Origin: Sinomicrobium kalidii
GTDB taxonomy: Bacteria; Bacteroidota; Bacteroidia; Flavobacteriales; Flavobacteriaceae
Reading direction: 5' to 3'
Length of the DNA: 64,000 nucleotides
Assembly (NCBI RefSeq): GCF_021183825.1
Contig: NZ_CP089211.1
Coordinates: forward strand, 4,756,501 to 4,820,500
The notes beneath the pieces were generated by a model. The model was not told the origin of the DNA. It worked only from the letters and a program-made list of their open reading frames with translations, and did not search any database. Below, one piece after another: positions 1 through 64,000 of this stretch. Each line of letters begins with the position of its first letter. The stretch's first letter is position 1. A program made the position numbers and the translations under genes.

Positions 1-391
1 GTACATGCTTATATACCTTACGGTTGTACCAGGCCAGGAATTTGCGAAGAAGGGCCTTTTTGAATTTTGAAGGGACCAGTTCGTCCACTTTTGAAAGGAA
101 TACGCGTTCCTGCCTGCGGAAGAGTTCTTTTGTCAGGGTTCCCATGGCCAGTCCCCGTTCCATGGGGTCGCCTTCGACGTAAAGTTCCCAGAGGCCCTGT
201 TTGTTCCTGCGGAGGAAGTTATTGCCCGAGACGAAAGAGGTGTCTGAAATTTCTGTTCGTTCGGGGATCGTCTGATGGTATGAAGTTATATCGGGCCGGT
301 CCCTGAGGGATCCGGAAATACCGCACCCCGCCAGCATAATGAGTATGGCGGAAAGACCTGCTGCCTTTTTTATTGCGTATGCCCTAAGCAT
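1..391 (-). CDS. C45-type acyltransferase-like lipoprotein (partial, cut by the left edge)
   Basis: Only the first 130 residues are in the window. The N-terminus is a hydrophobic signal ending in a lipobox (LAGC), so the protein is probably lipid-anchored in the cell envelope. About 70 residues in, the segment EGDPMERGLAMG matches the start of C45 (acyl-CoA:6-aminopenicillanic acid acyltransferase-like) proteins, which are Ntn hydrolases and a recurring member of flexirubin clusters. The ATG overlaps the stop of the upstream cupin gene by 8 bases, so it belongs to the same operon. A role in acyl transfer or hydrolysis on the finished pigment is inference. The catalytic Cys lies outside the window and cannot be checked. 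Confidence 0.6.
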   Translation of the reverse strand, partial: MLRAYAIKKAAGLSAILIMLAGCGISGSLRDRPDITSYHQTIPERTEISDTSFVSGNNFLRRNKQGLWELYVEGDPMERGLAMGTLTKELFRRQERVFLSKVDELVPSKFKKALLRKFLAWYNRKVYKHV

Positions 392-1271
392 TAATCCCCT
401 GTAATTTGACCAGTTTTTTGTTTGTTTTCTTTACGGCGAGTGTTTCCTTGTAATCCAGCCATTTCTGCCCGAAAAACCGGCGCATATTATTGTCAAAGTG
501 CCGCATGATGAACACGTTGTAGAGCATTGTCGCAAATTTTCCCGGTTTGCGGGGCAACGCTCTCAGGGTCATGGAAAAGCCGCCGTTGAGATATTTGATA
601 TAATGCCAGTACCCGCCGGGCATGAACAAGGCGTCCCCGTGTTTCATTTCGGCCCGGATACCTCGGGCATACCGAAGGGCGGGGTATTTGTCAAAATCCG
701 GTTTGTCCATGTCTATTTTATCGAGATTGTGAATGGAAAAGGGCACGCGATACAGGTATTTTGTCTGTTCCGGGGAAAAGAGGGTCACGCTTTTATCGCC
801 GTGAAAGTGAAAGTGCATGCTGTCCGGAAGATCGATATCGTAATGCATGAAAACCTTTGAATTGCCACCTCCGAAGAACAGGGCCGGCAACCGTTTAAAG
901 AATTTCAGCCCGATATCGGGATATTCGAAATCCTTGAGGAGTTCCGGCATGTGATCCAGGATATTGTAAAAGAAGATACGCAGGTCGGTAGGTTCGGTTT
1001 TCAGTATTTCGATATAGCGGGAGAGTTCCATTTCCTTCACCGGGGCATAAACGCTTTGTTTTCCTTTTGCAGGCTTATTGTTGTAAAGGGGCACTACCTG
1101 GTCTCCGGCCCGTTGCTGAATATAGTCGAGGGTCCATTTTTTACGGGCGCTCCAGTTTTCGGTTAGGCCTTCAATGAGTACGGGGCGGCGTGGTTTATAG
1201 TAGTTTTCTATAAATTCCTTTTTGGTAATGTTCTTTACTCGTGGTACGGGTATGGTTTTGAACTGTCCCAT
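384..1271 (-). CDS. Cupin-like (JmjC/FIH-type) domain protein
   Basis: This 295-residue protein resembles cupin_8/JmjC Fe(II)- and 2-oxoglutarate-dependent oxygenases of the FIH type. The likely iron ligands are visible: an HYD motif near residue 143 (H-x-D type) followed by a basic FHGDKSV stretch, and a late His in PGGYWHYI near residue 223. Cupin-like proteins of this size occur in flexirubin clusters. It lies 13 bases after the phytoene-desaturase-like gene and overlaps the next gene by 8 bases. It may hydroxylate or otherwise tailor the polyene or resorcinol part, but the substrate is unknown. Confidence 0.7.
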   Translation of the reverse strand: MGQFKTIPVPRVKNITKKEFIENYYKPRRPVLIEGLTENWSARKKWTLDYIQQRAGDQVVPLYNNKPAKGKQSVYAPVKEMELSRYIEILKTEPTDLRIFFYNILDHMPELLKDFEYPDIGLKFFKRLPALFFGGGNSKVFMHYDIDLPDSMHFHFHGDKSVTLFSPEQTKYLYRVPFSIHNLDKIDMDKPDFDKYPALRYARGIRAEMKHGDALFMPGGYWHYIKYLNGGFSMTLRALPRKPGKFATMLYNVFIMRHFDNNMRRFFGQKWLDYKETLAVKKTNKKLVKLQGINA

Positions 1272-1284
1272 GTTGCCGGATTTT

Positions 1285-2823
1285 TTATGAAACTTCCTCT
1301 TGTTTACTGGTTTCGATTATTTGGTTGAGCAGGTAGTCCTTGCCCAGTATTTCCGAACAGGTAATGACCGCTCCTATGGTAACTCCAAGGATACCGTGCA
1401 TGTTGATGCTCTGCCCGGTGAAAAACAGGTTTTTTATCTTGGTCCGGGGGGAGACAAAAGACCGCATATGATTGTTGACATCCTTAACATAACCGTACAT
1501 CGAGCCCTGGTGACAGCCTATATAATCCCTGTATGATAGGGGAGTGGAGGCATAAACGGCATGAATACATTCACGCAGGCCCGGGAATTTTTTCTCCAGT
1601 TCCCGTAAAAAGCATTCGGTTTTCCGGGCCTTGAACTCTTCATAGGTTTGCCCGCGGTCGTTTTTGCTCGCTACGGTATTGAAAGTATTTTCCCAGTGTT
1701 TTACTTCCTCATAGCGCATATAGGTCATAGCCGTAAGGCTGTCTCCCCAGGTACGGGTATCTTTTTTAACGCCCATGGATACCATATATCCTTCGGGCCA
1801 GCTTTCTTCGGTGTAATTCTGTGCATCCCATACTTTTGTATGATCCCTGAAGTGGTAATAATTCCGGTTCAGATATTTAAAAGTGCCGGGGTTCAGGACA
1901 ATGTAAAGGCTGAAGGCCGAAACGGTGTTTTCTATGTTTTTTATCCGCGATACATAAGATTTCCGGAATTTGTCTTCCCCGATAAGGTCTATGGTGAGTT
2001 TGGGTTCTATGTTGGAGATAAATGTGTTCCCTTTTATCTGCTTTCCGTTTTTGGTACGAACGCCGGTAATCCTGTTTTCCCCGACATCGAACCCGGTGAC
2101 CTCGTGATATTTATAAGTTTCCCCGCCATACTGCTTTAATTTCCGGATCAGGATTCTGGAGATCTGGCTCCCCCCGTTTACACAGCGATATGCACTTTCA
2201 ATATAGGAGTTTACCGAAAGGGCATGTACATAAAAAGGGGTGCGCTCCGCATCCCCGGCATAAAGAAAATTTGTTCCGGCCAGTACTGCCCGCAGTTTTT
2301 TGTTTTTGGTAAGGGAATCGATATATGTTTTTGCCCCGGTCCGGAATACCTCGGTATTGTCGTAATAAGGTTTTCCGTGTTTGAGTTCGTAAAGGGGAAA
2401 CTGGGCACAGGTTTCCCGCAACCTGCTGCAATAAGCTTTTATTGCGGTTTGTTCTTTGGGGAATTGTGCCGACAGGGTATCGATAAAATTTTCATAACCC
2501 TGGGCATAATGGTATTCCTTGTCGTCATTATCAAAAGTAATGACATCAAAACCGTTTTCGTCAAGCTTTTTCAAGCTGAGCTCGTCCGTAATACCGAGAT
2601 ACCGGAAATAACGGTGCAGATTTTGTCCTTCGGAAAGGCCGCCGATATAATGGACTCCGGTATCGAAAATGGTCTTGTCCCTTGTAAAGGTTTGCAGGTT
2701 GCCCCCGTACTGGTTGTTTTTTTCAAGGACACATACGCTGTAACCTTCCCGTGCCAGTATGTTTGCCGAGACCAGTCCGCCGAGGCCGCTTCCTATGATA
2801 ACAATATCGTAATGTTGCTTCAT
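1285..2823 (-). CDS. Phytoene desaturase / retinol saturase-like FAD oxidoreductase
   Basis: This 512-residue flavoprotein starts with a Rossmann FAD-binding motif (IIGSGLGGLVSA, residues 9 to 20) followed by an acidic residue at the end of beta 2 (LEK), as in the CrtI/retinol saturase family. The C-terminal FTGQSINMHGILG segment is the second FAD-contact motif of that family. Enzymes of this type reduce, desaturate or isomerise polyene chains, which fits the aryl polyene of flexirubin. It is co-directional with the neighbouring pigment genes and has the usual family length. The exact reaction is not known. Confidence 0.8.
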   Translation of the reverse strand: MKQHYDIVIIGSGLGGLVSANILAREGYSVCVLEKNNQYGGNLQTFTRDKTIFDTGVHYIGGLSEGQNLHRYFRYLGITDELSLKKLDENGFDVITFDNDDKEYHYAQGYENFIDTLSAQFPKEQTAIKAYCSRLRETCAQFPLYELKHGKPYYDNTEVFRTGAKTYIDSLTKNKKLRAVLAGTNFLYAGDAERTPFYVHALSVNSYIESAYRCVNGGSQISRILIRKLKQYGGETYKYHEVTGFDVGENRITGVRTKNGKQIKGNTFISNIEPKLTIDLIGEDKFRKSYVSRIKNIENTVSAFSLYIVLNPGTFKYLNRNYYHFRDHTKVWDAQNYTEESWPEGYMVSMGVKKDTRTWGDSLTAMTYMRYEEVKHWENTFNTVASKNDRGQTYEEFKARKTECFLRELEKKFPGLRECIHAVYASTPLSYRDYIGCHQGSMYGYVKDVNNHMRSFVSPRTKIKNLFFTGQSINMHGILGVTIGAVITCSEILGKDYLLNQIIETSKQEEVS

Positions 2824-2906
2824 ATAATAAATCTATCCGTGGTTTTGAATTATGACTTCAGTAAAAAATACTGCGATTTCTGTTATCGCCATACTGTGTC
2901 ATGGGG

Positions 2907-5900
2907 TTACCGTTCTTTTTCACAGATCAACAGGTTGTCGTTTTCAAAAATGAGAACAAAACCCCGGGGGGGCAGATCCGGTTTTGATCTTTCTTTTCGC
3001 TTTTGTAAAATTAATCTATTCATCCCGTTTTCCACAAGGGTTTCCCAATTTACTTCCCCGATACGGTCTTCACAAATAATGAGAGTATGAAAATTACCGG
3101 CCAATGCTTCTTCCGCAGTATCGGGGAAAAACATTTTTGAACGGTTTGCGGTATAGCTGTTGCGCAATATGGCCCTCGTTTTTTTATTTTCGATGTGACT
3201 GGTCAGTTTTCTTTCCGCGTTATACAGTATGAGCAGGAGATCGAGTTGTCCGCAGTCCTTTCCGAGGTGGATAATGGTATCCCTGTTTCCCGTGCTTTTC
3301 AGGATTTTGGTATATTGGTCCGCATTGGTCTTCAGGGCCGCTTTCACATTTTTGTATATCCGGCGGTCCTTGTATTTGTAATTTTCCAGTACGAGAGGAT
3401 GAAAGTAGGTGTCATGCTCGATCTCATCACGTAGCTTCTGAAATTCATTCCTGAAGTACCGGCTGATGTTCTTCGTTCTCCGGGTATAATTATTTCCCCA
3501 GTACAGATCGTCCGGAGATATCCTGTCCAGTATCTTTATCGTGATGCTACCGTCCCTTATGATGTGGTCGCCTTTGGGAAGGACTTCCGAATTGCCGTGA
3601 ATGAGTACGGGGATAATATCAAGACCGAGTTTTTCGGAAAGATAGAATGCCCCCTTGTGAAAACGTCTTATTTTGTTGGTACGGGATCTTGTTCCTTCGG
3701 GAAATACTATGGGAAAGTACCCCTGTTCCACTTTCTTTTGCAAATGACCGATCCCTTTTTCGATTCCTCCTGAAACGGGATAGAAACCTGCAAGTTGTGC
3801 TATTTTACCGAATACGGGGGAACGATAAACCCAATCGTTGACAAGGAATATCATATTGGGGTGCAGCATGCCCAGTGCAAGTATATCCAGGAAAGAAGTG
3901 TGATTGGCTATGACCAGTGCCGGTTTTTTAAAATTTTCCCCACTTTGATTGATTACCTTCTTTTCCACAAACGGGTTGGTGTATAATACCGATTTCATAA
4001 ACCGGGAGATCCCGATGTGGAACCAGCGCATTTTTGTTTTTTTCGATACGGGAATGATCTTCATTAGAGTAGAACTCAGCAGGGAAAGCAAAATTCCCCC
4101 GGTACCGAAATACAGGAAGGAAAGGGAAGAATGCAGAAGCAGCCGGAGTGTTACCGGTCTTTTGTTACGCGTACCGATAAAAATGCGGAAAAGCAGGGGC
4201 TGGATGGTAAAAGTAACAAACACGGCACAGAGTATGCCGATTACCGAAACCAGCGCAATGGAATGCAGCGCCGGATGTCTGGCAAATATCAGTGCCCCGA
4301 TGCCCAGCATCGTGGTAATCACCGACAGTACTACGGAGGTTTTGTAGGTAACGACCGTTTTTTCTCCCGTGCTGTATTCCAGTAACAATCCGTTGGTCAT
4401 GAATATGCTGTAATCAATGCCCAGTCCGAAAATAAAAGTGGAAATGATGATATTGAAAATATTAAACTCCATATGAACCATTCCCATAATGCCAATGGTC
4501 AGTATCCACGTAAGGCATATGGGAATGCAGGTGACCAGGGTAAGGGAAAAGTTCCTGAAAAAAAGGAAAATAAGTATCAGAATTACGAGAAATGAATACC
4601 CGATAAGGCGGTTAAAATCATTTTTCAGGTTCCCCAGAAAAGTTTCGTTGATCTGCTGACGGTCTATGACCATTGTGCCGGGATAATCCCGGAAGGTATG
4701 AAAGACTTCCCGCATCTCTTCTTTTTCCGCCTTTACTACCGTAGCGGCAGTGACCAGATCGTTCTTTCCGGAAATAAAATCCTCTGTCGGAAAAAAATCA
4801 AGTTCGGCGTAGTCTTCACTTTGTAAACGGGTGAAATCCTTGTCCAACAGTTCAAAGAAAGCGTTGAAACTGTCCGGTTTAAAACCCAGTTCATTTCCGC
4901 TTTCCACCAGGTAATTCCTGGTTTGCTCTGCTGTTCTTTCATCCCAGAAAGATTCCCATAGGGCTATTTTTTGCTCCTGGACCTTTTCTGAAGTGAGAAA
5001 AATACCTGCCGAACTGAAGCTGTGTACCCGTTTTTCTGCCTTGAGTTGTTTTAACTTCCGGTAAATGCGGTCATTGGTTTCCAGCACTTCCTGCCCGGTC
5101 TTGCCATAAGCAATGATATAAACAGACTTTGATGCGATATCGGTAAAGCTTTCCAGTTGCTGTTGGGCCTTCTTTACGGATGCAGGTTCGTAATTGAGTT
5201 TGGTGATATCATGGTCGAACCGGACTTCCCGATAGGTGAACAGGGATATCAGTAATACTCCCCCCAGGATACCAATGGCCCATTTGTTTTTATGCAGAGG
5301 ATATTTTGCCAGACGGTCAAGAAGGGAATTACGGATATGTCCGGCGGGAACTTTTTTTCCGTAAGTCCCCGGAATAAAAAGCAGGGCAAAACAGGAAGCT
5401 CCCATAACACTTATGGCTACAAAAATACCGAGGTCCTGCAGTGCCTGGGAATGCAACAGTAACAGGCACAAAAAGGCCAGGGCAGTGGTGAGGCTACTCA
5501 TCAGGATGGGTCTCAGGGTCTCTTTGTACAATGTTTTGACATCATTGTTATTCCTGAGGTGAGTCAGGATATGCAGGGAATAATCCAGGGTAATGCCCAG
5601 CAATACCGAGCCTATGCCCAGTGAAATTGCCGATATTCTTTCCCGAAGGATATAAAGGAAGGCCAGGGCGAGCAATCCGCCGAAAATTGTCGGGATAAAA
5701 AGTATTACGGGGGTAATTAGCTTTTTGTAAAACCCGATCAGAATAAGAAGCAACACCAATGTCACCACACTGATTGTAACACGAATATCCTGTTTTACCT
5801 GTTGTGCGTTGGCCACCGCCACTAAGGGAGCTCCGAAGTATTCACTTTTGACCTTGTTGCGAAAGGAACGGTTCAACGTGTCCTTTATGCGGTGAAGATT

Positions 5901-6590
5901 CCTGACAAGTGCTTCGTTTTTGGCGGTCTCACCGGTTTCAAAAGCCGGGGAGATAAAGAGGAGGATATGCTTTTTGTCCCTGCTGAACAGAAAGCCGTCC
6001 TGAATGACAAAATCATCACCTGCGTGGAGTTGCCGTAACTTTTCGAGGGCAATGAAAGACAATCCCAGCGGGTCTTTCAGTATATGTTTTTTGGCCACGA
6101 TCCCGGTGGGGGCTATCAGTGTTCTGTAATTTTTCCGGGTAATGGCGGCAATACTGTCTTTATGTATCCGGTCTTTCAGAACGGCATAGTCCTCACGATC
6201 GAGAAAAAGGGGCAGGTTACGGTAGAGGAAATCAAGGGTACGGAGAACATCCTCATCCGCAACGCTGCCCTGTATGTGTTTGATGTACTTCCCGGAATCC
6301 TGGCGGACACTGTCCAGGAACTGCGCGGCATAACGGGTGAGGTCTTCCGTGCTGCCTTCGGGCTGTACACTGATATCGACAATGATCTTGTCCGCAAAAT
6401 TTGTGGCTTTCAGTACCTTTTGGACATTTGCCGTCTTTTCGTTTTCGGGGATCAGTCCGGTGATATCCTCTTCGAAGCGTATTTGAGATGCCGTAAAGCC
6501 CAATAAGGTGAAGAGTACGGCCAAAAGTATATAAAACCCCGGCCTTTTCCGAACGAGCTTATGGTATATATTGCAGAAAAGCCTATCCAT
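2907..6590 (-). CDS. MMPL/RND transporter fused to a PlsC-type acyltransferase
   Basis: This 1227-residue fusion has two RND-type repeats of membrane helices and large extracytoplasmic loops (helix clusters near residues 18 to 36, 270 to 410 and 660 to 805). They are followed by a lysophospholipid acyltransferase domain with the NHTSFLD motif (896 to 902, the HX4D catalytic pair) and FPEGTRSR (963 to 970). The last 160 residues form a further domain that I cannot name. MMPL proteins export lipids, so the fusion suggests that acylation and export of a lipid-like product are coupled, here probably the pigment. It overlaps the upstream glycosyltransferase gene by 8 bases. Confidence 0.85.
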   Translation of the reverse strand: MDRLFCNIYHKLVRKRPGFYILLAVLFTLLGFTASQIRFEEDITGLIPENEKTANVQKVLKATNFADKIIVDISVQPEGSTEDLTRYAAQFLDSVRQDSGKYIKHIQGSVADEDVLRTLDFLYRNLPLFLDREDYAVLKDRIHKDSIAAITRKNYRTLIAPTGIVAKKHILKDPLGLSFIALEKLRQLHAGDDFVIQDGFLFSRDKKHILLFISPAFETGETAKNEALVRNLHRIKDTLNRSFRNKVKSEYFGAPLVAVANAQQVKQDIRVTISVVTLVLLLILIGFYKKLITPVILFIPTIFGGLLALAFLYILRERISAISLGIGSVLLGITLDYSLHILTHLRNNNDVKTLYKETLRPILMSSLTTALAFLCLLLLHSQALQDLGIFVAISVMGASCFALLFIPGTYGKKVPAGHIRNSLLDRLAKYPLHKNKWAIGILGGVLLISLFTYREVRFDHDITKLNYEPASVKKAQQQLESFTDIASKSVYIIAYGKTGQEVLETNDRIYRKLKQLKAEKRVHSFSSAGIFLTSEKVQEQKIALWESFWDERTAEQTRNYLVESGNELGFKPDSFNAFFELLDKDFTRLQSEDYAELDFFPTEDFISGKNDLVTAATVVKAEKEEMREVFHTFRDYPGTMVIDRQQINETFLGNLKNDFNRLIGYSFLVILILIFLFFRNFSLTLVTCIPICLTWILTIGIMGMVHMEFNIFNIIISTFIFGLGIDYSIFMTNGLLLEYSTGEKTVVTYKTSVVLSVITTMLGIGALIFARHPALHSIALVSVIGILCAVFVTFTIQPLLFRIFIGTRNKRPVTLRLLLHSSLSFLYFGTGGILLSLLSSTLMKIIPVSKKTKMRWFHIGISRFMKSVLYTNPFVEKKVINQSGENFKKPALVIANHTSFLDILALGMLHPNMIFLVNDWVYRSPVFGKIAQLAGFYPVSGGIEKGIGHLQKKVEQGYFPIVFPEGTRSRTNKIRRFHKGAFYLSEKLGLDIIPVLIHGNSEVLPKGDHIIRDGSITIKILDRISPDDLYWGNNYTRRTKNISRYFRNEFQKLRDEIEHDTYFHPLVLENYKYKDRRIYKNVKAALKTNADQYTKILKSTGNRDTIIHLGKDCGQLDLLLILYNAERKLTSHIENKKTRAILRNSYTANRSKMFFPDTAEEALAGNFHTLIICEDRIGEVNWETLVENGMNRLILQKRKERSKPDLPPRGFVLIFENDNLLICEKER

Positions 6591-7776
6591 TGTGCAGCGT
6601 CATTTTTTTATCGAAATACGATAGAAAAACATAGGCCAGCATTCCGAAAAGGGAAGCTGCGACGACCCCCAGTGAAAAACTGCCGATAACATAGGCCTTT
6701 ATGTGGTTCAGAATGTCGGTATTACCGTGTATTTCACTGATCGAAAAGCTGTGTTTTTCCCCCAGTATAAAGTTCCCGGTCTCAAGGCTGGCATAGATCA
6801 CGAACGGAATAAAGGGAGGGATGCTTATGTTGGAAGCCGTGAAGGCAATGACCTTGTTCAGTTTAAGCGCAAGGGCCATAAAAATAACAATAGGCGTGTG
6901 GAGGCCCCAGAACGGGGAAAGCCCCACAAAAACCCCGAGGGCTATGGACAGTGCCTTTTTCCTGGGAGAATCGTAACTGCCCAGGATGTCTTCCATGATA
7001 AAGTGTTTAAAGCCCTTTTTTTTTATGTTCCGGAAAAATTCCCGGGGGCGGATATAAAAAAATGTAAGAAAGACCAGCCAGGTGTTCAGCAGGCTTATCC
7101 GGAAAAAATCTTTTACCGGCCGGAAATGGGAGACCCTTTCGGTTTTGTCATAATATACGCGTACAGGAACATTTTTTACCCGGATACCTTTCCAGGCTGC
7201 CTTTACGATGACTTCTATTTCAAATTCAAACCTGTTGGTGAAGAAACTCAGCTTTTCCAGTTCCCGTAGCGGGTAAAGCCTGTAACCCGATTGTGTGTCG
7301 CTGAGGCGGATACCGGTTTCCACCCAATACCAGAAATTGGAAAACCGGTTGCCGAAACTGCTTTTTCCGGGAACACTTTCCTGGTCCATGTCCCTGGCAC
7401 CGATCAGGAGAACCCCGGGGTCCGGTTCTTTTTTCAGTACGTTGATAAATACGGGAATGTCTTCCGGGAAATGTTGTCCGTCAGAATCTATGGTTATGGC
7501 AAAATCAAATCCTTCTTTTACCGCAAGATCAAAACCGGTACGCAGTGCAAGGCCTTTTCCCCTGTTTTCGGGAAGGTGTATCTGCCGGAGTTCCGGGTAA
7601 GCAGACAGAATTTCTGCCGTGGTGTCCGTCGAACCGTCATTGATTACAATAACATCCCCGGTATGTGCCAGTACACCGTCTATAACACGCTTCAGTGTGC
7701 GTTCATTGTTATAGGTGGGGATAAGTACACAAACCTTGTATCCGGGCATATGTTGTCTGCTGTGTTGGTTATTCAC
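6583..7776 (-). CDS. Glycosyltransferase family 2 with C-terminal DUF2062 domain
   Basis: Residues 12 to about 240 are a GT-A glycosyltransferase of the dolichol-phosphate mannosyltransferase type, with VLIPTYNNE at the start and the metal-binding DSDGQ motif near residue 98. Residues from about 270 to the end hold the membrane segments of DUF2062 (ALGVFVGLSPFWGLHTP). Fused GT2-DUF2062 proteins occur in flexirubin clusters. The enzyme probably works at the inner membrane face, moving a sugar to a lipid carrier or to the pigment. The acceptor is unknown. The end overlaps the next gene by 8 bases. Confidence 0.8.
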   Translation of the reverse strand: MNNQHSRQHMPGYKVCVLIPTYNNERTLKRVIDGVLAHTGDVIVINDGSTDTTAEILSAYPELRQIHLPENRGKGLALRTGFDLAVKEGFDFAITIDSDGQHFPEDIPVFINVLKKEPDPGVLLIGARDMDQESVPGKSSFGNRFSNFWYWVETGIRLSDTQSGYRLYPLRELEKLSFFTNRFEFEIEVIVKAAWKGIRVKNVPVRVYYDKTERVSHFRPVKDFFRISLLNTWLVFLTFFYIRPREFFRNIKKKGFKHFIMEDILGSYDSPRKKALSIALGVFVGLSPFWGLHTPIVIFMALALKLNKVIAFTASNISIPPFIPFVIYASLETGNFILGEKHSFSISEIHGNTDILNHIKAYVIGSFSLGVVAASLFGMLAYVFLSYFDKKMTLHNG

Positions 7777-7786
7777 TCCTGTACTG

Positions 7787-8284
7787 TTACTGCCCCGAAA
7801 TTACTGTTTTTTCTTCAGCTGAAAAGAGGGAAGACTGTGAAATATAGTTTTTCAGATGATTTTTGAGGTCTTCCGAATCTATATTCTCAAAATGTGTGAG
7901 AATGAAGTTTTTGTCTTCTTCAATATTGTCTTTGTATTTTAGAATTTTCGGGCTGTTTTCCTGGATACCGAGACGAACAAAACGGGGTTCGAGGGCTTCC
8001 GGGGCCGTTTCAATGGCATGTTCGATATAGGATACGCCTTCCAGAAAACCTTCCCTCTTTTTCTTTACGGTTTTGGCATACCTTGCTTTAAGGGCAATGG
8101 CGGCTCCCTTGTAAGCTACCAGTGCAGGATCACTTTTTTTGGTAACATCGGCAAGTAAGGTGTAAAAATCTTCAATCCTGTTTTTGTCGTGAGCTGCTTC
8201 TTTATAAGTGGCACGAATCTCTTTCAGGTCTGTATGAACCGGATGAAACAGGAAAGCTGCCATAAAAAACATGAACAATTTCAT
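7787..8284 (-). CDS. Secreted TPR-like protein of the pigment cluster
   Basis: This 165-residue protein has an N-terminal hydrophobic signal (MKLFMFFMAAFLFHP) and then an alpha-helical body with a spacing like tetratricopeptide repeats (helices around YKGAAIALKARYAK and ISYIEHAIE-like segments). No catalytic motif is visible. Its place between the glycosyltransferase and the dehydratase suggests an envelope-side helper of pigment assembly or transport. That role is inferred from context only. Confidence 0.55.
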   Translation of the reverse strand: MKLFMFFMAAFLFHPVHTDLKEIRATYKEAAHDKNRIEDFYTLLADVTKKSDPALVAYKGAAIALKARYAKTVKKKREGFLEGVSYIEHAIETAPEALEPRFVRLGIQENSPKILKYKDNIEEDKNFILTHFENIDSEDLKNHLKNYISQSSLFSAEEKTVISGQ

Positions 8285-8296
8285 CGGATATAATTT

Positions 8297-8662
8297 TTAT
8301 TTACAGGTAAACGTACTGGTGAGTTTTAAGGCAACGGTGTCTTCGAACCGGGTGGTATTTTTAACCCTATATGTTCCGTCGGCCTCAGAAATATCCAGTT
8401 TGAGTTCCAGGTCGGGATTTTTTTCGGGATTGATAATGGCAATGAACTTTACATTGCTCGACGAGGCCATGAACAGTTTTTTCTTCACCACCTTTTCCGT
8501 GAGTTCCCGGATGATCTGCATCATGCAAACACCGGGAGTTACGGGATTACCCGGAAAATGGCCCTTGAATATCTCGTGGTCCTTGTCAATGGTGATATGT
8601 GCAGTGGCGAGGTTGTCTGTGACCGTAAGGGTATTCAGTACGTAAAAATCTTTCAGCAGCAT
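8297..8662 (-). CDS. FabZ/ApeI-like hotdog 3-hydroxyacyl-ACP dehydratase
   Basis: This 121-residue hotdog protein carries the FabZ signature GHFPGNPVTPG with the catalytic His. The position that holds the catalytic Glu in FabZ is a Gln here (CMMQII). It may therefore be an ApeI-like thioester dehydratase with changed chemistry. I chose the ATG at 8662 (MLLKDFYVL). A longer reading from 8692 would overlap the upstream barrel gene by 26 bases and add an unconserved tail. It probably dehydrates the growing ACP-bound polyene. Confidence 0.75.
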   Translation of the reverse strand: MLLKDFYVLNTLTVTDNLATAHITIDKDHEIFKGHFPGNPVTPGVCMMQIIRELTEKVVKKKLFMASSSNVKFIAIINPEKNPDLELKLDISEADGTYRVKNTTRFEDTVALKLTSTFTCK

Positions 8663-8666
8663 ACTA

Positions 8667-9293
8667 TTAAAAATTGAACTTGTAAAAAACACCTACCTGG
8701 AGTACGGAATTTAACCTGCTGTCGCTGGTGTAGTAATCCAGGTCGTAATCATCCACATAATCGGCATAGCCGTCCCTGATATCTATAACACCCTGTTTGT
8801 AACGTATTTCCAGGCCCAGTCCCGTGGGGAATTCATAGCCTATACCTGCAAAAAAGGAAAGGTCGGCAGGGGTAATGTCGTATTCATCACTGCTGGACAG
8901 GAGAATATCCAGGCTGGGACCAATTATGAAATGAAAACCCGCCCCCGGAACAACAAAAAACTTGTTGGCGACACCAAGGGTAAAATAATGCAGGTTCATA
9001 TCGTCTTCACCTGCATAGAGATATTCATCTTCATAGGGATCGTAATAATTATAATCGTCCCATGAACCCCCCTGGTTGGAATAGGAGGTCTCTACCTGCA
9101 TTTCGTAAAAACGTGCAAAGTGAATGTTGACGAACATGCCTCCGTCAAACCCGATCTTGCGTGAAGAACTTTCCGTATTTGTAATCGTCGACGCATTGAA
9201 CCCGGCTTTGATCCCAGGTCTTACTTTTACCTGGGCGAAGAGGGAAGTACCCGTAACGAAGATCAATAATGCAGTAAGTAAATGCTTTTTCAT
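8667..9293 (-). CDS. Outer membrane beta-barrel protein (porin family)
   Basis: This 208-residue protein has a clear type I signal peptide ending in LFAQ and then alternating amphipathic strands with acidic, Tyr-rich loops (about residues 75 to 95 and 170 to 190). It ends in a strand finishing with Phe (VGVFYKFNF), the classic outer membrane insertion signal. The length fits an eight-strand OMP_b-brl barrel. In the pigment operon it may hold or pass the lipophilic pigment in the outer membrane. No substrate can be read from the sequence. Confidence 0.75.
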   Translation of the reverse strand: MKKHLLTALLIFVTGTSLFAQVKVRPGIKAGFNASTITNTESSSRKIGFDGGMFVNIHFARFYEMQVETSYSNQGGSWDDYNYYDPYEDEYLYAGEDDMNLHYFTLGVANKFFVVPGAGFHFIIGPSLDILLSSSDEYDITPADLSFFAGIGYEFPTGLGLEIRYKQGVIDIRDGYADYVDDYDLDYYTSDSRLNSVLQVGVFYKFNF

Positions 9294-9294
9294 A

Positions 9295-9900
9295 TTAATG
9301 GATTGCCTTTAGGTTAATATTCAATTTAATGTTTTTATGCATGATCCGGATATCCCCGGCAATATTATCACTAATATCCGAGAATAAAAAGACCGTTTGT
9401 GCATTTGCCCTGACCACTTTGACCGGGACGCCCTTATGGGTATAGTAATAGTATTTTTTGTTACATAAAACGGTTTTTAAAACCGTCCGGGTATTATTTG
9501 AATATGATTTGACAACAGGATTTTTTTCGCGGGTCAGTACCCTGAAATCCCGGGTCAGTAATTTTATTAACGGTTTTCTGTCCAGTTTATCGGGGATGTA
9601 ATGTACTTCGTGTTTGTCTTCATACAGGGATATATCGAATATCTTATTACCCATTTCCGTGGTAAAAGCTATCCGGTGATGTCTTTCCCCCAGCTTTTTA
9701 ACGATAAAAAGCCCTCCGAAAACATTATCATTAAAGGTAATACTTGCCTTGTAGATATAATCCTTGGTCGCTTCCGAGAAAAACGGATTTACAATCGTTT
9801 TTTCCCTGGTTTCCACGGGGTAGAAATGGTGTTTTTCCGGATAAGACCCGCAGGCCACCACGAGCAGCAGGCATATGCTAATTGGTAAATATCGCATCAT
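9295..9900 (-). CDS. Lipoprotein of unknown function next to lolA
   Basis: This 201-residue protein begins with a signal peptide and lipobox (LVVAC), so it should be lipid-anchored. The rest is beta-strand rich, with no catalytic motif that I recognise. It overlaps the upstream LolA gene by 23 bases. A lipoprotein translated together with a LolA-like carrier could be the LolB-like acceptor of a dedicated pathway to the outer membrane. This is inference from context, since no LolB signature is obvious. A second ATG three bases downstream is equally possible. Confidence 0.6.
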   Translation of the reverse strand: MMRYLPISICLLLVVACGSYPEKHHFYPVETREKTIVNPFFSEATKDYIYKASITFNDNVFGGLFIVKKLGERHHRIAFTTEMGNKIFDISLYEDKHEVHYIPDKLDRKPLIKLLTRDFRVLTREKNPVVKSYSNNTRTVLKTVLCNKKYYYYTHKGVPVKVVRANAQTVFLFSDISDNIAGDIRIMHKNIKLNINLKAIH

Positions 9901-10495
9901 CCAGGGGTTGGTTTACGGTCCGGTTGCTGAAAGTGATATGGGTATAGTCTCCGGAAGGTTCTGTCATTTTGATCCCGGTCACGTCTCCATTGGTGTCGAA
10001 CGTTATCAGAAAAGCGCTGATGTGTTTTTTAAAACTTTCGTCTTTCGGGGAAAAACGGACTTCATTGCGCTTTTCTTTTTTGAAATAGGTTATGGAAAAC
10101 TTATTATCATCAAACATATCGCCCCTGATACTTTTTACGATAAGGTCATTCAGTGTCCCGAACATTTTGCTCGATCCCATATCCACCTGGCTTTTTTTTC
10201 CGCTGTCGTTAATGTAGAGCATTTCATCCCTGAAAACCACAGTATATTCGAAAGGCTCCGTGTATTCCCATTTCACCTTATCCGGTGCCTTGAATGCCAG
10301 TTTTCCGCCGGAAACGATATCATTGGACAAAAAGCCAAGGTGTTTGCGCTGGGTAAAATTGCTTGTAATGGTCTTTACGGCTGTTGCCCTTTCGGATACT
10401 TTTTCCCTGAAGGAAACAGCTTCGGCAGCAGTCATTGGGGTTTGTGCCTGCAGGGTGGTTACGGTTAAAATGAGTATGTAAACAAAATTACGCAT
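9878..10495 (-). CDS. LolA-like outer membrane lipoprotein carrier protein
   Basis: This 205-residue protein has a signal peptide (ending LQAQ) and a LolA-fold body: the ITSNFTQRKHL start, the GGKLAFKAPDKVKWEY strand pair and the FDTNGDVTGIKM strand are typical of LolA family proteins in pigment clusters. It should act in the periplasm as a carrier of a lipophilic cargo. Because it is embedded in the flexirubin operon, the cargo may be the pigment itself and not general lipoproteins. It overlaps the deacetylase gene by 8 bases and the lipoprotein gene by 23. Confidence 0.8.
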   Translation of the reverse strand: MRNFVYILILTVTTLQAQTPMTAAEAVSFREKVSERATAVKTITSNFTQRKHLGFLSNDIVSGGKLAFKAPDKVKWEYTEPFEYTVVFRDEMLYINDSGKKSQVDMGSSKMFGTLNDLIVKSIRGDMFDDNKFSITYFKKEKRNEVRFSPKDESFKKHISAFLITFDTNGDVTGIKMTEPSGDYTHITFSNRTVNQPLDDAIFTN

Positions 10496-11264
10496 AGGCC
10501 TTGATGTTAAAAAGTGAATCTACGGTCACCGACTGCATATTCCGCTCCTGCATGAACGACAATAACCGTTCCAAAACGGTAACGGTTTTGGCACTGGTGT
10601 CGTGCAACAGGATAATGTCTCCTTTTTTCAGGCCGGTAGTGACCCGTTTTAAAACGGTCTCCGTATCCAGTGCCGTAGTATCCAGGGAGCGTTTGCTCCA
10701 CCCTACGGAATGTAGCCCGGTTACTTTAAGCGCTTTTCTTATATGAGGGTTGGTCACGCCATAGGCCGGTCTGTACAACCGCATGTTCAATCCGGTGAGT
10801 TCTTTTACCACTCGATTTGTTTTTTCGAGTTCGCGGGCTACCTTTTTCGAGGAAAAAAAACCAAAATAACCGGAGTGGGAATAGGTATGATTCCCTACGG
10901 AGTGACCACCGTCAATAATTTTCCGAAACAGATCGGGATGTGCCTCGATGTGTTTTCCGATGCAGAAAAATGTGGCTTTGGCCCCGGATTGCCGCAAAAG
11001 TTCCAGTATTTCAGGAGTGAATTGCGGATGAGGTCCGTCATCAAAGGTTATAGCGATCCGGTTACCGGAGACCTCCCTGTTTGAAAGTAATGATTTAACA
11101 TGGTAGTTGTATTTGATAAAAAATGAACCAATTATGGTCATGAGTAGCCATCCTATGACAATGACCGAAAAAAACCAAAGCGGAACAGGGGTAAAATATC
11201 CCGTTATGCATAGCCCTGCCAGGAGTATGATGGTCGTTATGTTAACCGTCCTGAAGTTTAACAT
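10488..11264 (-). CDS. Polysaccharide deacetylase family protein (NodB domain)
   Basis: This 258-residue protein has two N-terminal membrane helices (about residues 8 to 50) and then a NodB carbohydrate esterase 4 domain. The metal-binding motifs are visible: TFDDGPH (motif 1, about residue 74) and GNHTYSHSG (motif 2, H-x3-H). YRPAYG (motif 3) and ILLHDTS (motif 5) follow. CE4 enzymes remove acetyl groups from N-acetyl sugars or related substrates. Its role in the pigment cluster is not known. It overlaps both neighbours by 7 to 8 bases. Confidence 0.8.
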   Translation of the reverse strand: MLNFRTVNITTIILLAGLCITGYFTPVPLWFFSVIVIGWLLMTIIGSFFIKYNYHVKSLLSNREVSGNRIAITFDDGPHPQFTPEILELLRQSGAKATFFCIGKHIEAHPDLFRKIIDGGHSVGNHTYSHSGYFGFFSSKKVARELEKTNRVVKELTGLNMRLYRPAYGVTNPHIRKALKVTGLHSVGWSKRSLDTTALDTETVLKRVTTGLKKGDIILLHDTSAKTVTVLERLLSFMQERNMQSVTVDSLFNIKAYA

Positions 11265-12322
11265 CGTTTGAGCAGGATAAAACTGTGATTTTCCCCACGG
11301 TACTGGTTATACAGTAATACGGTATCATATTTGTTCGCTGTTTTGTTGTTCAACTGCACAGCTTCGGGGAGGATTTGTGTTTTGAGGATTTGGGCGGCCA
11401 GCCAGGTACCGAAGGCCGAAGCGGTATGATATTCGCCCGATAAATGTTTGTAAAATGCCTGAGCAGTATTCCGGAACGGACCGGAAGCGAGTTCATCAAA
11501 ATATAGGTCATAATCCGTATCACCGTTATTTCCAAGGATAAGAAGATCAGTATCCGAAATATCCGTATTATTTTCTTCCAAAAAGCGAAGAGCAGCTTCC
11601 GTTACTTTTTCCCGCGGTAATGTGTTGAACGTTTTGACCGATATAAGTTGGGCATAGGTCCGGTTATGTTTTTCGGAGGACAAGACAAAAAAAACAGCAC
11701 CTTCCCCGAAAACCGCTCCCGGAGTACCGGAGCCGAGAAGTTGGGAAACCCTTACCTTTTTCTTTTTTACATGGCCGATGGCCTGATGTATGGCCACGGT
11801 GTGGTCTCCCAGTTCGTCCACGCCTCCCACCAGGATATTACGGGCTTCTTCATTTTCGAGTTGTAACTGTGCATCGATCAGGGCCGATTCAAATGACACG
11901 CTGGAATGCACATAGGTAAAGTTATACCCTTTGCACTGTATTTCCAGGGCTATTTGTCCGCCTACGGTGTTATGGGTGGATTGAATAAATGAGGTTGGGG
12001 TCAGGTATTGTTCCTCATTGTCAATAATGGCCTGTACGAACTTTTCCGAATCACGTACGCATCCCAGGCCGGTTCCCGTGATAATGGCATCTACCTGCTC
12101 GATACCTGCTTCCCGAAGGGCTATTTTGGAGGCCATAATCCCCATTTTTATACCTTTGGCCATCCGCCGGGCTGCAGCAGGGGCAATGTAGTCCCTGTAG
12201 TTCGGGGATTGTGCGGGTAACACCATATTCTCATGATCGATGATCGCGTCCGGAAACCCGGAATTGTCCGATGTATTCTGGGGCGATATGGAACAGGCGC
12301 TGTTGATGTAGACCTTTTTCAC
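11258..12322 (-). CDS. Ketosynthase-like chain length factor (no catalytic Cys)
   Basis: This 354-residue protein has the thiolase fold of KAS I/II enzymes, but at the nucleophile elbow it reads YVHSSVSFES, with no Cys at the usual T-A-C-S site. It also lacks the normal HGTGT motif. This is the pattern of chain length factors, which pair with an active ketosynthase. The partner is most likely the KAS starting 60 bases upstream (12382 to 13587). Together they would set the polyene length, as in ApeC/ApeO-like pairs of aryl polyene synthases. Confidence 0.7.
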   Translation of the reverse strand: MKKVYINSACSISPQNTSDNSGFPDAIIDHENMVLPAQSPNYRDYIAPAAARRMAKGIKMGIMASKIALREAGIEQVDAIITGTGLGCVRDSEKFVQAIIDNEEQYLTPTSFIQSTHNTVGGQIALEIQCKGYNFTYVHSSVSFESALIDAQLQLENEEARNILVGGVDELGDHTVAIHQAIGHVKKKKVRVSQLLGSGTPGAVFGEGAVFFVLSSEKHNRTYAQLISVKTFNTLPREKVTEAALRFLEENNTDISDTDLLILGNNGDTDYDLYFDELASGPFRNTAQAFYKHLSGEYHTASAFGTWLAAQILKTQILPEAVQLNNKTANKYDTVLLYNQYRGENHSFILLKRC

Positions 12323-12381
12323 TTCATCTGGTTTATGGGATTATTAACGATGTACATGGCTTTCCGCATATTACCGTTTTG

Positions 12382-13587
12382 CTAAGGGGTTTTGGAAAAT
12401 ATCAGCGTGGAGCAATTACCTCCGAAACCCAGGGAATTGGACAGTACCGTTTGCAGTTCTTTACTTACTGTTTTTAACTGTGGTATGATGTCGAACTCCT
12501 TCATTTTTGTCTTGAAGTTAAGGTTCGGGTAAATAACATTATTCTGCAGCGCCATAATGCTATACACTGCTTCTATGGCCCCGGCAGCTGCCAGGGTATG
12601 CCCCGTATATGCTTTGGTGGAACTGAAATCCGGGACATTATTGCCGAAAACCCGGATGAATGCCCGTCCTTCTGACAGGTCGTTGTTTCCCGTAGCGGTT
12701 CCGTGTGCATTGATATAGTCGATTTCCCCGGGCTGCAGACCGGCTGTTTTAAGCGCTTTTTCCATCGCCAGTGTAGCACCGTCACCATTATCGGACGAAG
12801 CCGTTTGATGATAGGCGTCGTTGGCATTGCCATAGCCTTTCAGATAGGCCAGGACAGCTTTGTTTTCAGCTTTTATCACAGTATCCGATTCCAGCACAAG
12901 AAATGCAGCAGCTTCTCCCAGGTTGAGCCCTTTCCGGTTTTCGTCGAAAGGGGTACAGTAAGTGTCTGACAATATCATTAGGCTGTTAAAACCATTGATC
13001 GTGAATTTCGAGAGGCAATCGGCCCCACCCACAACAACACGGTCCAGTTTGCCCGATTTTATCAGGCGTGCCCCGAACATAATGGCGTTTGCCGCTGAAG
13101 AACAGGCCGTACTTACGGTAGTGACCAGGCTTTGTTCGATGCCCAGTTTTGCTGCTATCTTCCGGGTAGCGTCCCCGGCATGATGGCTTTCAACATACTT
13201 CTGAACAGTTTGATCTTCCAGGTAATCGTAATAATAATTTTCCGTCATGTCCATACCGCCGACGCTGGTGGCAGAGATCAATCCTGTTTTATAAGTATTT
13301 ATATCGGTAATACCTGCATTTTGCACTGCTTCACATGCCGCAATTTCTCCGAGTAATGCCGTTCTGGAATAGTTGTTGTTTTCGGGAAGTCCCAGCATTC
13401 GTTCCAGTTGGCGGTTGGTAAGAGCAATTTCTCCCACCATGATGCTGTTACGGTGTATGGTATCTATCCCGGATACCCTGGAAATACCGGCCTTCCCGGA
13501 AATAAGCGAACGGTAATTTTCTTCCGGGCCGTTTCCGATGGAAGATATAATACCCATTCCTGTTATTGCAACACTGCTGTTGTTCAT
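12382..13587 (-). CDS. Beta-ketoacyl-ACP synthase (KAS II/FabF-like)
   Basis: This 401-residue ketosynthase has the complete catalytic set: Cys162 in VSTACSSA, the first His in HGTATGNND, and the second His in YTGHTLAAAG. It condenses malonyl-ACP units onto the growing aryl polyene chain. It is followed by a Cys-less homologue (11258 to 12322) and preceded by an ACP gene 12 bases away, which is the expected set for a polyene ketosynthase, chain length factor and carrier. Confidence 0.88.
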   Translation of the reverse strand: MNNSSVAITGMGIISSIGNGPEENYRSLISGKAGISRVSGIDTIHRNSIMVGEIALTNRQLERMLGLPENNNYSRTALLGEIAACEAVQNAGITDINTYKTGLISATSVGGMDMTENYYYDYLEDQTVQKYVESHHAGDATRKIAAKLGIEQSLVTTVSTACSSAANAIMFGARLIKSGKLDRVVVGGADCLSKFTINGFNSLMILSDTYCTPFDENRKGLNLGEAAAFLVLESDTVIKAENKAVLAYLKGYGNANDAYHQTASSDNGDGATLAMEKALKTAGLQPGEIDYINAHGTATGNNDLSEGRAFIRVFGNNVPDFSSTKAYTGHTLAAAGAIEAVYSIMALQNNVIYPNLNFKTKMKEFDIIPQLKTVSKELQTVLSNSLGFGGNCSTLIFSKTP

Positions 13588-13599
13588 TAAAGAAACACC

Positions 13600-13857
13600 T
13601 TATTTTGTTCTGTGTTCGGTAATATAGGCGGCCATAGTGCTGACATTGACAAAAATGGACCGTCCTTCCTTGGGGTCTGTCAGTTTTATGCCGTAATTTT
13701 TGTCGAGCATTACGATCAGTTCCAGGGCGTCAATGGAATCCAGCCCGAGGCCGTCGCCGAAGAGTATATCGTCGTCCCCGATATCTTCTACGGAGATGTC
13801 TTCCAGATTAAGACGATTGATAATGTTTTCCTTGAGTTCACGTTTTAATTGTTCCAT
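13600..13857 (-). CDS. Acyl carrier protein (first of two)
   Basis: This 85-residue acidic helical protein has the phosphopantetheine site GLDSIDALEL; the Ser is the 4'-phosphopantetheine attachment residue. It lies 12 bases before the KAS and 3 bases after the short KAS-like gene. It probably carries the aryl polyene intermediate. A second, different carrier is at 23518 to 23760. Confidence 0.88.
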   Translation of the reverse strand: MEQLKRELKENIINRLNLEDISVEDIGDDDILFGDGLGLDSIDALELIVMLDKNYGIKLTDPKEGRSIFVNVSTMAAYITEHRTK

Positions 13858-13860
13858 AAA

Positions 13861-14478
13861 TCAGGTGTTATATAAGGTCGCTATGTTCGTTTTATTGTGT
13901 TTTATGTTCCCCTCTCGGCTGACGAGATACAGAAATGCCTCGTAATGTGCTCCGTCCAGTTCTACCCAGCCGCAAAGTGCGTTTTCCGCCTTGCCGTCAA
14001 TCAGAAGACTGTTAGCATACCCCCAAAGGTGTTCCGGATCGAACCGGTCAAAGATAAAAAAACTATTTTCAGCGTAGAGCTTGTGTTTTATGCATATCTC
14101 CCCGACACAGATATTGGGCAGGGTGTACACAAATACTGCCGGGCTGGGAAAATAATCATCCCTGTTTTGAATGGTCTGCTGATGCATTCTGTCCGTATCC
14201 AGACTTGAAGCCCTGTTGGAAAACAGGACCGCTGTATTTTCCGGGTTATCCATGTTCTCCTTTTCCCGTGTAAGCAGTATATCGGCCGCCATAAAGGCCA
14301 GTTTGCTCAGGCGGTCCATTTTAAAGAATTTCGGGTAATTGATGCTCAGGCTTTTGTAAGCGCTTTTTATAAAAGTGGAGAAATCGGGTTCATCGGTATT
14401 GTAAACTGCGGTATTGTCAAGGGTTATTGTTCCCCGGCGTATCGTACAAAAAGATTTTATGTGAAAATTGTTGTTCAT
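13861..14478 (-). CDS. Short ketosynthase-like protein without active site
   Basis: This 205-residue protein looks like the N-terminal half of a ketosynthase: FFKMDRLSKLAFMAADIL corresponds to the RMDRFSKLAL-type helix, and FVYTLPNICVGEICI to the strand before the nucleophile elbow. At the elbow it reads NSFFIFDRFD with no Cys, and it has no C-terminal catalytic His motifs. The frame is intact and it sits tightly between the ACP and another KAS, so it is a conserved short form and not a decayed gene. It may be a structural partner in the ketosynthase complex. Confidence 0.6.
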   Translation of the reverse strand: MNNNFHIKSFCTIRRGTITLDNTAVYNTDEPDFSTFIKSAYKSLSINYPKFFKMDRLSKLAFMAADILLTREKENMDNPENTAVLFSNRASSLDTDRMHQQTIQNRDDYFPSPAVFVYTLPNICVGEICIKHKLYAENSFFIFDRFDPEHLWGYANSLLIDGKAENALCGWVELDGAHYEAFLYLVSREGNIKHNKTNIATLYNT

Positions 14479-14487
14479 GGTCCGTTT

Positions 14488-15648
14488 CTATCTCTTGTCT
14501 GGTTTCTGAAAGATCACGGCAGTGTTGCATCCGCCGAAACCGGAAGCTGTTTTCAGGAATGTCCGCATTTCTTTCGGTGTGGTTTCCGTAATGACCCGGA
14601 TCGGTTGGCTTACCCCGCACTTTTCATAGCCGGGAGAAGGATAGAGCATATTTCGTTTCAGGGAATGCATTCCCACAATGGTCTCCAGTAAACCGGAAGC
14701 CCCGAGGGTATGTCCGAAATAACCTTTAAGGCTGTTGACCGGGGTATTCTCAAGCCCGAGGCGGTTAAAGGCAATGGCTTCCATTTCATCGTTATACAAA
14801 GTCCCGGTACCGTGAGCGGAGATATAATCAATATCTTCGGCCGGTATGCAAGCCTGTTTCGATGCGGATATGATGCTTCGGTATAGTCCTTCTCCGGTAC
14901 GCGATGGCCCGGAAATATGATTGGCATCATTGCAAGAACCTTCACCACGGATAAAGACTGCTTCTTCTGCAAGCTTGTCGGTGCTTCCTGTTACCAGGGC
15001 ACTTGCAGCTGCTTCACCGATGTTGATACCCGTCCTGTCCTTGTCGAACGGCCTGCAGGGTTCGGGGCTTAATGCCTGGAACGAATTAAAACCCGAAAGG
15101 GTGAACGGGGTGACAAGGTCTCCGGATACGATAAAAACATGATCGTACATCCCGTTAGAAATATAGCGTTTGGCAATGGCCACAGCGAGGATACCCGAAA
15201 CACAGGCATTGGATAAAACAATGGCGTTGTTCCGGAAACCGAAGAATTCCGCAATTTTTTTACCCAACTCACCGAGATAGGCGCGGCTTTCCGGAAACGG
15301 GCTGTCTTTTTCCAGTACATCTATATTTCCCTTGGTGGTAGCAATAATGAGCCCGGTACGTTTGCCGACCGGTATTCCGGATGCCCGGATGACAGGGGCC
15401 AGTGCGCATATCATCATTTTTTCCAGCCGGGTATGCGGCTTTTCCGGAGATGTACCGGGCCAACTCACGTACGTGTCGTTAAGGACATCCTCATCTATGA
15501 GGGAAGCATAAAAAGGCCGGGGTAAAATGTTGATGTCTTCTATCCGTTTTAGTCCCGGTACCTTGTTACCGATATTGGTTGCGACCGTTTCACTGTCGAA
15601 ACCGAGGGACGAGATGATATTGTTATGTGAAAGGTAAATATCAGTCAT
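14488..15648 (-). CDS. Beta-ketoacyl-ACP synthase (second active KAS of the block)
   Basis: Starting at the ATG at 15648 (MTDIYLSHN) gives a 386-residue ketosynthase. This ATG overlaps the stop of the thioesterase gene in the eight bases ATGACTGA. An earlier start at 15732 would run 92 bases into the thioesterase gene. The catalytic residues are Cys149 in LSNACVSG, the His in HGTGTLYND and the His in YFGHTLGASG. The DE-type chemistry is intact, so it is an active KAS that probably starts or extends the polyene or the fatty chains for the resorcinol. Confidence 0.85.
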   Translation of the reverse strand: MTDIYLSHNNIISSLGFDSETVATNIGNKVPGLKRIEDINILPRPFYASLIDEDVLNDTYVSWPGTSPEKPHTRLEKMMICALAPVIRASGIPVGKRTGLIIATTKGNIDVLEKDSPFPESRAYLGELGKKIAEFFGFRNNAIVLSNACVSGILAVAIAKRYISNGMYDHVFIVSGDLVTPFTLSGFNSFQALSPEPCRPFDKDRTGINIGEAAASALVTGSTDKLAEEAVFIRGEGSCNDANHISGPSRTGEGLYRSIISASKQACIPAEDIDYISAHGTGTLYNDEMEAIAFNRLGLENTPVNSLKGYFGHTLGASGLLETIVGMHSLKRNMLYPSPGYEKCGVSQPIRVITETTPKEMRTFLKTASGFGGCNTAVIFQKPDKR

Positions 15649-16093
15649 CCGCAAGTCCTGCTTTTTTCTTCCAGTCCATAAAAAACTGCGGGATGACAAG
15701 TGAAAGATCGCCTTCTCCCATATTGTCCACAAACACCTGTACGGTTTCCCCGGTACATACCAGTCGTTCCTGCTGGTCGTAGATCTCGTAACGGAACACT
15801 ATTTTGGCGGCCGGGCTGTCTACATAAATTGTTTTTACGGTGGCAATATCTCCGTAGCGCAGCGGAAGTTTGTGGTCTGTACCCGATTTGACTATCGGGG
15901 TAGCGTAGCCGTGTTTTTTCTGGTCCAGATAGGAGATGCCGTGATGCCTGCCAAAGGCTTCGCGTCCGTCTTCAAAATATTGAATATAGTTCCCGTGCCA
16001 TACAATACCTAACGGATCGGTTTCCACAAAACGAACCCTGATCTGTGTGGTATGGGATAGCTCTTTTGTTTTATACTGCGTTTTTCTTTTCAT
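15641..16093 (-). CDS. Acyl-CoA/ACP thioesterase, 4HBT hotdog family
   Basis: This 150-residue protein has the hotdog thioesterase signature RFVETDPLGIVWHGNYIQYF, with the catalytic Asp in the D-P-L-G-I-V-H/W-N-Y motif as in 4-hydroxybenzoyl-CoA thioesterase and YbgC. It would release an acyl chain from CoA or ACP. Thioesterases of this family are standard in aryl polyene clusters. It overlaps the ABC permease by 23 bases and the following KAS by 8. Confidence 0.85.
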   Translation of the reverse strand: MKRKTQYKTKELSHTTQIRVRFVETDPLGIVWHGNYIQYFEDGREAFGRHHGISYLDQKKHGYATPIVKSGTDHKLPLRYGDIATVKTIYVDSPAAKIVFRYEIYDQQERLVCTGETVQVFVDNMGEGDLSLVIPQFFMDWKKKAGLADD

Positions 16094-17336
16094 TATAAAT
16101 TACTGCGGTTACGGTAGTTATGGCAAAAAAGAGGAACAGCAAAGCAATTTCCGGCAGGATGTCCGAAAAAGACGCGTTCCGCAAAAATACATCGTAAAAG
16201 GCATTGAGTCCCCAGTTCATCGGTGAAATATGCGACAGGGCCTGCATAATCTCCGGCATGATGAATACGGGTACCCATACTCCGCCCAGGGCGGCAAGGA
16301 TCACGACGAGGGTGGCACCGAAAGGGGCCGATTGTTCCTGTGTGCGGGCAATAGTGCCCAGCAGAAGCCCCAGGCCTATGGCCGCAAGTCCTGCAAAAAA
16401 GATAACAACGAGGAGTAACGGCAAACGGCCGGAAACATCGAGCCGGGAAAGCCCGAGGCGGGGGAACAGGTATATGCCAACCAGCAGCATCAGTGAAAAC
16501 TGGATCAGGCATACCGCGAGGTATGTTATGGTTTTCCCGCCCAGCACGGTAGCATAAGACACGGGCTGGATACGTAGCCGGACAAAAGTTCCCTGCCCTT
16601 TTTCCTTTACAATGTTTATGGACAGGGGAACAATAATAAAAAATATGGCGAATAATGACCATGCGGGCACATTGTGTTGTACCGAATTGGGAATGTATTT
16701 CCGGCCTTCATTTCCGGGGAGTATTTCCCGGAAGGTGATAAAACTTTCGGTATCAAACAGTTTTTCGCCCGGGTCGTCACTGAGTTGTTGCTGAAAGGTC
16801 CTGTAAATGGCCGCGGTTTCTATGCGGGAGATCATTTTGTCTATCCCGTTCTTTATGTTGCCTTTAAAGGATTGTTGTACGGCGGGATCAAAATAGAGTT
16901 TTACTTCCCTCGGAGAAATGTTATTTGACGGTATACTGTCATTTTCGGCAAAGCCCATTCGGGCCATAATACCGTTTACATTCCGGTTGACCCTTTCTTC
17001 CAGGCCCGAGGTAAGTTGTTCCGGAATGATGACAGCGAGCTGGTAGTCGCCACTGAAAACCAGTGACCTGGCGGTCTCTTCAGAATTTTTATAGACGATT
17101 TCAAATGCGCCCGAGGTTTTGAGCCCTTTGAGAATGTCTTCCGAAACATGTCCGCTGTCTTTGTTGACCACCAATACCGGAATACTGGTATCGCTAACGG
17201 TTTTGAAAGTGCTGTCCTGTATCAGTGTTATGGTGACAAGAAGCACCAATGGCATGATGAACAATATGGCAATACCGCCGGGATCGCGGATGAGTAAAAG
17301 AAACTCCTTGTATGTCGATGCGATTAATTTATGCAT
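16071..17336 (-). CDS. ABC-2 type transporter permease
   Basis: This 421-residue protein has one N-terminal membrane helix (GGIAILFIMPLVLLVTI), a long extracytoplasmic domain (about residues 50 to 230) and five more helices at the C-terminal end. That is the YhgE/DrrB-like ABC-2 layout, with the family motif near MNWGLNAFYDVFLR. It overlaps the ATPase gene by 8 bases and forms an exporter with it. The likely cargo is pigment or its lipid precursor, judged by location only. Confidence 0.85.
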   Translation of the reverse strand: MHKLIASTYKEFLLLIRDPGGIAILFIMPLVLLVTITLIQDSTFKTVSDTSIPVLVVNKDSGHVSEDILKGLKTSGAFEIVYKNSEETARSLVFSGDYQLAVIIPEQLTSGLEERVNRNVNGIMARMGFAENDSIPSNNISPREVKLYFDPAVQQSFKGNIKNGIDKMISRIETAAIYRTFQQQLSDDPGEKLFDTESFITFREILPGNEGRKYIPNSVQHNVPAWSLFAIFFIIVPLSINIVKEKGQGTFVRLRIQPVSYATVLGGKTITYLAVCLIQFSLMLLVGIYLFPRLGLSRLDVSGRLPLLLVVIFFAGLAAIGLGLLLGTIARTQEQSAPFGATLVVILAALGGVWVPVFIMPEIMQALSHISPMNWGLNAFYDVFLRNASFSDILPEIALLFLFFAITTVTAVIYNEKKNAV

Positions 17337-18072
17337 GGTCCCTCAGTGCTTTTCCGGTTAAACTCAGGAAAACTTCTTCCAGGTTATGTGCCCCTTCGCA
17401 GTTTTTTATAAGCTCGCGGGGTTTTCCTTTACTGATGATCCTGCCGTGGTCTATAATGGCCACTTCCGAACACAACATTTCAGCTTCGTTCAGGTGATGG
17501 GAGGTGTAAATAATAGTGGTCCCTTTTTCGTTGAGTTCGTGCAAAAAACGGATAATGACGTTTTTGGATTGCACATCCACACCAACGGTGGGCTCATCCA
17601 GGAACAATACCTTCGGGCGGTGAAGAACCCCTGCTATCAGGTTGACCCGGCGTTTCATTCCGCCGGAAAAGGTTGCTATCTTTTTACAGGTAAAAGATGT
17701 CAGCCCCAGGTGTTCCAGGGCGGTATGTATTTTTTCGTCAAGTTCGCGGCCTTTCAGTCCGTACATGCTCCCGAAGTATCTCAGGTTTTCCACGGGAGTA
17801 AGGGAAGGGTAGAGGGCGTATTCCTGCGGTACAATACCTATCCGTTGTTTAAGCCGGTTTTTATGCTTGGTATAGTTAAGCCCGTCTATGGAAAATGACC
17901 CGGTAGTCGGTTTGATAAGGGCACACAAAATGGAGATCAGGGTGGTTTTCCCCGCGCCGTTCGGGCCGAGCAGGCCGAATATCTCCTTTTCGGCAATATC
18001 CAGGTTCAGATTGGTCAGTGAATACCGGTCTGCACCCTTATAGATTTTTGAAACGCGTTCTGTCCTTATCAT
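17329..18072 (-). CDS. ABC transporter ATP-binding protein
   Basis: This 247-residue ATPase has Walker A GPNGAGKTT (about residues 36 to 44), the signature ATFSGGMKRR, Walker B VLFLDEPTVGVD, and the H-loop His in TSHHL. It belongs to the DrrA-like drug/lipid exporter group. It overlaps the permease by 8 bases, and its start directly abuts the stop of the BtrH-like gene. Confidence 0.9.
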   Translation of the reverse strand: MIRTERVSKIYKGADRYSLTNLNLDIAEKEIFGLLGPNGAGKTTLISILCALIKPTTGSFSIDGLNYTKHKNRLKQRIGIVPQEYALYPSLTPVENLRYFGSMYGLKGRELDEKIHTALEHLGLTSFTCKKIATFSGGMKRRVNLIAGVLHRPKVLFLDEPTVGVDVQSKNVIIRFLHELNEKGTTIIYTSHHLNEAEMLCSEVAIIDHGRIISKGKPRELIKNCEGAHNLEEVFLSLTGKALRDHA

Positions 18073-19077
18073 TTATCGTATGGCTTTTTGCAGTTCCCTG
18101 AAAAAGGTTTTTTCCCTGTCGGCAAGGCTTTCCAGTCGATCGGCGATATCGCGATAGGCACTTATATCGGTTTTGGCGTTACGTTTTTTATAAATACGTG
18201 AAGCCTCCAGGGCAAAATCACGCCAGGAATCACCGATTGCCGTCATTTCTTCTGATAGTTTTTTCAGTTTCGGATTCTTCAGTACTTCGGCGGCTTCCTG
18301 TAAAAATGCGGCATAAATATACCGGAAACCACCGCCTCCCGTACCTATTTCTTCCTGCATTCTAACAATTTGCCCCAGGTAATGATTGGCTGTTTTGGTC
18401 CCCTTTTTCTCCGGCCAGCGGCGGATGCGTTTTGCGGTCATCCGTATTCCGTTTATGCCCACAATGGGCACGGGAGCAAGCATATCGCGACAGGTTTGTT
18501 TAATTCCTTTGATAATGGCGGTTTCGAGTTGTAATGCCTCCGGAAAACCTGTAGGGTAGTAGAGGTGTCCTTTCGGGGCAAATGCACCTTTGGCAAAGCG
18601 GGCTTTTTCCAGTTGTTTTTCAGTAAGTGAAGTTACGGTTTCCATGACCGGGTCACTTATGAGGTAATTCCCGTTTTCCCGGCCATAGACCACCAGGTTG
18701 TGGGCATTAAAATGAAAACGGTAGTCATCCGGAAAATATTCCAGGTGATACACACCCACCTGAAGTCCCACGGGATTGTTTTTATCGATATTTTCATCCA
18801 GTTTTTGCTTTGCCGACTGCGGATTTTTGAATTTTTCACGCTTAAAGGTGATCCCCGTCCGTTTGGCAAAACGCTTGAAAATAAAACCCGGCATTACCCT
18901 GTAACTTATGGCAGGGGCATGATTGACCTTCAAAAACGGAATGTAACAGAAGAGAAGGCCCGAACCAATACCGAATACCATCGGTTCACTGACATCAAAT
19001 CCGTAGTGTCTCATTAAATTGGAAACCACGCCGTTTTCGCAATGGGCCGACTGGTGATGCGTAAAGTTAATCTCCAT
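18073..19077 (-). CDS. BtrH N-terminal domain protein, papain-like acyltransferase candidate
   Basis: The 334-residue protein matches the BtrH N-terminal family (peptidase C39-like fold). A Cys-His-Asp triad is visible: Cys13 in SAHCENGV, His126 in NAHNLVVYG, and Asp142 in LISDPV. In butirosin biosynthesis, BtrH moves an acyl group from an ACP to an amino sugar. By analogy this protein could transfer the aryl polyene acyl group from its ACP to the dialkylresorcinol hydroxyl, making the flexirubin ester. The substrate is inference. The gene overlaps the 137-residue gene upstream by 11 bases. Confidence 0.7.
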   Translation of the reverse strand: MEINFTHHQSAHCENGVVSNLMRHYGFDVSEPMVFGIGSGLLFCYIPFLKVNHAPAISYRVMPGFIFKRFAKRTGITFKREKFKNPQSAKQKLDENIDKNNPVGLQVGVYHLEYFPDDYRFHFNAHNLVVYGRENGNYLISDPVMETVTSLTEKQLEKARFAKGAFAPKGHLYYPTGFPEALQLETAIIKGIKQTCRDMLAPVPIVGINGIRMTAKRIRRWPEKKGTKTANHYLGQIVRMQEEIGTGGGGFRYIYAAFLQEAAEVLKNPKLKKLSEEMTAIGDSWRDFALEASRIYKKRNAKTDISAYRDIADRLESLADREKTFFRELQKAIR

Positions 19078-19480
19078 GTGGTATTTCGAAGTTTTTTAGT
19101 TGGGCAATGTTCAGATTGAAAACATCGGCATATTTTTGTAATATTCTATCGGGCAATCGTTTGAATATTTTTGGCTTAAAGTGTCGCTTTACCCGCCACT
19201 TCCAGAATCCCGTATAGGCTGCCAGGATGCCGATGTCCATTTTATGGAGTTCCATGTAATATTCTATCGGGCTGGTTTGTCCTCCGAGTACGCGCTGCCT
19301 GGCATCTTCGGCACGGGCATTTATCTCTTTGATCGCATTGTCAAGGGCTATGGTTTTAGGGTCCCACCCGGAACTGTTGACAGTAGTGTACCTGCCGTTT
19401 TTATCTACGGCATAACAAAGTTCCCGTCCGTTTGCGGATTCAAGGTTGCTTCGGTCCTGTGGTACGTTTTCTTTTTTCAT
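19067..19480 (-). CDS. Conserved hypothetical protein paired with the BtrH-like gene
   Basis: This 137-residue protein has no signal peptide or membrane helix. It has an N-terminal charged half and a basic C-terminal half (FWKWRVKRHFKPKIFKRL) that may bind an acidic partner such as an ACP. I do not recognise a catalytic motif. It overlaps the BtrH-like gene by 11 bases, which suggests that the two products are made together and may work together. Confidence 0.55.
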   Translation of the reverse strand: MKKENVPQDRSNLESANGRELCYAVDKNGRYTTVNSSGWDPKTIALDNAIKEINARAEDARQRVLGGQTSPIEYYMELHKMDIGILAAYTGFWKWRVKRHFKPKIFKRLPDRILQKYADVFNLNIAQLKNFEIPHGD

Positions 19481-19501
19481 TTTTTGCGATGAACGAAGGT
19501 G

Positions 19502-19960
19502 TTATACACTTAATTCCTGAATTATCAGGTTCATTTCACAAGATAATAATTCTCTATTGCTTTCCCTGACCACGCACTCCATGGAACAGAGGCAGTACTG
19601 ACCGGTATCGGACCGGGATTTTAAGGTGGCGTTTGACACAATGGTCCTCCCCACTTCCGGGCAGGTATTGACGGTTACATTTTTTATGGTGCTAATAAAA
19701 CCGATCAGCCGGGTTTTCCGGTTTATGAGCTTGCCGTTTTTGAAATAACGCTGCCCCACGATTGCCGAACAGGTCTGGGCGGCATTTTCTATCAGTCCGG
19801 TTTCGTTGAATGTGCCGTTGTCATTAAATATACAATCTTTTTGTATACGGAACGATGTGGTGACATCGACATCGGTGAGGGACAGTATATTGTCTATCAT
19901 CAAAAAAGGGGCGCGGTGCGGGAGCAGGGTCCTGATATCTAAATGGAGCGGTGTTTTCAT
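19502..19960 (-). CDS. ApeP-like hotdog dehydratase (first copy)
   Basis: This 152-residue hotdog protein has LLPHRAPFLMIDNIL near the start and TGLIENAAQTCSAIVG at about residue 60, the pattern of ApeP/FabZ-like dehydratases of aryl polyene clusters. The FabZ HFPG His is not present in this subfamily, while the Glu in L-I-E-N-A-A-Q is. It directly follows a second copy (19960 to 20391), sharing one base with it, so the two may form a heterodimer that dehydrates 3-hydroxyacyl-ACP polyene intermediates. Confidence 0.72.
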   Translation of the reverse strand: MKTPLHLDIRTLLPHRAPFLMIDNILSLTDVDVTTSFRIQKDCIFNDNGTFNETGLIENAAQTCSAIVGQRYFKNGKLINRKTRLIGFISTIKNVTVNTCPEVGRTIVSNATLKSRSDTGQYCLCSMECVVRESNRELLSCEMNLIIQELSV

Positions 19961-20391
19961 CAGCCGGCAATTACGGTTTTCATCTGCCCGGAAGCGATCT
20001 CTTCTCCTTTAGCGTTGAATACTTTTATTCCCACTACGGTAACTCCCATGAATTCGTGAAGGATCTCGGCTTTGGTGGTAATGGTCTCGTTTATTTGCGG
20101 CAGCACGGAGATCTTCACATTCTTTATGGCCCCGATATATCCCGTAGGCGGTTCTTTTTGCTGAAGAAAACAGGCATATCCGGTATGCAGCGCGGTAGTT
20201 TGTGCCATATTTTCTATAAGACCGGGCTCAGAGAGTGCAGTATCTTCCACAAGGATATTTTCCGGGTTAACCGTAAAGGAAGAAGCCACTTTCATGTCCG
20301 AAAATTCCAGGAGGGTATCCACCATCACAAAAGGCGGTTTTTGCGGGATAAGCTGTCGTACATCGGTTATAGGGAGTGATCTTTCTATCAT
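19960..20391 (-). CDS. ApeP-like hotdog dehydratase (second copy)
   Basis: This 143-residue protein is a paralogue of its neighbour: IPQKPPFVMVDTLLEF, then PGLIENMAQTTALHTGY. I chose the ATG at 20391 (MIERSLPI), two bases after the darB stop. A TTG at 20400 would overlap darB and add three unlikely residues. The L-P-H-R motif of the first copy reads I-P-Q-K here. Tandem hotdog genes next to darB are in line with a polyene/resorcinol pathway. Confidence 0.72.
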   Translation of the reverse strand: MIERSLPITDVRQLIPQKPPFVMVDTLLEFSDMKVASSFTVNPENILVEDTALSEPGLIENMAQTTALHTGYACFLQQKEPPTGYIGAIKNVKISVLPQINETITTKAEILHEFMGVTVVGIKVFNAKGEEIASGQMKTVIAG

Positions 20392-20393
20392 AA

Positions 20394-21527
20394 TTAACAA
20401 ACGGTTAAAAGGGCATAAGCATATGAAAAACGGGCACTTTCCGGTACGGAGAGCAATATACGGTCTCCTTTTTTCAGTGTTCCCGAGGCCATGAGTTCTT
20501 CCAGCATGATATAAATGGAAGCTGCACCTATGTTTCCCACTTTTTCGAGGTTCATGAACCAGTTTTTCCAGGGAATTTCCACTCCCTGCTTTTTCATTTC
20601 TTCATACAGTCTTTCCCTGAAATAATAAGAAGATATATGTGGAAGGTAATAATCTATATCACAAGGATTAAGATTGTGCTTGTTCATGGATATTTTCATG
20701 CTGTCCACTCCTTTCTTGAGTATGTGCTGCTCCAGGATCTTTACGTCCTGTTTTACGGCAAATATAGACTTTTTACTCCACTGGTCGGAAGGGTATTCAC
20801 TCCAGGGTTTGAGATTGCCGTTTTCGAGTTTCTCGGCTCCGGCATACATGCAGGATTCTGTTTCGTGGGCATAAGAGTGACCTTCCATCCATTCGATCTT
20901 CAGCGAAATCTCCCCTCTCGGCTGGTCTTCGAGGAGAAAAGCCCCGGCACCGTCGGAGAGCATCCAGCGCAGAAAATCTTTCTGAAAGGCCAGGATGGGA
21001 TTTTCTTCGAGAGATTCCAGATGCCTGATCTCATCCTCGTAGACAGACGATTTCAGCCATGAAGAGGTGCGTTCCGAACCCGTACAAACCGCATTTCTTG
21101 TCTGTCCCGACTTTACGGAAAGGTATCCGTATTTGAGCGCGTGCATCCCGGAACAGCACGCACCGGAAAAAGTACCGATGTCCATGTTACCGTTCTTCAG
21201 AAGACCGTGTACCATAGCCGCGTGGGAAGGCAGTATCTGGTCCGGACTGGAGGTGCCGCAGGACAGCAGTTCAATGTTTTCCGGTTCAAGTGTATCATGA
21301 CAAAGGTGTTCTACCACCTTTTTAGTGAGCTGTGCATTGTTGTGGGTAATGTTTCCGTTGTCATCTATGGCATAGTACCTGGTTTTTATACGGTTGCTGC
21401 GCAATACCATGTTTTTTGCCCTGGACACTTTTCCGTTGATGATACCCAGTCTTTTTTCCATTTCGTCATTGCCCACCGGTCGGTTGGGCAGGAATTTTGC
21501 AGTTTTGGTTATGTAAACGTTTTTCAT
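20394..21527 (-). CDS. darB: DarB-like ketosynthase III (dialkylresorcinol synthase)
   Basis: This 377-residue KAS III-type enzyme has GACCSGMHA near residue 125 (the second Cys is the nucleophile), an LPHISSYYF His motif and the C-terminal NIGAASIYIML Asn motif. DarB joins two beta-ketoacyl or related chains into a cyclohexanedione, the precursor of 2,5-dialkylresorcinols. It is preceded by the DarA-like gene, giving the expected pair. The symbol rests on this pairing and on the family, not on a search. Confidence 0.8.
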   Translation of the reverse strand: MKNVYITKTAKFLPNRPVGNDEMEKRLGIINGKVSRAKNMVLRSNRIKTRYYAIDDNGNITHNNAQLTKKVVEHLCHDTLEPENIELLSCGTSSPDQILPSHAAMVHGLLKNGNMDIGTFSGACCSGMHALKYGYLSVKSGQTRNAVCTGSERTSSWLKSSVYEDEIRHLESLEENPILAFQKDFLRWMLSDGAGAFLLEDQPRGEISLKIEWMEGHSYAHETESCMYAGAEKLENGNLKPWSEYPSDQWSKKSIFAVKQDVKILEQHILKKGVDSMKISMNKHNLNPCDIDYYLPHISSYYFRERLYEEMKKQGVEIPWKNWFMNLEKVGNIGAASIYIMLEELMASGTLKKGDRILLSVPESARFSYAYALLTVC

Positions 21528-21641
21528 CGGTCAATTAAGGTTGCACAATATAAATGGGTGTCCCGAATACCGGGAAACAATATCCTGCTATAGATCGCAG
21601 CTATACAGGAACCGTGTTTTAAGAGGTTAAGCAATCGGGCT

Positions 21642-22568
21642 CTACGTTCTCATGTTAACGGATGAATAATAAGCAATATCCTTCCTTATTTTTCTCCGCA
21701 AGGGGAAATACATGAGTAAAAATACTATAAAAACCAGGGGGGCAATGATCCAGATAGCAATAATCAGGTAATAACTGAATATTTTTATCCATAATGTTCT
21801 TTTTGATGTGTTTTCTTCTCCTTTTTGAGTGATAATGCGGGCCCATTTTGAAAATATGATGTTGGCACGCCTGTCTGCGGTAATTAAAAAGGGCTTTATT
21901 TTAACAGCTTCCATGCTCAACAGGGTAGCCTGAAGGTTCCCGGGGTTGTTGGTACGAAGGTGTTTTAAAATTGCAGGTCCGAACCTTACGGCTTCTTCAA
22001 TGTCTTTTTGCGATACGCCCGGTTTGGGGAACAGGCCGAGAAAGCGCGATTTTTTTCCGGAAAACATCCAGTGTACGATCGTAACGGCACTGATGTGATT
22101 GCTGTGGCGGTCTGCCAGGACTATATTTCCGGTAAGACTGGCATTCAGGTCCCTGAGTTGTCGCTTCATCTTTTCCTGAGCCATGATCCACATGTTCCTG
22201 CATCCGATTACGGTAACCACCGGTGTTCCGGAAAATAATGTTTTTGCTTCGGGAGTGTTCAGGAACGAGGTGACGGGCAGGGCAGGAGTAAGGTACCAGA
22301 CCTGATAACCGAAGATAATCAAATCGTAATTACCGTTCATAACGGTTTCAGGAACAGGTCTTGTTTTCCGGGGTTTACGGAGGAAGGTTTCCGGGAAAAC
22401 ATCGAGGAACTCACTTTTTTTCCAGGGGAAGGGAAAGGGAGTCTCCATTTCAATGCGGTAATGTGTAACAGTAATATCGTCAGCCCGGTCAAGAGCGGCG
22501 GTAACATTACCGATAATTTCGGTTAATTGTCCGGATTGGGAATAATGTATGACGAGGACCTGTTTCAT
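21642..22568 (-). CDS. darA: DarA-like flavodoxin-fold aromatase for dialkylresorcinol
   Basis: This 308-residue protein starts with a flavodoxin-like FMN site (VLVIHYSQSGQLTEI) and keeps the flavodoxin-type strand IIFGYQVWYLTPALPV. It has an extra C-terminal segment with membrane helices (YYLIIAIWIIAPLVFIVFLLMYF), so it may be membrane-bound. DarA oxidises the DarB product to the aromatic resorcinol. The gene is 114 bases before darB. The order and the family fit the dar pair of flexirubin clusters. Confidence 0.78.
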   Translation of the reverse strand: MKQVLVIHYSQSGQLTEIIGNVTAALDRADDITVTHYRIEMETPFPFPWKKSEFLDVFPETFLRKPRKTRPVPETVMNGNYDLIIFGYQVWYLTPALPVTSFLNTPEAKTLFSGTPVVTVIGCRNMWIMAQEKMKRQLRDLNASLTGNIVLADRHSNHISAVTIVHWMFSGKKSRFLGLFPKPGVSQKDIEEAVRFGPAILKHLRTNNPGNLQATLLSMEAVKIKPFLITADRRANIIFSKWARIITQKGEENTSKRTLWIKIFSYYLIIAIWIIAPLVFIVFLLMYFPLRRKIRKDIAYYSSVNMRT

Positions 22569-22604
22569 GCACTTTTTGTCGGGGTTAATCCATATATTGA
22601 TCTA

Positions 22605-23489
22605 TTATTTGTTCCCTGTACCCCAGAAATCAAAATAATTAAACCACTGTAAGGGGTATTTTTCCAGTATCCGGGCAACGCTTTCCGCGTATTCTTTCAG
22701 CAAGGCTTCCGAATCCCTTTTTCCTGCTTTTGCCTTTCTCGCATACAAGTGATAATGCCTTCCTTTTTCCCGCATCACAAATACGAAAAGTACGGGAACA
22801 TTAAGCCTGGACGCCAGCAAAAATGGGCCGGCGGGGAAACGGGCTTCTTTTCCTATAAAATCACAGGTAACGTATTTGGCTCCTTTTACAAAACGGTCTC
22901 CGGTAATACAGACGATCTCGTTTCTGGCCAGTGCGGCATTGATCTCGAAAATATGGGAGAGGTCTTCTCTGATGAGGATAAAGTTGATATCAGACTTCCG
23001 GGTAACACTGTCCAGGTATTCACGTATAGCGGTATGTTCAATGTCATTGGTGAGCAGGCTGATGGAGGTTTTTTCTTTAAGATCTCCGAAAAAATGCTCC
23101 GAGATTTCAAAATTACCCACATGAGCACTGAGCAAAACACCGCCTTTTTTCTGTTTCAGCGTATCCTGAATATTTTCAATCCCGTCAAATTCATAGGTAA
23201 ACCGGTCTCTCATCCCGGACGATATGGCCACCTTATCAATGATGGTCTGTCCGAAGACGTAGTAGCTGCGGTATATGGATACCAGGCTTCCGAATTTCGA
23301 ATACTTCAGTCTTTTCCGGAAATAATAATAGATAGACCGGGAATTTTCCCGTGCAAAAAGACAATAGTAGAAAGCCACAAAGCAGAGTATGAAATAGGCA
23401 ACCCCAAGGCCGAACTTTTTCATGGAGAATACAAATATCCTGTATCCGAGAACTGTGCCCCTGGATTTGCCTTTCCACTCGGTTGTCAT
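22605..23489 (-). CDS. LpxL/HtrB-like lysophospholipid acyltransferase
   Basis: This 294-residue protein has an N-terminal membrane helix and then the LABLAT/HtrB acyltransferase pattern: LLSAHVGNFEISE (HX4E catalytic pair, about residues 128 to 133), TGDRFVKGAKYV and FPAGPFLLASRLNVPVLFVF. These proteins move acyl chains from ACP to lipids at the inner membrane. In a pigment cluster it may esterify or acylate the pigment. It ends 36 bases before darA. Confidence 0.8.
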   Translation of the reverse strand: MTTEWKGKSRGTVLGYRIFVFSMKKFGLGVAYFILCFVAFYYCLFARENSRSIYYYFRKRLKYSKFGSLVSIYRSYYVFGQTIIDKVAISSGMRDRFTYEFDGIENIQDTLKQKKGGVLLSAHVGNFEISEHFFGDLKEKTSISLLTNDIEHTAIREYLDSVTRKSDINFILIREDLSHIFEINAALARNEIVCITGDRFVKGAKYVTCDFIGKEARFPAGPFLLASRLNVPVLFVFVMREKGRHYHLYARKAKAGKRDSEALLKEYAESVARILEKYPLQWFNYFDFWGTGNK

Positions 23490-23517
23490 AAAAGTATGAG
23501 AAGTAAAGTTATACCAA

Positions 23518-23760
23518 TCAGCCTAATTTGTTTTCAATAAGGTTATAAAAATCCTGGAGTGTCAGTACACCTGCAAAATCTTCGCCGGTGAGTTTAACCC
23601 CGAAATTGGTTTCGATGGTTACCACGAGATCTACGAAATCCAGACTGTCCAGCTCCAGGGTTTCTTTCAGGTTGGCTTCCGGGGATATCTCTTCTTCATC
23701 TACTTCGAATTCATCGACGAGAAAGTTGTTTATCTTTTCTACGATAATGTCCTTATTCAT
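23518..23760 (-). CDS. Acyl carrier protein (second of two)
   Basis: This 80-residue acidic protein has the attachment site ELDSLDFVDL with the phosphopantetheine Ser. It is separated by 2 bases from the KAS upstream and by 28 from the acyltransferase downstream. It differs from the ACP at 13600 to 13857, so the pathway has two carriers, perhaps one for the polyene and one for the resorcinol chains. Confidence 0.88.
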   Translation of the reverse strand: MNKDIIVEKINNFLVDEFEVDEEEISPEANLKETLELDSLDFVDLVVTIETNFGVKLTGEDFAGVLTLQDFYNLIENKLG

Positions 23761-23762
23761 AT

Positions 23763-24983
23763 TTAGTCAACATTTTTTACGATCAGGGCCGAATTTGTTC
23801 CTCCAAATCCGAACGAGTTGGACAAAAATACATCAATTTTTTTATCTATGGTTTTATGGACCAGACTTAACCCGGAAGCGTATTCATCGGGTTCTTCCAG
23901 GTTGATGTTGGGAGCGACGAACCTGTGTTTCATCATCAGTACGGAATAGATCACCTCGCTTGCCCCGGCCATCCAGCATTCGTGTCCCGTCATAGACTTG
24001 GTAGAGCTTACATGAGGACAGTCATTGCCAAAAACTTCGAGGATAGCACGGGCCTCATTGGCATCTCCGACAGGGGTGGATGTGGCATGTGCATTTACAT
24101 ACTGAATGTCTTTAACGGATATCCCTGCCTGTGCAATTGCTTTTTTCATGGCTTTTGAAGGGCCTTCAACATTTGGGGTTGAAATATGTTCGCCATTGGA
24201 AGAAAAACCGTATCCGATAACCTCCCCGAGAATGGGAGCCCCTCTTTCCACAGCCGATTCATAACTTTCCAGTATCAACGTAGCGCCACCACCACTGGGA
24301 ATGAGGCCATCCCTGCTGCGGTCGAATGGCCGGGATGCCTTTTCAGGGTTTTCGGTATGTGCCGAAAAAACGCCGAGGCCGTCAAAACTGCCCATGGCAA
24401 ATTCGTTGATCTCCTGGGCGCCCCCGCATATAATGCAGTCCTGTAACCCGCTTTTGATAAGCTGGTAGGCCATGCCGATAGCGTGTGATCCGCTGGCACA
24501 TGCCGCACTTATGGTAAAGTTTATGCCTTTTAACCTGAATATGGTGGCGAGGTTCATCGTGATCGTGGAGTTCATGGCCTTGAATATGGCTCCCGAACCT
24601 ACCAGTGTGGTATCCTGCTTTTCCCGTATCCTGTCTACGGATTCTATAACAGATTTGGCCGTACTGTCGTTGCCGTATAAAATACCTACTTCATTTTTGT
24701 CCAGATAGTCCTGGGTTATCCCGGCATTATCCATAGCTTCTGCAGTGGCCATATAGGCATAGGCGCCTTCTTCCCCAAGACTGATGCGCTGTCTGCGCGA
24801 AAGGTGTTTTTTCAGGTCGGGTTGTTCTACCATGCCTGTAAGGCAGGAACGATAGCCGAAGGCCTCCCTTTTTTTATCATAGACAATACCGGAGGTCCCG
24901 TTGTATAGAGAGGTCTTCACTTCCTGCAGGTTTTTACCTATGCAGGAATAAATTCCCATTCCGGTGATTACCACTTTTCTCAT
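23763..24983 (-). CDS. Beta-ketoacyl-ACP synthase II (FabF-like)
   Basis: This 406-residue enzyme has Cys162 in ISAACASGSH, a first His in NAHATSTPVGD and a second His in MTGHECWMAG, with the family's NSFGFGGTN end. It is the third intact ketosynthase of the cluster and is directly followed by an ACP gene, so it probably elongates the chain carried by that ACP. Confidence 0.87.
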   Translation of the reverse strand: MRKVVITGMGIYSCIGKNLQEVKTSLYNGTSGIVYDKKREAFGYRSCLTGMVEQPDLKKHLSRRQRISLGEEGAYAYMATAEAMDNAGITQDYLDKNEVGILYGNDSTAKSVIESVDRIREKQDTTLVGSGAIFKAMNSTITMNLATIFRLKGINFTISAACASGSHAIGMAYQLIKSGLQDCIICGGAQEINEFAMGSFDGLGVFSAHTENPEKASRPFDRSRDGLIPSGGGATLILESYESAVERGAPILGEVIGYGFSSNGEHISTPNVEGPSKAMKKAIAQAGISVKDIQYVNAHATSTPVGDANEARAILEVFGNDCPHVSSTKSMTGHECWMAGASEVIYSVLMMKHRFVAPNINLEEPDEYASGLSLVHKTIDKKIDVFLSNSFGFGGTNSALIVKNVD

Positions 24984-25161
24984 GTAATGTTACTGTCTTT
25001 AAGTTTGTTTTCGGAGTTACGGGTTCAATGTTTTCCGGAACCATTGTGTTCCGGGAAACACGGCAAATCCGGTCCAAATATCAAAAAATATAATTTGGAG
25101 CACAAGCAGGAAATGTATCGATTGAGGCAGATCGATCTTTTTTCCGGACATATTTTAGCTG

Positions 25162-25923
25162 TCAGGAATAGATCCCCCCGTTTATATTAATAATTTCTCC
25201 CGTAATATACGATGCCTTTTCCGAGGCCAGGAAAGCGACGAGGTGAGCCACTTCTTCGACCTCCCCGAACCTGTTGGCCGGAATCAGTTTTTTGAGTTCT
25301 TTTTCGTCGAGTGAGCTGGTCATGTCCGATTTGATGAATCCGGGCGCAACAGCATTTACCGTAATGTTTCTTTTGGCGACTTCCTGTGCCAGTGCTTTGG
25401 TAGCCCCTATAACAGCTCCTTTTGCAGCGGAATAATTGGTTTGTCCGGCTGTTCCCTTCAATCCGGACACCGACACCATATTGATGATCCTTCCGTAGCG
25501 GTGTACCAGCATTTTTTGTATTAAATGACGGGTAACATTGAAAAATCCGTGGAGACTGGTGTCCACCACACTGTTCCAGTCCTCGGGAGGCATCCACATG
25601 AACAGGTTGTCTTTGGTGATCCCTGCATTGTTGACAATGACCTCTATAACGGCATCCTTGTTCTCTTCATGCCACCGGTCCAGAGTTGTATTTACATCTT
25701 CTGCATTTGAAACGTCAAACGGGAGCAATTCGCCCTTGCCGCCTGCATTTTTCACGGCTTCGAGTGTTTCTTCTGCAGCGTGCCTGTTATTTTTATAGTT
25801 AATTAAAATGGTATGATCGCTCTCCCTCGCGAGTTGTATGCATACCGCTTTTCCTATTCCCCGTGACCCTCCGGTGACCAGGGCGTATTTTTTCAGCGTG
25901 TTTTCCTTCTTCTTTGCTTTCAA
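25162..25923 (-). CDS. fabG: 3-oxoacyl-ACP reductase (SDR, FabG-like)
   Basis: This 253-residue short-chain dehydrogenase has the NADP-binding TGGSRGIGKAV motif, NNAG, catalytic Ser in MVSVSGLKG, and YSAAKGA (Tyr-x3-Lys). It reduces 3-oxoacyl-ACP during polyene elongation. It is separated from the next gene by 178 bases in which I see only weak inverted repeats. fabG here is the cluster copy, so the housekeeping copy probably lies elsewhere. Confidence 0.85.
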   Translation of the reverse strand: MKAKKKENTLKKYALVTGGSRGIGKAVCIQLARESDHTILINYKNNRHAAEETLEAVKNAGGKGELLPFDVSNAEDVNTTLDRWHEENKDAVIEVIVNNAGITKDNLFMWMPPEDWNSVVDTSLHGFFNVTRHLIQKMLVHRYGRIINMVSVSGLKGTAGQTNYSAAKGAVIGATKALAQEVAKRNITVNAVAPGFIKSDMTSSLDEKELKKLIPANRFGEVEEVAHLVAFLASEKASYITGEIININGGIYS

Positions 25924-25979
25924 TGTATTGACAATATGTTTTTCAGATTAGCTCTTTTTAAGACGGGATACCGGACCGT

Positions 25980-27107
25980 TTATTTTATTTTGGTGAAAAG
26001 TTCGGCATTTTGATACCATTTACCTCCCAGGGGCTTTCCTTTTTCATTGATAAATCCCCACTTTCTTTTGTATTTTACCCTGGCAAGACCATTTATAAAA
26101 CCTTTCGGGACATTTCCGGAGAGGAATGAGAACCCGGGAGTTATACCGTATTCTGCCGGGATTACCAGTTCTCCCGAGGTGTTTATAAAACCCCAGTCCT
26201 TTTCCTTGACCGGTGCGAGGCCGTTTTCCGCAAAAGTTTCGGCATCGCGGAAACGAAAGTCCACTACTTGTTCTCCGGAAGTGTTGATATACCCCCAATC
26301 CCTGCCGTTGTTCACAGGGGCAAGCCCTTCGGCAAAAGCCCTGGCTTTATCATATACAGGTTCAATAACCCATTTTCCCTTATTATTGATAAACCCTATC
26401 TTTTTATTGCGCCTGGCATATGTGAGATCAGAGTCTTTGTTAAAATCCCAGATCTTATCAGCACCTTCAACTGGGACAAATGTACCGTTTGTGATAACCC
26501 CGAACCGGTCCTGTTTCCTGGCCCATGTTCCGGTAGCACTGTAATTGCCTATTTCATCATATTCGGGAGGGACAATAACCTTTCCTTTTTTATCGATAAT
26601 ACCCCACAACTCGCCTTTTTTTACACGGGCATATCCGTTTTCGAACGGGCGGATGATCCCGTACTTTGGTTGTACCACCAGTTTGCCGTCCGTACCGAGA
26701 AGACCAACGAGGTTTCCCGAACGAAAAAAGGCCACACCATCATTAAAATCATAATATTTATCAGATACAGGGGTTTTCAGGACCTTTCCGGAAGCGTCTA
26801 TATACTTCCAGTTCTTATCGGAATAAACAAGGGCATATCCCGAGTTGAAATGTTTCACCCTATCGTATTGGGGGGGAATGGCCCATTCTCCCGAACTGTT
26901 GATAAACCCCCATTTTTTGTCCTTCATAGCGGCTGCATACTGCCCGGAAAAGCTTTCTGCTTTTTCGAATTGCAGAGGTATGGCATATTCTCCCGAGGTA
27001 TTGATATATCCGAACAGGTTGTTTTCTCTTACGAGTGCAAGTTCCTGGCCATAAAGTGAACTAAAGGCGAGAGTTAAGAGCAGGAACAGGAAGCCAGTGT
27101 GTTTCAT
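25980..27107 (-). CDS. WG-repeat protein, secreted
   Basis: This 375-residue protein has a signal peptide (ending SLYGQ) and about nine repeats of roughly 38 to 45 residues built around W/YGFINxSGExxIPPxYD. These are WG repeats, which fold into beta-rich surfaces for binding. No enzyme motif is visible. It lies between the tyrosine ammonia-lyase and fabG, separated from the lyase by 123 bases that hold a perfect inverted repeat. A link to pigment making is not clear; it may be a separately controlled gene in the same direction. Confidence 0.75.
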   Translation of the reverse strand: MKHTGFLFLLLTLAFSSLYGQELALVRENNLFGYINTSGEYAIPLQFEKAESFSGQYAAAMKDKKWGFINSSGEWAIPPQYDRVKHFNSGYALVYSDKNWKYIDASGKVLKTPVSDKYYDFNDGVAFFRSGNLVGLLGTDGKLVVQPKYGIIRPFENGYARVKKGELWGIIDKKGKVIVPPEYDEIGNYSATGTWARKQDRFGVITNGTFVPVEGADKIWDFNKDSDLTYARRNKKIGFINNKGKWVIEPVYDKARAFAEGLAPVNNGRDWGYINTSGEQVVDFRFRDAETFAENGLAPVKEKDWGFINTSGELVIPAEYGITPGFSFLSGNVPKGFINGLARVKYKRKWGFINEKGKPLGGKWYQNAELFTKIK

Positions 27108-27153
27108 AATGTTGATTTTTGGTGGTTTATAAACCGGTTATTACAAAGTCAGC

Positions 27154-27202
27154 CAAAACGGTTATGAGGTCAGGGGGAAGGGATGGAGTTATAACCGTTT
27201 TG
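27154..27202. repeat. 12-base perfect inverted repeat upstream of the WG-repeat gene
   Basis: CAAAACGGTTAT (27154 to 27165) and ATAACCGTTTTG (27191 to 27202) are perfect inverted copies separated by 25 bases. A related half-site AAACCGGTTAT lies at 27131 to 27141. There is no T-run, so it is not a simple terminator. It sits about 50 to 95 bases before the WG gene start, where an operator would be. Confidence 0.6.
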
Positions 27203-27230
27203 TTACTAATATCTTGTATGAATGTGAACT

Positions 27231-28754
27231 TTATGTATTCATAATAAAATCTTTGACCTTGCGGACATAAGGATACATTGCAATGTCCCGGGTAAATATA
27301 GGAACTAATTGTCTAATATCGCAATACATTTTTTTCGTTTCCGAAGATATTTTGTCCTGTATGTCCAGGTATTCTATGGCCTGTATGATGGTAATGGTTT
27401 CTATGGCAAGAACTTCAAAGGCATTTTCAATGACTTTTTTGGTAATCAGTGCGGCATTGGTCCCCATACTGACAATGTCCTGGTTATCGTTGTTATTGGG
27501 AATACTGTGTACGTACATGGGGTTGGACAACATCTGGTTTTCGGCCGTTGTAGATGTGGCCGTAAACTGCACGCCCTGCATACCGAAGTTCAGTCCCAGT
27601 TTGCCAAGGTTTACAAAAGGAGGGAGTTTTTTGTTGAGGCCGGGGTTTAACAGGTAATTCAGTTGCCTTTCGGACAGCATGCTGAGTTTGGTCACTACGG
27701 TCTTGAGCTTGTCCATTTCCAGGGCCACATAGTCGCCGTGAAAATTGCCTCCGTGATATACCTGCCGGTCTTCCAGGTGAACAATGGGGTTGTCATTGGC
27801 CGAGTTGACCTCTTCCATAAGTATGTTTTCCACCCCGGTGAGGGTATCCAGTACGGGCCCGAGGACCTGGGGCACACAGCGCAGGGAATAGTATTCCTGT
27901 ACTTTGTCTTCGAAAACGGATATTTCTTCCGCGACATTGTTGTATAGGTGGTGCTCCCTTTTCCTTATCATTGAACTGTCTTCCAGGTGACGGCGCATGA
28001 CCTGAGCAATTTGCTGCTGCCCGCGGTGTTTTTTGGTCTGGTTCAATGCATATGAAAGGTGATCGTCATAGGCCCCCACGATTTCGTTGATGGCGGCCGA
28101 ACAGGATACCATCCAGCGAAGGAGCCTTTGGGCATAGACCGTATTGACAATGCCTATTCCCGTCATGACGGAAGTACCATTCATCAGGGCCAATCCCTCA
28201 CGAAGGGCAATTTTTACAGGGGTCAGGCCTTCTTTTTCAAATACTTCTTCGGTAGGTCTTTTTTCTCCCCTGTAAAATACTTCGCCTTCGCCTATCAGCG
28301 TAAGGGCCAGGTGGGCCAGTTGCACCAGGTCGCCGCTGGCACCGACTCCTCCGTGTTCATAAATGACGGGAAGGATATCGCGGTTAATAAGGGTGGTCAT
28401 AAGCGTTATTACCGACGGGTGTACCCCGGAATACCCGAGGGCCAGGGTATTCATCCGGGCCAGCATTGCAGCCTTTACGTACATGGGGGGAATAGGAGTA
28501 CCGCAGCCCGAAGCATGACTTCTTATAAGGTTGTATTGCAGCTCAATCCTGGCATTATCTTCTATCTTGTACTGGGCCATGGGGCCGAATCCGGTGTTAA
28601 CACCGTAGATGATCTTGTTTTCGGAAAACGATTTTAAGAAATTGAAACTCTCCGTTACCCTGTCCAGCGTTTCGGGAGCAATGGAAATGGTTTTGTTTTC
28701 AAAAATGACTTTGGAAAACTCGTCTATTCCCAGGTTTTTGGTTAGTATTAACAT
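27231..28754 (-). CDS. tal: Tyrosine ammonia-lyase (HAL/PAL/TAL family)
   Basis: This 507-residue lyase has Ala139-Ser140-Gly141 in GGVGASGDLV, which cyclise to the MIO cofactor, and the conserved YGVNTGFGPMAQ, NPMYVHSIPNNNDNQD and NSANDNP motifs. Sequence and length closely match characterised flavobacterial tyrosine ammonia-lyases; the IRSHASG segment lies where substrate preference is set. The enzyme turns tyrosine into 4-coumarate, the starter for the aryl polyene of flexirubin. It is the first gene of the minus-strand pigment run and is divergent from the halogenase-like gene. Confidence 0.88.
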   Translation of the reverse strand: MLILTKNLGIDEFSKVIFENKTISIAPETLDRVTESFNFLKSFSENKIIYGVNTGFGPMAQYKIEDNARIELQYNLIRSHASGCGTPIPPMYVKAAMLARMNTLALGYSGVHPSVITLMTTLINRDILPVIYEHGGVGASGDLVQLAHLALTLIGEGEVFYRGEKRPTEEVFEKEGLTPVKIALREGLALMNGTSVMTGIGIVNTVYAQRLLRWMVSCSAAINEIVGAYDDHLSYALNQTKKHRGQQQIAQVMRRHLEDSSMIRKREHHLYNNVAEEISVFEDKVQEYYSLRCVPQVLGPVLDTLTGVENILMEEVNSANDNPIVHLEDRQVYHGGNFHGDYVALEMDKLKTVVTKLSMLSERQLNYLLNPGLNKKLPPFVNLGKLGLNFGMQGVQFTATSTTAENQMLSNPMYVHSIPNNNDNQDIVSMGTNAALITKKVIENAFEVLAIETITIIQAIEYLDIQDKISSETKKMYCDIRQLVPIFTRDIAMYPYVRKVKDFIMNT

Positions 28755-28832
28755 CTGGTTTTTTTCAAAGCGGGTTTAAAATTAAAAAAAGATATCTTGC
28801 CTGCTGAATACAAAATGCCTTATTTTCGTCTG

Positions 28833-28864
28833 CAAATTTATAATAATATTTAAACCGTTATCAA
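28833..28864 (-). promoter_or_regulatory. Candidate promoter of the tyrosine ammonia-lyase operon
   Basis: On the minus strand, TAAATTTG (28840 to 28833) matches the Bacteroidota -7 box TAnnTTTG, and TTG (28864 to 28862) lies 21 bases upstream. The predicted 5' leader is about 70 bases. A weaker plus-strand pair, TTG (28797) and TATTTTCG (28821), could serve the divergent halogenase-like gene. Confidence 0.45.
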
Positions 28865-28865
28865 G

Positions 28866-30098
28866 GTGAATGCTATTACTACAGATGTTTTAGTCATCGG
28901 TGCGGGGCCTTCGGGCTGTGTTGCGGCCTCTTATTTACATCAGCGGGGATTTGAAGTCAGGGTAGTGGAAAAGAGCAGGTTCCCCCGGTTTGTTATCGGC
29001 GAAAGCCTGTTACCGAGGTGTATGGACCATTTTGAAGAGGCCGGGTTTATGGAAGCTTTGAGAAATTGCGGTTTTGAAATTAAACGGGGCGCCCGGTTTA
29101 TTAAAGGAGCTAAAGTTTGCGAATTTGATTTCAGTAAAAAGCATACGAAGGGATGGGACTGGACATGGCAGGTGCCCCGTGCGGATTTTGACCAGGTGCT
29201 GGCCAATGAATTACAGCGAAAGGGGATCGACATCCTTTTTGAACATGAAGTGACGGATGTGGACTTTGACGATAACGGGAATTCAACGACCCGGGTGAGA
29301 GATAATGAGGGACATTCCCTTACTATTACAGCCCAATATATTGTGGATTCCAGTGGTTATGGCAGGGTACTTCCCCGGATGCTCGGGCTGGATAAACCGT
29401 CCTCACTTCCCGAACATGCTTCCGTTTTCACCCATGTTGAAGATAAGCGAAGGCCCGAGGGCAGGGAGGGGACCCTTATTACTTTTGATGTCATCGATAC
29501 AAAAACATGGCTGTGGGTCATTCCCTTTTCCAATGGCATGACCAGTATAGGTTATGTAGGCCCTGTGGAATTTATAACATCTTTTCCCGGTACCCCCGGG
29601 GAGAAGCTGTCGGCAATGCTCAAACTCTCGGATTATTATTACGAGCGGTTTAAGGATATTGATTTCTGTTTTGAGCCCGTGATTATAAAGAACTATTCGA
29701 AATCGGTAAAACAGCTTTACGGGAAAGGGTATGTACTGACGGGGAACAGCGCGGAGTTCCTGGATCCTGTGTTTTCGTCCGGAGTGACTTTTGCTACGGA
29801 ATCGGCCTTGCTGGCGGCAAAACTGATATCCAGGCAGCTCGACGGTGAGGTTGTGGACTGGGAAAGTGAATATTCGGAATATATCAGGGCAGGCGTAGAT
29901 GTATTTGCCACCTATGTGAAGGAATGGTACACGGGAAATTTACAGGCCCTGTTTTTCCATCACAGGGAAAATAAGGAGGTGAAAAAACAGATATGTGCCG
30001 TACTGGCCGGATATGTATGGGATAAAACCAACCCGTTTGTTACCAAGCACAACCGGCTTATACGAACCGTGGCACAGTATATTAAACAGGAAAAATAG
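28866..30098 (+). CDS. Flavin-dependent halogenase-like oxidoreductase
   Basis: This 410-residue FAD protein has the GAGPSGCVAA dinucleotide motif (about residues 12 to 21), the GESLLP motif, Lys73 after it, and the WxWxIP motif (Trp215 to Pro220), the marker of flavin-dependent halogenases. It is divergent from the tyrosine ammonia-lyase, so it may chlorinate the aryl ring of the pigment. Some family members are plain monooxygenases, so halogenation is inference. The start is GTG at 28866; no in-frame ATG lies near it. Confidence 0.75.
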   Translation: MNAITTDVLVIGAGPSGCVAASYLHQRGFEVRVVEKSRFPRFVIGESLLPRCMDHFEEAGFMEALRNCGFEIKRGARFIKGAKVCEFDFSKKHTKGWDWTWQVPRADFDQVLANELQRKGIDILFEHEVTDVDFDDNGNSTTRVRDNEGHSLTITAQYIVDSSGYGRVLPRMLGLDKPSSLPEHASVFTHVEDKRRPEGREGTLITFDVIDTKTWLWVIPFSNGMTSIGYVGPVEFITSFPGTPGEKLSAMLKLSDYYYERFKDIDFCFEPVIIKNYSKSVKQLYGKGYVLTGNSAEFLDPVFSSGVTFATESALLAAKLISRQLDGEVVDWESEYSEYIRAGVDVFATYVKEWYTGNLQALFFHHRENKEVKKQICAVLAGYVWDKTNPFVTKHNRLIRTVAQYIKQEK

Positions 30099-30115
30099 TC
30101 CGGGAAGCTGTGGGC

Positions 30116-30143
30116 AAATAAAAAACCGGACCCTGTAGCCCGG
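30116..30143 (-). terminator. Rho-independent terminator after the 30171 to 30779 gene
   Basis: On the minus strand a 7-bp stem (30137 to 30143 with 30126 to 30132, including two G-T pairs) with a 4-base loop is followed by TTTTTTATTT. Confidence 0.65.
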
Positions 30144-30170
30144 CTTCAATATATTATGCCCCCAGCAAGT

Positions 30171-30779
30171 TTAAAATGCGTTTTTAAGGATAAGTTTTGC
30201 AAAGGATTTTCCGGTCTTGGCATAACTCTCACCTATGCGGTCCTCGTTACTGAAAGTGCCTCCGAATTTTCTTCCCGGTGCATTGATACTCGTTACTTCG
30301 GCCAGTATGTGATCCGGGTTGGCGGTTTCCACAAATCTAAGAACAGTGGATACTTTTGAGGGTTGTCTCATAACGGCTGCATTCCACCCGGGATATATCC
30401 ATACGGTCTCCACAACAAGCGTGTATTTCGTATCGGAAAGGTCAGTTGCAAAATAGATGTTTTCTTTTTTGTGAAGGTAGCGGTTCATCAATTCCAGGAA
30501 TTTCGGAGCAAATATAAATTCCCGGCTGTTTGTCCACTGTTTTTCCCAGTTTTTGCCTTTTCCTTTGGTTTCCTCTTCGAGGTCGGCGATCCTTGTTTTT
30601 ACGTATTCTTCTTCGGAAAGGCTGTCTTTGTGGATTTTCAGGTTGTCGTAAACGAATTCAACATTTATTTGCTGCTGTCCTTTCAGAAAGCCGAAGTCTC
30701 CTTGCTTTACTTCCATCTTCTGGCCATAAGCAAATACGGAGCACAATACCAGGGATAAAACGGGTATAATTCTTTTCAT
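30171..30779 (-). CDS. Secreted protein of unknown function
   Basis: This 202-residue protein has a clear signal peptide ending in FAYGQ. I chose the ATG at 30779 (MKRIIPVLS) over a TTG two codons upstream. The mature part holds mixed strands and helices, with VVETVWIYPGWNAAV and ATNLSDT-type segments but no catalytic motif that I recognise. It has its own terminator and is convergent with the halogenase-like gene, with 72 bases between them. Confidence 0.6.
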   Translation of the reverse strand: MKRIIPVLSLVLCSVFAYGQKMEVKQGDFGFLKGQQQINVEFVYDNLKIHKDSLSEEEYVKTRIADLEEETKGKGKNWEKQWTNSREFIFAPKFLELMNRYLHKKENIYFATDLSDTKYTLVVETVWIYPGWNAAVMRQPSKVSTVLRFVETANPDHILAEVTSINAPGRKFGGTFSNEDRIGESYAKTGKSFAKLILKNAF

Positions 30780-31186
30780 GTACAAAATGTTTTTAAGGTT
30801 AATGGTGATAAATGTAGTTATATTTTATTAGGATCCGAAGTTTTTATTGTGATCCGGGATTGGTGTAGAACAAATTCTACAATAGGAAGGATAAATTCTA
30901 TGTTGCATTATGATTTTGGAGACCTTTTGTCAGAACTGTAAAATTCTCCGTAAGTAAAATGCTATTCATAAAATAGCTTCCGGGACTACCAATGTTTCCT
31001 TGTGATATTCAGGATTTTTTAGCTATAAAGCGTATATTTGTTTGTAAAATACGGAAAGGGAGGCACTGACTCACCGTGTAATATAATCTTTGATCTCCCT
31101 TTTTTCGGGTGACCGTTTTATTTAAAAGAGAACCGCTTATGTGAATATTAACTTAAAATACATGCCCCGTTAACCAACCCTATACC
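30780..31186. promoter_or_regulatory. Intergenic region with promoter of the TPR-AraC gene and an inverted repeat
   Basis: This gene-free stretch holds the inverted repeat TGTAGAA-CAAA-TTCTACA (30864 to 30881) and a partial second copy of its right arm (AAATTCTA, near 30893 to 30900). It also holds a Bacteroidota -7 box TATATTTG at 31033 to 31040 for the plus-strand gene at 31187, with no good -33 box. I see no small gene in it. Confidence 0.5.
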
Positions 31187-32728
31187 ATGATAAAATATTT
31201 TATTCCTGTGCTATGTATGTGCTTGCCGGGTAGTTTTTTCGCACAACAGCACGATACTTTTGACAGTATTTATTATCGCCTTTATACGGAAAACCGGAAC
31301 CTGGACCGCGGACTGAAAACGGCCGATTCCCTTTACCGTACCTCGGACAACAATTCTCACAAGGTAAAATCCCTGATGTTACTGGCCGGGTTATACCGTC
31401 GCAAAAAAGATAAAAGAGCAATTACCTATCTTTTAAAGGGGGAACGCCTGGCTTCGGAAACCGGATTATATGAATGGCAGGCCAGGGCTTGCGGCGCATT
31501 GTCCAGTGAATACAGGGAAGCAGGTCTTCCCGATGCAGGGAAGCGTTATCTCGATAAAGGCATAAGGATCAGCCGGAAAATAAGCCCGGAAGAAGTATCT
31601 AATGAATACCAGGGGCTGCTATACCAGGAAAAAGCCTATTATTCGGTAACTAAAAAAGATTTCAGGGAAGCCGTACGAAACGACCGGGAAGCAGGTACCT
31701 TTTTTGCGTTGCTGAAGAACGATTTTAAAAGAAACCTGCACCTGGCCACCAATGAAAAGGCACTCGGAGAGAATTATCGGAAAATGCACATAAATGATTC
31801 CGCCGAGTATCATTACCGGAATGCCCTGGACCATATTGCGGCAACCCGGGGTGTCCCTATCCAGGAGGGAATGATATACCTTGGCCTGGGAAGGATTTCC
31901 CTGGAGAGAAAAAACTATGCTGCCGCTTGCGAACGTTTGAACAGGGCCCTGGATTTTGCCTTGGCTTCCGGGCTGGTGTCGTTACAGGGGGATGTGTATG
32001 AAGCTTTGTCGGGATATTACATGGCAATGGGGGATATGAAAAATTATACGCTGTACAACAGGAAGTACCTGGAAGTCATGAAAGAGGAAATGAAGGCCAG
32101 TAAAAACTCCTATAACCTTGCAATAAACCAGGCTTATCGGGATTATGAAGAAAGCAGCATGTTTCATTATGTTATAATAGCGTGTGTAACACTCGTGTTG
32201 GCCATAACGGTTATGTTTATCCTTCTTTCGCGTAAAAAGCAAAAAGTAAAGCACAATCAAACTGGAAAAGCAGGGGAGGAAACAAGAGCAGATAAGGCGC
32301 GTTCCCCGTCTTCTCCTGCGGGGCGTAAAAAAGAACATGTCAGGGAAGCAGATCTTATGCCGGAAAAAACAGAAAAATTGTTGCTTGAAAAATTGTCCCG
32401 TTTCGAAACATCCGGGAAATTCACTGACCGGAATATTTCTTCTTCTGCACTTGCTGCGAAGATTGGTACCAATATCAAATACCTGTCCTATATCATCAAT
32501 AAGTACAAGGGGAAGGATTTTAATTCTTACATCAATGAGTTGCGCATACGGTACATCATTAAAAAAATGGAAGAAAACCCGGACTACCTGAACTATAAGA
32601 TAAGTTATATGGCCAAGGAATGCGGTTTTTCTTCCCACAGTAAATTCAGTACCGTATTCCGGAACATTACCGGACAGTCTCCTTCCGCATTCATGAGTAT
32701 GGTGAAAAAAAAGAAGATGGCAGGGTAA
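31187..32728 (+). CDS. TPR-containing AraC-family transcriptional regulator
   Basis: This 513-residue protein has a signal peptide (ending FFAQ), a periplasmic region of TPR-like helices (about residues 45 to 310), one membrane helix (about 327 to 347) and a cytoplasmic AraC-type double helix-turn-helix at the C-terminus (about 395 to 505, with AKECGFSSHSKFSTVFR). This layout is common in Bacteroidota: the outside part senses a signal and the inside part binds DNA. The target is unknown. It could control the nearby pigment genes or another locus. Confidence 0.85.
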   Translation: MIKYFIPVLCMCLPGSFFAQQHDTFDSIYYRLYTENRNLDRGLKTADSLYRTSDNNSHKVKSLMLLAGLYRRKKDKRAITYLLKGERLASETGLYEWQARACGALSSEYREAGLPDAGKRYLDKGIRISRKISPEEVSNEYQGLLYQEKAYYSVTKKDFREAVRNDREAGTFFALLKNDFKRNLHLATNEKALGENYRKMHINDSAEYHYRNALDHIAATRGVPIQEGMIYLGLGRISLERKNYAAACERLNRALDFALASGLVSLQGDVYEALSGYYMAMGDMKNYTLYNRKYLEVMKEEMKASKNSYNLAINQAYRDYEESSMFHYVIIACVTLVLAITVMFILLSRKKQKVKHNQTGKAGEETRADKARSPSSPAGRKKEHVREADLMPEKTEKLLLEKLSRFETSGKFTDRNISSSALAAKIGTNIKYLSYIINKYKGKDFNSYINELRIRYIIKKMEENPDYLNYKISYMAKECGFSSHSKFSTVFRNITGQSPSAFMSMVKKKKMAG

Positions 32729-32892
32729 AACGGTTACGAATCGATTTGTGAATACTAAGGTCAGTAGTGATGTATACTGTGTTTGCTTTCTTTTTCCTGG
32801 CTTTCAGGATTCGTGAATATGAAAAGCCAAATGTTTCGGAGACAGGAACGATTTCTGTATCTTGATCCAACTCCAAAAATTTATCCAGATAA

Positions 32893-32904
32893 CCGTACTA
32901 CCCC
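32893..32904 (+). repeat. 12-base element, copy 1 (CCGTACTACCCC)
   Basis: Identical to 33554 to 33565. It lies 76 bases before the ATG of the 118-residue gene at 32981. Confidence 0.5.
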
Positions 32905-32980
32905 AAAATTAAGGAAAACCCGGCCCTTTTCAGGGATCGGGATATTCCGGTAATAATTATAGCTTATTTCTTTTTACATT

Positions 32981-33337
32981 ATGGTGGAATACGGTAAGGA
33001 AACGGAAGTACGGAAAAAAATAGAGCAGTTTCAGAGTACGGGAGCATTATACAGGCACCCGTTCCCGGAATTTTATTATACGGAAGGGGTGAAATATGCG
33101 CTAAAAGAGCTTTTCAGGAGACAGGGGCTGCTTTCAGATATAGCCAGGGAAATTTTTCATCTTCCGGAAAATAATTTTGTACTTATTAAGATTTGTGCTT
33201 CGCATGTTGAGTTCAGCAACCGGAACGGAAACGTATTGCAGGTAAAGGAAACAAAAAACTCCATCCCCTTAATTCCGGGAACGTCACTCTGTTTGTACTG
33301 GATAGGAAGAACACTGTTGTTGCCTACGGAGTATTGA
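32981..33337 (+). CDS. Small protein, resembles DUF6876-type
   Basis: This 118-residue protein has no signal peptide. The middle part (FPEFYYTEGVKYALKELFRRQGLL) recalls DUF6876-type small Bacteroidota proteins, a match I hold only weakly. No catalytic residues are visible. It is preceded by a 12-base element that is also found before the next small gene, so both may answer to the same regulator. Confidence 0.5.
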   Translation: MVEYGKETEVRKKIEQFQSTGALYRHPFPEFYYTEGVKYALKELFRRQGLLSDIAREIFHLPENNFVLIKICASHVEFSNRNGNVLQVKETKNSIPLIPGTSLCLYWIGRTLLLPTEY

Positions 33338-33644
33338 GGCAAACCTGCACTCCGGATACAGTAGCGGACTCTCAAAATGACATTTTGTTGCCTTGGATGT
33401 AATTTGTTGATAATAATTTAATTGCGGTTTGTTTCTCTTTTTCATATTCGGGAATTTGGGTAGCGTGTTATTTTTTTATACGAAATGGAGGTCTATATTT
33501 GCACCGGTGATTCCATTATACGAATGCGAGAGGCATTTTCAGGTTAAACTATCCCGTACTACCCCTTCTTTTTTACAAATCGTCCTTCGTTAATTGGGGG
33601 TAGACAATATAAAGTTTTAGAGATCAGGAATAAAAATACCGGAC
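33338..33644. promoter_or_regulatory. Intergenic region with a promoter-like box and a shared 12-mer
   Basis: This stretch contains a -7 box TATATTTG (33494 to 33501) without a good -33 box, a short hairpin AATGC-GAGAG-GCATT (about 33522 to 33536), and the second copy of CCGTACTACCCC (33554 to 33565), 79 bases before the next ATG. I see no open frame with gene-like features. Confidence 0.4.
33554..33565 (+). repeat. 12-base element, copy 2 (CCGTACTACCCC)
   Basis: Identical to 32893 to 32904, at nearly the same distance from the following start codon (79 versus 76 bases). Confidence 0.5.
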
Positions 33645-33917
33645 ATGAAGTTTTTTGGAAAGAGTTCCTCCGTACTGAAAATTCAAAAGATAAAGGAGGT
33701 AAAATGCCCGAATTGCGGCAGACAAAACCAAGTAGATGTACAAGGCATTACCAGAAAGTTTTATGTGCTGTGGATCCCTTTTTTTACCCTGGGAAGGGAA
33801 TTTTATATTGTATGCATTTATTGCAGGGGAGTGTATAACAAGTACAATATGGAAATTGAAGAATACAGGAAAATAGACCGGGAAGTACGACACCGATTAA
33901 AGTCCCGAAAGCAATAA
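33645..33917 (+). CDS. Small zinc-ribbon protein
   Basis: This 90-residue protein carries two Cys pairs, CPNC (about residues 21 to 24) and CIYC (about residues 57 to 60), arranged as a zinc ribbon. It has a hydrophobic stretch between them (FYVLWIPFFTLGREFYIV) that may bury in the protein or touch the membrane. The basic tail (HRLKSRKQ) follows. The function is unknown. Confidence 0.65.
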   Translation: MKFFGKSSSVLKIQKIKEVKCPNCGRQNQVDVQGITRKFYVLWIPFFTLGREFYIVCIYCRGVYNKYNMEIEEYRKIDREVRHRLKSRKQ

Positions 33918-34005
33918 TTTCACTTCGCTCATTCGGGAGAATGCATATACGGCATTTTTATCACTCATGATAGCTTCCGACACGGTAACACCTAAAAATA
34001 TTTAA

Positions 34006-34058
34006 TGCTACAATGTTGCAATTAAAACAGATATTTTTATATTTGCAATAAAGTTGCA
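34006..34058 (+). promoter_or_regulatory. Promoter with two operator-like repeats upstream of the COG0523 gene
   Basis: TTG (34017 to 34019) and TATATTTG (34038 to 34045), 18 bases apart, form a Bacteroidota promoter. Two 15-base repeats, TGCTACAATGTTGCA (34006 to 34020) and TGCAATAAAGTTGCA (34044 to 34058), match at 12 of 15 positions. They overlap the -33 and -7 boxes respectively. The second is a TGCAA-N5-TTGCA palindrome. A repressor bound here would block the promoter. COG0523 genes are often controlled by the zinc repressor Zur, so Zur is the first candidate. Confidence 0.65.
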
Positions 34059-34110
34059 TTAAATAGGATACGACGATAGCCGATCGTTGTTGGTATATTC
34101 TTCGTGATAT

Positions 34111-35310
34111 ATGAAAAAATTACCCGTTACCGTTTTAAGTGGTTTTCTGGGAGCCGGAAAAACCACTTTACTCAACCACATACTGCAAAATAAAGAGGGA
34201 CTTAAAGTGGCCGTGATTGTCAATGATATGAGCGAGATCAATGTCGATGCGCGGCTGGTCGAAAATGAGAATGTCCTTTCACGAACAGAAGAGACACTGG
34301 TGGAAATGAGTAACGGATGTATATGCTGTACACTCCGGGAAGACCTTATGGTCGAGGTGAAACGACTGGGAGAGGAAGGCCGGTTCGACTATCTGCTCAT
34401 AGAAGGCACCGGGATCAGCGAACCTGTTCCCGTGGCACAGACCTTTTCTTACGCCGATCAGGAGCAGGGTATTGACTTATCCGCGTTCAGCTATATCGAT
34501 ACGATGGTAACGGTAGTCGACTGTTTTAATTTCCTGAAAGATTTTGGCACGGATGAGATGCTTGTGGACAGGGGACTTACCGACATGGAGGGAGATTACA
34601 GGACTATTGTTAACCTGCTTACGGACCAGGTGGAATTTGCCAATGTGATTATACTCAACAAGACCGACCTAGCGGGAGAAAGGACCGTGGGGCTGATCAG
34701 GGCAGCGATCCGGAAGCTGAACCCCGGTGCCCGTGTCATTGAATCCTCTTTCGGGCGCATAAATCCTTCTGAAATACTCAATACCGGGCTTTTTGATTTT
34801 GAAGAAGCACAGGAATCGGCAGGATGGCAGAAAGAACTGGAAGCAGGACATCATACTCCCGAAACGGAAGAATACGGTATCGGCTCTTTTGTTTTCCGGA
34901 ACCCGAAGCCTTTTCATCCCGGGCGTTTCTGGAAATACCTGCAGGAGGAATACCCCGGTAACATTATTCGGGCGAAGGGGCTGTTCTGGCTCGCTTCCCG
35001 TCCGGACGATGCCCTGAATTTTTCCCAGGCCGGCGGGTCGTCAAGACTGGAAAGAGCGGGGGTATGGTGGTGCAGTATGCCTTTCTCGGAAAGGATACAT
35101 TATCCTTCCTATCACCATAACAAGAGCATTATAGAAGACAGGTGGAGCAAACAATGGGGAGACAGGATGAACGAACTGGTTTTTATCGGGCAGGATATAG
35201 ATCGCAAAAAAATCACAATCGATCTGGAAAAGTGTTTGCTGAAAGACGAAGAACAGTACCTTTTCGATAAAAAAGCGGCATTCCCGGACCCTTTTCCGGC
35301 AGATATATAA
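34111..35310 (+). CDS. COG0523 GTP-binding metallochaperone (CobW/ZigA-like)
   Basis: This 399-residue G3E GTPase has the P-loop GFLGAGKTT (residues 11 to 19), the metal-binding CxCC in [13 protein letters not shown], and the NKTD guanine motif. The C-terminal CobW domain follows. Members of this family deliver metal to target proteins, often zinc during scarcity. Its promoter overlaps a tandem operator, and the exported superoxide dismutase starts 27 bases after it, so both are probably made under the same metal stress. Confidence 0.85.
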
Positions 35311-35337
35311 AAACAGAGTTATTAACGCATATCTAAA

Positions 35338-36021
35338 ATGAGACATATGAACAAAAAAATAAGTTTTTTACTGTTGGGCATAGTGTTGCTGGCAACTAAT
35401 AATATATCAGCCCAGTTTAAACAAGCTCCCTTACCCTATGCTTATGATGCCCTGGAACCTTTTATTGATGCCATAACAATGGAAATCCACTACAGTAAGC
35501 ACCATGCCGGATATGTGGCCAAGTTAAACAAGGCCTTGAAAATGTCGGATAGGACACCGGCCACACTTGAAGCTGTTTTTGCCGATATATCGGCCTATGA
35601 TGAGGCGGTAAGAAACAATGCGGGAGGACACTATAACCATACATTGTTTTGGTCAATACTCACTCCGGAGAAAGGGACCAGACTTTCGGCAGCATTGAAA
35701 AAAGCCATAGAAAGGGATTTTGGCGGAACGGAGCAACTGAAAGAACAGTTCAGGGAAGCCGCTGCAGGCCGTTTCGGATCGGGCTGGGCCTGGTTGATAG
35801 TTACTCCGGATAAAAAACTGTCAGTTACCTCTACCCCAAACCAGGACAACCCGCTTATGGAAGATGCTATGGTTCAGGGTATTCCCGTATTGGGTGCAGA
35901 CGTTTGGGAACATGCCTATTACCTGAAATATCAAAACAAACGGGGAGATTACCTGAATGCCCTGTGGAAGATCATAAACTGGAAGGAAGTAAGCCGTAAC
36001 TATGAAGAAGCCGTGAAGTAA
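35338..36021 (+). CDS. Exported Fe/Mn superoxide dismutase
   Basis: This 227-residue enzyme has an N-terminal signal peptide (ending NISAQ), unlike the usual cytosolic form. The four metal ligands are visible: His in MEIHYSKHHAG, His in GGHYNHTLFW, and Asp and His in DVWEHAYY. It removes superoxide in the periplasm or at the surface. It sits 27 bases after the COG0523 gene and is followed by a terminator. An in-frame ATG at 35347 may be the true start. A cytosolic paralogue is at 39788 to 40396. Confidence 0.85.
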   Translation: MRHMNKKISFLLLGIVLLATNNISAQFKQAPLPYAYDALEPFIDAITMEIHYSKHHAGYVAKLNKALKMSDRTPATLEAVFADISAYDEAVRNNAGGHYNHTLFWSILTPEKGTRLSAALKKAIERDFGGTEQLKEQFREAAAGRFGSGWAWLIVTPDKKLSVTSTPNQDNPLMEDAMVQGIPVLGADVWEHAYYLKYQNKRGDYLNALWKIINWKEVSRNYEEAVK

Positions 36022-36072
36022 GCACACCTTGTTTTTTAACATTAAGTTGTTGAATTAACAATATTTTGATGA

Positions 36073-36098
36073 AAATCCCTGATTTCAGGGATTTTTTT
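36073..36098 (+). terminator. Rho-independent terminator after the exported SOD gene
   Basis: A 10-bp perfect stem (36073 to 36082 with 36085 to 36094) is followed by a T-run to 36098. It separates the SOD operon from the lanthipeptide gene. Confidence 0.75.
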
Positions 36099-36114
36099 AT
36101 GGAATAATAAGAGA

Positions 36115-36122
36115 TATATTTG
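36115..36122 (+). promoter_or_regulatory. Candidate -7 box of the lanthipeptide precursor gene
   Basis: TATATTTG matches TAnnTTTG. The -33 position falls in the T-run of the terminator upstream and is not a good match. The predicted 5' leader is about 140 bases, with a possible long-range stem (36154 to 36160 pairs with 36238 to 36244). Confidence 0.4.
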
Positions 36123-36266
36123 AAGACCCGGGTATGGGAGAATAGAATTAAAGACCTACTACAGGGGGACCGGAATCCAAAATCCGTACTCCTGAGATCT
36201 GTGGAACGAAAAAGGGGAAGCCGAAAACCTTTAACAGAGTAGGTATAACTTTAAATATCTCTTATC

Positions 36267-36440
36267 ATGAAAAAATCTTTAAAAAACTTGCAACTGAAAA
36301 AAGAGGTTGTAAGTAACCTGAGCGCAAAAGGAGTTAAAGGTGGAGCCGTTACCGACGGTACGATCTGCCAGGACACTATGTACTGCCCCACTAACGGGCC
36401 GTTAAATACATGCCCCCCTCCTGGAATGCAATGTTATTAA
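36267..36440 (+). CDS. Class I lanthipeptide precursor (LanA-like), 57 residues
   Basis: The leader has the Bacteroidota lanthipeptide pattern L-x-L-x-K-x-x-V-x-x-L (LQLKKEVVSNL, residues 8 to 18) and ends in a Gly-Gly at residues 25 to 26. The core of about 31 residues has five Thr (29, 32, 37, 42, 48) and four Cys (34, 40, 49, 56), enough for up to four lanthionine-type rings. The end is Pro- and Gly-rich. A terminator follows, then a LanC cyclase gene. The peptide would need Thr dehydration by a LanB-type enzyme, which is not in the window. It is too short to be seen by many gene finders. Confidence 0.8.
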   Translation: MKKSLKNLQLKKEVVSNLSAKGVKGGAVTDGTICQDTMYCPTNGPLNTCPPPGMQCY

Positions 36441-36456
36441 AAAAATGAACCTGTAG

Positions 36457-36505
36457 ACACGGGCTGTGCACTTTCTAAAAAGGTGTTTACAGCCTGTGTT
36501 TTTTG
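36457..36505 (+). terminator. Terminator between the precursor and the LanC gene
   Basis: An 11-bp stem (36457 to 36467 with 36489 to 36499, one G-T pair) is followed by six T. It may let the peptide be made in excess over the enzyme. Confidence 0.7.
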
Positions 36506-36540
36506 TTTAATATAGTTACTGATCCACCCCTGAGAACTGT

Positions 36541-36548
36541 TATCTTTG
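36541..36548 (+). promoter_or_regulatory. -7 box of the LanC gene
   Basis: TATCTTTG matches TAnnTTTG. It ends eight bases before the ATG, so the transcript would have an almost absent leader. No clear -33 box is seen. Confidence 0.4.
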
Positions 36549-36555
36549 AACTGCC

Positions 36556-37773
36556 ATGAACATACAGGAAGCCTCTTTATTCAAAAAACTGGAAGAAATA
36601 AGTAAGGTACTGGAAAAGGAATATCCCGGGACCGAAGATGTAGGGGTGTTGTCCGGTATATCTGGAATGGCCCTTTTCGCATTTTATTATTCCCGGTTTA
36701 CGGGTAAAGAACGGTATGCCGACTTAGGATCGGAAATATTGTCGCTGGTCTTCGAAAGGATCAATAACGGCTACACGATGCATACTTTCTGTGCGGGTAT
36801 ACCCGGAGCGCTGTGGAGTATGGAACTATTGCGGGAAGAAGGGTTCATAGACATAGACCACGATACCCTTCTCCGGGATTTCGACGACTTTCTTTCCGGT
36901 AGTATAAAACGCTATAAAGACATCAATTTTTACGACTTTTTACACGGCGTACTGGGCATAGGCTATTATTTTCTGAAACGCTACCGGAACACGGGGTCCG
37001 AAACGCTAAAAAAACGTTACAGGGAAGAGTTGTCCGGGATAATCAAGTTGCTCGGTGACCGGGCAGAAAGAGAAGGGGAAACCTGTAAATGGGAATCTTT
37101 TCTGATACGCGATGAAGGGCTAAAAGGCTATAACCTGAGCTTATCCCACGGAATGTCCGGTATAGTCAGTTTTTTATCGCGATTACTTGTTCACCCCGAT
37201 TTTTATACGGAAGTAAGGCCTGTTCTGGAAGGTGCTGTCGGTTATATTGTGCAGTGGGAAAACACGGCTGCGGGTTCGTCCGTTTTCCCGGGCTGGATTA
37301 CATCGGCAGGAGAAAAGAGTGAAAAAGTGAGGTTAGGCTGGTGCTATGGCGATCTCGGGACCGCACTCTCCCTCTGGCACGCCGGAAGTGCACTGAAGGA
37401 CGATGTATTGTGTGAAAAGGCAGTGCAGGTGTTGAAACATACCACGAAGCGAAGGGATACGGAAGAAGCCGGGGTAAAGGATGCCGGGCTGTGTCACGGG
37501 ATATTTGGCATCATGCACATATATCGTTACATGTACAGGCAGACCGGAGAAAAGGAATTTGCCGAAGCTGCCCGGTTCTGGCAGGAAAAAGGATTGTCAG
37601 CAGACATCCATGAAAAAGGATATGCGGGCTATATGCAATGGCGCGGAGGCGACATATCGGGATGGCGGGCAGAGGCCAACCTTCTGGAAGGCGTGGCTGG
37701 TATAGGCCTGGCCATTATGGCGGAATTGTCGCCCGACTATACCAAATGGAACGAATGTCTGTTGATAGGCTGA
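36556..37773 (+). CDS. LanC-like lanthionine synthetase (cyclase)
   Basis: This 405-residue protein has the LanC alpha-barrel repeats and all three zinc ligands: Cys263 in LGWCYGD, and Cys313-His314 in GLCHGIFG. The LSHGMSG and CAGIPGALW repeats fit the NisC fold. LanC adds Cys thiols to dehydrated Ser/Thr to make lanthionine rings. The precursor gene is 115 bases upstream. No dehydratase (LanB) or transporter is in the window, so these would act from another locus. The gene is convergent with the next one, 6 bases apart. Confidence 0.88.
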   Translation: MNIQEASLFKKLEEISKVLEKEYPGTEDVGVLSGISGMALFAFYYSRFTGKERYADLGSEILSLVFERINNGYTMHTFCAGIPGALWSMELLREEGFIDIDHDTLLRDFDDFLSGSIKRYKDINFYDFLHGVLGIGYYFLKRYRNTGSETLKKRYREELSGIIKLLGDRAEREGETCKWESFLIRDEGLKGYNLSLSHGMSGIVSFLSRLLVHPDFYTEVRPVLEGAVGYIVQWENTAAGSSVFPGWITSAGEKSEKVRLGWCYGDLGTALSLWHAGSALKDDVLCEKAVQVLKHTTKRRDTEEAGVKDAGLCHGIFGIMHIYRYMYRQTGEKEFAEAARFWQEKGLSADIHEKGYAGYMQWRGGDISGWRAEANLLEGVAGIGLAIMAELSPDYTKWNECLLIG

Positions 37774-37779
37774 TACCGG

Positions 37780-38871
37780 TTAATGCAAATCGATCATGTG
37801 CGTGGCCGAGCTATCGGGCATTGACCATTTTCCTTTCAGGTGAAATGAAGAAACCGGTTTCAGGCGAAAAATACCGGCGGTAGTGCGGTGATTTTTGCCC
37901 ATTTCCCGGAACTCATAAGATCCGTCCTGATGTTTTAAGGCCTGCAAATCAATTTTCCTGGCCGGGTTGTCATAAAAACAAAATGCCCTTACCAGACCAT
38001 CATCATAAATTTTTTCTACAAAAAGGTGTATTGCGTGTTGTTCGTCTATTTTTCCCTGGTATAGTCCTATGTGCATGTTCTTTTCCTCTTTTTTTGTGTT
38101 GTATTCCGAAGAGGCCGTCAGCAGGTATTGGCCGTAATTGTTCAGAAAGGGCTTTAACCGGGAAAGGTCAAATTCATTTTCAAAATCCCCGGGGTCATCA
38201 TACGCAGCACCGGTATGGGAAGCACAGCGTCTGCGTATTATTTTCAGGGAGCTGTTGGTGAGCAGCAATTCGTCATATTTCAGCTTGTCGTTTTTTATGG
38301 AGGACAGACAATCGCTATAGATGGTGTATTGTTCCGCAGCAACCCGGTTTGTGGTATCCAGGGATGCGAGGAAACGGTCTATCCGGTCGGTTCTTTGTTT
38401 TATCACCAGTTGTTGTAATTCCTGAAGCCCTTTTCGGGTAAACAAATCTTCCAGGTTTATCGGCTGCCCGCTCTTTGCGTCAAAATTCTGAATTATGGAG
38501 AAGGAGGAAAGAGATGTTCCGGAATACTTTCCGATAATATCCATAGAAATATACCTTGTATTGTTGGCATAGACCAGGTAGTTCAGCATAGTTACTCCCT
38601 GTGGCGAACCTTTTCGGGGCCATATACGTTCAAAAGGGGACCGGTTGAATTTCCCGGGCAGGGTTTCCAGGATGGTACCGTGAAGCCAGGTATTGATCCT
38701 TCGGGCGGCATCGGTACGATCAGTGATAAGCGGAAAGCTGAAATATTCCTTGTTAACGGGGTGTATACCCTGAAGGGAACTGACAGAAAAATGCTGGGCA
38801 TTGCCAAAATTATGCCAGGCGAGGACAAGGCATATAATAAAAAATGAAAAGCGAGTAGTTTTTTTCATCAT
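37780..38871 (-). CDS. Secreted protein with DUF3298-like region
   Basis: This 363-residue protein has a signal peptide (ending GNAQ). Around residues 128 to 146, IIQNFDAKSGQPINLEDLF is the typical strand-turn of DUF3298/RsiV-type proteins (NFD-x-K-T-G-x-x-I-x-L-x-D-L-F). The rest is unassigned. A -7 box TATATTTG on the minus strand (39031 to 39024) may start its transcript about 150 bases upstream. It is convergent with the LanC gene. Confidence 0.6.
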   Translation of the reverse strand: MMKKTTRFSFFIICLVLAWHNFGNAQHFSVSSLQGIHPVNKEYFSFPLITDRTDAARRINTWLHGTILETLPGKFNRSPFERIWPRKGSPQGVTMLNYLVYANNTRYISMDIIGKYSGTSLSSFSIIQNFDAKSGQPINLEDLFTRKGLQELQQLVIKQRTDRIDRFLASLDTTNRVAAEQYTIYSDCLSSIKNDKLKYDELLLTNSSLKIIRRRCASHTGAAYDDPGDFENEFDLSRLKPFLNNYGQYLLTASSEYNTKKEEKNMHIGLYQGKIDEQHAIHLFVEKIYDDGLVRAFCFYDNPARKIDLQALKHQDGSYEFREMGKNHRTTAGIFRLKPVSSFHLKGKWSMPDSSATHMIDLH

Positions 38872-39145
38872 ATAAAAAAATTAGGAACAAGGCGCTTAAC
38901 GGAAAAAACTATCCTGTTTCCATGGTGCTCACCTGTTCGGGATTACAAACTTATATATCAGGAAAATGCAATTTGTAAAAAGAATGTTTCCTTTTTATCA
39001 AATTTTTAAAGTAGGGGGGAGCACAAATATAAGCATGCTTTCGGAAATATCGGCCTTAAAGTTGTGGACTATTTTTCCACTGGCAGACATGAGAATTATT
39101 TCTGTATAAAAAGCTTACCAGGTACTATTGATTTTAAGTACACAA

Positions 39146-39703
39146 CTACGTCGTAATATATTCGTGACCCTTGTTGTGAAGGGCTACTTCATCCAGTGTA
39201 AGCAACAGGTCCGTATGAAGATCGGTTATTTGTCTTTTTTCCTCATTATAAAGCCAGCCGAATATATTCACAAGCACACCTTCCCGAAAGGCTTCCCGGA
39301 CGGCTTTGAGCTTACATAGCCGGAGTGCTTTTTCCATGACCTGTAATTCGGCAATATTACCGGACCAACGGGCGGATGTATTGTGTTTGGCATGACGTTC
39401 TGCGTAAGCTTGCCATAAACTATATCCCCATCCGGGTATACTCAAACACGAAGGTGAGCGCAGATCTCCGGAAAAAGGAACAGGAGTATTGACAATAATG
39501 ATATAGCGAATGTTGAAGGCATTTAAAAGCTTGTGAAGTTCTTTAAAGCTGAATGTTTTACCAGCGCATACAAGTTGATCTGAAATGAGGTCTACAAACA
39601 GGACCTCACCTGTTAGGGAACCTGCCAATGCCTTGAAACCTGGAGAGTTTTCTTTTTGAAGTGAATGGTTGAACCAGGCGAATATGTTTTGATAACGTTT
39701 CAT
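39146..39703 (-). CDS. Degenerate beta-carbonic anhydrase homologue without zinc ligands
   Basis: This 185-residue protein aligns by eye with beta-class carbonic anhydrases over most of its length. GEVLFVDLISDQLV corresponds to the GELFVHRNVANLV strand, IRYIIIVNTPVPFSG to the HIIICGHYGCGG strand, and ELQVMEKALRLCKL plus NIFGWLYNEEKRQITDL to the C-terminal LNV-x-EQV and HGWVYDI-x-DL part. The segment with the first zinc Cys and Asp is missing, and the H-x2-C pair is replaced by Pro, Val and Phe, so no zinc can bind there. The frame is intact. It lies 84 bases after the SOD gene. A non-enzymatic role is inferred. Confidence 0.65.
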   Translation of the reverse strand: MKRYQNIFAWFNHSLQKENSPGFKALAGSLTGEVLFVDLISDQLVCAGKTFSFKELHKLLNAFNIRYIIIVNTPVPFSGDLRSPSCLSIPGWGYSLWQAYAERHAKHNTSARWSGNIAELQVMEKALRLCKLKAVREAFREGVLVNIFGWLYNEEKRQITDLHTDLLLTLDEVALHNKGHEYITT

Positions 39704-39787
39704 GGAAAAAGAGATTAATTTTAAAAACCCGTTGCAGGTCTGTCAGAAACAGTAAAATCCGGAGCCCGGCCGGCGGAAAGGAAAGCA

Positions 39788-40396
39788 TCAGAGATTTTCT
39801 GTGTATCTTTTTTCTACTTCTTTCCAGTTGATAACATGCCAGAACGCTTCAATATATTCCGGTCGCTTGTTCCGGTATTTCAGATAATAGGCATGTTCCC
39901 AGACATCGATACCCAGAAGCGGGGTACCTTTTTCTTCTGCCACATCCATCAAAGGGTTATCCTGATTGGGGGTGGAAGATACTTTGAGTTCCCTGTCGGC
40001 AGTGAGTATCAGCCATGCCCATCCTGAGCCGAAGCGCGAAGCTGCTGCTTTGTGGAAAGCAGCTTTATAAGACTCAAAAGAACCAAAGTTCCGGTCTATG
40101 GCCTTGGCGAGTTCACCCGAGGGTTTCCCCCCGCCGTCGGGAGATAGTATTTTCCAGAATAAACTGTGATTGTAATGTCCCCCGGCATTATTCCTGATAC
40201 CGGCGGGAAGTGTGGAAATGGTTTTAAAAAGGTCTTCCAGCTTTTCGGGCACGATACCGGCATCCTTAAGGGCGGTATTTAATTTGTTAACATAACCTGC
40301 ATGGTGTTTCAAATGGTGAATCTCCATGGTTTCCGTGTCTATGTAAGGGAGCATTGCATCATATCCGTATGCCGGTTCCGGTAGTTGGTATTGCAT
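39788..40396 (-). CDS. Cytosolic Fe/Mn superoxide dismutase
   Basis: This 202-residue SOD has no signal peptide. The metal ligands are His in MEIHHLKHHAG, His in GGHYNHSLFW, and Asp and His in DVWEHAYY. It is a close paralogue of the exported one at 35338. Its promoter faces that of the SufR-like regulator across a perfect palindrome, so the regulator may repress or activate it. Fe or Mn use cannot be decided by eye. Confidence 0.9.
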   Translation of the reverse strand: MQYQLPEPAYGYDAMLPYIDTETMEIHHLKHHAGYVNKLNTALKDAGIVPEKLEDLFKTISTLPAGIRNNAGGHYNHSLFWKILSPDGGGKPSGELAKAIDRNFGSFESYKAAFHKAAASRFGSGWAWLILTADRELKVSSTPNQDNPLMDVAEEKGTPLLGIDVWEHAYYLKYRNKRPEYIEAFWHVINWKEVEKRYTENL

Positions 40397-40435
40397 AATT
40401 TTGTTATTTTGAATAAATGAACGTTATTTCCAATA

Positions 40436-40466
40436 CAAATATAATATATTTGCATATTAAACCAAA
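40436..40466 (-). promoter_or_regulatory. SOD promoter with a palindrome shared with the divergent regulator
   Basis: On the minus strand, TTTG (40466 to 40463), 19 bases, then TATATTTG (40443 to 40436) is an exact Bacteroidota consensus promoter. The plus-strand -7 box TATATTTG (40445 to 40452) faces it, so CAAATATAATATATTTG (40436 to 40452) is a 17-base perfect palindrome covering both boxes. Confidence 0.7.
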
Positions 40467-40483
40467 TAAATACTTTGTTTATT

Positions 40484-41107
40484 ATGAATAATGAGCTGTC
40501 GGAAAATGAGAAAGTGATCCGGATACTTAAAAATCAGGGACCTAAGAACCTGAAAAAACTTTCCGCAACTTTGGGAATCACTACCGAAGGTGTGCGGTTT
40601 CAGCTATTGAAGCTCTCTAATGAAGGTTTGGTAAAGTCTGAAAGCGTATCCAGGGGGAGAGGACGTCCGCAGCAAATATGGTCACTCACGGAGAAGGGCC
40701 ACTCCAGGTTTCCGGATAAACATGCGCACCTTACCGTAAAACTCATACAGTCCGTACGTGATAGCCTTGGGGAAGAAGCGCTGGAAAAGATCATAATTTC
40801 GACAGGAAAAGACAATACCAAAAAATACATGAACCGCATGCAATATGCTAAAAACCTCGAAGAGCGGATCAGCATACTGGCCAATATCCGTGAGGAAGAA
40901 GGGTATATGGCCCAATACGAAAAGACCGACGAAGGTTACCTGCTGACAGAAAATCACTGCCCCATTTGTGAAGCAGCCAAAACCTGTCAGGGCTTTTGCA
41001 GCACCGAGCTTGAAACTTTTAAAACGGTCCTCGGTGATGATGTTACCGTAAAACGTATAGACCATATCCTTGCCGGGGCACGAAGGTGTGCTTACCTGAT
41101 AAAATAA
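40484..41107 (+). CDS. SufR-like (COG2345) transcriptional regulator
   Basis: From the ATG at 40484 this 207-residue protein has a winged helix-turn-helix (about residues 8 to 72, with VRFQLLKLSNEGLV and GRGRPQQIW) and a C-terminal Cys-rich sensor with Cys159, 162, 168, 172 and 202 (in NHCPIC, CQGFC and RRCAY). SufR-type regulators of this form bind an Fe-S cluster and sense iron or oxidative state. The divergent SOD gene and the shared palindrome point to it as its target. A TTG start at 40475 is less likely. Confidence 0.8.
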   Translation: MNNELSENEKVIRILKNQGPKNLKKLSATLGITTEGVRFQLLKLSNEGLVKSESVSRGRGRPQQIWSLTEKGHSRFPDKHAHLTVKLIQSVRDSLGEEALEKIIISTGKDNTKKYMNRMQYAKNLEERISILANIREEEGYMAQYEKTDEGYLLTENHCPICEAAKTCQGFCSTELETFKTVLGDDVTVKRIDHILAGARRCAYLIK

Positions 41108-41224
41108 CCTCCGGGATTGATTTGCAGCCGGGAAAATAGTCCGGGGATAAAAAAGGTAAAACTGTTTGTCCCCTTTGCAGAAGGGCGATCGTCATTAGGG
41201 TAGAAACATTAAAAATATACAGTG

Positions 41225-41566
41225 ATGAAAGAATTCGTATTGATTTTCAGGAACACTACCGATCCGCATGCCAACCCGTCTTCCGAACAGTTAGAGGCAC
41301 GAATGAACTGGCTGGGGAGTGTTGCTGCCCGGAACAAGCTTGCCGACAAGGGAAACCGCCTTTCGGCCCGGGAAGCCAAAACCGTAAAGCCGGATAATGT
41401 TATTACAGATGGCCCTTATACCGAGATCAAGGAATTTATAAGCGGTTTTATGATCGTGAAAACGGCCACTATTGATGAAGCCGTTGAGCTGGCCCGTAGC
41501 AACCCCATTCTCAAGGCCGGAGGAAATGTGGAAGTCAGGGAAGTGCTTACGTTCAATAACGACTGA
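41225..41566 (+). CDS. YCII/DGPF-type partner protein of the ECF sigma factor
   Basis: This 113-residue protein is of the YCII/DGPF type that is found next to ECF42 sigma factors. The motif reads TDGPYTE, a Tyr instead of Phe in the D-G-P-F signature. I chose the ATG at 41225 over the GTG three bases before. It is separated by 5 bases from the sigma factor gene, so both are made together. Confidence 0.8.
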   Translation: MKEFVLIFRNTTDPHANPSSEQLEARMNWLGSVAARNKLADKGNRLSAREAKTVKPDNVITDGPYTEIKEFISGFMIVKTATIDEAVELARSNPILKAGGNVEVREVLTFNND

Positions 41567-41571
41567 TACTG

Positions 41572-42813
41572 ATGCCGGACAAAACGGACAGTCATAAAAC
41601 GCTTTTGCCTCACCTGTTTCGCCTGGAATATACCAAGATGACGGCCGTGTTGTGCCGTCATTTTGGTTTGGACCATATGGAGACTGCCGAAGATATTGTC
41701 AGCGAAACCTTTTTAAAAGCTGCGGAAACCTGGGGTGAAAAAGGAGTTCCCGAAAACCCCGAAGGGTGGTTATATACCGTGGCAACCAACAAGGCAAGGG
41801 ACTATTTAAGGCGGCTTACCGTTTTTGAAAATAAGATCAAAAAGACCGTCGAACCCTTTGCGACGGATCCGGAAGCGATAAATTTTACCGATCAGGTCAT
41901 TGCAGACAGCCAGCTGGCCATGATATTTGCGGTTTGTAACCCGGCCAATTCGACCGAAGCACAGATATGCCTGGCACTTCAGGTGCTGTGCGGATTTAGT
42001 GTGGAAGAAATAGCCAATGCTTTCCTTACCAAAAAGGAAACTGTGAAAAAACGGCTGTTTCGGGCCAGGAATAAACTCCGAAGCAAAACCTTCCATATAA
42101 AACAACCGGGAGAAGCTGCCATACGATCACGTTTGGATACCGTATTGAGAACATTGTACCTTTTGTTCAATGAAGGTTATTTTTCCAGAACGGGCAATCA
42201 GCTAATACGCAAGGACCTGTGCTCAGAGGCTGTCCGGCTTACCCTGATCCTTACCGAAAACCCGGAGACCGATACCCCCGATGCTAATGCCTTACTGGCT
42301 CTTATGTGTTTTCAGAGCTCCAGGCTGGATGCCAGGACAGACAATGCCGGCAAAACCGTACTGTTTGAAGAACAGAACAAAGCGGAATGGGACCGGGAGC
42401 TTATACAAAGGGGGAACTATTACCTGGTACAGGCCTGTTCGGGGAATACGGTTTCCAAATATCATCTGGAAGCCGGTATTGCATACTGGCATACAACCCC
42501 CACGGATAAAAACAAATGGCATCATATCCTGCAATTATACAACAAGCTCGTACTGATCGAGTATTCCCCGGCAACGGTCCTGAACAGGGCTTTTGCCTAT
42601 GCCCGGGTTCACGGTGAAAGAGCGGGGATAACAGAAGCGGAAAAACTGGAACTGGAAGAAAACAGCCATTACCATTCCCTGCTGGGACATTTGTATACTT
42701 CAATAGACAAGAGCCGGGCCGTAATACATTATACAAGGGCAATAGCCCTGAGCAAGTCCGAGGGGGAAAAAGAGGTGCTGAAGCACAAAAGGACAATACT
42801 CACTTCCGGGTAG
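41572..42813 (+). CDS. ECF42-type RNA polymerase sigma factor
   Basis: This 413-residue protein has sigma region 2 (AEDIVSETFLKAAETW and GWLYTVATNKARDYLRR) and region 4 (QVLCGFSVEEIANAFLTKKETVKKRLFRARNKL). A long C-terminal extension of about 230 residues with TPR-like helices (HYHSLLGHLYTSIDKSRAVIHYTRAIAL) then follows. This length and the DGPF-type neighbour are the marks of ECF42. It has no anti-sigma gene nearby, as usual for the family, so the extension is thought to control it. Confidence 0.85.
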   Translation: MPDKTDSHKTLLPHLFRLEYTKMTAVLCRHFGLDHMETAEDIVSETFLKAAETWGEKGVPENPEGWLYTVATNKARDYLRRLTVFENKIKKTVEPFATDPEAINFTDQVIADSQLAMIFAVCNPANSTEAQICLALQVLCGFSVEEIANAFLTKKETVKKRLFRARNKLRSKTFHIKQPGEAAIRSRLDTVLRTLYLLFNEGYFSRTGNQLIRKDLCSEAVRLTLILTENPETDTPDANALLALMCFQSSRLDARTDNAGKTVLFEEQNKAEWDRELIQRGNYYLVQACSGNTVSKYHLEAGIAYWHTTPTDKNKWHHILQLYNKLVLIEYSPATVLNRAFAYARVHGERAGITEAEKLELEENSHYHSLLGHLYTSIDKSRAVIHYTRAIALSKSEGEKEVLKHKRTILTSG

Positions 42814-43009
42814 CAACACGGAGATCGATTTAAATACCTCTTTATTATACCTGCAGAATAATCTCCTTGATTTTTCCTGTTTTATAATGTAACGCTTTCG
42901 CCCTTTTTGCGTCTTTTAGTATGTGGCAATGCTCAAAAATTTCGCAGAAGGCTGATTTTTTGTATTTTAGATTGCCATCATATTAAGATCAATTAAAACT
43001 TTACTGTAC

Positions 43010-44401
43010 ATGAAACTACAAATTACGTTGTTAATGATGTGCTTATTTTTCATCTCCTGTAAAAATGACAGGGAAACAGATGGAGAGAGCGCTGCCGACA
43101 CGTACACGGTGCCGGTGGAATATTACAAGCTGGATAACGGTCTTAAAGTCATTCTTTCGGAGGATAAGACCGCACCGACGGCTATTGTCGCGGTTTATTA
43201 TAATATCGGATTCAGAATAGAACCGAAAAACAGGACGGGTTTTGCACATTTGTTTGAACACATGATGTTCCAGGGATCTGAAAACCTGGGCAAAATGGAG
43301 TTTATCAATCTGGTGCAAAAGAACGGAGGTGTCCTGAATGGCTCTACCCGTTTCGACTTTACCAATTATTTTGAAATAGTCCCTTCCCATAAGCTGGAAA
43401 CCATGCTGTGGGCGGAAGCAGACCGGATGAAGGGGCTGGACATTACCCAGGAAAACCTGACCAATCAACAGGGTGTGGTCAAAAACGAAGTCAGGGTCAA
43501 TGTGCTCAACCAGCCTTACGGAGGATTTCCCTGGCTGGACATGCCGCAATATGCCAATACCAACTGGTATAATTCCCATAACTTTTACGGGGACCTCGAG
43601 GATCTGGATGCAGCAAACCTCGAAGATGTGGAATCCTTTTTTAATACCTATTATTCACCGAACAATGCCGCCCTCGCTGTGATAGGTGATTTTGACAGGG
43701 AAGAGGTGCGGGGATGGATACAAAAATATTTTGGCAGTATCCCGTCGGCTTCGCTTCCGGAAAAACCGGATATTTCAGAACCCTTGCAGACAGAAGAAAA
43801 ACGCTTTGTCAAAAACGATTCCCTGGCCAATAAACCCGCTATTGCAATAGCCTACAAGATGCCCGAACGCAACACTCCCGAATATTTTGCCATGGGGTTG
43901 CTGGACCAGATACTGGCACAGGGCGATAATGCATTGCTCCGGCAAAAACTGGTAAGTGAAAAAGGATATACTTCCGGTATCAGCGGAGGGATTAATTTTC
44001 TGGGCAATATGTTCAACTATAACGGTCCCATGTTGTGGATGTTCAATTTTACCTATGACAACGGAAAGACGGAAGCGGAGATCGTAGGTGCCGTAGACGA
44101 AGTGATGGACAGTTTAAAGCTGACCATTGACCAGAAGGCACTGGACGGAGCCGTGGTAAAGATGAGGTCTGACCTGTATGATGAACTCGGAGGAACATTT
44201 GGCATGGGAAGGGCCGATCTGTTGTGCAGCTTTGCCCTGTTCGATGACGATCCCGGAAGGATCAATACACTGGAAGAGGAGTTCAGGAAAATAACGCCGG
44301 AGGTCATTCACAAGACCATTGACGATTATCTGCGACCTACCAACAGGACCATACTCAGGGTTAATCCCTTATTAGCTAACGACAAAAATTCCGCGCAATG
44401 A
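43010..44401 (+). CDS. M16 zinc peptidase, catalytic subunit, lipoprotein
   Basis: This 463-residue protein has a lipobox (FISC) and the inverted zinc motif HLFEHMMF (H-x-x-E-H) near residue 80, with the downstream Glu of the family at about residue 155. It is the active half of a PqqL-like M16 pair with the next gene, which overlaps by 4 bases. It probably degrades peptides in the envelope. Confidence 0.88.
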   Translation: MKLQITLLMMCLFFISCKNDRETDGESAADTYTVPVEYYKLDNGLKVILSEDKTAPTAIVAVYYNIGFRIEPKNRTGFAHLFEHMMFQGSENLGKMEFINLVQKNGGVLNGSTRFDFTNYFEIVPSHKLETMLWAEADRMKGLDITQENLTNQQGVVKNEVRVNVLNQPYGGFPWLDMPQYANTNWYNSHNFYGDLEDLDAANLEDVESFFNTYYSPNNAALAVIGDFDREEVRGWIQKYFGSIPSASLPEKPDISEPLQTEEKRFVKNDSLANKPAIAIAYKMPERNTPEYFAMGLLDQILAQGDNALLRQKLVSEKGYTSGISGGINFLGNMFNYNGPMLWMFNFTYDNGKTEAEIVGAVDEVMDSLKLTIDQKALDGAVVKMRSDLYDELGGTFGMGRADLLCSFALFDDDPGRINTLEEEFRKITPEVIHKTIDDYLRPTNRTILRVNPLLANDKNSAQ

Positions 44402-45786
44402 AAAAATACGTTTTAAACTTCATACTACTGGCTTTTATATTGCCCCTGACCGCCCAGGAAAAGGAGCCGCCGCCGAAAGGGGGAGAACCGAAAGACTTTA
44501 AATTACCGGAAAAGCAGGTAGTTTCCCTGGATAATGGCCTGGAACTGGTTATGGTGCCTTACGGGGCCATTCCGAAGGCTACCATCAGTATTACGGTTAA
44601 AACAGGGAACATCCACGAAAAGGAAAATGAAGTATGGCTTTGTGACCTGCTGGGTGATCTGATGGAAGAAGGCAGTGAATCAAAGGATGCCAGGACCATT
44701 TCCAACGAGATGGCCGCTATGGGGGGCAACCTGAATATTTCGGTGGGGAGCCATACTACAAACCTGAACACTGACGTACTTTCCGAATTTGCCCCGCAAG
44801 CCATAAAAACAATGGCAGATGTATTATTGCATCCCAAATGGCCGGAATCGGAGCTGGAACGTCTCAAAAACGACATGAAGCGCAATCTGAGTGTTAGTTT
44901 GTCACGTCCGCAGTCACAAGCCAGGAAAGATTTTTACGCGGCCATATACCCCGATCATTCCTATGGAAGGATATACCCTACAGACACCTTGATCGATACT
45001 TATACTACGGAGGATATAAAACGGTTTTACAGTACAAATTTCGGGGCAAAACGTACCGTGGTGTATGTAGTAGGGAAATTTGATACGGCTTCGGCAGAAG
45101 AGGCCGTAAAAGAGGCTTTTTCGTCCTGGACCGGGGGACCGGAAGTTTCTTATCCGGAGGCTACCCCGAAAACACAACATATGGTGAATATCATAGATCG
45201 TCCGGGGGCGCCGCAATCCACTATTATGTACGGATTGCCTGTCATATCGCCTGAAGATCCGGATTATATTGCGCTCGATATTACCAATTCCCTCCTCGGA
45301 GGTTCTTTCGGATCGAGGATCACCAGTAATATCCGGGAAGACAAAGGGTATACCTATTCGCCGCGCAGCAGTCTTCAGAGCAATTATAAGACGGGTGTCT
45401 GGTTTGAAGCCGCTGATGTGACTTCAGAATTTACAGGCGCTTCGATAAAGGAGATCAAAAAGGAAATTACCAGGTTGCAGGAAGAAGCACCTGCCGGAGA
45501 AGAACTGGAGGGAATAAAAAACTACGAATCGGGACTGTTTGTACTGAGAAATTCCACTCCCGGGGGAATTATCGGACAATTAAATTTCCTGGACCTGCAC
45601 GAGCTGCCGGAATCCTGGCTTGAGGATAAGGTGAAAAATATGTATGAGGTAACACCCGAGCAGGTCAGTGAAATGGTAAAAAAATATATTAAACCCGGAG
45701 AAATGACCCTTATTGTTGTAGGAGATAAAGCGAAAATCAAAGATCAGGTCTATGAAACGCTGGATAAGGATGTCATTAAAGAGTGA
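44398..45786 (+). CDS. M16 peptidase family, non-catalytic subunit
   Basis: This 462-residue protein has a signal peptide (ending LTAQ) and an M16 fold but no H-x-x-E-H. At the matching place it reads LLGDLMEEG. The C-terminal RE-x-x-GYTYSPRS motif with the Arg-Tyr pair that binds substrate is present (NIREDKGYTYSPRS). It is the partner of the catalytic subunit. A bidirectional terminator follows. Confidence 0.87.
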   Translation: MKKYVLNFILLAFILPLTAQEKEPPPKGGEPKDFKLPEKQVVSLDNGLELVMVPYGAIPKATISITVKTGNIHEKENEVWLCDLLGDLMEEGSESKDARTISNEMAAMGGNLNISVGSHTTNLNTDVLSEFAPQAIKTMADVLLHPKWPESELERLKNDMKRNLSVSLSRPQSQARKDFYAAIYPDHSYGRIYPTDTLIDTYTTEDIKRFYSTNFGAKRTVVYVVGKFDTASAEEAVKEAFSSWTGGPEVSYPEATPKTQHMVNIIDRPGAPQSTIMYGLPVISPEDPDYIALDITNSLLGGSFGSRITSNIREDKGYTYSPRSSLQSNYKTGVWFEAADVTSEFTGASIKEIKKEITRLQEEAPAGEELEGIKNYESGLFVLRNSTPGGIIGQLNFLDLHELPESWLEDKVKNMYEVTPEQVSEMVKKYIKPGEMTLIVVGDKAKIKDQVYETLDKDVIKE

Positions 45787-45812
45787 TATTTCATACCGTT
45801 TTTATTGACTCG

Positions 45813-45856
45813 GAAAGAAAAAAGGGCTTTCGGTTTTTTCGAAAGCCCTTTTTTAT
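45813..45856. terminator. Bidirectional terminator between the M16 pair and tRNA-Met
   Basis: A 13-bp stem (45820 to 45832 with 45840 to 45852) has a T-run on the right for the plus strand and an A-rich run on the left (AAAGAAAAAA), which serves the minus-strand tRNA. Confidence 0.75.
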
Positions 45857-45857
45857 G

Positions 45858-45931
45858 TAGCGAGGACGGGATTTGAACCCGTGGCCTCCGGGTTATGAAT
45901 CCGACGCTCTAACCAACTGAGCTACCTCGCC
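45858..45931 (-). tRNA. tRNA-Met (CAT anticodon), elongator type
   Basis: The 74-base gene on the minus strand folds as a cloverleaf: acceptor stem GGCGAGG/CCTCGCT (first pair G-T), D-arm GCTC-AGTTGGTTA-GAGC, anticodon loop TTCATAA, and T-arm CGGGTTCAAATCCCG. The anticodon stem lacks the three G-C pairs of initiators, so this is elongator tRNA-Met, although a tRNA-Ile2 with modified CAT cannot be excluded. CCA is not encoded. Confidence 0.9.
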
Positions 45932-45982
45932 ATTTTTACGGTAAAACTGCCGTAAGCAGCGGCAAACTTGCCTTAGCGGCTG

Positions 45983-46013
45983 CAAATATAGAAACAAAAT
46001 CGTGTACGGCAAA
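45983..46013 (-). promoter_or_regulatory. Promoter of tRNA-Met
   Basis: On the minus strand TTTG (46013 to 46010), 19 bases, then TATATTTG (45990 to 45983) is an exact Bacteroidota promoter. Confidence 0.75.
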
Positions 46014-46099
46014 TACATAATGCAAAAAATATTTTATGGTTTTAGTTTAGGATTTTTGTAAGAAATAGTTATATTGTCAATCCTAAAAAAGGAACAGAT

Positions 46100-46483
46100 A
46101 TGCAGGATAAAATAAAATACGAACTTGAATTTCAGATACATTCTTCCCCACAGCTTTTATTTCAGTATCTCTCTACGCCGTCCGGATTGTCCGAATGGTT
46201 TGCCGATAATGTGAATTCCCGTGGTGAAATTTACACCTTTATCTGGGACGGCAGTGAGGAAGAGGCCAAGTTGGTGCGGAAAAAAAGCGGGGAATCCGTG
46301 AAGTTTAAATGGCTCACATCAGAAGACGATGCCTTTTTCGAGTTCAAGATCGTAGTGGACGAAATTACCAAGGACGTTTCGCTACTGATCACGGATTTTA
46401 CCGATGAAGATGAAATGGATGAGGCCAAAATGCTTTGGGAAAATCAGATTTCCGATCTGAAACACGTTCTCGGATCTGCATAA
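46100..46483 (+). CDS. START-like (SRPBCC) domain protein
   Basis: This 127-residue protein has the START/Aha1-like pattern: an N-terminal IHSSPQLLFQYLSTPSGLSEWFADNV helix and strand, then a string of beta strands, then a C-terminal helix (LWENQISDLKHVLG). Such small folds bind lipids or hydrophobic ligands. A terminator hairpin follows 29 bases after the stop. The ligand is unknown. Confidence 0.75.
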   Translation: MQDKIKYELEFQIHSSPQLLFQYLSTPSGLSEWFADNVNSRGEIYTFIWDGSEEEAKLVRKKSGESVKFKWLTSEDDAFFEFKIVVDEITKDVSLLITDFTDEDEMDEAKMLWENQISDLKHVLGSA

Positions 46484-46504
46484 GGTTATTTGTGTTTTTA
46501 CCAG

Positions 46505-46540
46505 TATATTTGCCCTGGATAAATTTTCAGGGCTTTTTTT
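46505..46540 (+). promoter_or_regulatory. Promoter box overlapping a terminator hairpin before the aminotransferase gene
   Basis: TATATTTG (46505 to 46512) is directly followed by the stem GCCCTG (46512 to 46517), a 10-base loop, CAGGGC (46528 to 46533) and seven T (46534 to 46540), and then by the ATG at 46541. The start point would fall in or after the left arm, so transcripts from here would lack the full hairpin, while read-through from upstream would stop. Confidence 0.55.
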
Positions 46541-47392
46541 ATGATCAATTTTAACGGTGAATTACTTCCGTCAACATCACATTTTTTAAACCAGGATAAC
46601 AGGGGATTGCGATACGGCGACGCCTTGTTTGAAACCATCCGGGTAGTAAATTCCAAGATATTTTTCTGGGAAGAACACTATTTACGTCTCATGGCCTCTA
46701 TGCGGATTTTGAGAATGGACATACCGATGACATTTACGATGGAATACCTGGAAAAGGAGATCCGGAAAACCATCGCAGCCAATGAACAGTCGGAGGCCCC
46801 GGTCAGGGTAAGGCTCGGTGTACACAGAAAACCCGGAGGACTTTACCTCCCCGAATCCAGAGGGGTCGAATATATCATCGAAACCAAACCACTGGATAGT
46901 CCGTTCTATACACTTAATGAAGAAAGTTATACCGTAGAACTCTTTAAGGACCATTGGGTCAACTCGGGATTGCTGTCCACACTCAAAACCAACAACAGGC
47001 TTATCAACATCCTGGCAGGTATTTATGCTGCCGAGAACGGCTACGATAATTGTCTTTTGATCAATGAGTCCAGAAATGTTATCGAGGCGATCAACGGAAA
47101 TATTTTCCTGGTGAAAGGAAATACGATAAAAACACCACCTACGGGCGATGGTTGTATCAACGGTGTATTGCGCAAACAATTAGTGAACATTGTTTCCAAA
47201 CTGGAAGGATATACGCTTGAAGAAGCCTCAGTTTCCCCGTTTGAACTGCAAAAGGCAGACGAATTGTTTATCACAAATGCCGTCATGGGCATTCGTCCCG
47301 TAACGAAATACCGGAAAAAACAATTCGGGACCGAAGTAAGCAGGGACCTTTTGGGAAAATTGAACCTGCAGGTACGTCTCGGAGGAAAATAA
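46541..47392 (+). CDS. Class IV aminotransferase (branched-chain/D-amino acid/ADC lyase type)
   Basis: This 283-residue PLP enzyme has the class IV fold: GDALFETIRV at the start, the PLP Lys in STLKTNNRL (about residue 150), and GCINGVLR and GIRPVT-type motifs at the end. It is close to IlvE/PabC; the substrate cannot be told by eye. Start and terminator are discussed in the promoter entry. Confidence 0.8.
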   Translation: MINFNGELLPSTSHFLNQDNRGLRYGDALFETIRVVNSKIFFWEEHYLRLMASMRILRMDIPMTFTMEYLEKEIRKTIAANEQSEAPVRVRLGVHRKPGGLYLPESRGVEYIIETKPLDSPFYTLNEESYTVELFKDHWVNSGLLSTLKTNNRLINILAGIYAAENGYDNCLLINESRNVIEAINGNIFLVKGNTIKTPPTGDGCINGVLRKQLVNIVSKLEGYTLEEASVSPFELQKADELFITNAVMGIRPVTKYRKKQFGTEVSRDLLGKLNLQVRLGGK

Positions 47393-47424
47393 AAATAAAA
47401 AGGGGTAGTAAAAAGGAAATGGGA

Positions 47425-47991
47425 TCAGTTCAGGTTCGGGTTTTCCGGGGCGTTGGACCACAGGAGGTAATCTCCGCCGAATTCCACCATTTTTTCTTTC
47501 CATAAAGACGAAGCGGATTTCCGGATAACGTTACTCTTATAAGTGTTTTCTGAAACGATCCAAGAGTTGGACTGTAATTCTTTTTCCAGCTGAAGGGTAT
47601 CCCAGCCGGAATAACCCAGGAAAAATTTAATGTCAGCACTTTTGATGTCACCGTTGTTTATAAGCTGAACAATGACTTCAAAGTCTCCTCCCCAGTATAT
47701 TCCGTTGGAAATTTCAATACTGTTGGAGATCTTTTGCGGAACTTTGTGGATAAAATAGAGATTATCCTGCTCCACGGGCCCCCCGTTATAAATCTTAAAG
47801 GACTTGGTAATTTCCGGGATCAGTTCATTGAGCCGGAAAGACAAAGGCTTGTTGAGGATGAAACCTACGGAACCTTCATTGTTGTGTTCTGCGAGCAGGA
47901 CCACGGACCTGTTGAATGAAACGTCCCCTATGATGGAAGGCTCTGCGATGAGTAGATGTCCCTTTTGTGGTTTTAAGGCAATCATAGGCAT
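47425..47991 (-). CDS. YqgE/AlgH family protein
   Basis: This 188-residue protein has the YqgE signature: KGHLLIAEPSI, FNRSVVLLAEHN, GSVGFILNKPL and FFLGYSGWDTLQLEKEL. The function of the family is not settled, though a link to regulation is known from AlgH. A second Met (47985) may be the real start. It is convergent with the aminotransferase gene, 32 bases apart. Confidence 0.9.
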   Translation of the reverse strand: MPMIALKPQKGHLLIAEPSIIGDVSFNRSVVLLAEHNNEGSVGFILNKPLSFRLNELIPEITKSFKIYNGGPVEQDNLYFIHKVPQKISNSIEISNGIYWGGDFEVIVQLINNGDIKSADIKFFLGYSGWDTLQLEKELQSNSWIVSENTYKSNVIRKSASSLWKEKMVEFGGDYLLWSNAPENPNLN

Positions 47992-48063
47992 TTTATTTCT
48001 TTAAATCTAAAGAAAAAAATAATAAAAACAAATTTTCGGATTGAGAAAGTAGTGCAATACCAT

Positions 48064-48093
48064 AAAAAAACACCTGCAATTCGCAGGTGTTTT
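48064..48093 (-). terminator. Rho-independent terminator of the HU gene
   Basis: On the minus strand an 11-bp stem (48083 to 48093 with 48067 to 48077) with a 5-base loop is followed by a T-run of seven. Confidence 0.75.
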
Positions 48094-48121
48094 GCTCTGT
48101 TATTTGAAAAGCGGAAAATAT

Positions 48122-48394
48122 TTAGTTTACAGCACCGCTCAATTCAGCTCCGGCTTTAAACTTAACCACTTTTTTAGCAGCAATTTTAATGGTTTTTCCG
48201 GTCTGCGGGTTTCTTCCTTCCCTCGCAGCTCTTTTGGAAACTGACCATGATCCAAAGCCTACCAAGGATACTTTGTCACCTTTTTTCAAGGTTTTTTCTA
48301 CGCTTCCCAGGAATGATTCCAGGGCTTTTTTGGCTGCGGCCTTGGTGATGCCAGCATCTGCAGCCATGGCATCGATTAATTCTGTTTTGTTCAT
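48122..48394 (-). CDS. HU family DNA-binding protein
   Basis: This 90-residue protein is a typical [20 protein letters not shown] at the start, then [25 protein letters not shown] as the DNA-binding arm, then [11 protein letters not shown]. It packs and bends chromosomal DNA as a dimer. It has a consensus promoter (48452 to 48481) and a strong terminator, so it is a single-gene unit with high expression. Confidence 0.95.
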
Positions 48395-48451
48395 AATATA
48401 AGAATTTAAAAAATTAATTGTTGGTTAAACATCGTTTTTAAATTGGTTACA

Positions 48452-48481
48452 CAAATTTATACGGATTTCCTTATAACGCAA
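48452..48481 (-). promoter_or_regulatory. Promoter of the HU gene
   Basis: On the minus strand TTG (48481 to 48479), 19 bases, then TAAATTTG (48459 to 48452) matches the Bacteroidota consensus. The leader is about 50 bases. Confidence 0.7.
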
Positions 48482-48585
48482 GTAAAATAAGGGGAAATCC
48501 CGCCTTTTGTTAATAACTTCGGAAAATTGTTGATAAAGTGTAGGTCTTTTCTTTGTTTTTTGTTGAGCCCAGTAATTATAAGCCT

Positions 48586-49533
48586 TTAGCTGACTTTGGC
48601 ATCAGGGTGAAACGTATATCCGTTGAGTACATCCCCGATGTCCATTTTTCGTTTTCCGGGAAGCTGTATCTCCCTGAGATGAATGAAGCCACCCCGAACG
48701 GCAACCTTTACGTCACTTTTTCCTGTGATGACCTTTCCGGTGGTTTCGTTGTGTTCCGATTTTTCTTTTTGCGTATCGTATATTTTTACCTGTATGTTTT
48801 CACCGTCATTGGTAAGTGTGGTCCATGCACCGGGGTACGGACTTAACCCCCGGATATGGTCGTATATCGTCGTCATATCTGCGGTCCAGTCAATACGACA
48901 GGTGTCTTTGTTTATTTTATGGGCGGTCTTCGGGTCGGATATTTCTTCTTGCTTTTGGGTAGTGACCTTTCCTGTTTCTATCTGTTTTACGGTAGTGAGT
49001 ACAAGAGCCCCGCCGAGCTTCATCAGTTTATCGTGAAGGCGCCCGGCGTTATCGTCCGGGAGGATCTCTGTTTTTTCCCGGAGAATGATTTCCCCGGTGT
49101 CTATTTTATCATCAATAAAAAATGTGGTAACGCCGGTTACGCTTTCACCATTCATTATGGCGTGATTGATCGGCGCGGCCCCGCGATAGTCGGGCAGCAG
49201 GGAGGCGTGGAGGTTAAATGTGCCGTATTCCGGCATTTGCCATACCACACGGGGTAACATACGAAATGCCACTACCACCTGGAGGTTGGCTTCCAGTGCA
49301 CGCAGTTCGTCCAGAAACCGCTCATCTTTCAGGTTTGTGGGTTGCAGTACTTTCAGGTTCTGGGACACGGCATATTCCTTAATGGCAGATTGCCGGATTT
49401 TCCGCCCCCTTCCCGCCGGTTTATCGGGAGCGGTAATTACACCCACTACCTCATACTCGTTCTCTACCAGTTTTTTCAGGCTTTCCACGGCAAATTCCGG
49501 GGTGCCCATAAATACGATCCTCAAATTTCTCAT
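48586..49533 (-). CDS. fmt: Methionyl-tRNA formyltransferase
   Basis: This 315-residue enzyme has the formyltransferase pattern: RIVFMGTPEFAV at the start, then NLHASLLPDYRGAAPINHAIMNG with the catalytic Asn-His pair and the SLLPxYRG signature, and the DTGEI motif. It formylates the initiator Met-tRNA. It lies 53 bases after recQ. Confidence 0.95.
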   Translation of the reverse strand: MRNLRIVFMGTPEFAVESLKKLVENEYEVVGVITAPDKPAGRGRKIRQSAIKEYAVSQNLKVLQPTNLKDERFLDELRALEANLQVVVAFRMLPRVVWQMPEYGTFNLHASLLPDYRGAAPINHAIMNGESVTGVTTFFIDDKIDTGEIILREKTEILPDDNAGRLHDKLMKLGGALVLTTVKQIETGKVTTQKQEEISDPKTAHKINKDTCRIDWTADMTTIYDHIRGLSPYPGAWTTLTNDGENIQVKIYDTQKEKSEHNETTGKVITGKSDVKVAVRGGFIHLREIQLPGKRKMDIGDVLNGYTFHPDAKVS

Positions 49534-49586
49534 CGTTATTGATCTTGTTTTGTCAGGGTTCAGAAGCTGGTTGTAAGGTCGGTCTT

Positions 49587-51506
49587 TTATCCTGTTATTT
49601 CATATTTGTTCTTGTCATTTATTTTGATCTTGTCCTCCTCCAGGAGTTTTTTCAATACATTCAGGACGTATTTTTCCCTGAAAGTAAGGGTTGCCGTGAG
49701 TTCCCGGGAACTCATACTGTTTTGTTTCAAGGCTTTCAGTATCTCTTCTTCAATGATCCTGATGATTTCCGCAGAGAGATGGTTGTGTTTTTTTTCGATA
49801 CAAACCGAACAGACACCGCAAGCTGTCGTGTCCTTTTCCCCGAAATAGGAAAGTATCTGAGCACTTTTACAGGTTTTGTCATCGTTTATATACCGAATGA
49901 CCGATGCTACCTGTTCGTGTTTCTTTTTGTTCTGTTTTTTGATGGCCTTGGCAATGATGTGCACCGTAATGTCGTCTTCCCGAGGGACGAGGAACGTTAT
50001 TTGCGCATCGGTGTGACGGGCGGTATATGAAATGATCTCGTCTTTAGCCAGTTGTTCCAGCACGGCGATCACCCTTTTTTCTTCCGAAGCCGTTTTTTGT
50101 GCGATTAATTGCGGGTTGACTTTTGTTTCGTTGTCAAAAATGCCTCCGTACGTACGAAGAATACCCTGGGTAATATGTTCAACACCCGGGTTTTTGTCCA
50201 TGTACAGGAACAGTTGATGGTTAGACACGATAAACTGAAGTGTGGTCTTTCTTTCGAACTGTTCGGAGAGTGCGATTACGGAGTTTCGGTCCAGTAATTT
50301 GAGTCCGTTATACGCAAGCACCGGATTTAGTTTATAGGTAGTACAGAAATGGTTGAAATTAAATGAAAAAGCCATGTTTGCTCCCTCCCCGTAGGAAATC
50401 TGAAAATAATTATTGAGTTTTTTATACAGGAGTTTTATAAATTTTACGTCGGGAAGTTTGTCCAGGAACTGGTTTTTCAGGTAACGCTCGTCGTCCCGGT
50501 TTTTCAAAATTACTGCAAAGGCCTTATCGCCGTTTCTGCCCGCCCTGCCGGCTTCCTGGTAGTAACTCTCCATGTTTTCGGGCAGGTGCATATGGATAAC
50601 TGTTTTTACATCCGGTTTGTCTATTCCCATACCGAAAGCATTGGTGGCTACCATGACCTGTGTACTGTTGTTCAGCCATTGCCGGAGCTTTTTGTCTTTT
50701 TCTTCCGGGGTTATTCCACCGTGATAATGGTCGGCCGTAATGTTGTTGGTGTTCAGCTGAGCGGCGATTTCTGCGGTGGCTTTCCGGTTTCTCACATAGA
50801 CTATGGAAGGTTTCCGGTTTTTGCGTAATATCTGTTTTAGCTTGTAACTCTTGTCCTCTTCGTCGAATACCATGTAAGCAATGTTAGGCCGGGCAAAGGA
50901 CTGCCGGAAAACAGTTGCATCGGGGATCTGAAGGTTGTCCAGGATATCTTCGGTCACCTTTATGGTAGCAGAAGCCGTAAGGGCAATCGTGGGAACATGA
51001 GGGAACAATTCTTTTAATACGGAACAGTTTCGATAGGCCGGCCGGAAGTCGTTTCCCCATTGCGAAATGCAATGCGCCTCGTCAATCGCCACCAGGTTTA
51101 CGGGCATCTGGCGTATCCGTTCCAATACCAGCTCCTGCTGGAGGCGTTCCGGGGAGAGGTACAGAAATTTGTAATTGCCGTAAATACAGTTGTCCAGTAT
51201 GCTGTCCACTTCGCTGTATTTTAACCCTCCGGTAAGGGCAGTAACCTTGATATCTTTTGCCTTGAGGTTTTCCACCTGGTCGCGGATAAGGGCCACCAGG
51301 GGAGAAATAACAATACATATCCCGCTTTTTGCCAGGGCGGGTACCTGGAAACAAATGGATTTTCCGCCACCGGTAGGCAACAGGGCAAGAGCATCCTGTC
51401 CGTTCAGAAGCGCATTGATGATCTGCCGTTGCGGGTGCCGGAAAGTATCAAACCCCCAATATTTGTTTAGTATTTGAAGCGGTTCTAACGTAGCGTCGGG
51501 TTTAAT
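49587..51506 (-). CDS. recQ: RecQ family DNA helicase, no normal start codon
   Basis: From 51506 the frame gives 639 residues, the family's length. Visible motifs are LEPLQILNKYWGFDTFRHPQ (the Q-motif region), Walker A LLPTGGGKS, DEAHCISQWG, the SAT-type TASAT, and the C-terminal zinc Cys cluster and winged helix. The frame upstream of Walker A is open only back to a stop at 51510 to 51512, and it has no ATG, GTG or TTG ahead of the conserved start. The ATT at 51506 is the most likely start, and a TTG at 51380 would remove the Q-motif and part of Walker A. A sequence error is the other option. Confidence 0.85.
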   Translation of the reverse strand: MKPDATLEPLQILNKYWGFDTFRHPQRQIINALLNGQDALALLPTGGGKSICFQVPALAKSGICIVISPLVALIRDQVENLKAKDIKVTALTGGLKYSEVDSILDNCIYGNYKFLYLSPERLQQELVLERIRQMPVNLVAIDEAHCISQWGNDFRPAYRNCSVLKELFPHVPTIALTASATIKVTEDILDNLQIPDATVFRQSFARPNIAYMVFDEEDKSYKLKQILRKNRKPSIVYVRNRKATAEIAAQLNTNNITADHYHGGITPEEKDKKLRQWLNNSTQVMVATNAFGMGIDKPDVKTVIHMHLPENMESYYQEAGRAGRNGDKAFAVILKNRDDERYLKNQFLDKLPDVKFIKLLYKKLNNYFQISYGEGANMAFSFNFNHFCTTYKLNPVLAYNGLKLLDRNSVIALSEQFERKTTLQFIVSNHQLFLYMDKNPGVEHITQGILRTYGGIFDNETKVNPQLIAQKTASEEKRVIAVLEQLAKDEIISYTARHTDAQITFLVPREDDITVHIIAKAIKKQNKKKHEQVASVIRYINDDKTCKSAQILSYFGEKDTTACGVCSVCIEKKHNHLSAEIIRIIEEEILKALKQNSMSSRELTATLTFREKYVLNVLKKLLEEDKIKINDKNKYEITG

Positions 51507-51563
51507 TGTTTATGAATATATTTATTACGAAGACCATCAACCGCCACGAGGTGTTACCCTTTG

Positions 51564-52115
51564 TTATTCCGGCATTGCTATCCCCAGTTTTTCCAGTATA
51601 AAATCTGCCCTTAAAGGTATGGAACCTGTGGGAACTTCGACGAGTTCGTATCCGTAGGCAATATAAGTAGATTTTATAAAACGATAAATAGCCGTTGCCT
51701 GTTGAAAATCTTCATAACGTTCATTATCCGAAACATAAATATCTTTCCAGGGCGGCATGACAAATACCGCATCATACCTGCATTTTTCACATACCTCCGT
51801 AAAATAGGGAGGGAACGGATTGCCGGCATAGTCCATATAAGCGAGGACATCATGGACGCCCCTGTCGATAAAAACCCTTTCTGCATCCCGTTTTTCGGCA
51901 TCGAGGAACTGTTTTTCTCGTCCTTCCAGCAATTTTTTACTGAACAGTAAGGGATCAGTGAGAAACAGCTGGCTTATTCCCTGTTGTTGTGCTTCCAGTG
52001 TAACCTGCCGGGATATTTCCGGGAAGCAGGTATATCCCCTCCGGGAAAATTCCTGAAGGACAGATGATTTTCCCGTTCCGGGGCCTCCCGTGATAACAAT
52101 TTTCTTTGTATTCAC
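51564..52115 (-). CDS. AAA/NadR-like ATP-binding protein
   Basis: This 183-residue P-loop protein has Walker A GGPGTGKSS and FIDRGVHD (a Walker B-like Asp), and the LEGREKQFL and NERYEDF segments of the NadR/Ttd14-like AAA_28 group. These proteins resemble nucleotide or nucleoside kinases. The substrate is unknown. It is divergent from the DUF493 gene. Confidence 0.75.
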   Translation of the reverse strand: MNTKKIVITGGPGTGKSSVLQEFSRRGYTCFPEISRQVTLEAQQQGISQLFLTDPLLFSKKLLEGREKQFLDAEKRDAERVFIDRGVHDVLAYMDYAGNPFPPYFTEVCEKCRYDAVFVMPPWKDIYVSDNERYEDFQQATAIYRFIKSTYIAYGYELVEVPTGSIPLRADFILEKLGIAMPE

Positions 52116-52274
52116 CGCAATTCTTTCAAAAATGCAAAATAAGGAAATGCCGGCGGAACTAAAAAATCAAAAAACGGGAACTTGCCGGAATGCGGCACTT
52201 CACCGGAAGTTGTTTTTCACAGAACCCGGTTTCAGGTTTAACGATAATCGGGATGATAATTTCATAAGAAGCTG

Positions 52275-52282
52275 TATCTTTG
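52275..52282 (+). promoter_or_regulatory. -7 box of the DUF493 gene
   Basis: TATCTTTG matches TAnnTTTG, with the ATG 40 bases downstream. No good -33 box is seen. Confidence 0.4.
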
Positions 52283-52321
52283 CAGTAATACAAACAACAT
52301 TAATATTTGCAAAATCAGACG

Positions 52322-52609
52322 ATGGATTCGGAGAAGGAAGAAAAATTCTATAAAAGGTTAAAAGAAGAATTGAATAACACAACCACTTGGCCATCCAGTT
52401 ATCTCTATAAATTTATCGTTCCGACAGATGCGGAAAAAATAGCGCAAATTGAAAATATTTTCGATAACACCGGAGCGGTAATCAAAAGTAAAAAATCTTC
52501 CAAGGGCAATTATACTTCGGTTTCCATACAGCTTATTATGGAGAGTGCAGATGCTGTTATAGAAAAGTACAGGGAAGTCAGTAAGGTAGAGGAAGTAATT
52601 TCTCTTTAA
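52322..52609 (+). CDS. DUF493 (YbeD-like) family protein
   Basis: This 95-residue protein starts at the ATG at 52322 (MDSEKEEKFY); an earlier TTG at 52307 adds five unlikely residues. It has the ferredoxin-like fold pattern of DUF493: WPSSYLYKFIVP, then KKSSKGNYTSVSIQLIMESADAVIEKYREV. The function is unknown, and the family is linked to lipoate metabolism in E. coli only by neighbourhood. Confidence 0.82.
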   Translation: MDSEKEEKFYKRLKEELNNTTTWPSSYLYKFIVPTDAEKIAQIENIFDNTGAVIKSKKSSKGNYTSVSIQLIMESADAVIEKYREVSKVEEVISL

Positions 52610-52765
52610 GTACTGCCGGAACACGAAAAACAGTCGACACACAGCCGATAATAACCAACTTTTTTATGTATTCGGAAAAAAATTAGTATTTTGCACTTCG
52701 TTACTTTGCTTCGCCCCATTACTTGTGTTTACACTTCAATATAGCAAACTTAATTCTTAAATATT

Positions 52766-53410
52766 TTGATCAATAGTTTAGAGTACAATACAGAGCGTCA
52801 AAGGCTTATTATTCCTGAATATGGCCGGCACATACAGAAAATGATAGATTATGCGATTTCCATAGAGAACCGGGATGAGCGCAATAAGGTGGCCAGGGCC
52901 ATTATAGGTGTAATGGGGAATCTCAACCCTCATTTAAGGGATGTTCCCGATTTCCAGCATAAACTGTGGGATCAGCTTTTTATCATATCCGATTTTCAGC
53001 TGGATGTGGATTCACCGTTCCCGAAACCCGAAAGAGAGCTCCTGGAACAAAAGCCTGATCCGTTGAAATATCCGCAAAACCATCCCAAATACCGTTTTTA
53101 CGGAAATAATATTAAAAGGATGATCGATGTGTGCAATAACTGGGAAGAAAGCGATCTCAAGGAAGGCCTGAAGTTTACCATTGCCAACCATATGAAAAAG
53201 AGCTTTCTCAACTGGAACAAGGACACGGTGGAGGATGAAGTTATTTTTGACCATCTTTACGAATTGAGCGGAGGTAAAATAAACCTGGCCAAGTGGGATG
53301 AAGACCTTGCGGACAGTGATAACCTCATGCGCGGAAAGTCCAAGCACGGAGGTAAATCCGCTCAGAAAAACCGGAATCCGAAGAATAACCGGAACAAAAA
53401 ACGTTACTAA
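52766..53410 (+). CDS. DUF4290 domain protein
   Basis: This 214-residue protein belongs to DUF4290, which is limited to Bacteroidota: LEYNTERQRLIIPEYGRHIQKMI at the start and a Lys/Arg/Asn-rich tail. The start is a TTG at 52766; no ATG is in frame before the conserved LEYNTER. It precedes murA by 96 bases, a common order in this phylum. The role is unknown. Confidence 0.88.
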   Translation: MINSLEYNTERQRLIIPEYGRHIQKMIDYAISIENRDERNKVARAIIGVMGNLNPHLRDVPDFQHKLWDQLFIISDFQLDVDSPFPKPERELLEQKPDPLKYPQNHPKYRFYGNNIKRMIDVCNNWEESDLKEGLKFTIANHMKKSFLNWNKDTVEDEVIFDHLYELSGGKINLAKWDEDLADSDNLMRGKSKHGGKSAQKNRNPKNNRNKKRY

Positions 53411-53506
53411 ATCTTATTTTTAAAAATCCCGGATTTCAACTTTTTCATATTCCCGAATTTTGTTTGAAAGAGGAAAGTTGAAATTTTCTAAATACGATGG
53501 TCTTTA

Positions 53507-54814
53507 ATGGGTACATTTAAAATAGAAGGAGGACAAACACTACAAGGAGAAATAACCCCCCAGGGAGCAAAAAACGAGGCCTTACAGATATTGTGTGCCG
53601 TATTGCTTACGGAAGAAACGATTACCATTCACAATATCCCCGATATACTGGATGTCAATAAACTTATCGACCTGTTGGAACGGTTGGGAGTTAAAACGGA
53701 AAAACTGGGCAAGGGTGCTTATAGCTTTAAGGCCGATGAAATAGACCTGGAGTACCTCCAGTCCGTACAGTTTAAGGAAGACGGCAAAGGGCTCCGGGGG
53801 TCCATTATGATTGTAGGACCGCTTTTGGCCCGTTTTGGTAAAGGATATATTCCTAAGCCCGGCGGTGATAAAATAGGCCGCAGGCGACTGGACACACATT
53901 TTGAAGGGCTCATTAAGCTCGGAGCCAGGTTCCGGTATAACCGGGAAGAGTATTTTTACGGCGTGGAAGCCGAGAAACTGAAAGGAACGTTCATGTTGCT
54001 GGACGAAGCTTCCGTAACCGGTACGGCAAACATTGTTATGGCCTCGGTACTCGCCGAAGGAACCACCACTATTTACAATGCCGCCTGCGAACCGTATTTA
54101 CAGCAACTGTGTAAAATGCTGAACAGGATGGGGGCAAAGATAAGTGGTGTAGGCTCTAACCTGCTTACTATCGAAGGTGTGGAAAAACTGTCGGGAACTA
54201 CACATACCATGTTGCCCGATATGATAGAAATCGGCAGCTGGATAGGACTTGCCGCCATGACACAAAGCGAACTTACCATCAAAAACGCGGGTTGGGGCAG
54301 TCTCGGGCAGATCCCGAATGTGTTCAGAAAACTAGGGATCACCCTGGAAAAAAGAGGGGACGATATCTATATCCCTTCCCATACGGACGGCTATGAGATC
54401 CAGAGTTATATAGACGGTTCCATATTAACGGTATCGGATGCGCCATGGCCCGGTTTTACGCCGGACCTGTTGAGTATTGTGCTTGTAGTGGCCACCCAGG
54501 CCCGGGGAAGTGTGCTTATCCACCAGAAAATGTTCGAAAGCCGGCTGTTCTTCGTAGATAAACTCATAGATATGGGGGCCAAGATCATTCTCTGCGATCC
54601 GCACAGGGCTACGGTGATCGGGCATGATTTTAAGTCAAGGCTAAAAGCGACCACCATGACTTCACCCGATATAAGGGCAGGAGTGTCGTTGCTGATAGCC
54701 GCACTTTCGGCGAAAGGTACTTCCACCATACACAACATTGAGCAGATAGACCGCGGTTATGAAAATATCGATGAACGCCTGCGGGCTATCGGTGCAAGAA
54801 TAGAACGCATTTAG
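53507..54814 (+). CDS. murA: UDP-N-acetylglucosamine 1-carboxyvinyltransferase MurA with Asp at the catalytic Cys
   Basis: This 435-residue enzyme makes enolpyruvyl-UDP-GlcNAc, the first step of peptidoglycan. The Lys22-Asn23 pair and the PGG-x-K-I-G-R-R loop are present, but the residue that is Cys115 in E. coli is Asp121 here (PGGDKIGRR). That change gives fosfomycin resistance in other bacteria, such as mycobacteria and Chlamydia. A strong terminator follows. Confidence 0.94.
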   Translation: MGTFKIEGGQTLQGEITPQGAKNEALQILCAVLLTEETITIHNIPDILDVNKLIDLLERLGVKTEKLGKGAYSFKADEIDLEYLQSVQFKEDGKGLRGSIMIVGPLLARFGKGYIPKPGGDKIGRRRLDTHFEGLIKLGARFRYNREEYFYGVEAEKLKGTFMLLDEASVTGTANIVMASVLAEGTTTIYNAACEPYLQQLCKMLNRMGAKISGVGSNLLTIEGVEKLSGTTHTMLPDMIEIGSWIGLAAMTQSELTIKNAGWGSLGQIPNVFRKLGITLEKRGDDIYIPSHTDGYEIQSYIDGSILTVSDAPWPGFTPDLLSIVLVVATQARGSVLIHQKMFESRLFFVDKLIDMGAKIILCDPHRATVIGHDFKSRLKATTMTSPDIRAGVSLLIAALSAKGTSTIHNIEQIDRGYENIDERLRAIGARIERI

Positions 54815-54853
54815 AGAAGTATCCTACAAAAGTTTAGGTATAAAAAACAGATT

Positions 54854-54884
54854 CCCCGAAACACCGTTTCGGGGTTATTTTTTT
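54854..54884. terminator. Terminator between murA and mutS2, both directions
   Basis: A 9-bp perfect stem (54854 to 54862 with 54866 to 54874) is followed by TTATTTTTTTT for murA. On the minus strand it is followed by a T-run (TGTTTTTTA). It overlaps the last codons of the mutS2-type gene. Confidence 0.75.
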
Positions 54885-57049
54885 ACGGCCTCTACCAGTT
54901 CGAGCTGGTCCAGGCTTACGTTTGTGGTGAAAATCCCGTAGTTGACCACGGCCTTGTTCTTTTCGATGGATTCTATATTTCCCACGGCTTTTCCGTCCGG
55001 AAGCCTTACCCTGTCGCCGATCTTCAGTACGGGTTTGGGTTTGTTCTTTTCCTGTATGACCGCTTTTTTCTTTGCTTCCTTTTTCTTTTCCCGGATGACC
55101 TCCACTTTTTTCTCCATTTCTTTGGCCACCTGTTGCTTTTTTATTTTTTCTTTCTTTTTTTCCTTGGTAGCTTTAGGTTTTCGTTTGCTGTTTTCGGTCT
55201 CCACGATCCTGAGAAATTCCGAAATGAGCGGACGTTTTTTCTTGTTTATAAAATACTTTTCAGTAATATCGTTGATCTTGTTGCCCAGGTAGATCATCCG
55301 CTGGTTGTGATCAAATAATTGCTGATAGCTTTCCAGTTTGGACTGTATCCTTTCATTCAGTGACTCAAGCCGTGTAGCTTCTTCCCGTGCCTTGGTTTCT
55401 TCGCCTTTCAGTTGTTCCGAGGTCTTTTCCATCTTGTTGCGCTCTTTCTGGAGTTTGGCAATGGTGGCGTCGAAGCGTACTTTTCCGCGTTCTATCTTTT
55501 TCTTGGCCCGGTTGATAAGGCTGTAGGGGATGCCGTTTTTCTGGGCCACCTCAAAAGTAAAGGAGCTTCCGGCTTCCCCTACGATAAGCCGGAAAACAGG
55601 TTCCAGGCTTTTGCTGTCGAATTGCATATTGGCATTGGATGCATATGGCAATTCGTTGGCCAGCATCTTCAGGTTGGCATAGTGCGTGGTGATAATACCA
55701 AAAGCCTCCCGGTGATAAAATTCTTCCAGAAAAGTTTCGGCCAGCGCCCCGCCCAGTTCCGGGTCGCTCCCGGTTCCGAACTCATCGATAAGGAACAGGG
55801 TTTGTGCATTACATTTCCGAAGAAAATAATTCATGTTCTTCAGGCGATAGCTATATGTGCTAAGGTGGTTTTCTATGGACTGATTGTCACCTATATCCGT
55901 AAGAATACGGTCAAACAGGCACATTTCGCTCCTGGGATGTACAGGGACGAGCATACCGCTCTGTAACATGAGTTGCAGGAGTCCCACTGTTTTCAACGTT
56001 ATACTTTTACCTCCCGCATTAGGCCCGGAGATTACGATAATTCGGTTTTCCGCATGTAACGAAATGGTCTGCGGATACGTTTTTTCGCCTTTTTCCTTGT
56101 TGGTAAGGTAAAGGAGAGGATGATAGGCGTCTATGAGATGTATGTTCTTTTCTTCTGATATCTCCGGAAGGATGGCATTCATTTTTTGTGCGTATTTCGC
56201 TTTGGCGGCCACGACATCCATCGAAGCAAGAAAATCCTGGTAATCCTTCAACAGCGGGGAATAGGGACGAAGGAAATCCGTGAGCCTTTTCAGTATTTTT
56301 TTGATCTCTTCGGTCTCTTCGTATTCCAGGTTGCTTAGCTCTCTTGAATAGCGAAGGGTGGTTTCCGGTTCTATATAAACAATGCTCCCGGTTTTGGAAT
56401 TGCCCATAATGGCACCTTTTACCCGTTTCCGGTACATGGCCTTAACGGCAAGTACCCTCCGGTTTTCCACTACCGTTTCCCGGATATCGTCAAGGTACCC
56501 GGCAGAATTGCAGGACTGAAGTGCGCTGAGAAAACTCTGGTTTATTTTTCCTCTTACCCCGCTTATGGATTTCCGTATGGCAAGCAAGGTATCGGAAGCG
56601 TCGTCTTTTATTTCCCCGAAGCGGTCGATAATGTTGTTTATTTCCCGGGTTATCTCCGTAGTATATGCTACAGCATCGGCTGTTTGATGCAGGGCAGGAT
56701 AGTATTCCCTGAATTTCCTGAAGAAGAGGATATGGGTATTTACCGTGGCAGAGACGGCAGCTATTTTCCTGAAGCCGCCGAGTTCTATAAGTGTGTTCTC
56801 GATGTTCAGTAGCTTGATCTCCGGGGAAATACTGTCAAAATAATGGCCCGGTATGCCGTTGTTGTTCTCAAAGGAAGCTACGTATTCCGACGTTTGACGG
56901 AGAGCGTCAAAGAGATGTTCGCGTTTGGTGAACGGCAGTAGTTGCAGGGCCATTTCTTTTCCGGGCTCCGTAGTACACATAGCTTCTATATGGGACAATA
57001 CGGTAGAAAATTCCAGGTCCTGGAGGCTTTTATGATTGATTTTATGCAT
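54875..57049 (-). CDS. mutS2: MutS2-type protein without Smr domain
   Basis: From the ATG at 57049 (MHKINHKSLQDLEF) this 724-residue protein has MutS2 core and ATPase domains: Walker A SGPNAGGKSIT, the LFLIDEFGTGSDPELGGAL Walker B region and the TTHYANLK switch. A coiled coil (about residues 525 to 610) and a Lys-rich linker follow. It ends in a KOW-like segment, and the C-terminal Smr endonuclease domain of classic MutS2 is absent. A -7 box (57083 to 57090) fits the start at 57049 and not one at 57085. Confidence 0.85.
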   Translation of the reverse strand: MHKINHKSLQDLEFSTVLSHIEAMCTTEPGKEMALQLLPFTKREHLFDALRQTSEYVASFENNNGIPGHYFDSISPEIKLLNIENTLIELGGFRKIAAVSATVNTHILFFRKFREYYPALHQTADAVAYTTEITREINNIIDRFGEIKDDASDTLLAIRKSISGVRGKINQSFLSALQSCNSAGYLDDIRETVVENRRVLAVKAMYRKRVKGAIMGNSKTGSIVYIEPETTLRYSRELSNLEYEETEEIKKILKRLTDFLRPYSPLLKDYQDFLASMDVVAAKAKYAQKMNAILPEISEEKNIHLIDAYHPLLYLTNKEKGEKTYPQTISLHAENRIIVISGPNAGGKSITLKTVGLLQLMLQSGMLVPVHPRSEMCLFDRILTDIGDNQSIENHLSTYSYRLKNMNYFLRKCNAQTLFLIDEFGTGSDPELGGALAETFLEEFYHREAFGIITTHYANLKMLANELPYASNANMQFDSKSLEPVFRLIVGEAGSSFTFEVAQKNGIPYSLINRAKKKIERGKVRFDATIAKLQKERNKMEKTSEQLKGEETKAREEATRLESLNERIQSKLESYQQLFDHNQRMIYLGNKINDITEKYFINKKKRPLISEFLRIVETENSKRKPKATKEKKKEKIKKQQVAKEMEKKVEVIREKKKEAKKKAVIQEKNKPKPVLKIGDRVRLPDGKAVGNIESIEKNKAVVNYGIFTTNVSLDQLELVEAVKK

Positions 57050-57082
57050 GAGTGTCTTTAAATTGTACCGGATATTTCCGTG

Positions 57083-57090
57083 CAAAGATA
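57083..57090 (-). promoter_or_regulatory. -7 box of the mutS2-type gene
   Basis: On the minus strand TATCTTTG (57090 to 57083) matches TAnnTTTG, 33 bases before the ATG. No clear -33 box is seen. Confidence 0.4.
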
Positions 57091-57256
57091 AACAGTATAT
57101 ACAAAGTTAGGATGAGGAACGGGACATCCTTGTAATCTTTAATTATTTCCGGTCTTATTTTCAACTTTGCGGGAATTCATTCTTTAAAATAAATATAGCT
57201 CTCATCAACAAGTTCCATAGAAATACGTATTTTTACGGCGAAATACGTTGGGAAAC

Positions 57257-57796
57257 ATGAGTCAAAAAGTGTTGCTTTCTTCCAAAGATATCCACATCAT
57301 TCTCCATCGGTTGGCCTGTCAGCTAATTGAAAACCATCTGGACTTTAAAAACACCGTACTGATCGGAATACAACCGCGGGGAAAGTTTCTTGCAGACAGG
57401 CTGATAAAGATCCTTCAGGAAGAGTATCAGGTGAAGGACATTCAGCTCGGTTATCTGGACATTACTTTTTACCGGGACGATTTTCGCCGCGGAGACAAAA
57501 CGCTGGAGGCTAACAAGACCCAGATAGATTTTCTGGTGGAGGACAAGAAAATAGTTTTTATAGATGATGTTCTTTATACGGGCAGAAGTATAAGGGCGGC
57601 ACTTACGGCGATTCAGTCCTTCGGAAGGCCGGCGGAAATAGAATTGCTTACGCTTATAGACCGGAGGTTCAGCAGGCACCTTCCCATACAGCCCGATTAC
57701 AGGGGACGACAGGTAGATGCCATCAACGAGGAAAAAGTAAAGGTAATGTGGAAAGAAAACGAAGGAGAGGATGTCATATACCTTGTAAGCAATTAA
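57257..57796 (+). CDS. pyrR: PyrR-like phosphoribosyltransferase / pyrimidine regulator
   Basis: From the ATG at 57257 this 179-residue protein has the PRPP-binding motif IDDVLYTGRSIRAAL and the GIQPRGKFLADRL loop of PyrR. PyrR binds UMP and controls pyrimidine mRNA in many bacteria, with a weak uracil phosphoribosyltransferase activity. It is followed by pyrB after 76 bases. No clear attenuator is seen in the gap, so its control function here is not proven. Confidence 0.88.
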   Translation: MSQKVLLSSKDIHIILHRLACQLIENHLDFKNTVLIGIQPRGKFLADRLIKILQEEYQVKDIQLGYLDITFYRDDFRRGDKTLEANKTQIDFLVEDKKIVFIDDVLYTGRSIRAALTAIQSFGRPAEIELLTLIDRRFSRHLPIQPDYRGRQVDAINEEKVKVMWKENEGEDVIYLVSN

Positions 57797-57872
57797 AAGC
57801 TGCAGTTTAAAACTCGAAAAACAAAATACCCTTATACGGAAACCGGAAACTACAACTATTTAACCCTGAAGC

Positions 57873-58802
57873 ATGAGTCAGTTAAGTGTAAATCACTTAT
57901 TGGGAATAAAATACCTGAATGAAGCGGATATCCAGCTCATTTTTGAAACGGCAGATCATTTCAAGGAAGTTATAAACCGTCCCATAAAAAAAGTCCCTTC
58001 ACTTCGGGATATTACGATAGCAAATCTCTTTTTTGAAAACAGCACACGGACCAAGCTCTCCTTTGAACTGGCCGAAAAAAGGCTTTCTGCGGATGTTATC
58101 AACTTTTCCGCGGCACAGTCATCCGTCAAGAAAGGGGAGACGCTTATCGATACGGTCAACAATATCCTGTCCATGAAAGTAGACATGGTGGTGATGCGGC
58201 ATCCCAATCCGGGAGCCGGCATTTTTCTTTCGAGGCATATTGATGCGAGTATTGTAAATGCCGGTGACGGCGCGCACGAACATCCCACCCAGGCCCTGCT
58301 CGACACCTATTCCATAAGGGAAAAACTGGGTGATGTATCCGGAAAGAATGTTGTTATTGTAGGGGATATTCTGCATTCCCGGGTAGCATTGTCCAATATC
58401 TTTGCACTGAAATTACAGGGGGCCAATGTAAAAGTGTGCGGCCCCATGACACTTATTCCGAAATATATAGAGACCCTGGGAGTAGAGGTAGAGACCGACC
58501 TGAAAAAAGCCCTGAAATGGTGTGATGTGGCCAATATGCTCCGGGTACAGAACGAACGGATGGATATCAGTTATTTTCCGTCAACCCGCGAATATACCAG
58601 GCAGTTCGGCGTAAACAAAAAGATGCTTGATACGCTGGATAAGGAAATAGTGATCATGCACCCCGGGCCGATAAACCGCGGGGTGGAAATTACCAGTGAT
58701 GTTGCCGATTCCAAACAGGCCATCATACTGAACCAGGTGGAAAACGGCGTGGCCATACGCATGGCCGTGATCTATTTATTAGCGTCAAAAATTAAAAATT
58801 AA
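57873..58802 (+). CDS. pyrB: Aspartate carbamoyltransferase catalytic subunit
   Basis: This 309-residue enzyme has FFENSTRTKLSFELA (carbamoyl phosphate site), HPTQALLDTY, and MHPGPINRGVEI, the standard PyrB motifs. It joins carbamoyl phosphate and aspartate in pyrimidine synthesis. No pyrI is seen next to it. It follows pyrR and probably shares its transcript. Confidence 0.95.
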   Translation: MSQLSVNHLLGIKYLNEADIQLIFETADHFKEVINRPIKKVPSLRDITIANLFFENSTRTKLSFELAEKRLSADVINFSAAQSSVKKGETLIDTVNNILSMKVDMVVMRHPNPGAGIFLSRHIDASIVNAGDGAHEHPTQALLDTYSIREKLGDVSGKNVVIVGDILHSRVALSNIFALKLQGANVKVCGPMTLIPKYIETLGVEVETDLKKALKWCDVANMLRVQNERMDISYFPSTREYTRQFGVNKKMLDTLDKEIVIMHPGPINRGVEITSDVADSKQAIILNQVENGVAIRMAVIYLLASKIKN

Positions 58803-58805
58803 GCC

Positions 58806-59144
58806 ATGATTTTTGATAAACAGGAGAACAACACAACAATAGTGACCCAGGAAACAGGATCCACGAGGGATTTTTGCAATCGCCTGGAAGAAGCATATGA
58901 CAAGGTACGGAGAGACAATATTATTATTAACCTGTTCTCACTCGGAACCCTTACCATTAACGACCTGCTGGAATTCCTTGAGTTGTCCAATAAGCACCGT
59001 GGAGGCAGGAAATCCTTTGTTATCGTGACTAATAAGGTCAATTATGACGAAGTTCCCGATGAACTTGTTGTGGTGCCTACCCTGCGGGAAGCCCATGATA
59101 TCATAGAAATGGAAGAAATAGAAAGGGATCTCGATTTTAATTAA
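58806..59144 (+). CDS. Small conserved protein between pyrB and rnz
   Basis: This 112-residue protein starts 3 bases after pyrB. It has a pattern of alternating strands and helices (IIINLFSLGTLTINDLLEFLELS and SFVIVTNKVNYDEVPDELVVVPTL) that recalls a STAS-type fold. No catalytic residue stands out. The neighbourhood (pyrB upstream, ribonuclease Z downstream) is a frequent one in flavobacteria. The function is unknown. Confidence 0.6.
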   Translation: MIFDKQENNTTIVTQETGSTRDFCNRLEEAYDKVRRDNIIINLFSLGTLTINDLLEFLELSNKHRGGRKSFVIVTNKVNYDEVPDELVVVPTLREAHDIIEMEEIERDLDFN

Positions 59145-59265
59145 CTCACAAAGCAGTATTTTTCATGTTTTTTAATCCCGCTTGCCGGAAGAAAGAAAAT
59201 AACGAGTATCCCGAAAACATTCCTTCCCGGTTATATAATCCGTTAACCCGGCAATCCCCGATGCT

Positions 59266-60171
59266 ATGAAACTCATTATCCTGGGATGTTATTCGGCTAC
59301 GCCGCGGGCTTTTACCAATCCTACTTCACAGGTGCTGGATATCAAAAACCACTTGTTCCTTATAGATTGCGGGGAAGGGACACAGGTGCAACTCAGGAAG
59401 CAACGGGTAAAATTTGCCCGCGTTAAACATATTTTTATATCGCATTTGCACGGGGACCACTTTTTCGGACTTCCGGGACTCATTTCCACCTTTGTACTCA
59501 TGGGCAGGGAAACACCGCTGCACATTTACGGACCCAAAGGGATAAAAGAAGGGATCACCCTTTTGCTTAAACTCGGAAAATCCTGGACCAATTTCCCCCT
59601 GATATTTCACGAACTTTCTTCAAATGAACCGGAACTGATCTATGAAGATGACAAGGTGGAGGTGCAGACTATTCCTTTGGACCACAGGGTGTACACCAAT
59701 GGTTTTCTCTTCCGGGAAAAACCCGGCGAACGAAAACTGAAGATCGATGAGGTGCAGAAATACGATATCGACCAGTGCTATTATCAGAATATCAAGAATG
59801 GCAAAGACATCCGCCTGGAAAACGGGGAGATGATTCCCAATGAAAAACTCACTTCAGATCCGCCCCGGCCAAAAACCTATGCCTTTTGCAGCGATACGGC
59901 CTATAAACCGGCGATTGCCGAATGGATTGATGGTGTGGATATACTCTATCACGAATCCACCTTTCTGGCGCAGCATGAAGAGCTTGCCGTAAAAACAAAG
60001 CACTCCACGGCCAGGCAGGCAGCCCTTATTGCATGTAAAGCCGGTGCAGGCATCCTGGTGCTTGGTCATTATTCTTCCCGGTACAGTGATCTGGAAGCGT
60101 TTAAAACAGAAGCGCAGGCTGTCTTCCCACAGGTGAAACTGGCGGAAGACGGCAAAACATTTGAATTCTGA
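59266..60171 (+). CDS. rnz: Ribonuclease Z (tRNA 3' processing)
   Basis: This 301-residue metallo-beta-lactamase-fold enzyme has SHLHGDHFFGLPG (H-x-H-x-D-H), DCGEGTQ and a GHYSSRYSD end, and the HEST-type motif YHESTFL. It cuts the 3' trailer of tRNA precursors. tRNA-Met in this window has no encoded CCA, so such processing is needed. Confidence 0.94.
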   Translation: MKLIILGCYSATPRAFTNPTSQVLDIKNHLFLIDCGEGTQVQLRKQRVKFARVKHIFISHLHGDHFFGLPGLISTFVLMGRETPLHIYGPKGIKEGITLLLKLGKSWTNFPLIFHELSSNEPELIYEDDKVEVQTIPLDHRVYTNGFLFREKPGERKLKIDEVQKYDIDQCYYQNIKNGKDIRLENGEMIPNEKLTSDPPRPKTYAFCSDTAYKPAIAEWIDGVDILYHESTFLAQHEELAVKTKHSTARQAALIACKAGAGILVLGHYSSRYSDLEAFKTEAQAVFPQVKLAEDGKTFEF

Positions 60172-60233
60172 ACCGGCCCGGATCTGTATTTAAATACCCC
60201 GGCCAAAGCTTCAGAATGTTATATCTAAAACGG

Positions 60234-60241
60234 TATCTTTG
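60234..60241 (+). promoter_or_regulatory. -7 box of pdxH
   Basis: TATCTTTG matches TAnnTTTG and lies 31 bases before the ATG at 60273, which supports that start and not one further upstream. Confidence 0.4.
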
Positions 60242-60272
60242 TAGAAAATCCTTTCCGCAATACTACAAAACA

Positions 60273-60920
60273 ATGCAAAAAGATTTAAGCAATTACAGGC
60301 GATCTTATGAAAAAAAGGAGCTTCTGGAATCCGAAGTTCCCGAAAACCCGATGGAGTTGTTCCAAAAGTGGTTTTTCGAGGTAGAAAAAACAGGTGGGGT
60401 GGAAGAAGCCAATGCCATGACGGTCTCCACGATCGGGCCGGACGGCTACCCTAAAAACAGGGTGGTCCTGCTCAAAAAGTATACCCACGAAGGTTTTATT
60501 TTTTATACCAACTACAATAGTGAAAAGGGAAAAGCCATTGCCGCATGCCCCCGTGTGTGCCTTTCATTCTTCTGGCCCAACATGGAACGACAGGTTATTG
60601 TTAAAGGAAATGCTGAAAAAATCGCCGAAAATTTATCCGACGGCTATTTTGAGTCCCGCCCCCGGGGAAGTAAATTAAGTGCCCTTGTTTCTGCACAAAG
60701 CGAAGTCGTTTCTGGGAGAGAAGAACTGGAAGAAGCGTTAAAGAAACTGGAAACGGCCTACAGGGGAAAGACCGTTCCCCGTCCGGATCACTGGGGGGGC
60801 TATATCGTTAAACCGGTGTCCGTAGAGTTCTGGCAGGGCCGCCCCAACCGGCTTCACGATCGCATACGATATTCCCTTCAAAACGATTATGACTGGAAAA
60901 AGGAACGCCTGGCACCTTGA
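60273..60920 (+). CDS. pdxH: Pyridoxamine 5'-phosphate oxidase
   Basis: From the ATG at 60273 this 215-residue enzyme has the PdxH pattern: MTVSTIGPDGYPKNRVVLLK, FIFYTNYNSEKGKAI, FFWPNMERQV and the C-terminal VEFWQGRPNRLHDR with the FMN and PLP contacts. It makes pyridoxal phosphate, used by the class IV aminotransferase and other enzymes. A start at 60216 lies upstream of the -7 box and is unlikely. Confidence 0.93.
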   Translation: MQKDLSNYRRSYEKKELLESEVPENPMELFQKWFFEVEKTGGVEEANAMTVSTIGPDGYPKNRVVLLKKYTHEGFIFYTNYNSEKGKAIAACPRVCLSFFWPNMERQVIVKGNAEKIAENLSDGYFESRPRGSKLSALVSAQSEVVSGREELEEALKKLETAYRGKTVPRPDHWGGYIVKPVSVEFWQGRPNRLHDRIRYSLQNDYDWKKERLAP

Positions 60921-60998
60921 TAATTTGTAAAGAAAAACTTATCATTATACCCGGCGGAGGAATATCTCTGCTTACAAAACACCGAAACAGAAAGCATT

Positions 60999-61484
60999 AT
61001 GAAACAGTTAACCATTATAAGACATGCCAAATCTTCCTGGGAATACAGTGTGGGAGACGGCGATCGTCCGCTGAAAGAACGGGGGATAACCGATGCCGGG
61101 CTGGTGTCGTCTCATATAAAAGGAAAGATCCCGGTGCCCGACGTGGTTTTTTCAAGTCCGGCAAACCGGGCGTTGCATACCTGTACCATTTTTTTGAAAA
61201 ACCTGGAGATTCCGTTTGCACGGCTCCGGCTTACGGAGATGTTATATGACTTTTCAGGGAATTCCGTAGAACGCTTTTTGAGAAAGTTAGACAACAGTTA
61301 TGAAAATGTTATGATCTTTGGGCACAATCATGCATTTACCGCTGTTTCTAATAATTTTGGGGATAAATATATAGAAAACCTGCCCACCTCGGGAATGGTG
61401 CATATTACCTTCCGGACAGCGAACTGGGCAGAAATAGAAAAAGGTACTACGGACCTTATGGTCTTTCCAAAGCATTTACGTTAA
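60999..61484 (+). CDS. SixA-like histidine phosphatase
   Basis: This 161-residue protein has the phosphoglycerate mutase-like RHAKS motif near the start (TIIRHAKSSW), DRPLKERG, and the GHNHAFT His near residue 108. Such small phosphatases remove phosphate from phospho-His proteins or small molecules. It stops 1 base before ppk1, so the two are made together. Confidence 0.82.
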   Translation: MKQLTIIRHAKSSWEYSVGDGDRPLKERGITDAGLVSSHIKGKIPVPDVVFSSPANRALHTCTIFLKNLEIPFARLRLTEMLYDFSGNSVERFLRKLDNSYENVMIFGHNHAFTAVSNNFGDKYIENLPTSGMVHITFRTANWAEIEKGTTDLMVFPKHLR

Positions 61485-61485
61485 T

Positions 61486-63582
61486 ATGGAAGAAACAAGA
61501 AACCAGTACATCAACAGGGAACTCAGTTGGCTGCAATTCAATGCCAGGGTGTTACAGGAAGCAACAGACGAAACCGTGCCGCTTATTGCCCGGCTTCGTT
61601 TTCTGGGGATATTTTCCAATAACCTGGACGAATTTTTTAAGGTGAGGTATGCCACTGTCAAACGCATCGCTCTTGCCGGAAGAAAGGGGAAAAGCGCCCT
61701 GGGCGGTGAGGTGGCAAAAGACCTGCTGGAAGACATCACAAAAATAGTGATCAGGCAGCAGGCGGAAAGCCAGAGTATCCTTCGTTATATTGAAAAAGAA
61801 CTGGAAAAGGAAAATATTTTTATCATTGATGAGACCGAAGTGTCCGAATCCCAGAGGAAATTTATTGTGGATTACTTTGTGCAGAAGGTCAGCCCGGCCC
61901 TTGTGACGATCTTTCTGAATGACCTTGCCGAATTCCCGCTCCTCAAGGACAGTGCCGCCTATCTGGCGGTGAAAATGGTAATGAAAAAGAAAAACAAGGC
62001 CCGGGGATTAAAAAAGATGTTCACCCCTGACCCCGATGAGGTGCGTTATGCCCTGATAGAAATACCGAAAGGTATAGACCGTTTTGTAGTGCTTCCGAAA
62101 GAAGGAGACAAGAGTTATATTATTATTCTGGACGATCTCATCAGGTATTGTATGCATACCATTTTTAATATTTTCGATTATGAGTCGCTTTCTGCCCATA
62201 TGATAAAAATAACACGGGATGCCGAACTTGACATAGACAACGATCTCAGTAAGAGTTTTATTGAAAAAATATCCAGCAGCGTCAAGGGCAGGGAAATCAG
62301 TGAGCCTGTCCGTTTTGTTTATGACGACAATATAGACAAGGATACCCTCAGTTTTCTCAAGGAAAAAATGCGCGTAAAAAATACGGATAGCGTAATCCCG
62401 GGGGGAAGGTATCACAACAGAAGAGATTATATGGGCTTTCCCAGTCTGGGGAGGGAAGACCTGTTGTACAAGACCATTCCGCCCCTGCCGGTAAAAGGAC
62501 TCAGTCTGCAGGGAAGTGTACTGGAAAAAATAGCGGAAAAAGATTACCTTCTCTTCGCACCCTACCATACTTTCTCCTATGTGATACGTTTTCTGCGCGA
62601 AGCGGCCCTGGACCCAGCGGTAAGAAGTATCAAGATCACGGTGTACAGGCTGGCCAAGGTCTCACAGGTGGCCAGTAGCCTGATCAATGCCGTAAAAAAC
62701 GGAAAGCAGGTAACAGTACAGATCGAATTACAGGCGCGTTTTGACGAAGAAGCGAATATCGAATATGCCGAACAACTGCAAAGTGAAGGTGTGAAACTCA
62801 TTTTTGGTATCGCCGGGTTAAAGGTACACAGCAAAATCTGTATTATTGAACGGGAAGAGCATGAAAAAATAAAGCGTTACGGTTTTATAAGCACCGGAAA
62901 TTTTAACGAATCCACGGCAAAATTATACACCGATTACACCTTGTTCACTTCCAGTCAGCCCATATTGAAAGAGGTTAATATGGTATTTGATTTCTTTGAA
63001 ACTACGTATAAGATACGCAAATACAAACATCTTGTTGTTTCGCCCCATTATACCGGGAAAACGTTCTCCAGGCTTATTGACGGGGAAATAGCCAATGTAA
63101 AGGCCGGGAAAGAAGCTTATATGAAACTGAAGATGAACAGCCTTACCAATTATAAAATGATAGACAAGCTTTACGAAGCGAGCAGGGCGGGAGTGAAGAT
63201 ACAGATGATCGTCAGGGGAGCCTGCTGTCTGGTGCCCGGTGTTCAGGGAATGAGCGAGAATATAGAGATAATAAGTATTGTGGATAAATTTTTAGAACAT
63301 CCCAGATTGTTTATCTTTGGAAACGGAGGTAATCCCAAGGTGTACATCTCTTCGGCAGACTGGATGACACGCAATATAGATTATCGTGTGGAGGTAAGCT
63401 GCCCCATTTATGATGAGGAAATAAAGAGAGAGCTTATAGAAACCTTTGAGATAGGGTGGAGGGATAATGTAAAAGCACGGGTTATTTCGGGCAAACAGGA
63501 CAATGCATACAGAAAGAACGACCTGCCCCGCGTGCGTTCGCAATTTGCTATATACGATTATTACGTACAGAAGTTAAAATAA
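61486..63582 (+). CDS. ppk1: Polyphosphate kinase 1
   Basis: This 698-residue enzyme has the N domain (NRELSWLQFNARVLQEA and SNNLDEFFKVR), the H domain and the catalytic C1/C2 domains with the autophosphorylated His in LKVHSKICI (about residue 447). STGNFNESTAKLYTDYTLF is another family motif. It makes polyphosphate from ATP. The SixA-like gene precedes it and a Ppx/GppA phosphatase follows, so synthesis and breakdown genes are paired. Confidence 0.95.
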   Translation: MEETRNQYINRELSWLQFNARVLQEATDETVPLIARLRFLGIFSNNLDEFFKVRYATVKRIALAGRKGKSALGGEVAKDLLEDITKIVIRQQAESQSILRYIEKELEKENIFIIDETEVSESQRKFIVDYFVQKVSPALVTIFLNDLAEFPLLKDSAAYLAVKMVMKKKNKARGLKKMFTPDPDEVRYALIEIPKGIDRFVVLPKEGDKSYIIILDDLIRYCMHTIFNIFDYESLSAHMIKITRDAELDIDNDLSKSFIEKISSSVKGREISEPVRFVYDDNIDKDTLSFLKEKMRVKNTDSVIPGGRYHNRRDYMGFPSLGREDLLYKTIPPLPVKGLSLQGSVLEKIAEKDYLLFAPYHTFSYVIRFLREAALDPAVRSIKITVYRLAKVSQVASSLINAVKNGKQVTVQIELQARFDEEANIEYAEQLQSEGVKLIFGIAGLKVHSKICIIEREEHEKIKRYGFISTGNFNESTAKLYTDYTLFTSSQPILKEVNMVFDFFETTYKIRKYKHLVVSPHYTGKTFSRLIDGEIANVKAGKEAYMKLKMNSLTNYKMIDKLYEASRAGVKIQMIVRGACCLVPGVQGMSENIEIISIVDKFLEHPRLFIFGNGGNPKVYISSADWMTRNIDYRVEVSCPIYDEEIKRELIETFEIGWRDNVKARVISGKQDNAYRKNDLPRVRSQFAIYDYYVQKLK

Positions 63583-63610
63583 CAGGAAGAGGATATAGAA
63601 TAAGGTTACG

Positions 63611-63635
63611 GGGCCGGATTCCCGGCCTTGTTTTT
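63611..63635 (+). terminator. Rho-independent terminator after ppk1
   Basis: A GC-only 6-bp stem (63612 to 63617 with 63622 to 63627) is followed by TTGTTTTT. Confidence 0.6.
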
Positions 63636-63690
63636 CCGGCGTGTCAGGGTGTATTTTGCAGGTCGGAGATTATCCCGGAATACGTTTTAT

Positions 63691-64000
63691 ATGATTAGAA
63701 TACGAAAATTTGCCGGTATAGATATTGGTTCCAATGCCATAAGATTATTGATAAACAACGTTATTGAAGAAACGGGAAAAGAGCCCCAGTTTAAAAAGAG
63801 TTCTCTCGTAAGGGTGCCCATCAGGTTAGGGCAGGACTCCTTTACCGTAGGCGAAATATCCAAACCGAATGCGACCCGTATGATCGAGGCGATGAAAGCC
63901 TTTAAACTGCTGATGAAAGTCCATAATGTGGAAAAATACCGGGCCTGTGCCACATCGGCCATGAGGGAAGCCAATAACGGTAATGAACTTGCCGAGGAGA
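63691..64000 (+). CDS. Ppx/GppA phosphatase (partial, cut by the right edge)
   Basis: The first 103 residues are in the window: GIDIGSNAIRLLI is the ASKHA-type phosphate-1 motif of exopolyphosphatases, and the segment with RACATSAMREA is the second family motif. The enzyme would shorten polyphosphate or guanosine pentaphosphate. It follows ppk1 after a terminator, which points to its own promoter or to read-through. Confidence 0.85.
   Translation, partial: MIRIRKFAGIDIGSNAIRLLINNVIEETGKEPQFKKSSLVRVPIRLGQDSFTVGEISKPNATRMIEAMKAFKLLMKVHNVEKYRACATSAMREANNGNELAEE

Follow-up and report, generated by a model that had tools for sequence, protein, structure and literature searches.

In a 64,000-nucleotide stretch of DNA (here, the window) from Sinomicrobium kalidii, whose genome is assembled as one contig of 5.36 Mb, the gene of a 57-amino-acid lanthipeptide precursor (36267 to 36440, plus strand) is followed on the same strand by a gene encoding a LanC cyclase of 405 amino acids (36556 to 37773). 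By motif and homology, the precursor is of class I type, with a Gly-Gly leader, MKKSLKNLQLKKEVVSNLSAKGVKGG, and a core that combines Thr/Ser with Cys and has TNGPLNTCPPPGMQCY as its C-terminal part. Five Thr residues (29, 32, 37, 42, and 48) and four Cys residues (34, 40, 49, and 56) lie in the core. The original prediction, made from the sequence alone, had given the peptide these coordinates, this Gly-Gly end, and these residue counts, all of which are correct. The NCBIfam model lant_leader_L1a scores 13.4 on the peptide, under its cut-off of 22, and the pinensin leader model does not match it, though it does match the peptide of a pinensin-like cluster elsewhere in the genome (L008). The 57-amino-acid frame is real, because nine protein homologues exist, the best of them 82% identical. 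Of 10 Sinomicrobium pairs, 5 have a measurable dS (0.9 to 2.0), with a dN of 0.05 to 0.15; in the remaining five, synonymous sites are saturated and dN is 0.10 to 0.22. Judged from these rates, the peptide is evidently under purifying selection, and the homologues and the low dN relative to dS speak against the concern, raised with the prediction, that the frame might not be translated.

The LanC assignment rests on PF05147 (E value of 9e-47), a phylogenetic tree (see below), and invariant residues; by sequence, the protein also matches the PDB entries 8byk, 3t33, 2g02 (NisC), and 6wq1. Its zinc ligands, Cys263, Cys313, and His314, are those expected of a class I cyclase and had been correctly predicted along with the gene. 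All three occur in each of the 34 aligned relatives, in which the seven zinc-site and presumed active-site residues inspected, with roles that we take to be those in NisC, are invariant.

Two putative RNA features accompany the precursor gene. Upstream of its start codon, cmscan places a DUF805b cis-regulatory RNA (Rfam RF02914; 36211 to 36245, plus strand) with 51.8 bits (gathering score, 35.6) and an E value of 6.1e-14, which makes it a member of the family. The motif reportedly first came from a 2017 survey. Folding of the 131-base 5' region gave no stable nested structure (z score, 0.47). Between the precursor and LanC genes, RNA folding revealed a hairpin followed by a T run (36455 to 36501, plus strand); the segment from 36441 to 36520 folds with -29 kcal/mol (z score, -4.95), and the hairpin and T run likely act as a partial terminator or attenuator.

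Genes for CobW and an Fe/Mn superoxide dismutase lie upstream of the precursor-LanC pair (here, the module), and on the minus strand, convergent with LanC, a gene encodes a 363-amino-acid protein of no known family (37780 to 38871), without a match in Pfam or NCBIfam. A TPR-AraC (HTH_18) regulator, predicted to span the membrane once, is encoded 3.5 kb upstream (31187 to 32728, plus strand); whether it belongs to the module is uncertain. The claim that the window contains no dehydratase stands: LanB, expected in the same locus of a class I system, was found neither in the 64-kb window nor just outside it, where its presence had been named as evidence against the prediction. The further claim, that no protease or ABC transporter is present, has to be qualified. 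A pair of M16 peptidase genes (43010 to 44401 and 44398 to 45786) lies on the same strand as LanC, 5.2 kb past it, and an ABC-2-type transporter without a C39 domain (16071 to 18072) lies about 18 kb upstream of the module, both connected with it by position only. When the proteins of the 3.06 Mb cluster described below were used in tblastn, the matches in the window were the ABC-2 ATPase and LanC only. A 956-amino-acid relative of the M16 pair occurs about 2 kb from isolated precursors in two other loci (L101:4113-6983 and L102:11087-13957).

Distribution of LanB and of the module

A genome-wide search for LanB, as suggested with the original prediction, found two loci, at 0.34 and 3.07 Mb, neither of them near the window. 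The module is 1.72 Mb from the nearest LanB (the 3.07 Mb locus); on a circular contig, the distance to the one at 0.34 Mb would be 0.91 Mb. At 3.06 Mb lies a complete class I cluster encoding a C39-ABC transporter, HlyD, LanC, LanB, and Lant_dehydr_C, with a split dehydratase pair of 747 (PF04738) and 313 (PF14028) amino acids. Its six precursors have the same leader type as the module precursor, and the genome thus holds a LanB in a cluster of matching leader type. The 0.34 Mb cluster (L008:4646-12705) is pinensin-like, with a LanC of 645 amino acids.

The module is present in three of the six genus members, every one with LanB elsewhere in its genome; one member has LanB and no module, and two have neither. 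In each of the three species with the module, it is flanked by CobW and the 363-amino-acid gene, the latter of which is missing from the other three members. In S. oceani, the precursor exists in three copies. Collection by an MKK start, the leader pattern, and PPPG or CPPRG yielded 44 distinct family peptides, of which 40 keep the pattern [TS]xxCxTxxxxN[TS]CPP[PR]GxxC, with its three Thr/Ser and three Cys positions; the other four are Dokdonia side copies. Because part of the C-terminal end was imposed by the collecting pattern, conservation there is partly due to how the peptides were chosen, and the Thr/Ser and Cys residues farther upstream carry the weight. Of 18 members aligned after homology searches, all 18 have Thr/Ser and Cys at these same positions.

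A LanC-based scan of named genomes yielded no confirmed relative, and the precursor alignment as query led to 22 named loci, which together with the window and L073 make up the 24 loci counted here. LanB lies within 10 kb in 14 loci. Seven loci (the window, L105, L106, L110, L117, L121, and L122) have the precursor and LanC only, including two drafts (L110 and L122) whose contigs end about 3 to 6 kb from the module, so that LanB could be closer than it appears; the remaining draft loci are at least 15 kb from their own contig ends. Three loci in two genomes (L119, L123, and L124) have a precursor without LanC or LanB. In Aquimarina and Dokdonia, the module adjoins the LanB type of the 3.06 Mb cluster. 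The precursor-LanC pair, which the prediction had proposed to look for in relatives, is thus found there, also beside a LanB of this type.

A tree was built from 34 LanCs, with the duplicate loci L105, L106, L107, and L117 and the split L109 protein excluded. It contains a branch (support, 100/99) that parts 20 LanCs adjoining family precursors from 14 LanCs of LanB clusters; as the tree is midpoint rooted, this is a split rather than a proven clade. The 20 precursor-adjoining LanCs fall on one side of the split whether or not they have a LanB next to them, and the window LanC joins those of the other two Sinomicrobium modules with a support of 100/100. Both kinds of LanC occur near one LanB in L108, L111, L112, and L113. 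The invariance of the seven LanC residues in all 34 proteins, the purifying selection on the peptide, the triplicated precursor of S. oceani, and the shared flanking genes in three species are hard to reconcile with a decaying remnant that has lost its own LanB and whose peptide has ceased to be modified or produced. We consider such decay very improbable, even though the module has neither LanB nor a transporter and broken genes do occur in relatives: the module LanC of L109 (L109:10920-12148) is split into two overlapping frames, and a regulator (G177/L107) carries a stop.

Among 397 genomes of the taxonomic family, the precursor alignment matches 17 (E value of 0.01 or less), with at most 16 candidates scored per genome, so that some genomes counted as precursor-free may be misses. 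Seven of these 17 have a PPPG-family match, and all seven have LanB, against a background of 36 in 397 (3e-8, or 2e-5 by genus, numbers that shared ancestry inflates). The other 10 genomes were matched mainly by the leader; nine have LanB, and in the sole exception (G381) the frame contains stops. LanB is likewise present in 19 of 19 genomes reached via the named loci, which overlap with the 397-genome sample; shared ancestry weighs on these counts as well. In G353 (L088 to L099) and G179, for which 16 of 140 and 146 candidates, respectively, were scored, the 16 precursor-like matches share the leader type and are scattered over each genome, and one LanB match apiece was found; possibly, these represent a prochlorosin-like class I system.

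It is extremely improbable that LanC works without dehydroamino acids or that an enzyme other than LanB dehydrates the peptide. Bacteroidales LanC-like proteins without LanB partners have been reported, but the available text describes them as lacking the zinc motif (PMC10352776), and the zinc ligands of the window LanC are complete. Moreover, Thr/Ser and Cys are conserved together, and LanB was found in every family-holding genome tested, the dehydratase search having covered the LanB type. Another source of dehydrated residues, an alternative left by the original prediction, has gained no support.

A proposed route of modification in trans

The conserved module, the LanB clusters at a distance from it, the pair beside a LanB of the 3.06 Mb type in relatives, and the co-occurrence with LanB all point the same way: quite probably, the precursor and its own LanC form a detached class I module for which another locus, most likely the 3.06 Mb cluster, provides dehydration and export in trans. 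A split locus with LanB acting in trans had been considered in the original prediction; it is strengthened by the cluster elsewhere with LanB, C39, and matching leaders, by the relatives in which the module adjoins LanB, and by the fact that no LanB-less holder was found. From the sequences, we infer the acting LanB, the ring topology, and the export route as follows. (i) The split pair at 3.06 Mb (PF04738 and PF14028) would dehydrate Thr37, Thr42, Thr48, and perhaps other residues. (ii) With Cys40, Cys49, and Cys56, the local LanC would form three methyllanthionine rings, presumably T37-C40, T42-C49, and T48-C56. (iii) The 3.06 Mb cluster would also supply the C39-peptidase ABC transporter that cuts after Gly-Gly (predicted site, after Gly26) and exports the product. 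Bacteroidetes class I lanthipeptides with an LxLxKx5L leader, a Gly-Gly end, and a C39 protease are described in the accessible text of Walker et al. 2020 (PMC7268733). Leader removal need not depend on C39: some lanthipeptides are known to be processed by M16B peptidases (PMC8960859, accessible part), and the window encodes an M16 pair 5.2 kb downstream of the module.

Instead, the module might be served by the dehydratase that the pinensin-like cluster encodes at 0.34 Mb, an alternative that we regard as quite unlikely. The LanB of that cluster is the closer one on a circular map, a second, low-scoring LanB of the pinensin kind exists in all three Sinomicrobium genomes with the module, and the pinensin-like precursor, like the module precursor, is preceded by a DUF805b-like element at the same place. 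However, the leader of that precursor belongs to another family, and the LanB that the module adjoins in Aquimarina and Dokdonia is of the other type. The DUF805b-like element is a subthreshold match of 24.4 bits directly upstream of the pinensin-like precursor (L008:12727-12762), whereas none was found upstream of the six precursors at 3.06 Mb by cmscan of L009, a looser expression, or inspection by eye of 100 bases each. As a counterpoint to service from the 3.06 Mb cluster, the module may thus be coregulated with the pinensin-like cluster.

DUF805b elements, TPR-AraC regulators, and a possible signal

DUF805b elements precede precursors across the loci L105 to L126. A regular expression for the element, derived from the precursor-upstream sites themselves, finds a match in the 130 bp preceding 29 of 37 family precursors and in front of none of 289 control genes (at least 150 amino acids, same loci); the precursors without a match include those of L119, L123, and L124. 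Across the loop of the element, a second helix can form in which GCC pairs with GGC or GGU. Among 35 distinct elements, which include some that precede other precursors, 105 of 105 positions of this helix pair, a number reached by 0 of 2,000 shuffles (mean, 95.9; maximum, 100), which retain the pyrimidines opposite purines required by the collecting expression at two of the three pairs and do not preserve relatedness. In our reading of these elements, the GUC/GAC and GCU/AGC variants carry the real pseudoknot signal. With 150 candidates scored per genome, at least 13 DUF805b matches were found in three Sinomicrobium genomes, five of them above the threshold besides that in the window. Several matches in the genus lie ahead of genes for small secreted proteins, among them a clear DUF6520 member. 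A literature search that mostly did not extend to subscription journals found no paper on DUF805 and "RNA motif," and the DUF805 titles appear to be unrelated.

The TPR-AraC regulator in the window is a distant relative of the one that precedes family precursors in Aquimarina and Dokdonia. Outside Sinomicrobium, such a relative lies upstream of the precursor, on the same strand, in 17 of 18 LanC-bearing loci (L073, L107 to L118, L120 to L122, and L126), at most 0.80 kb away in 16 loci and 2.2 kb away in L107; the 18th locus, L125, begins 0.6 kb upstream of its precursor. The domains were confirmed in L108, L113, L117, L118, and L121, and hydropathy predicts a single internal membrane span in 7 of 7 proteins. 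Because the seven genomes tested have 0 to 17 TPR-AraC relatives each, chance adjacency is unlikely. Extra copies lie nearby in L111, L113, L114, L115, L116, and L120. S. pectinilyticum resembles the window in having a distant relative about 3.5 kb upstream, and in S. oceani none was found within 10 kb of the module.

As for function, it is conceivable, if unlikely, that the detached module serves peptide signaling, in which case a lanthipeptide made in trans under the control of the DUF805b RNA would be exported and sensed by the membrane-bound TPR-AraC protein. The window itself gives this idea the least support, because TPR-AraC relatives near the Sinomicrobium modules are distant or absent. 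A literature search on LanC, AraC, and tetratricopeptide, with subscription journals mostly outside its coverage, found only PMC10352776. If the idea is true, precursor-plus-cyclase units would be mobile signal modules that plug into the dehydratase of the host. The Rfam RNA, whose role is unassigned, and the membrane TPR-AraC proteins each gain a candidate role from their link to such units.

Relation to known lanthipeptide systems

The chemistry proposed for the module is known, and its genetic arrangement is unusual. Going by the accessible parts of the sources cited here, it resembles the Bacteroidetes class I systems of Walker et al. in its leader motif, Gly-Gly end, LanC, and C39 transporter in the genome but differs from them in being far from LanB and the transporter, in forming a conserved unit, and in having its own LanC group (PMC7268733). 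Precursor genes can also sit apart from the modifying enzyme in the prochlorosin/ProcM system; however, prochlorosins are made by a class II LanM, whereas in this class I module the cyclase is beside the precursor and the dehydratase is apparently shared (PMC10783134). Pinensin-type clusters, with a split dehydratase, are known from Bacteroidota and have been reported from a Sinomicrobium strain, but their leader family and core are different, and they occupy a separate locus in the genome (PMC10112250). As in lanthipeptide systems with unclustered proteases, one biosynthetic step is encoded off the cluster; those systems lack the protease, and the module lacks the dehydratase and transporter (PMC8960859). 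A search of the literature by title found no report of a class I split locus, although subscription journals were mostly outside its coverage and absence is therefore unproven.

In the one-contig genome of S. kalidii, separate loci thus apparently share one class I dehydratase, and the module has a dedicated cyclase. Rules of cluster-finding tools that require LanB beside LanC would skip units of this kind, and the lanthipeptides of Flavobacteriaceae may therefore be undercounted.
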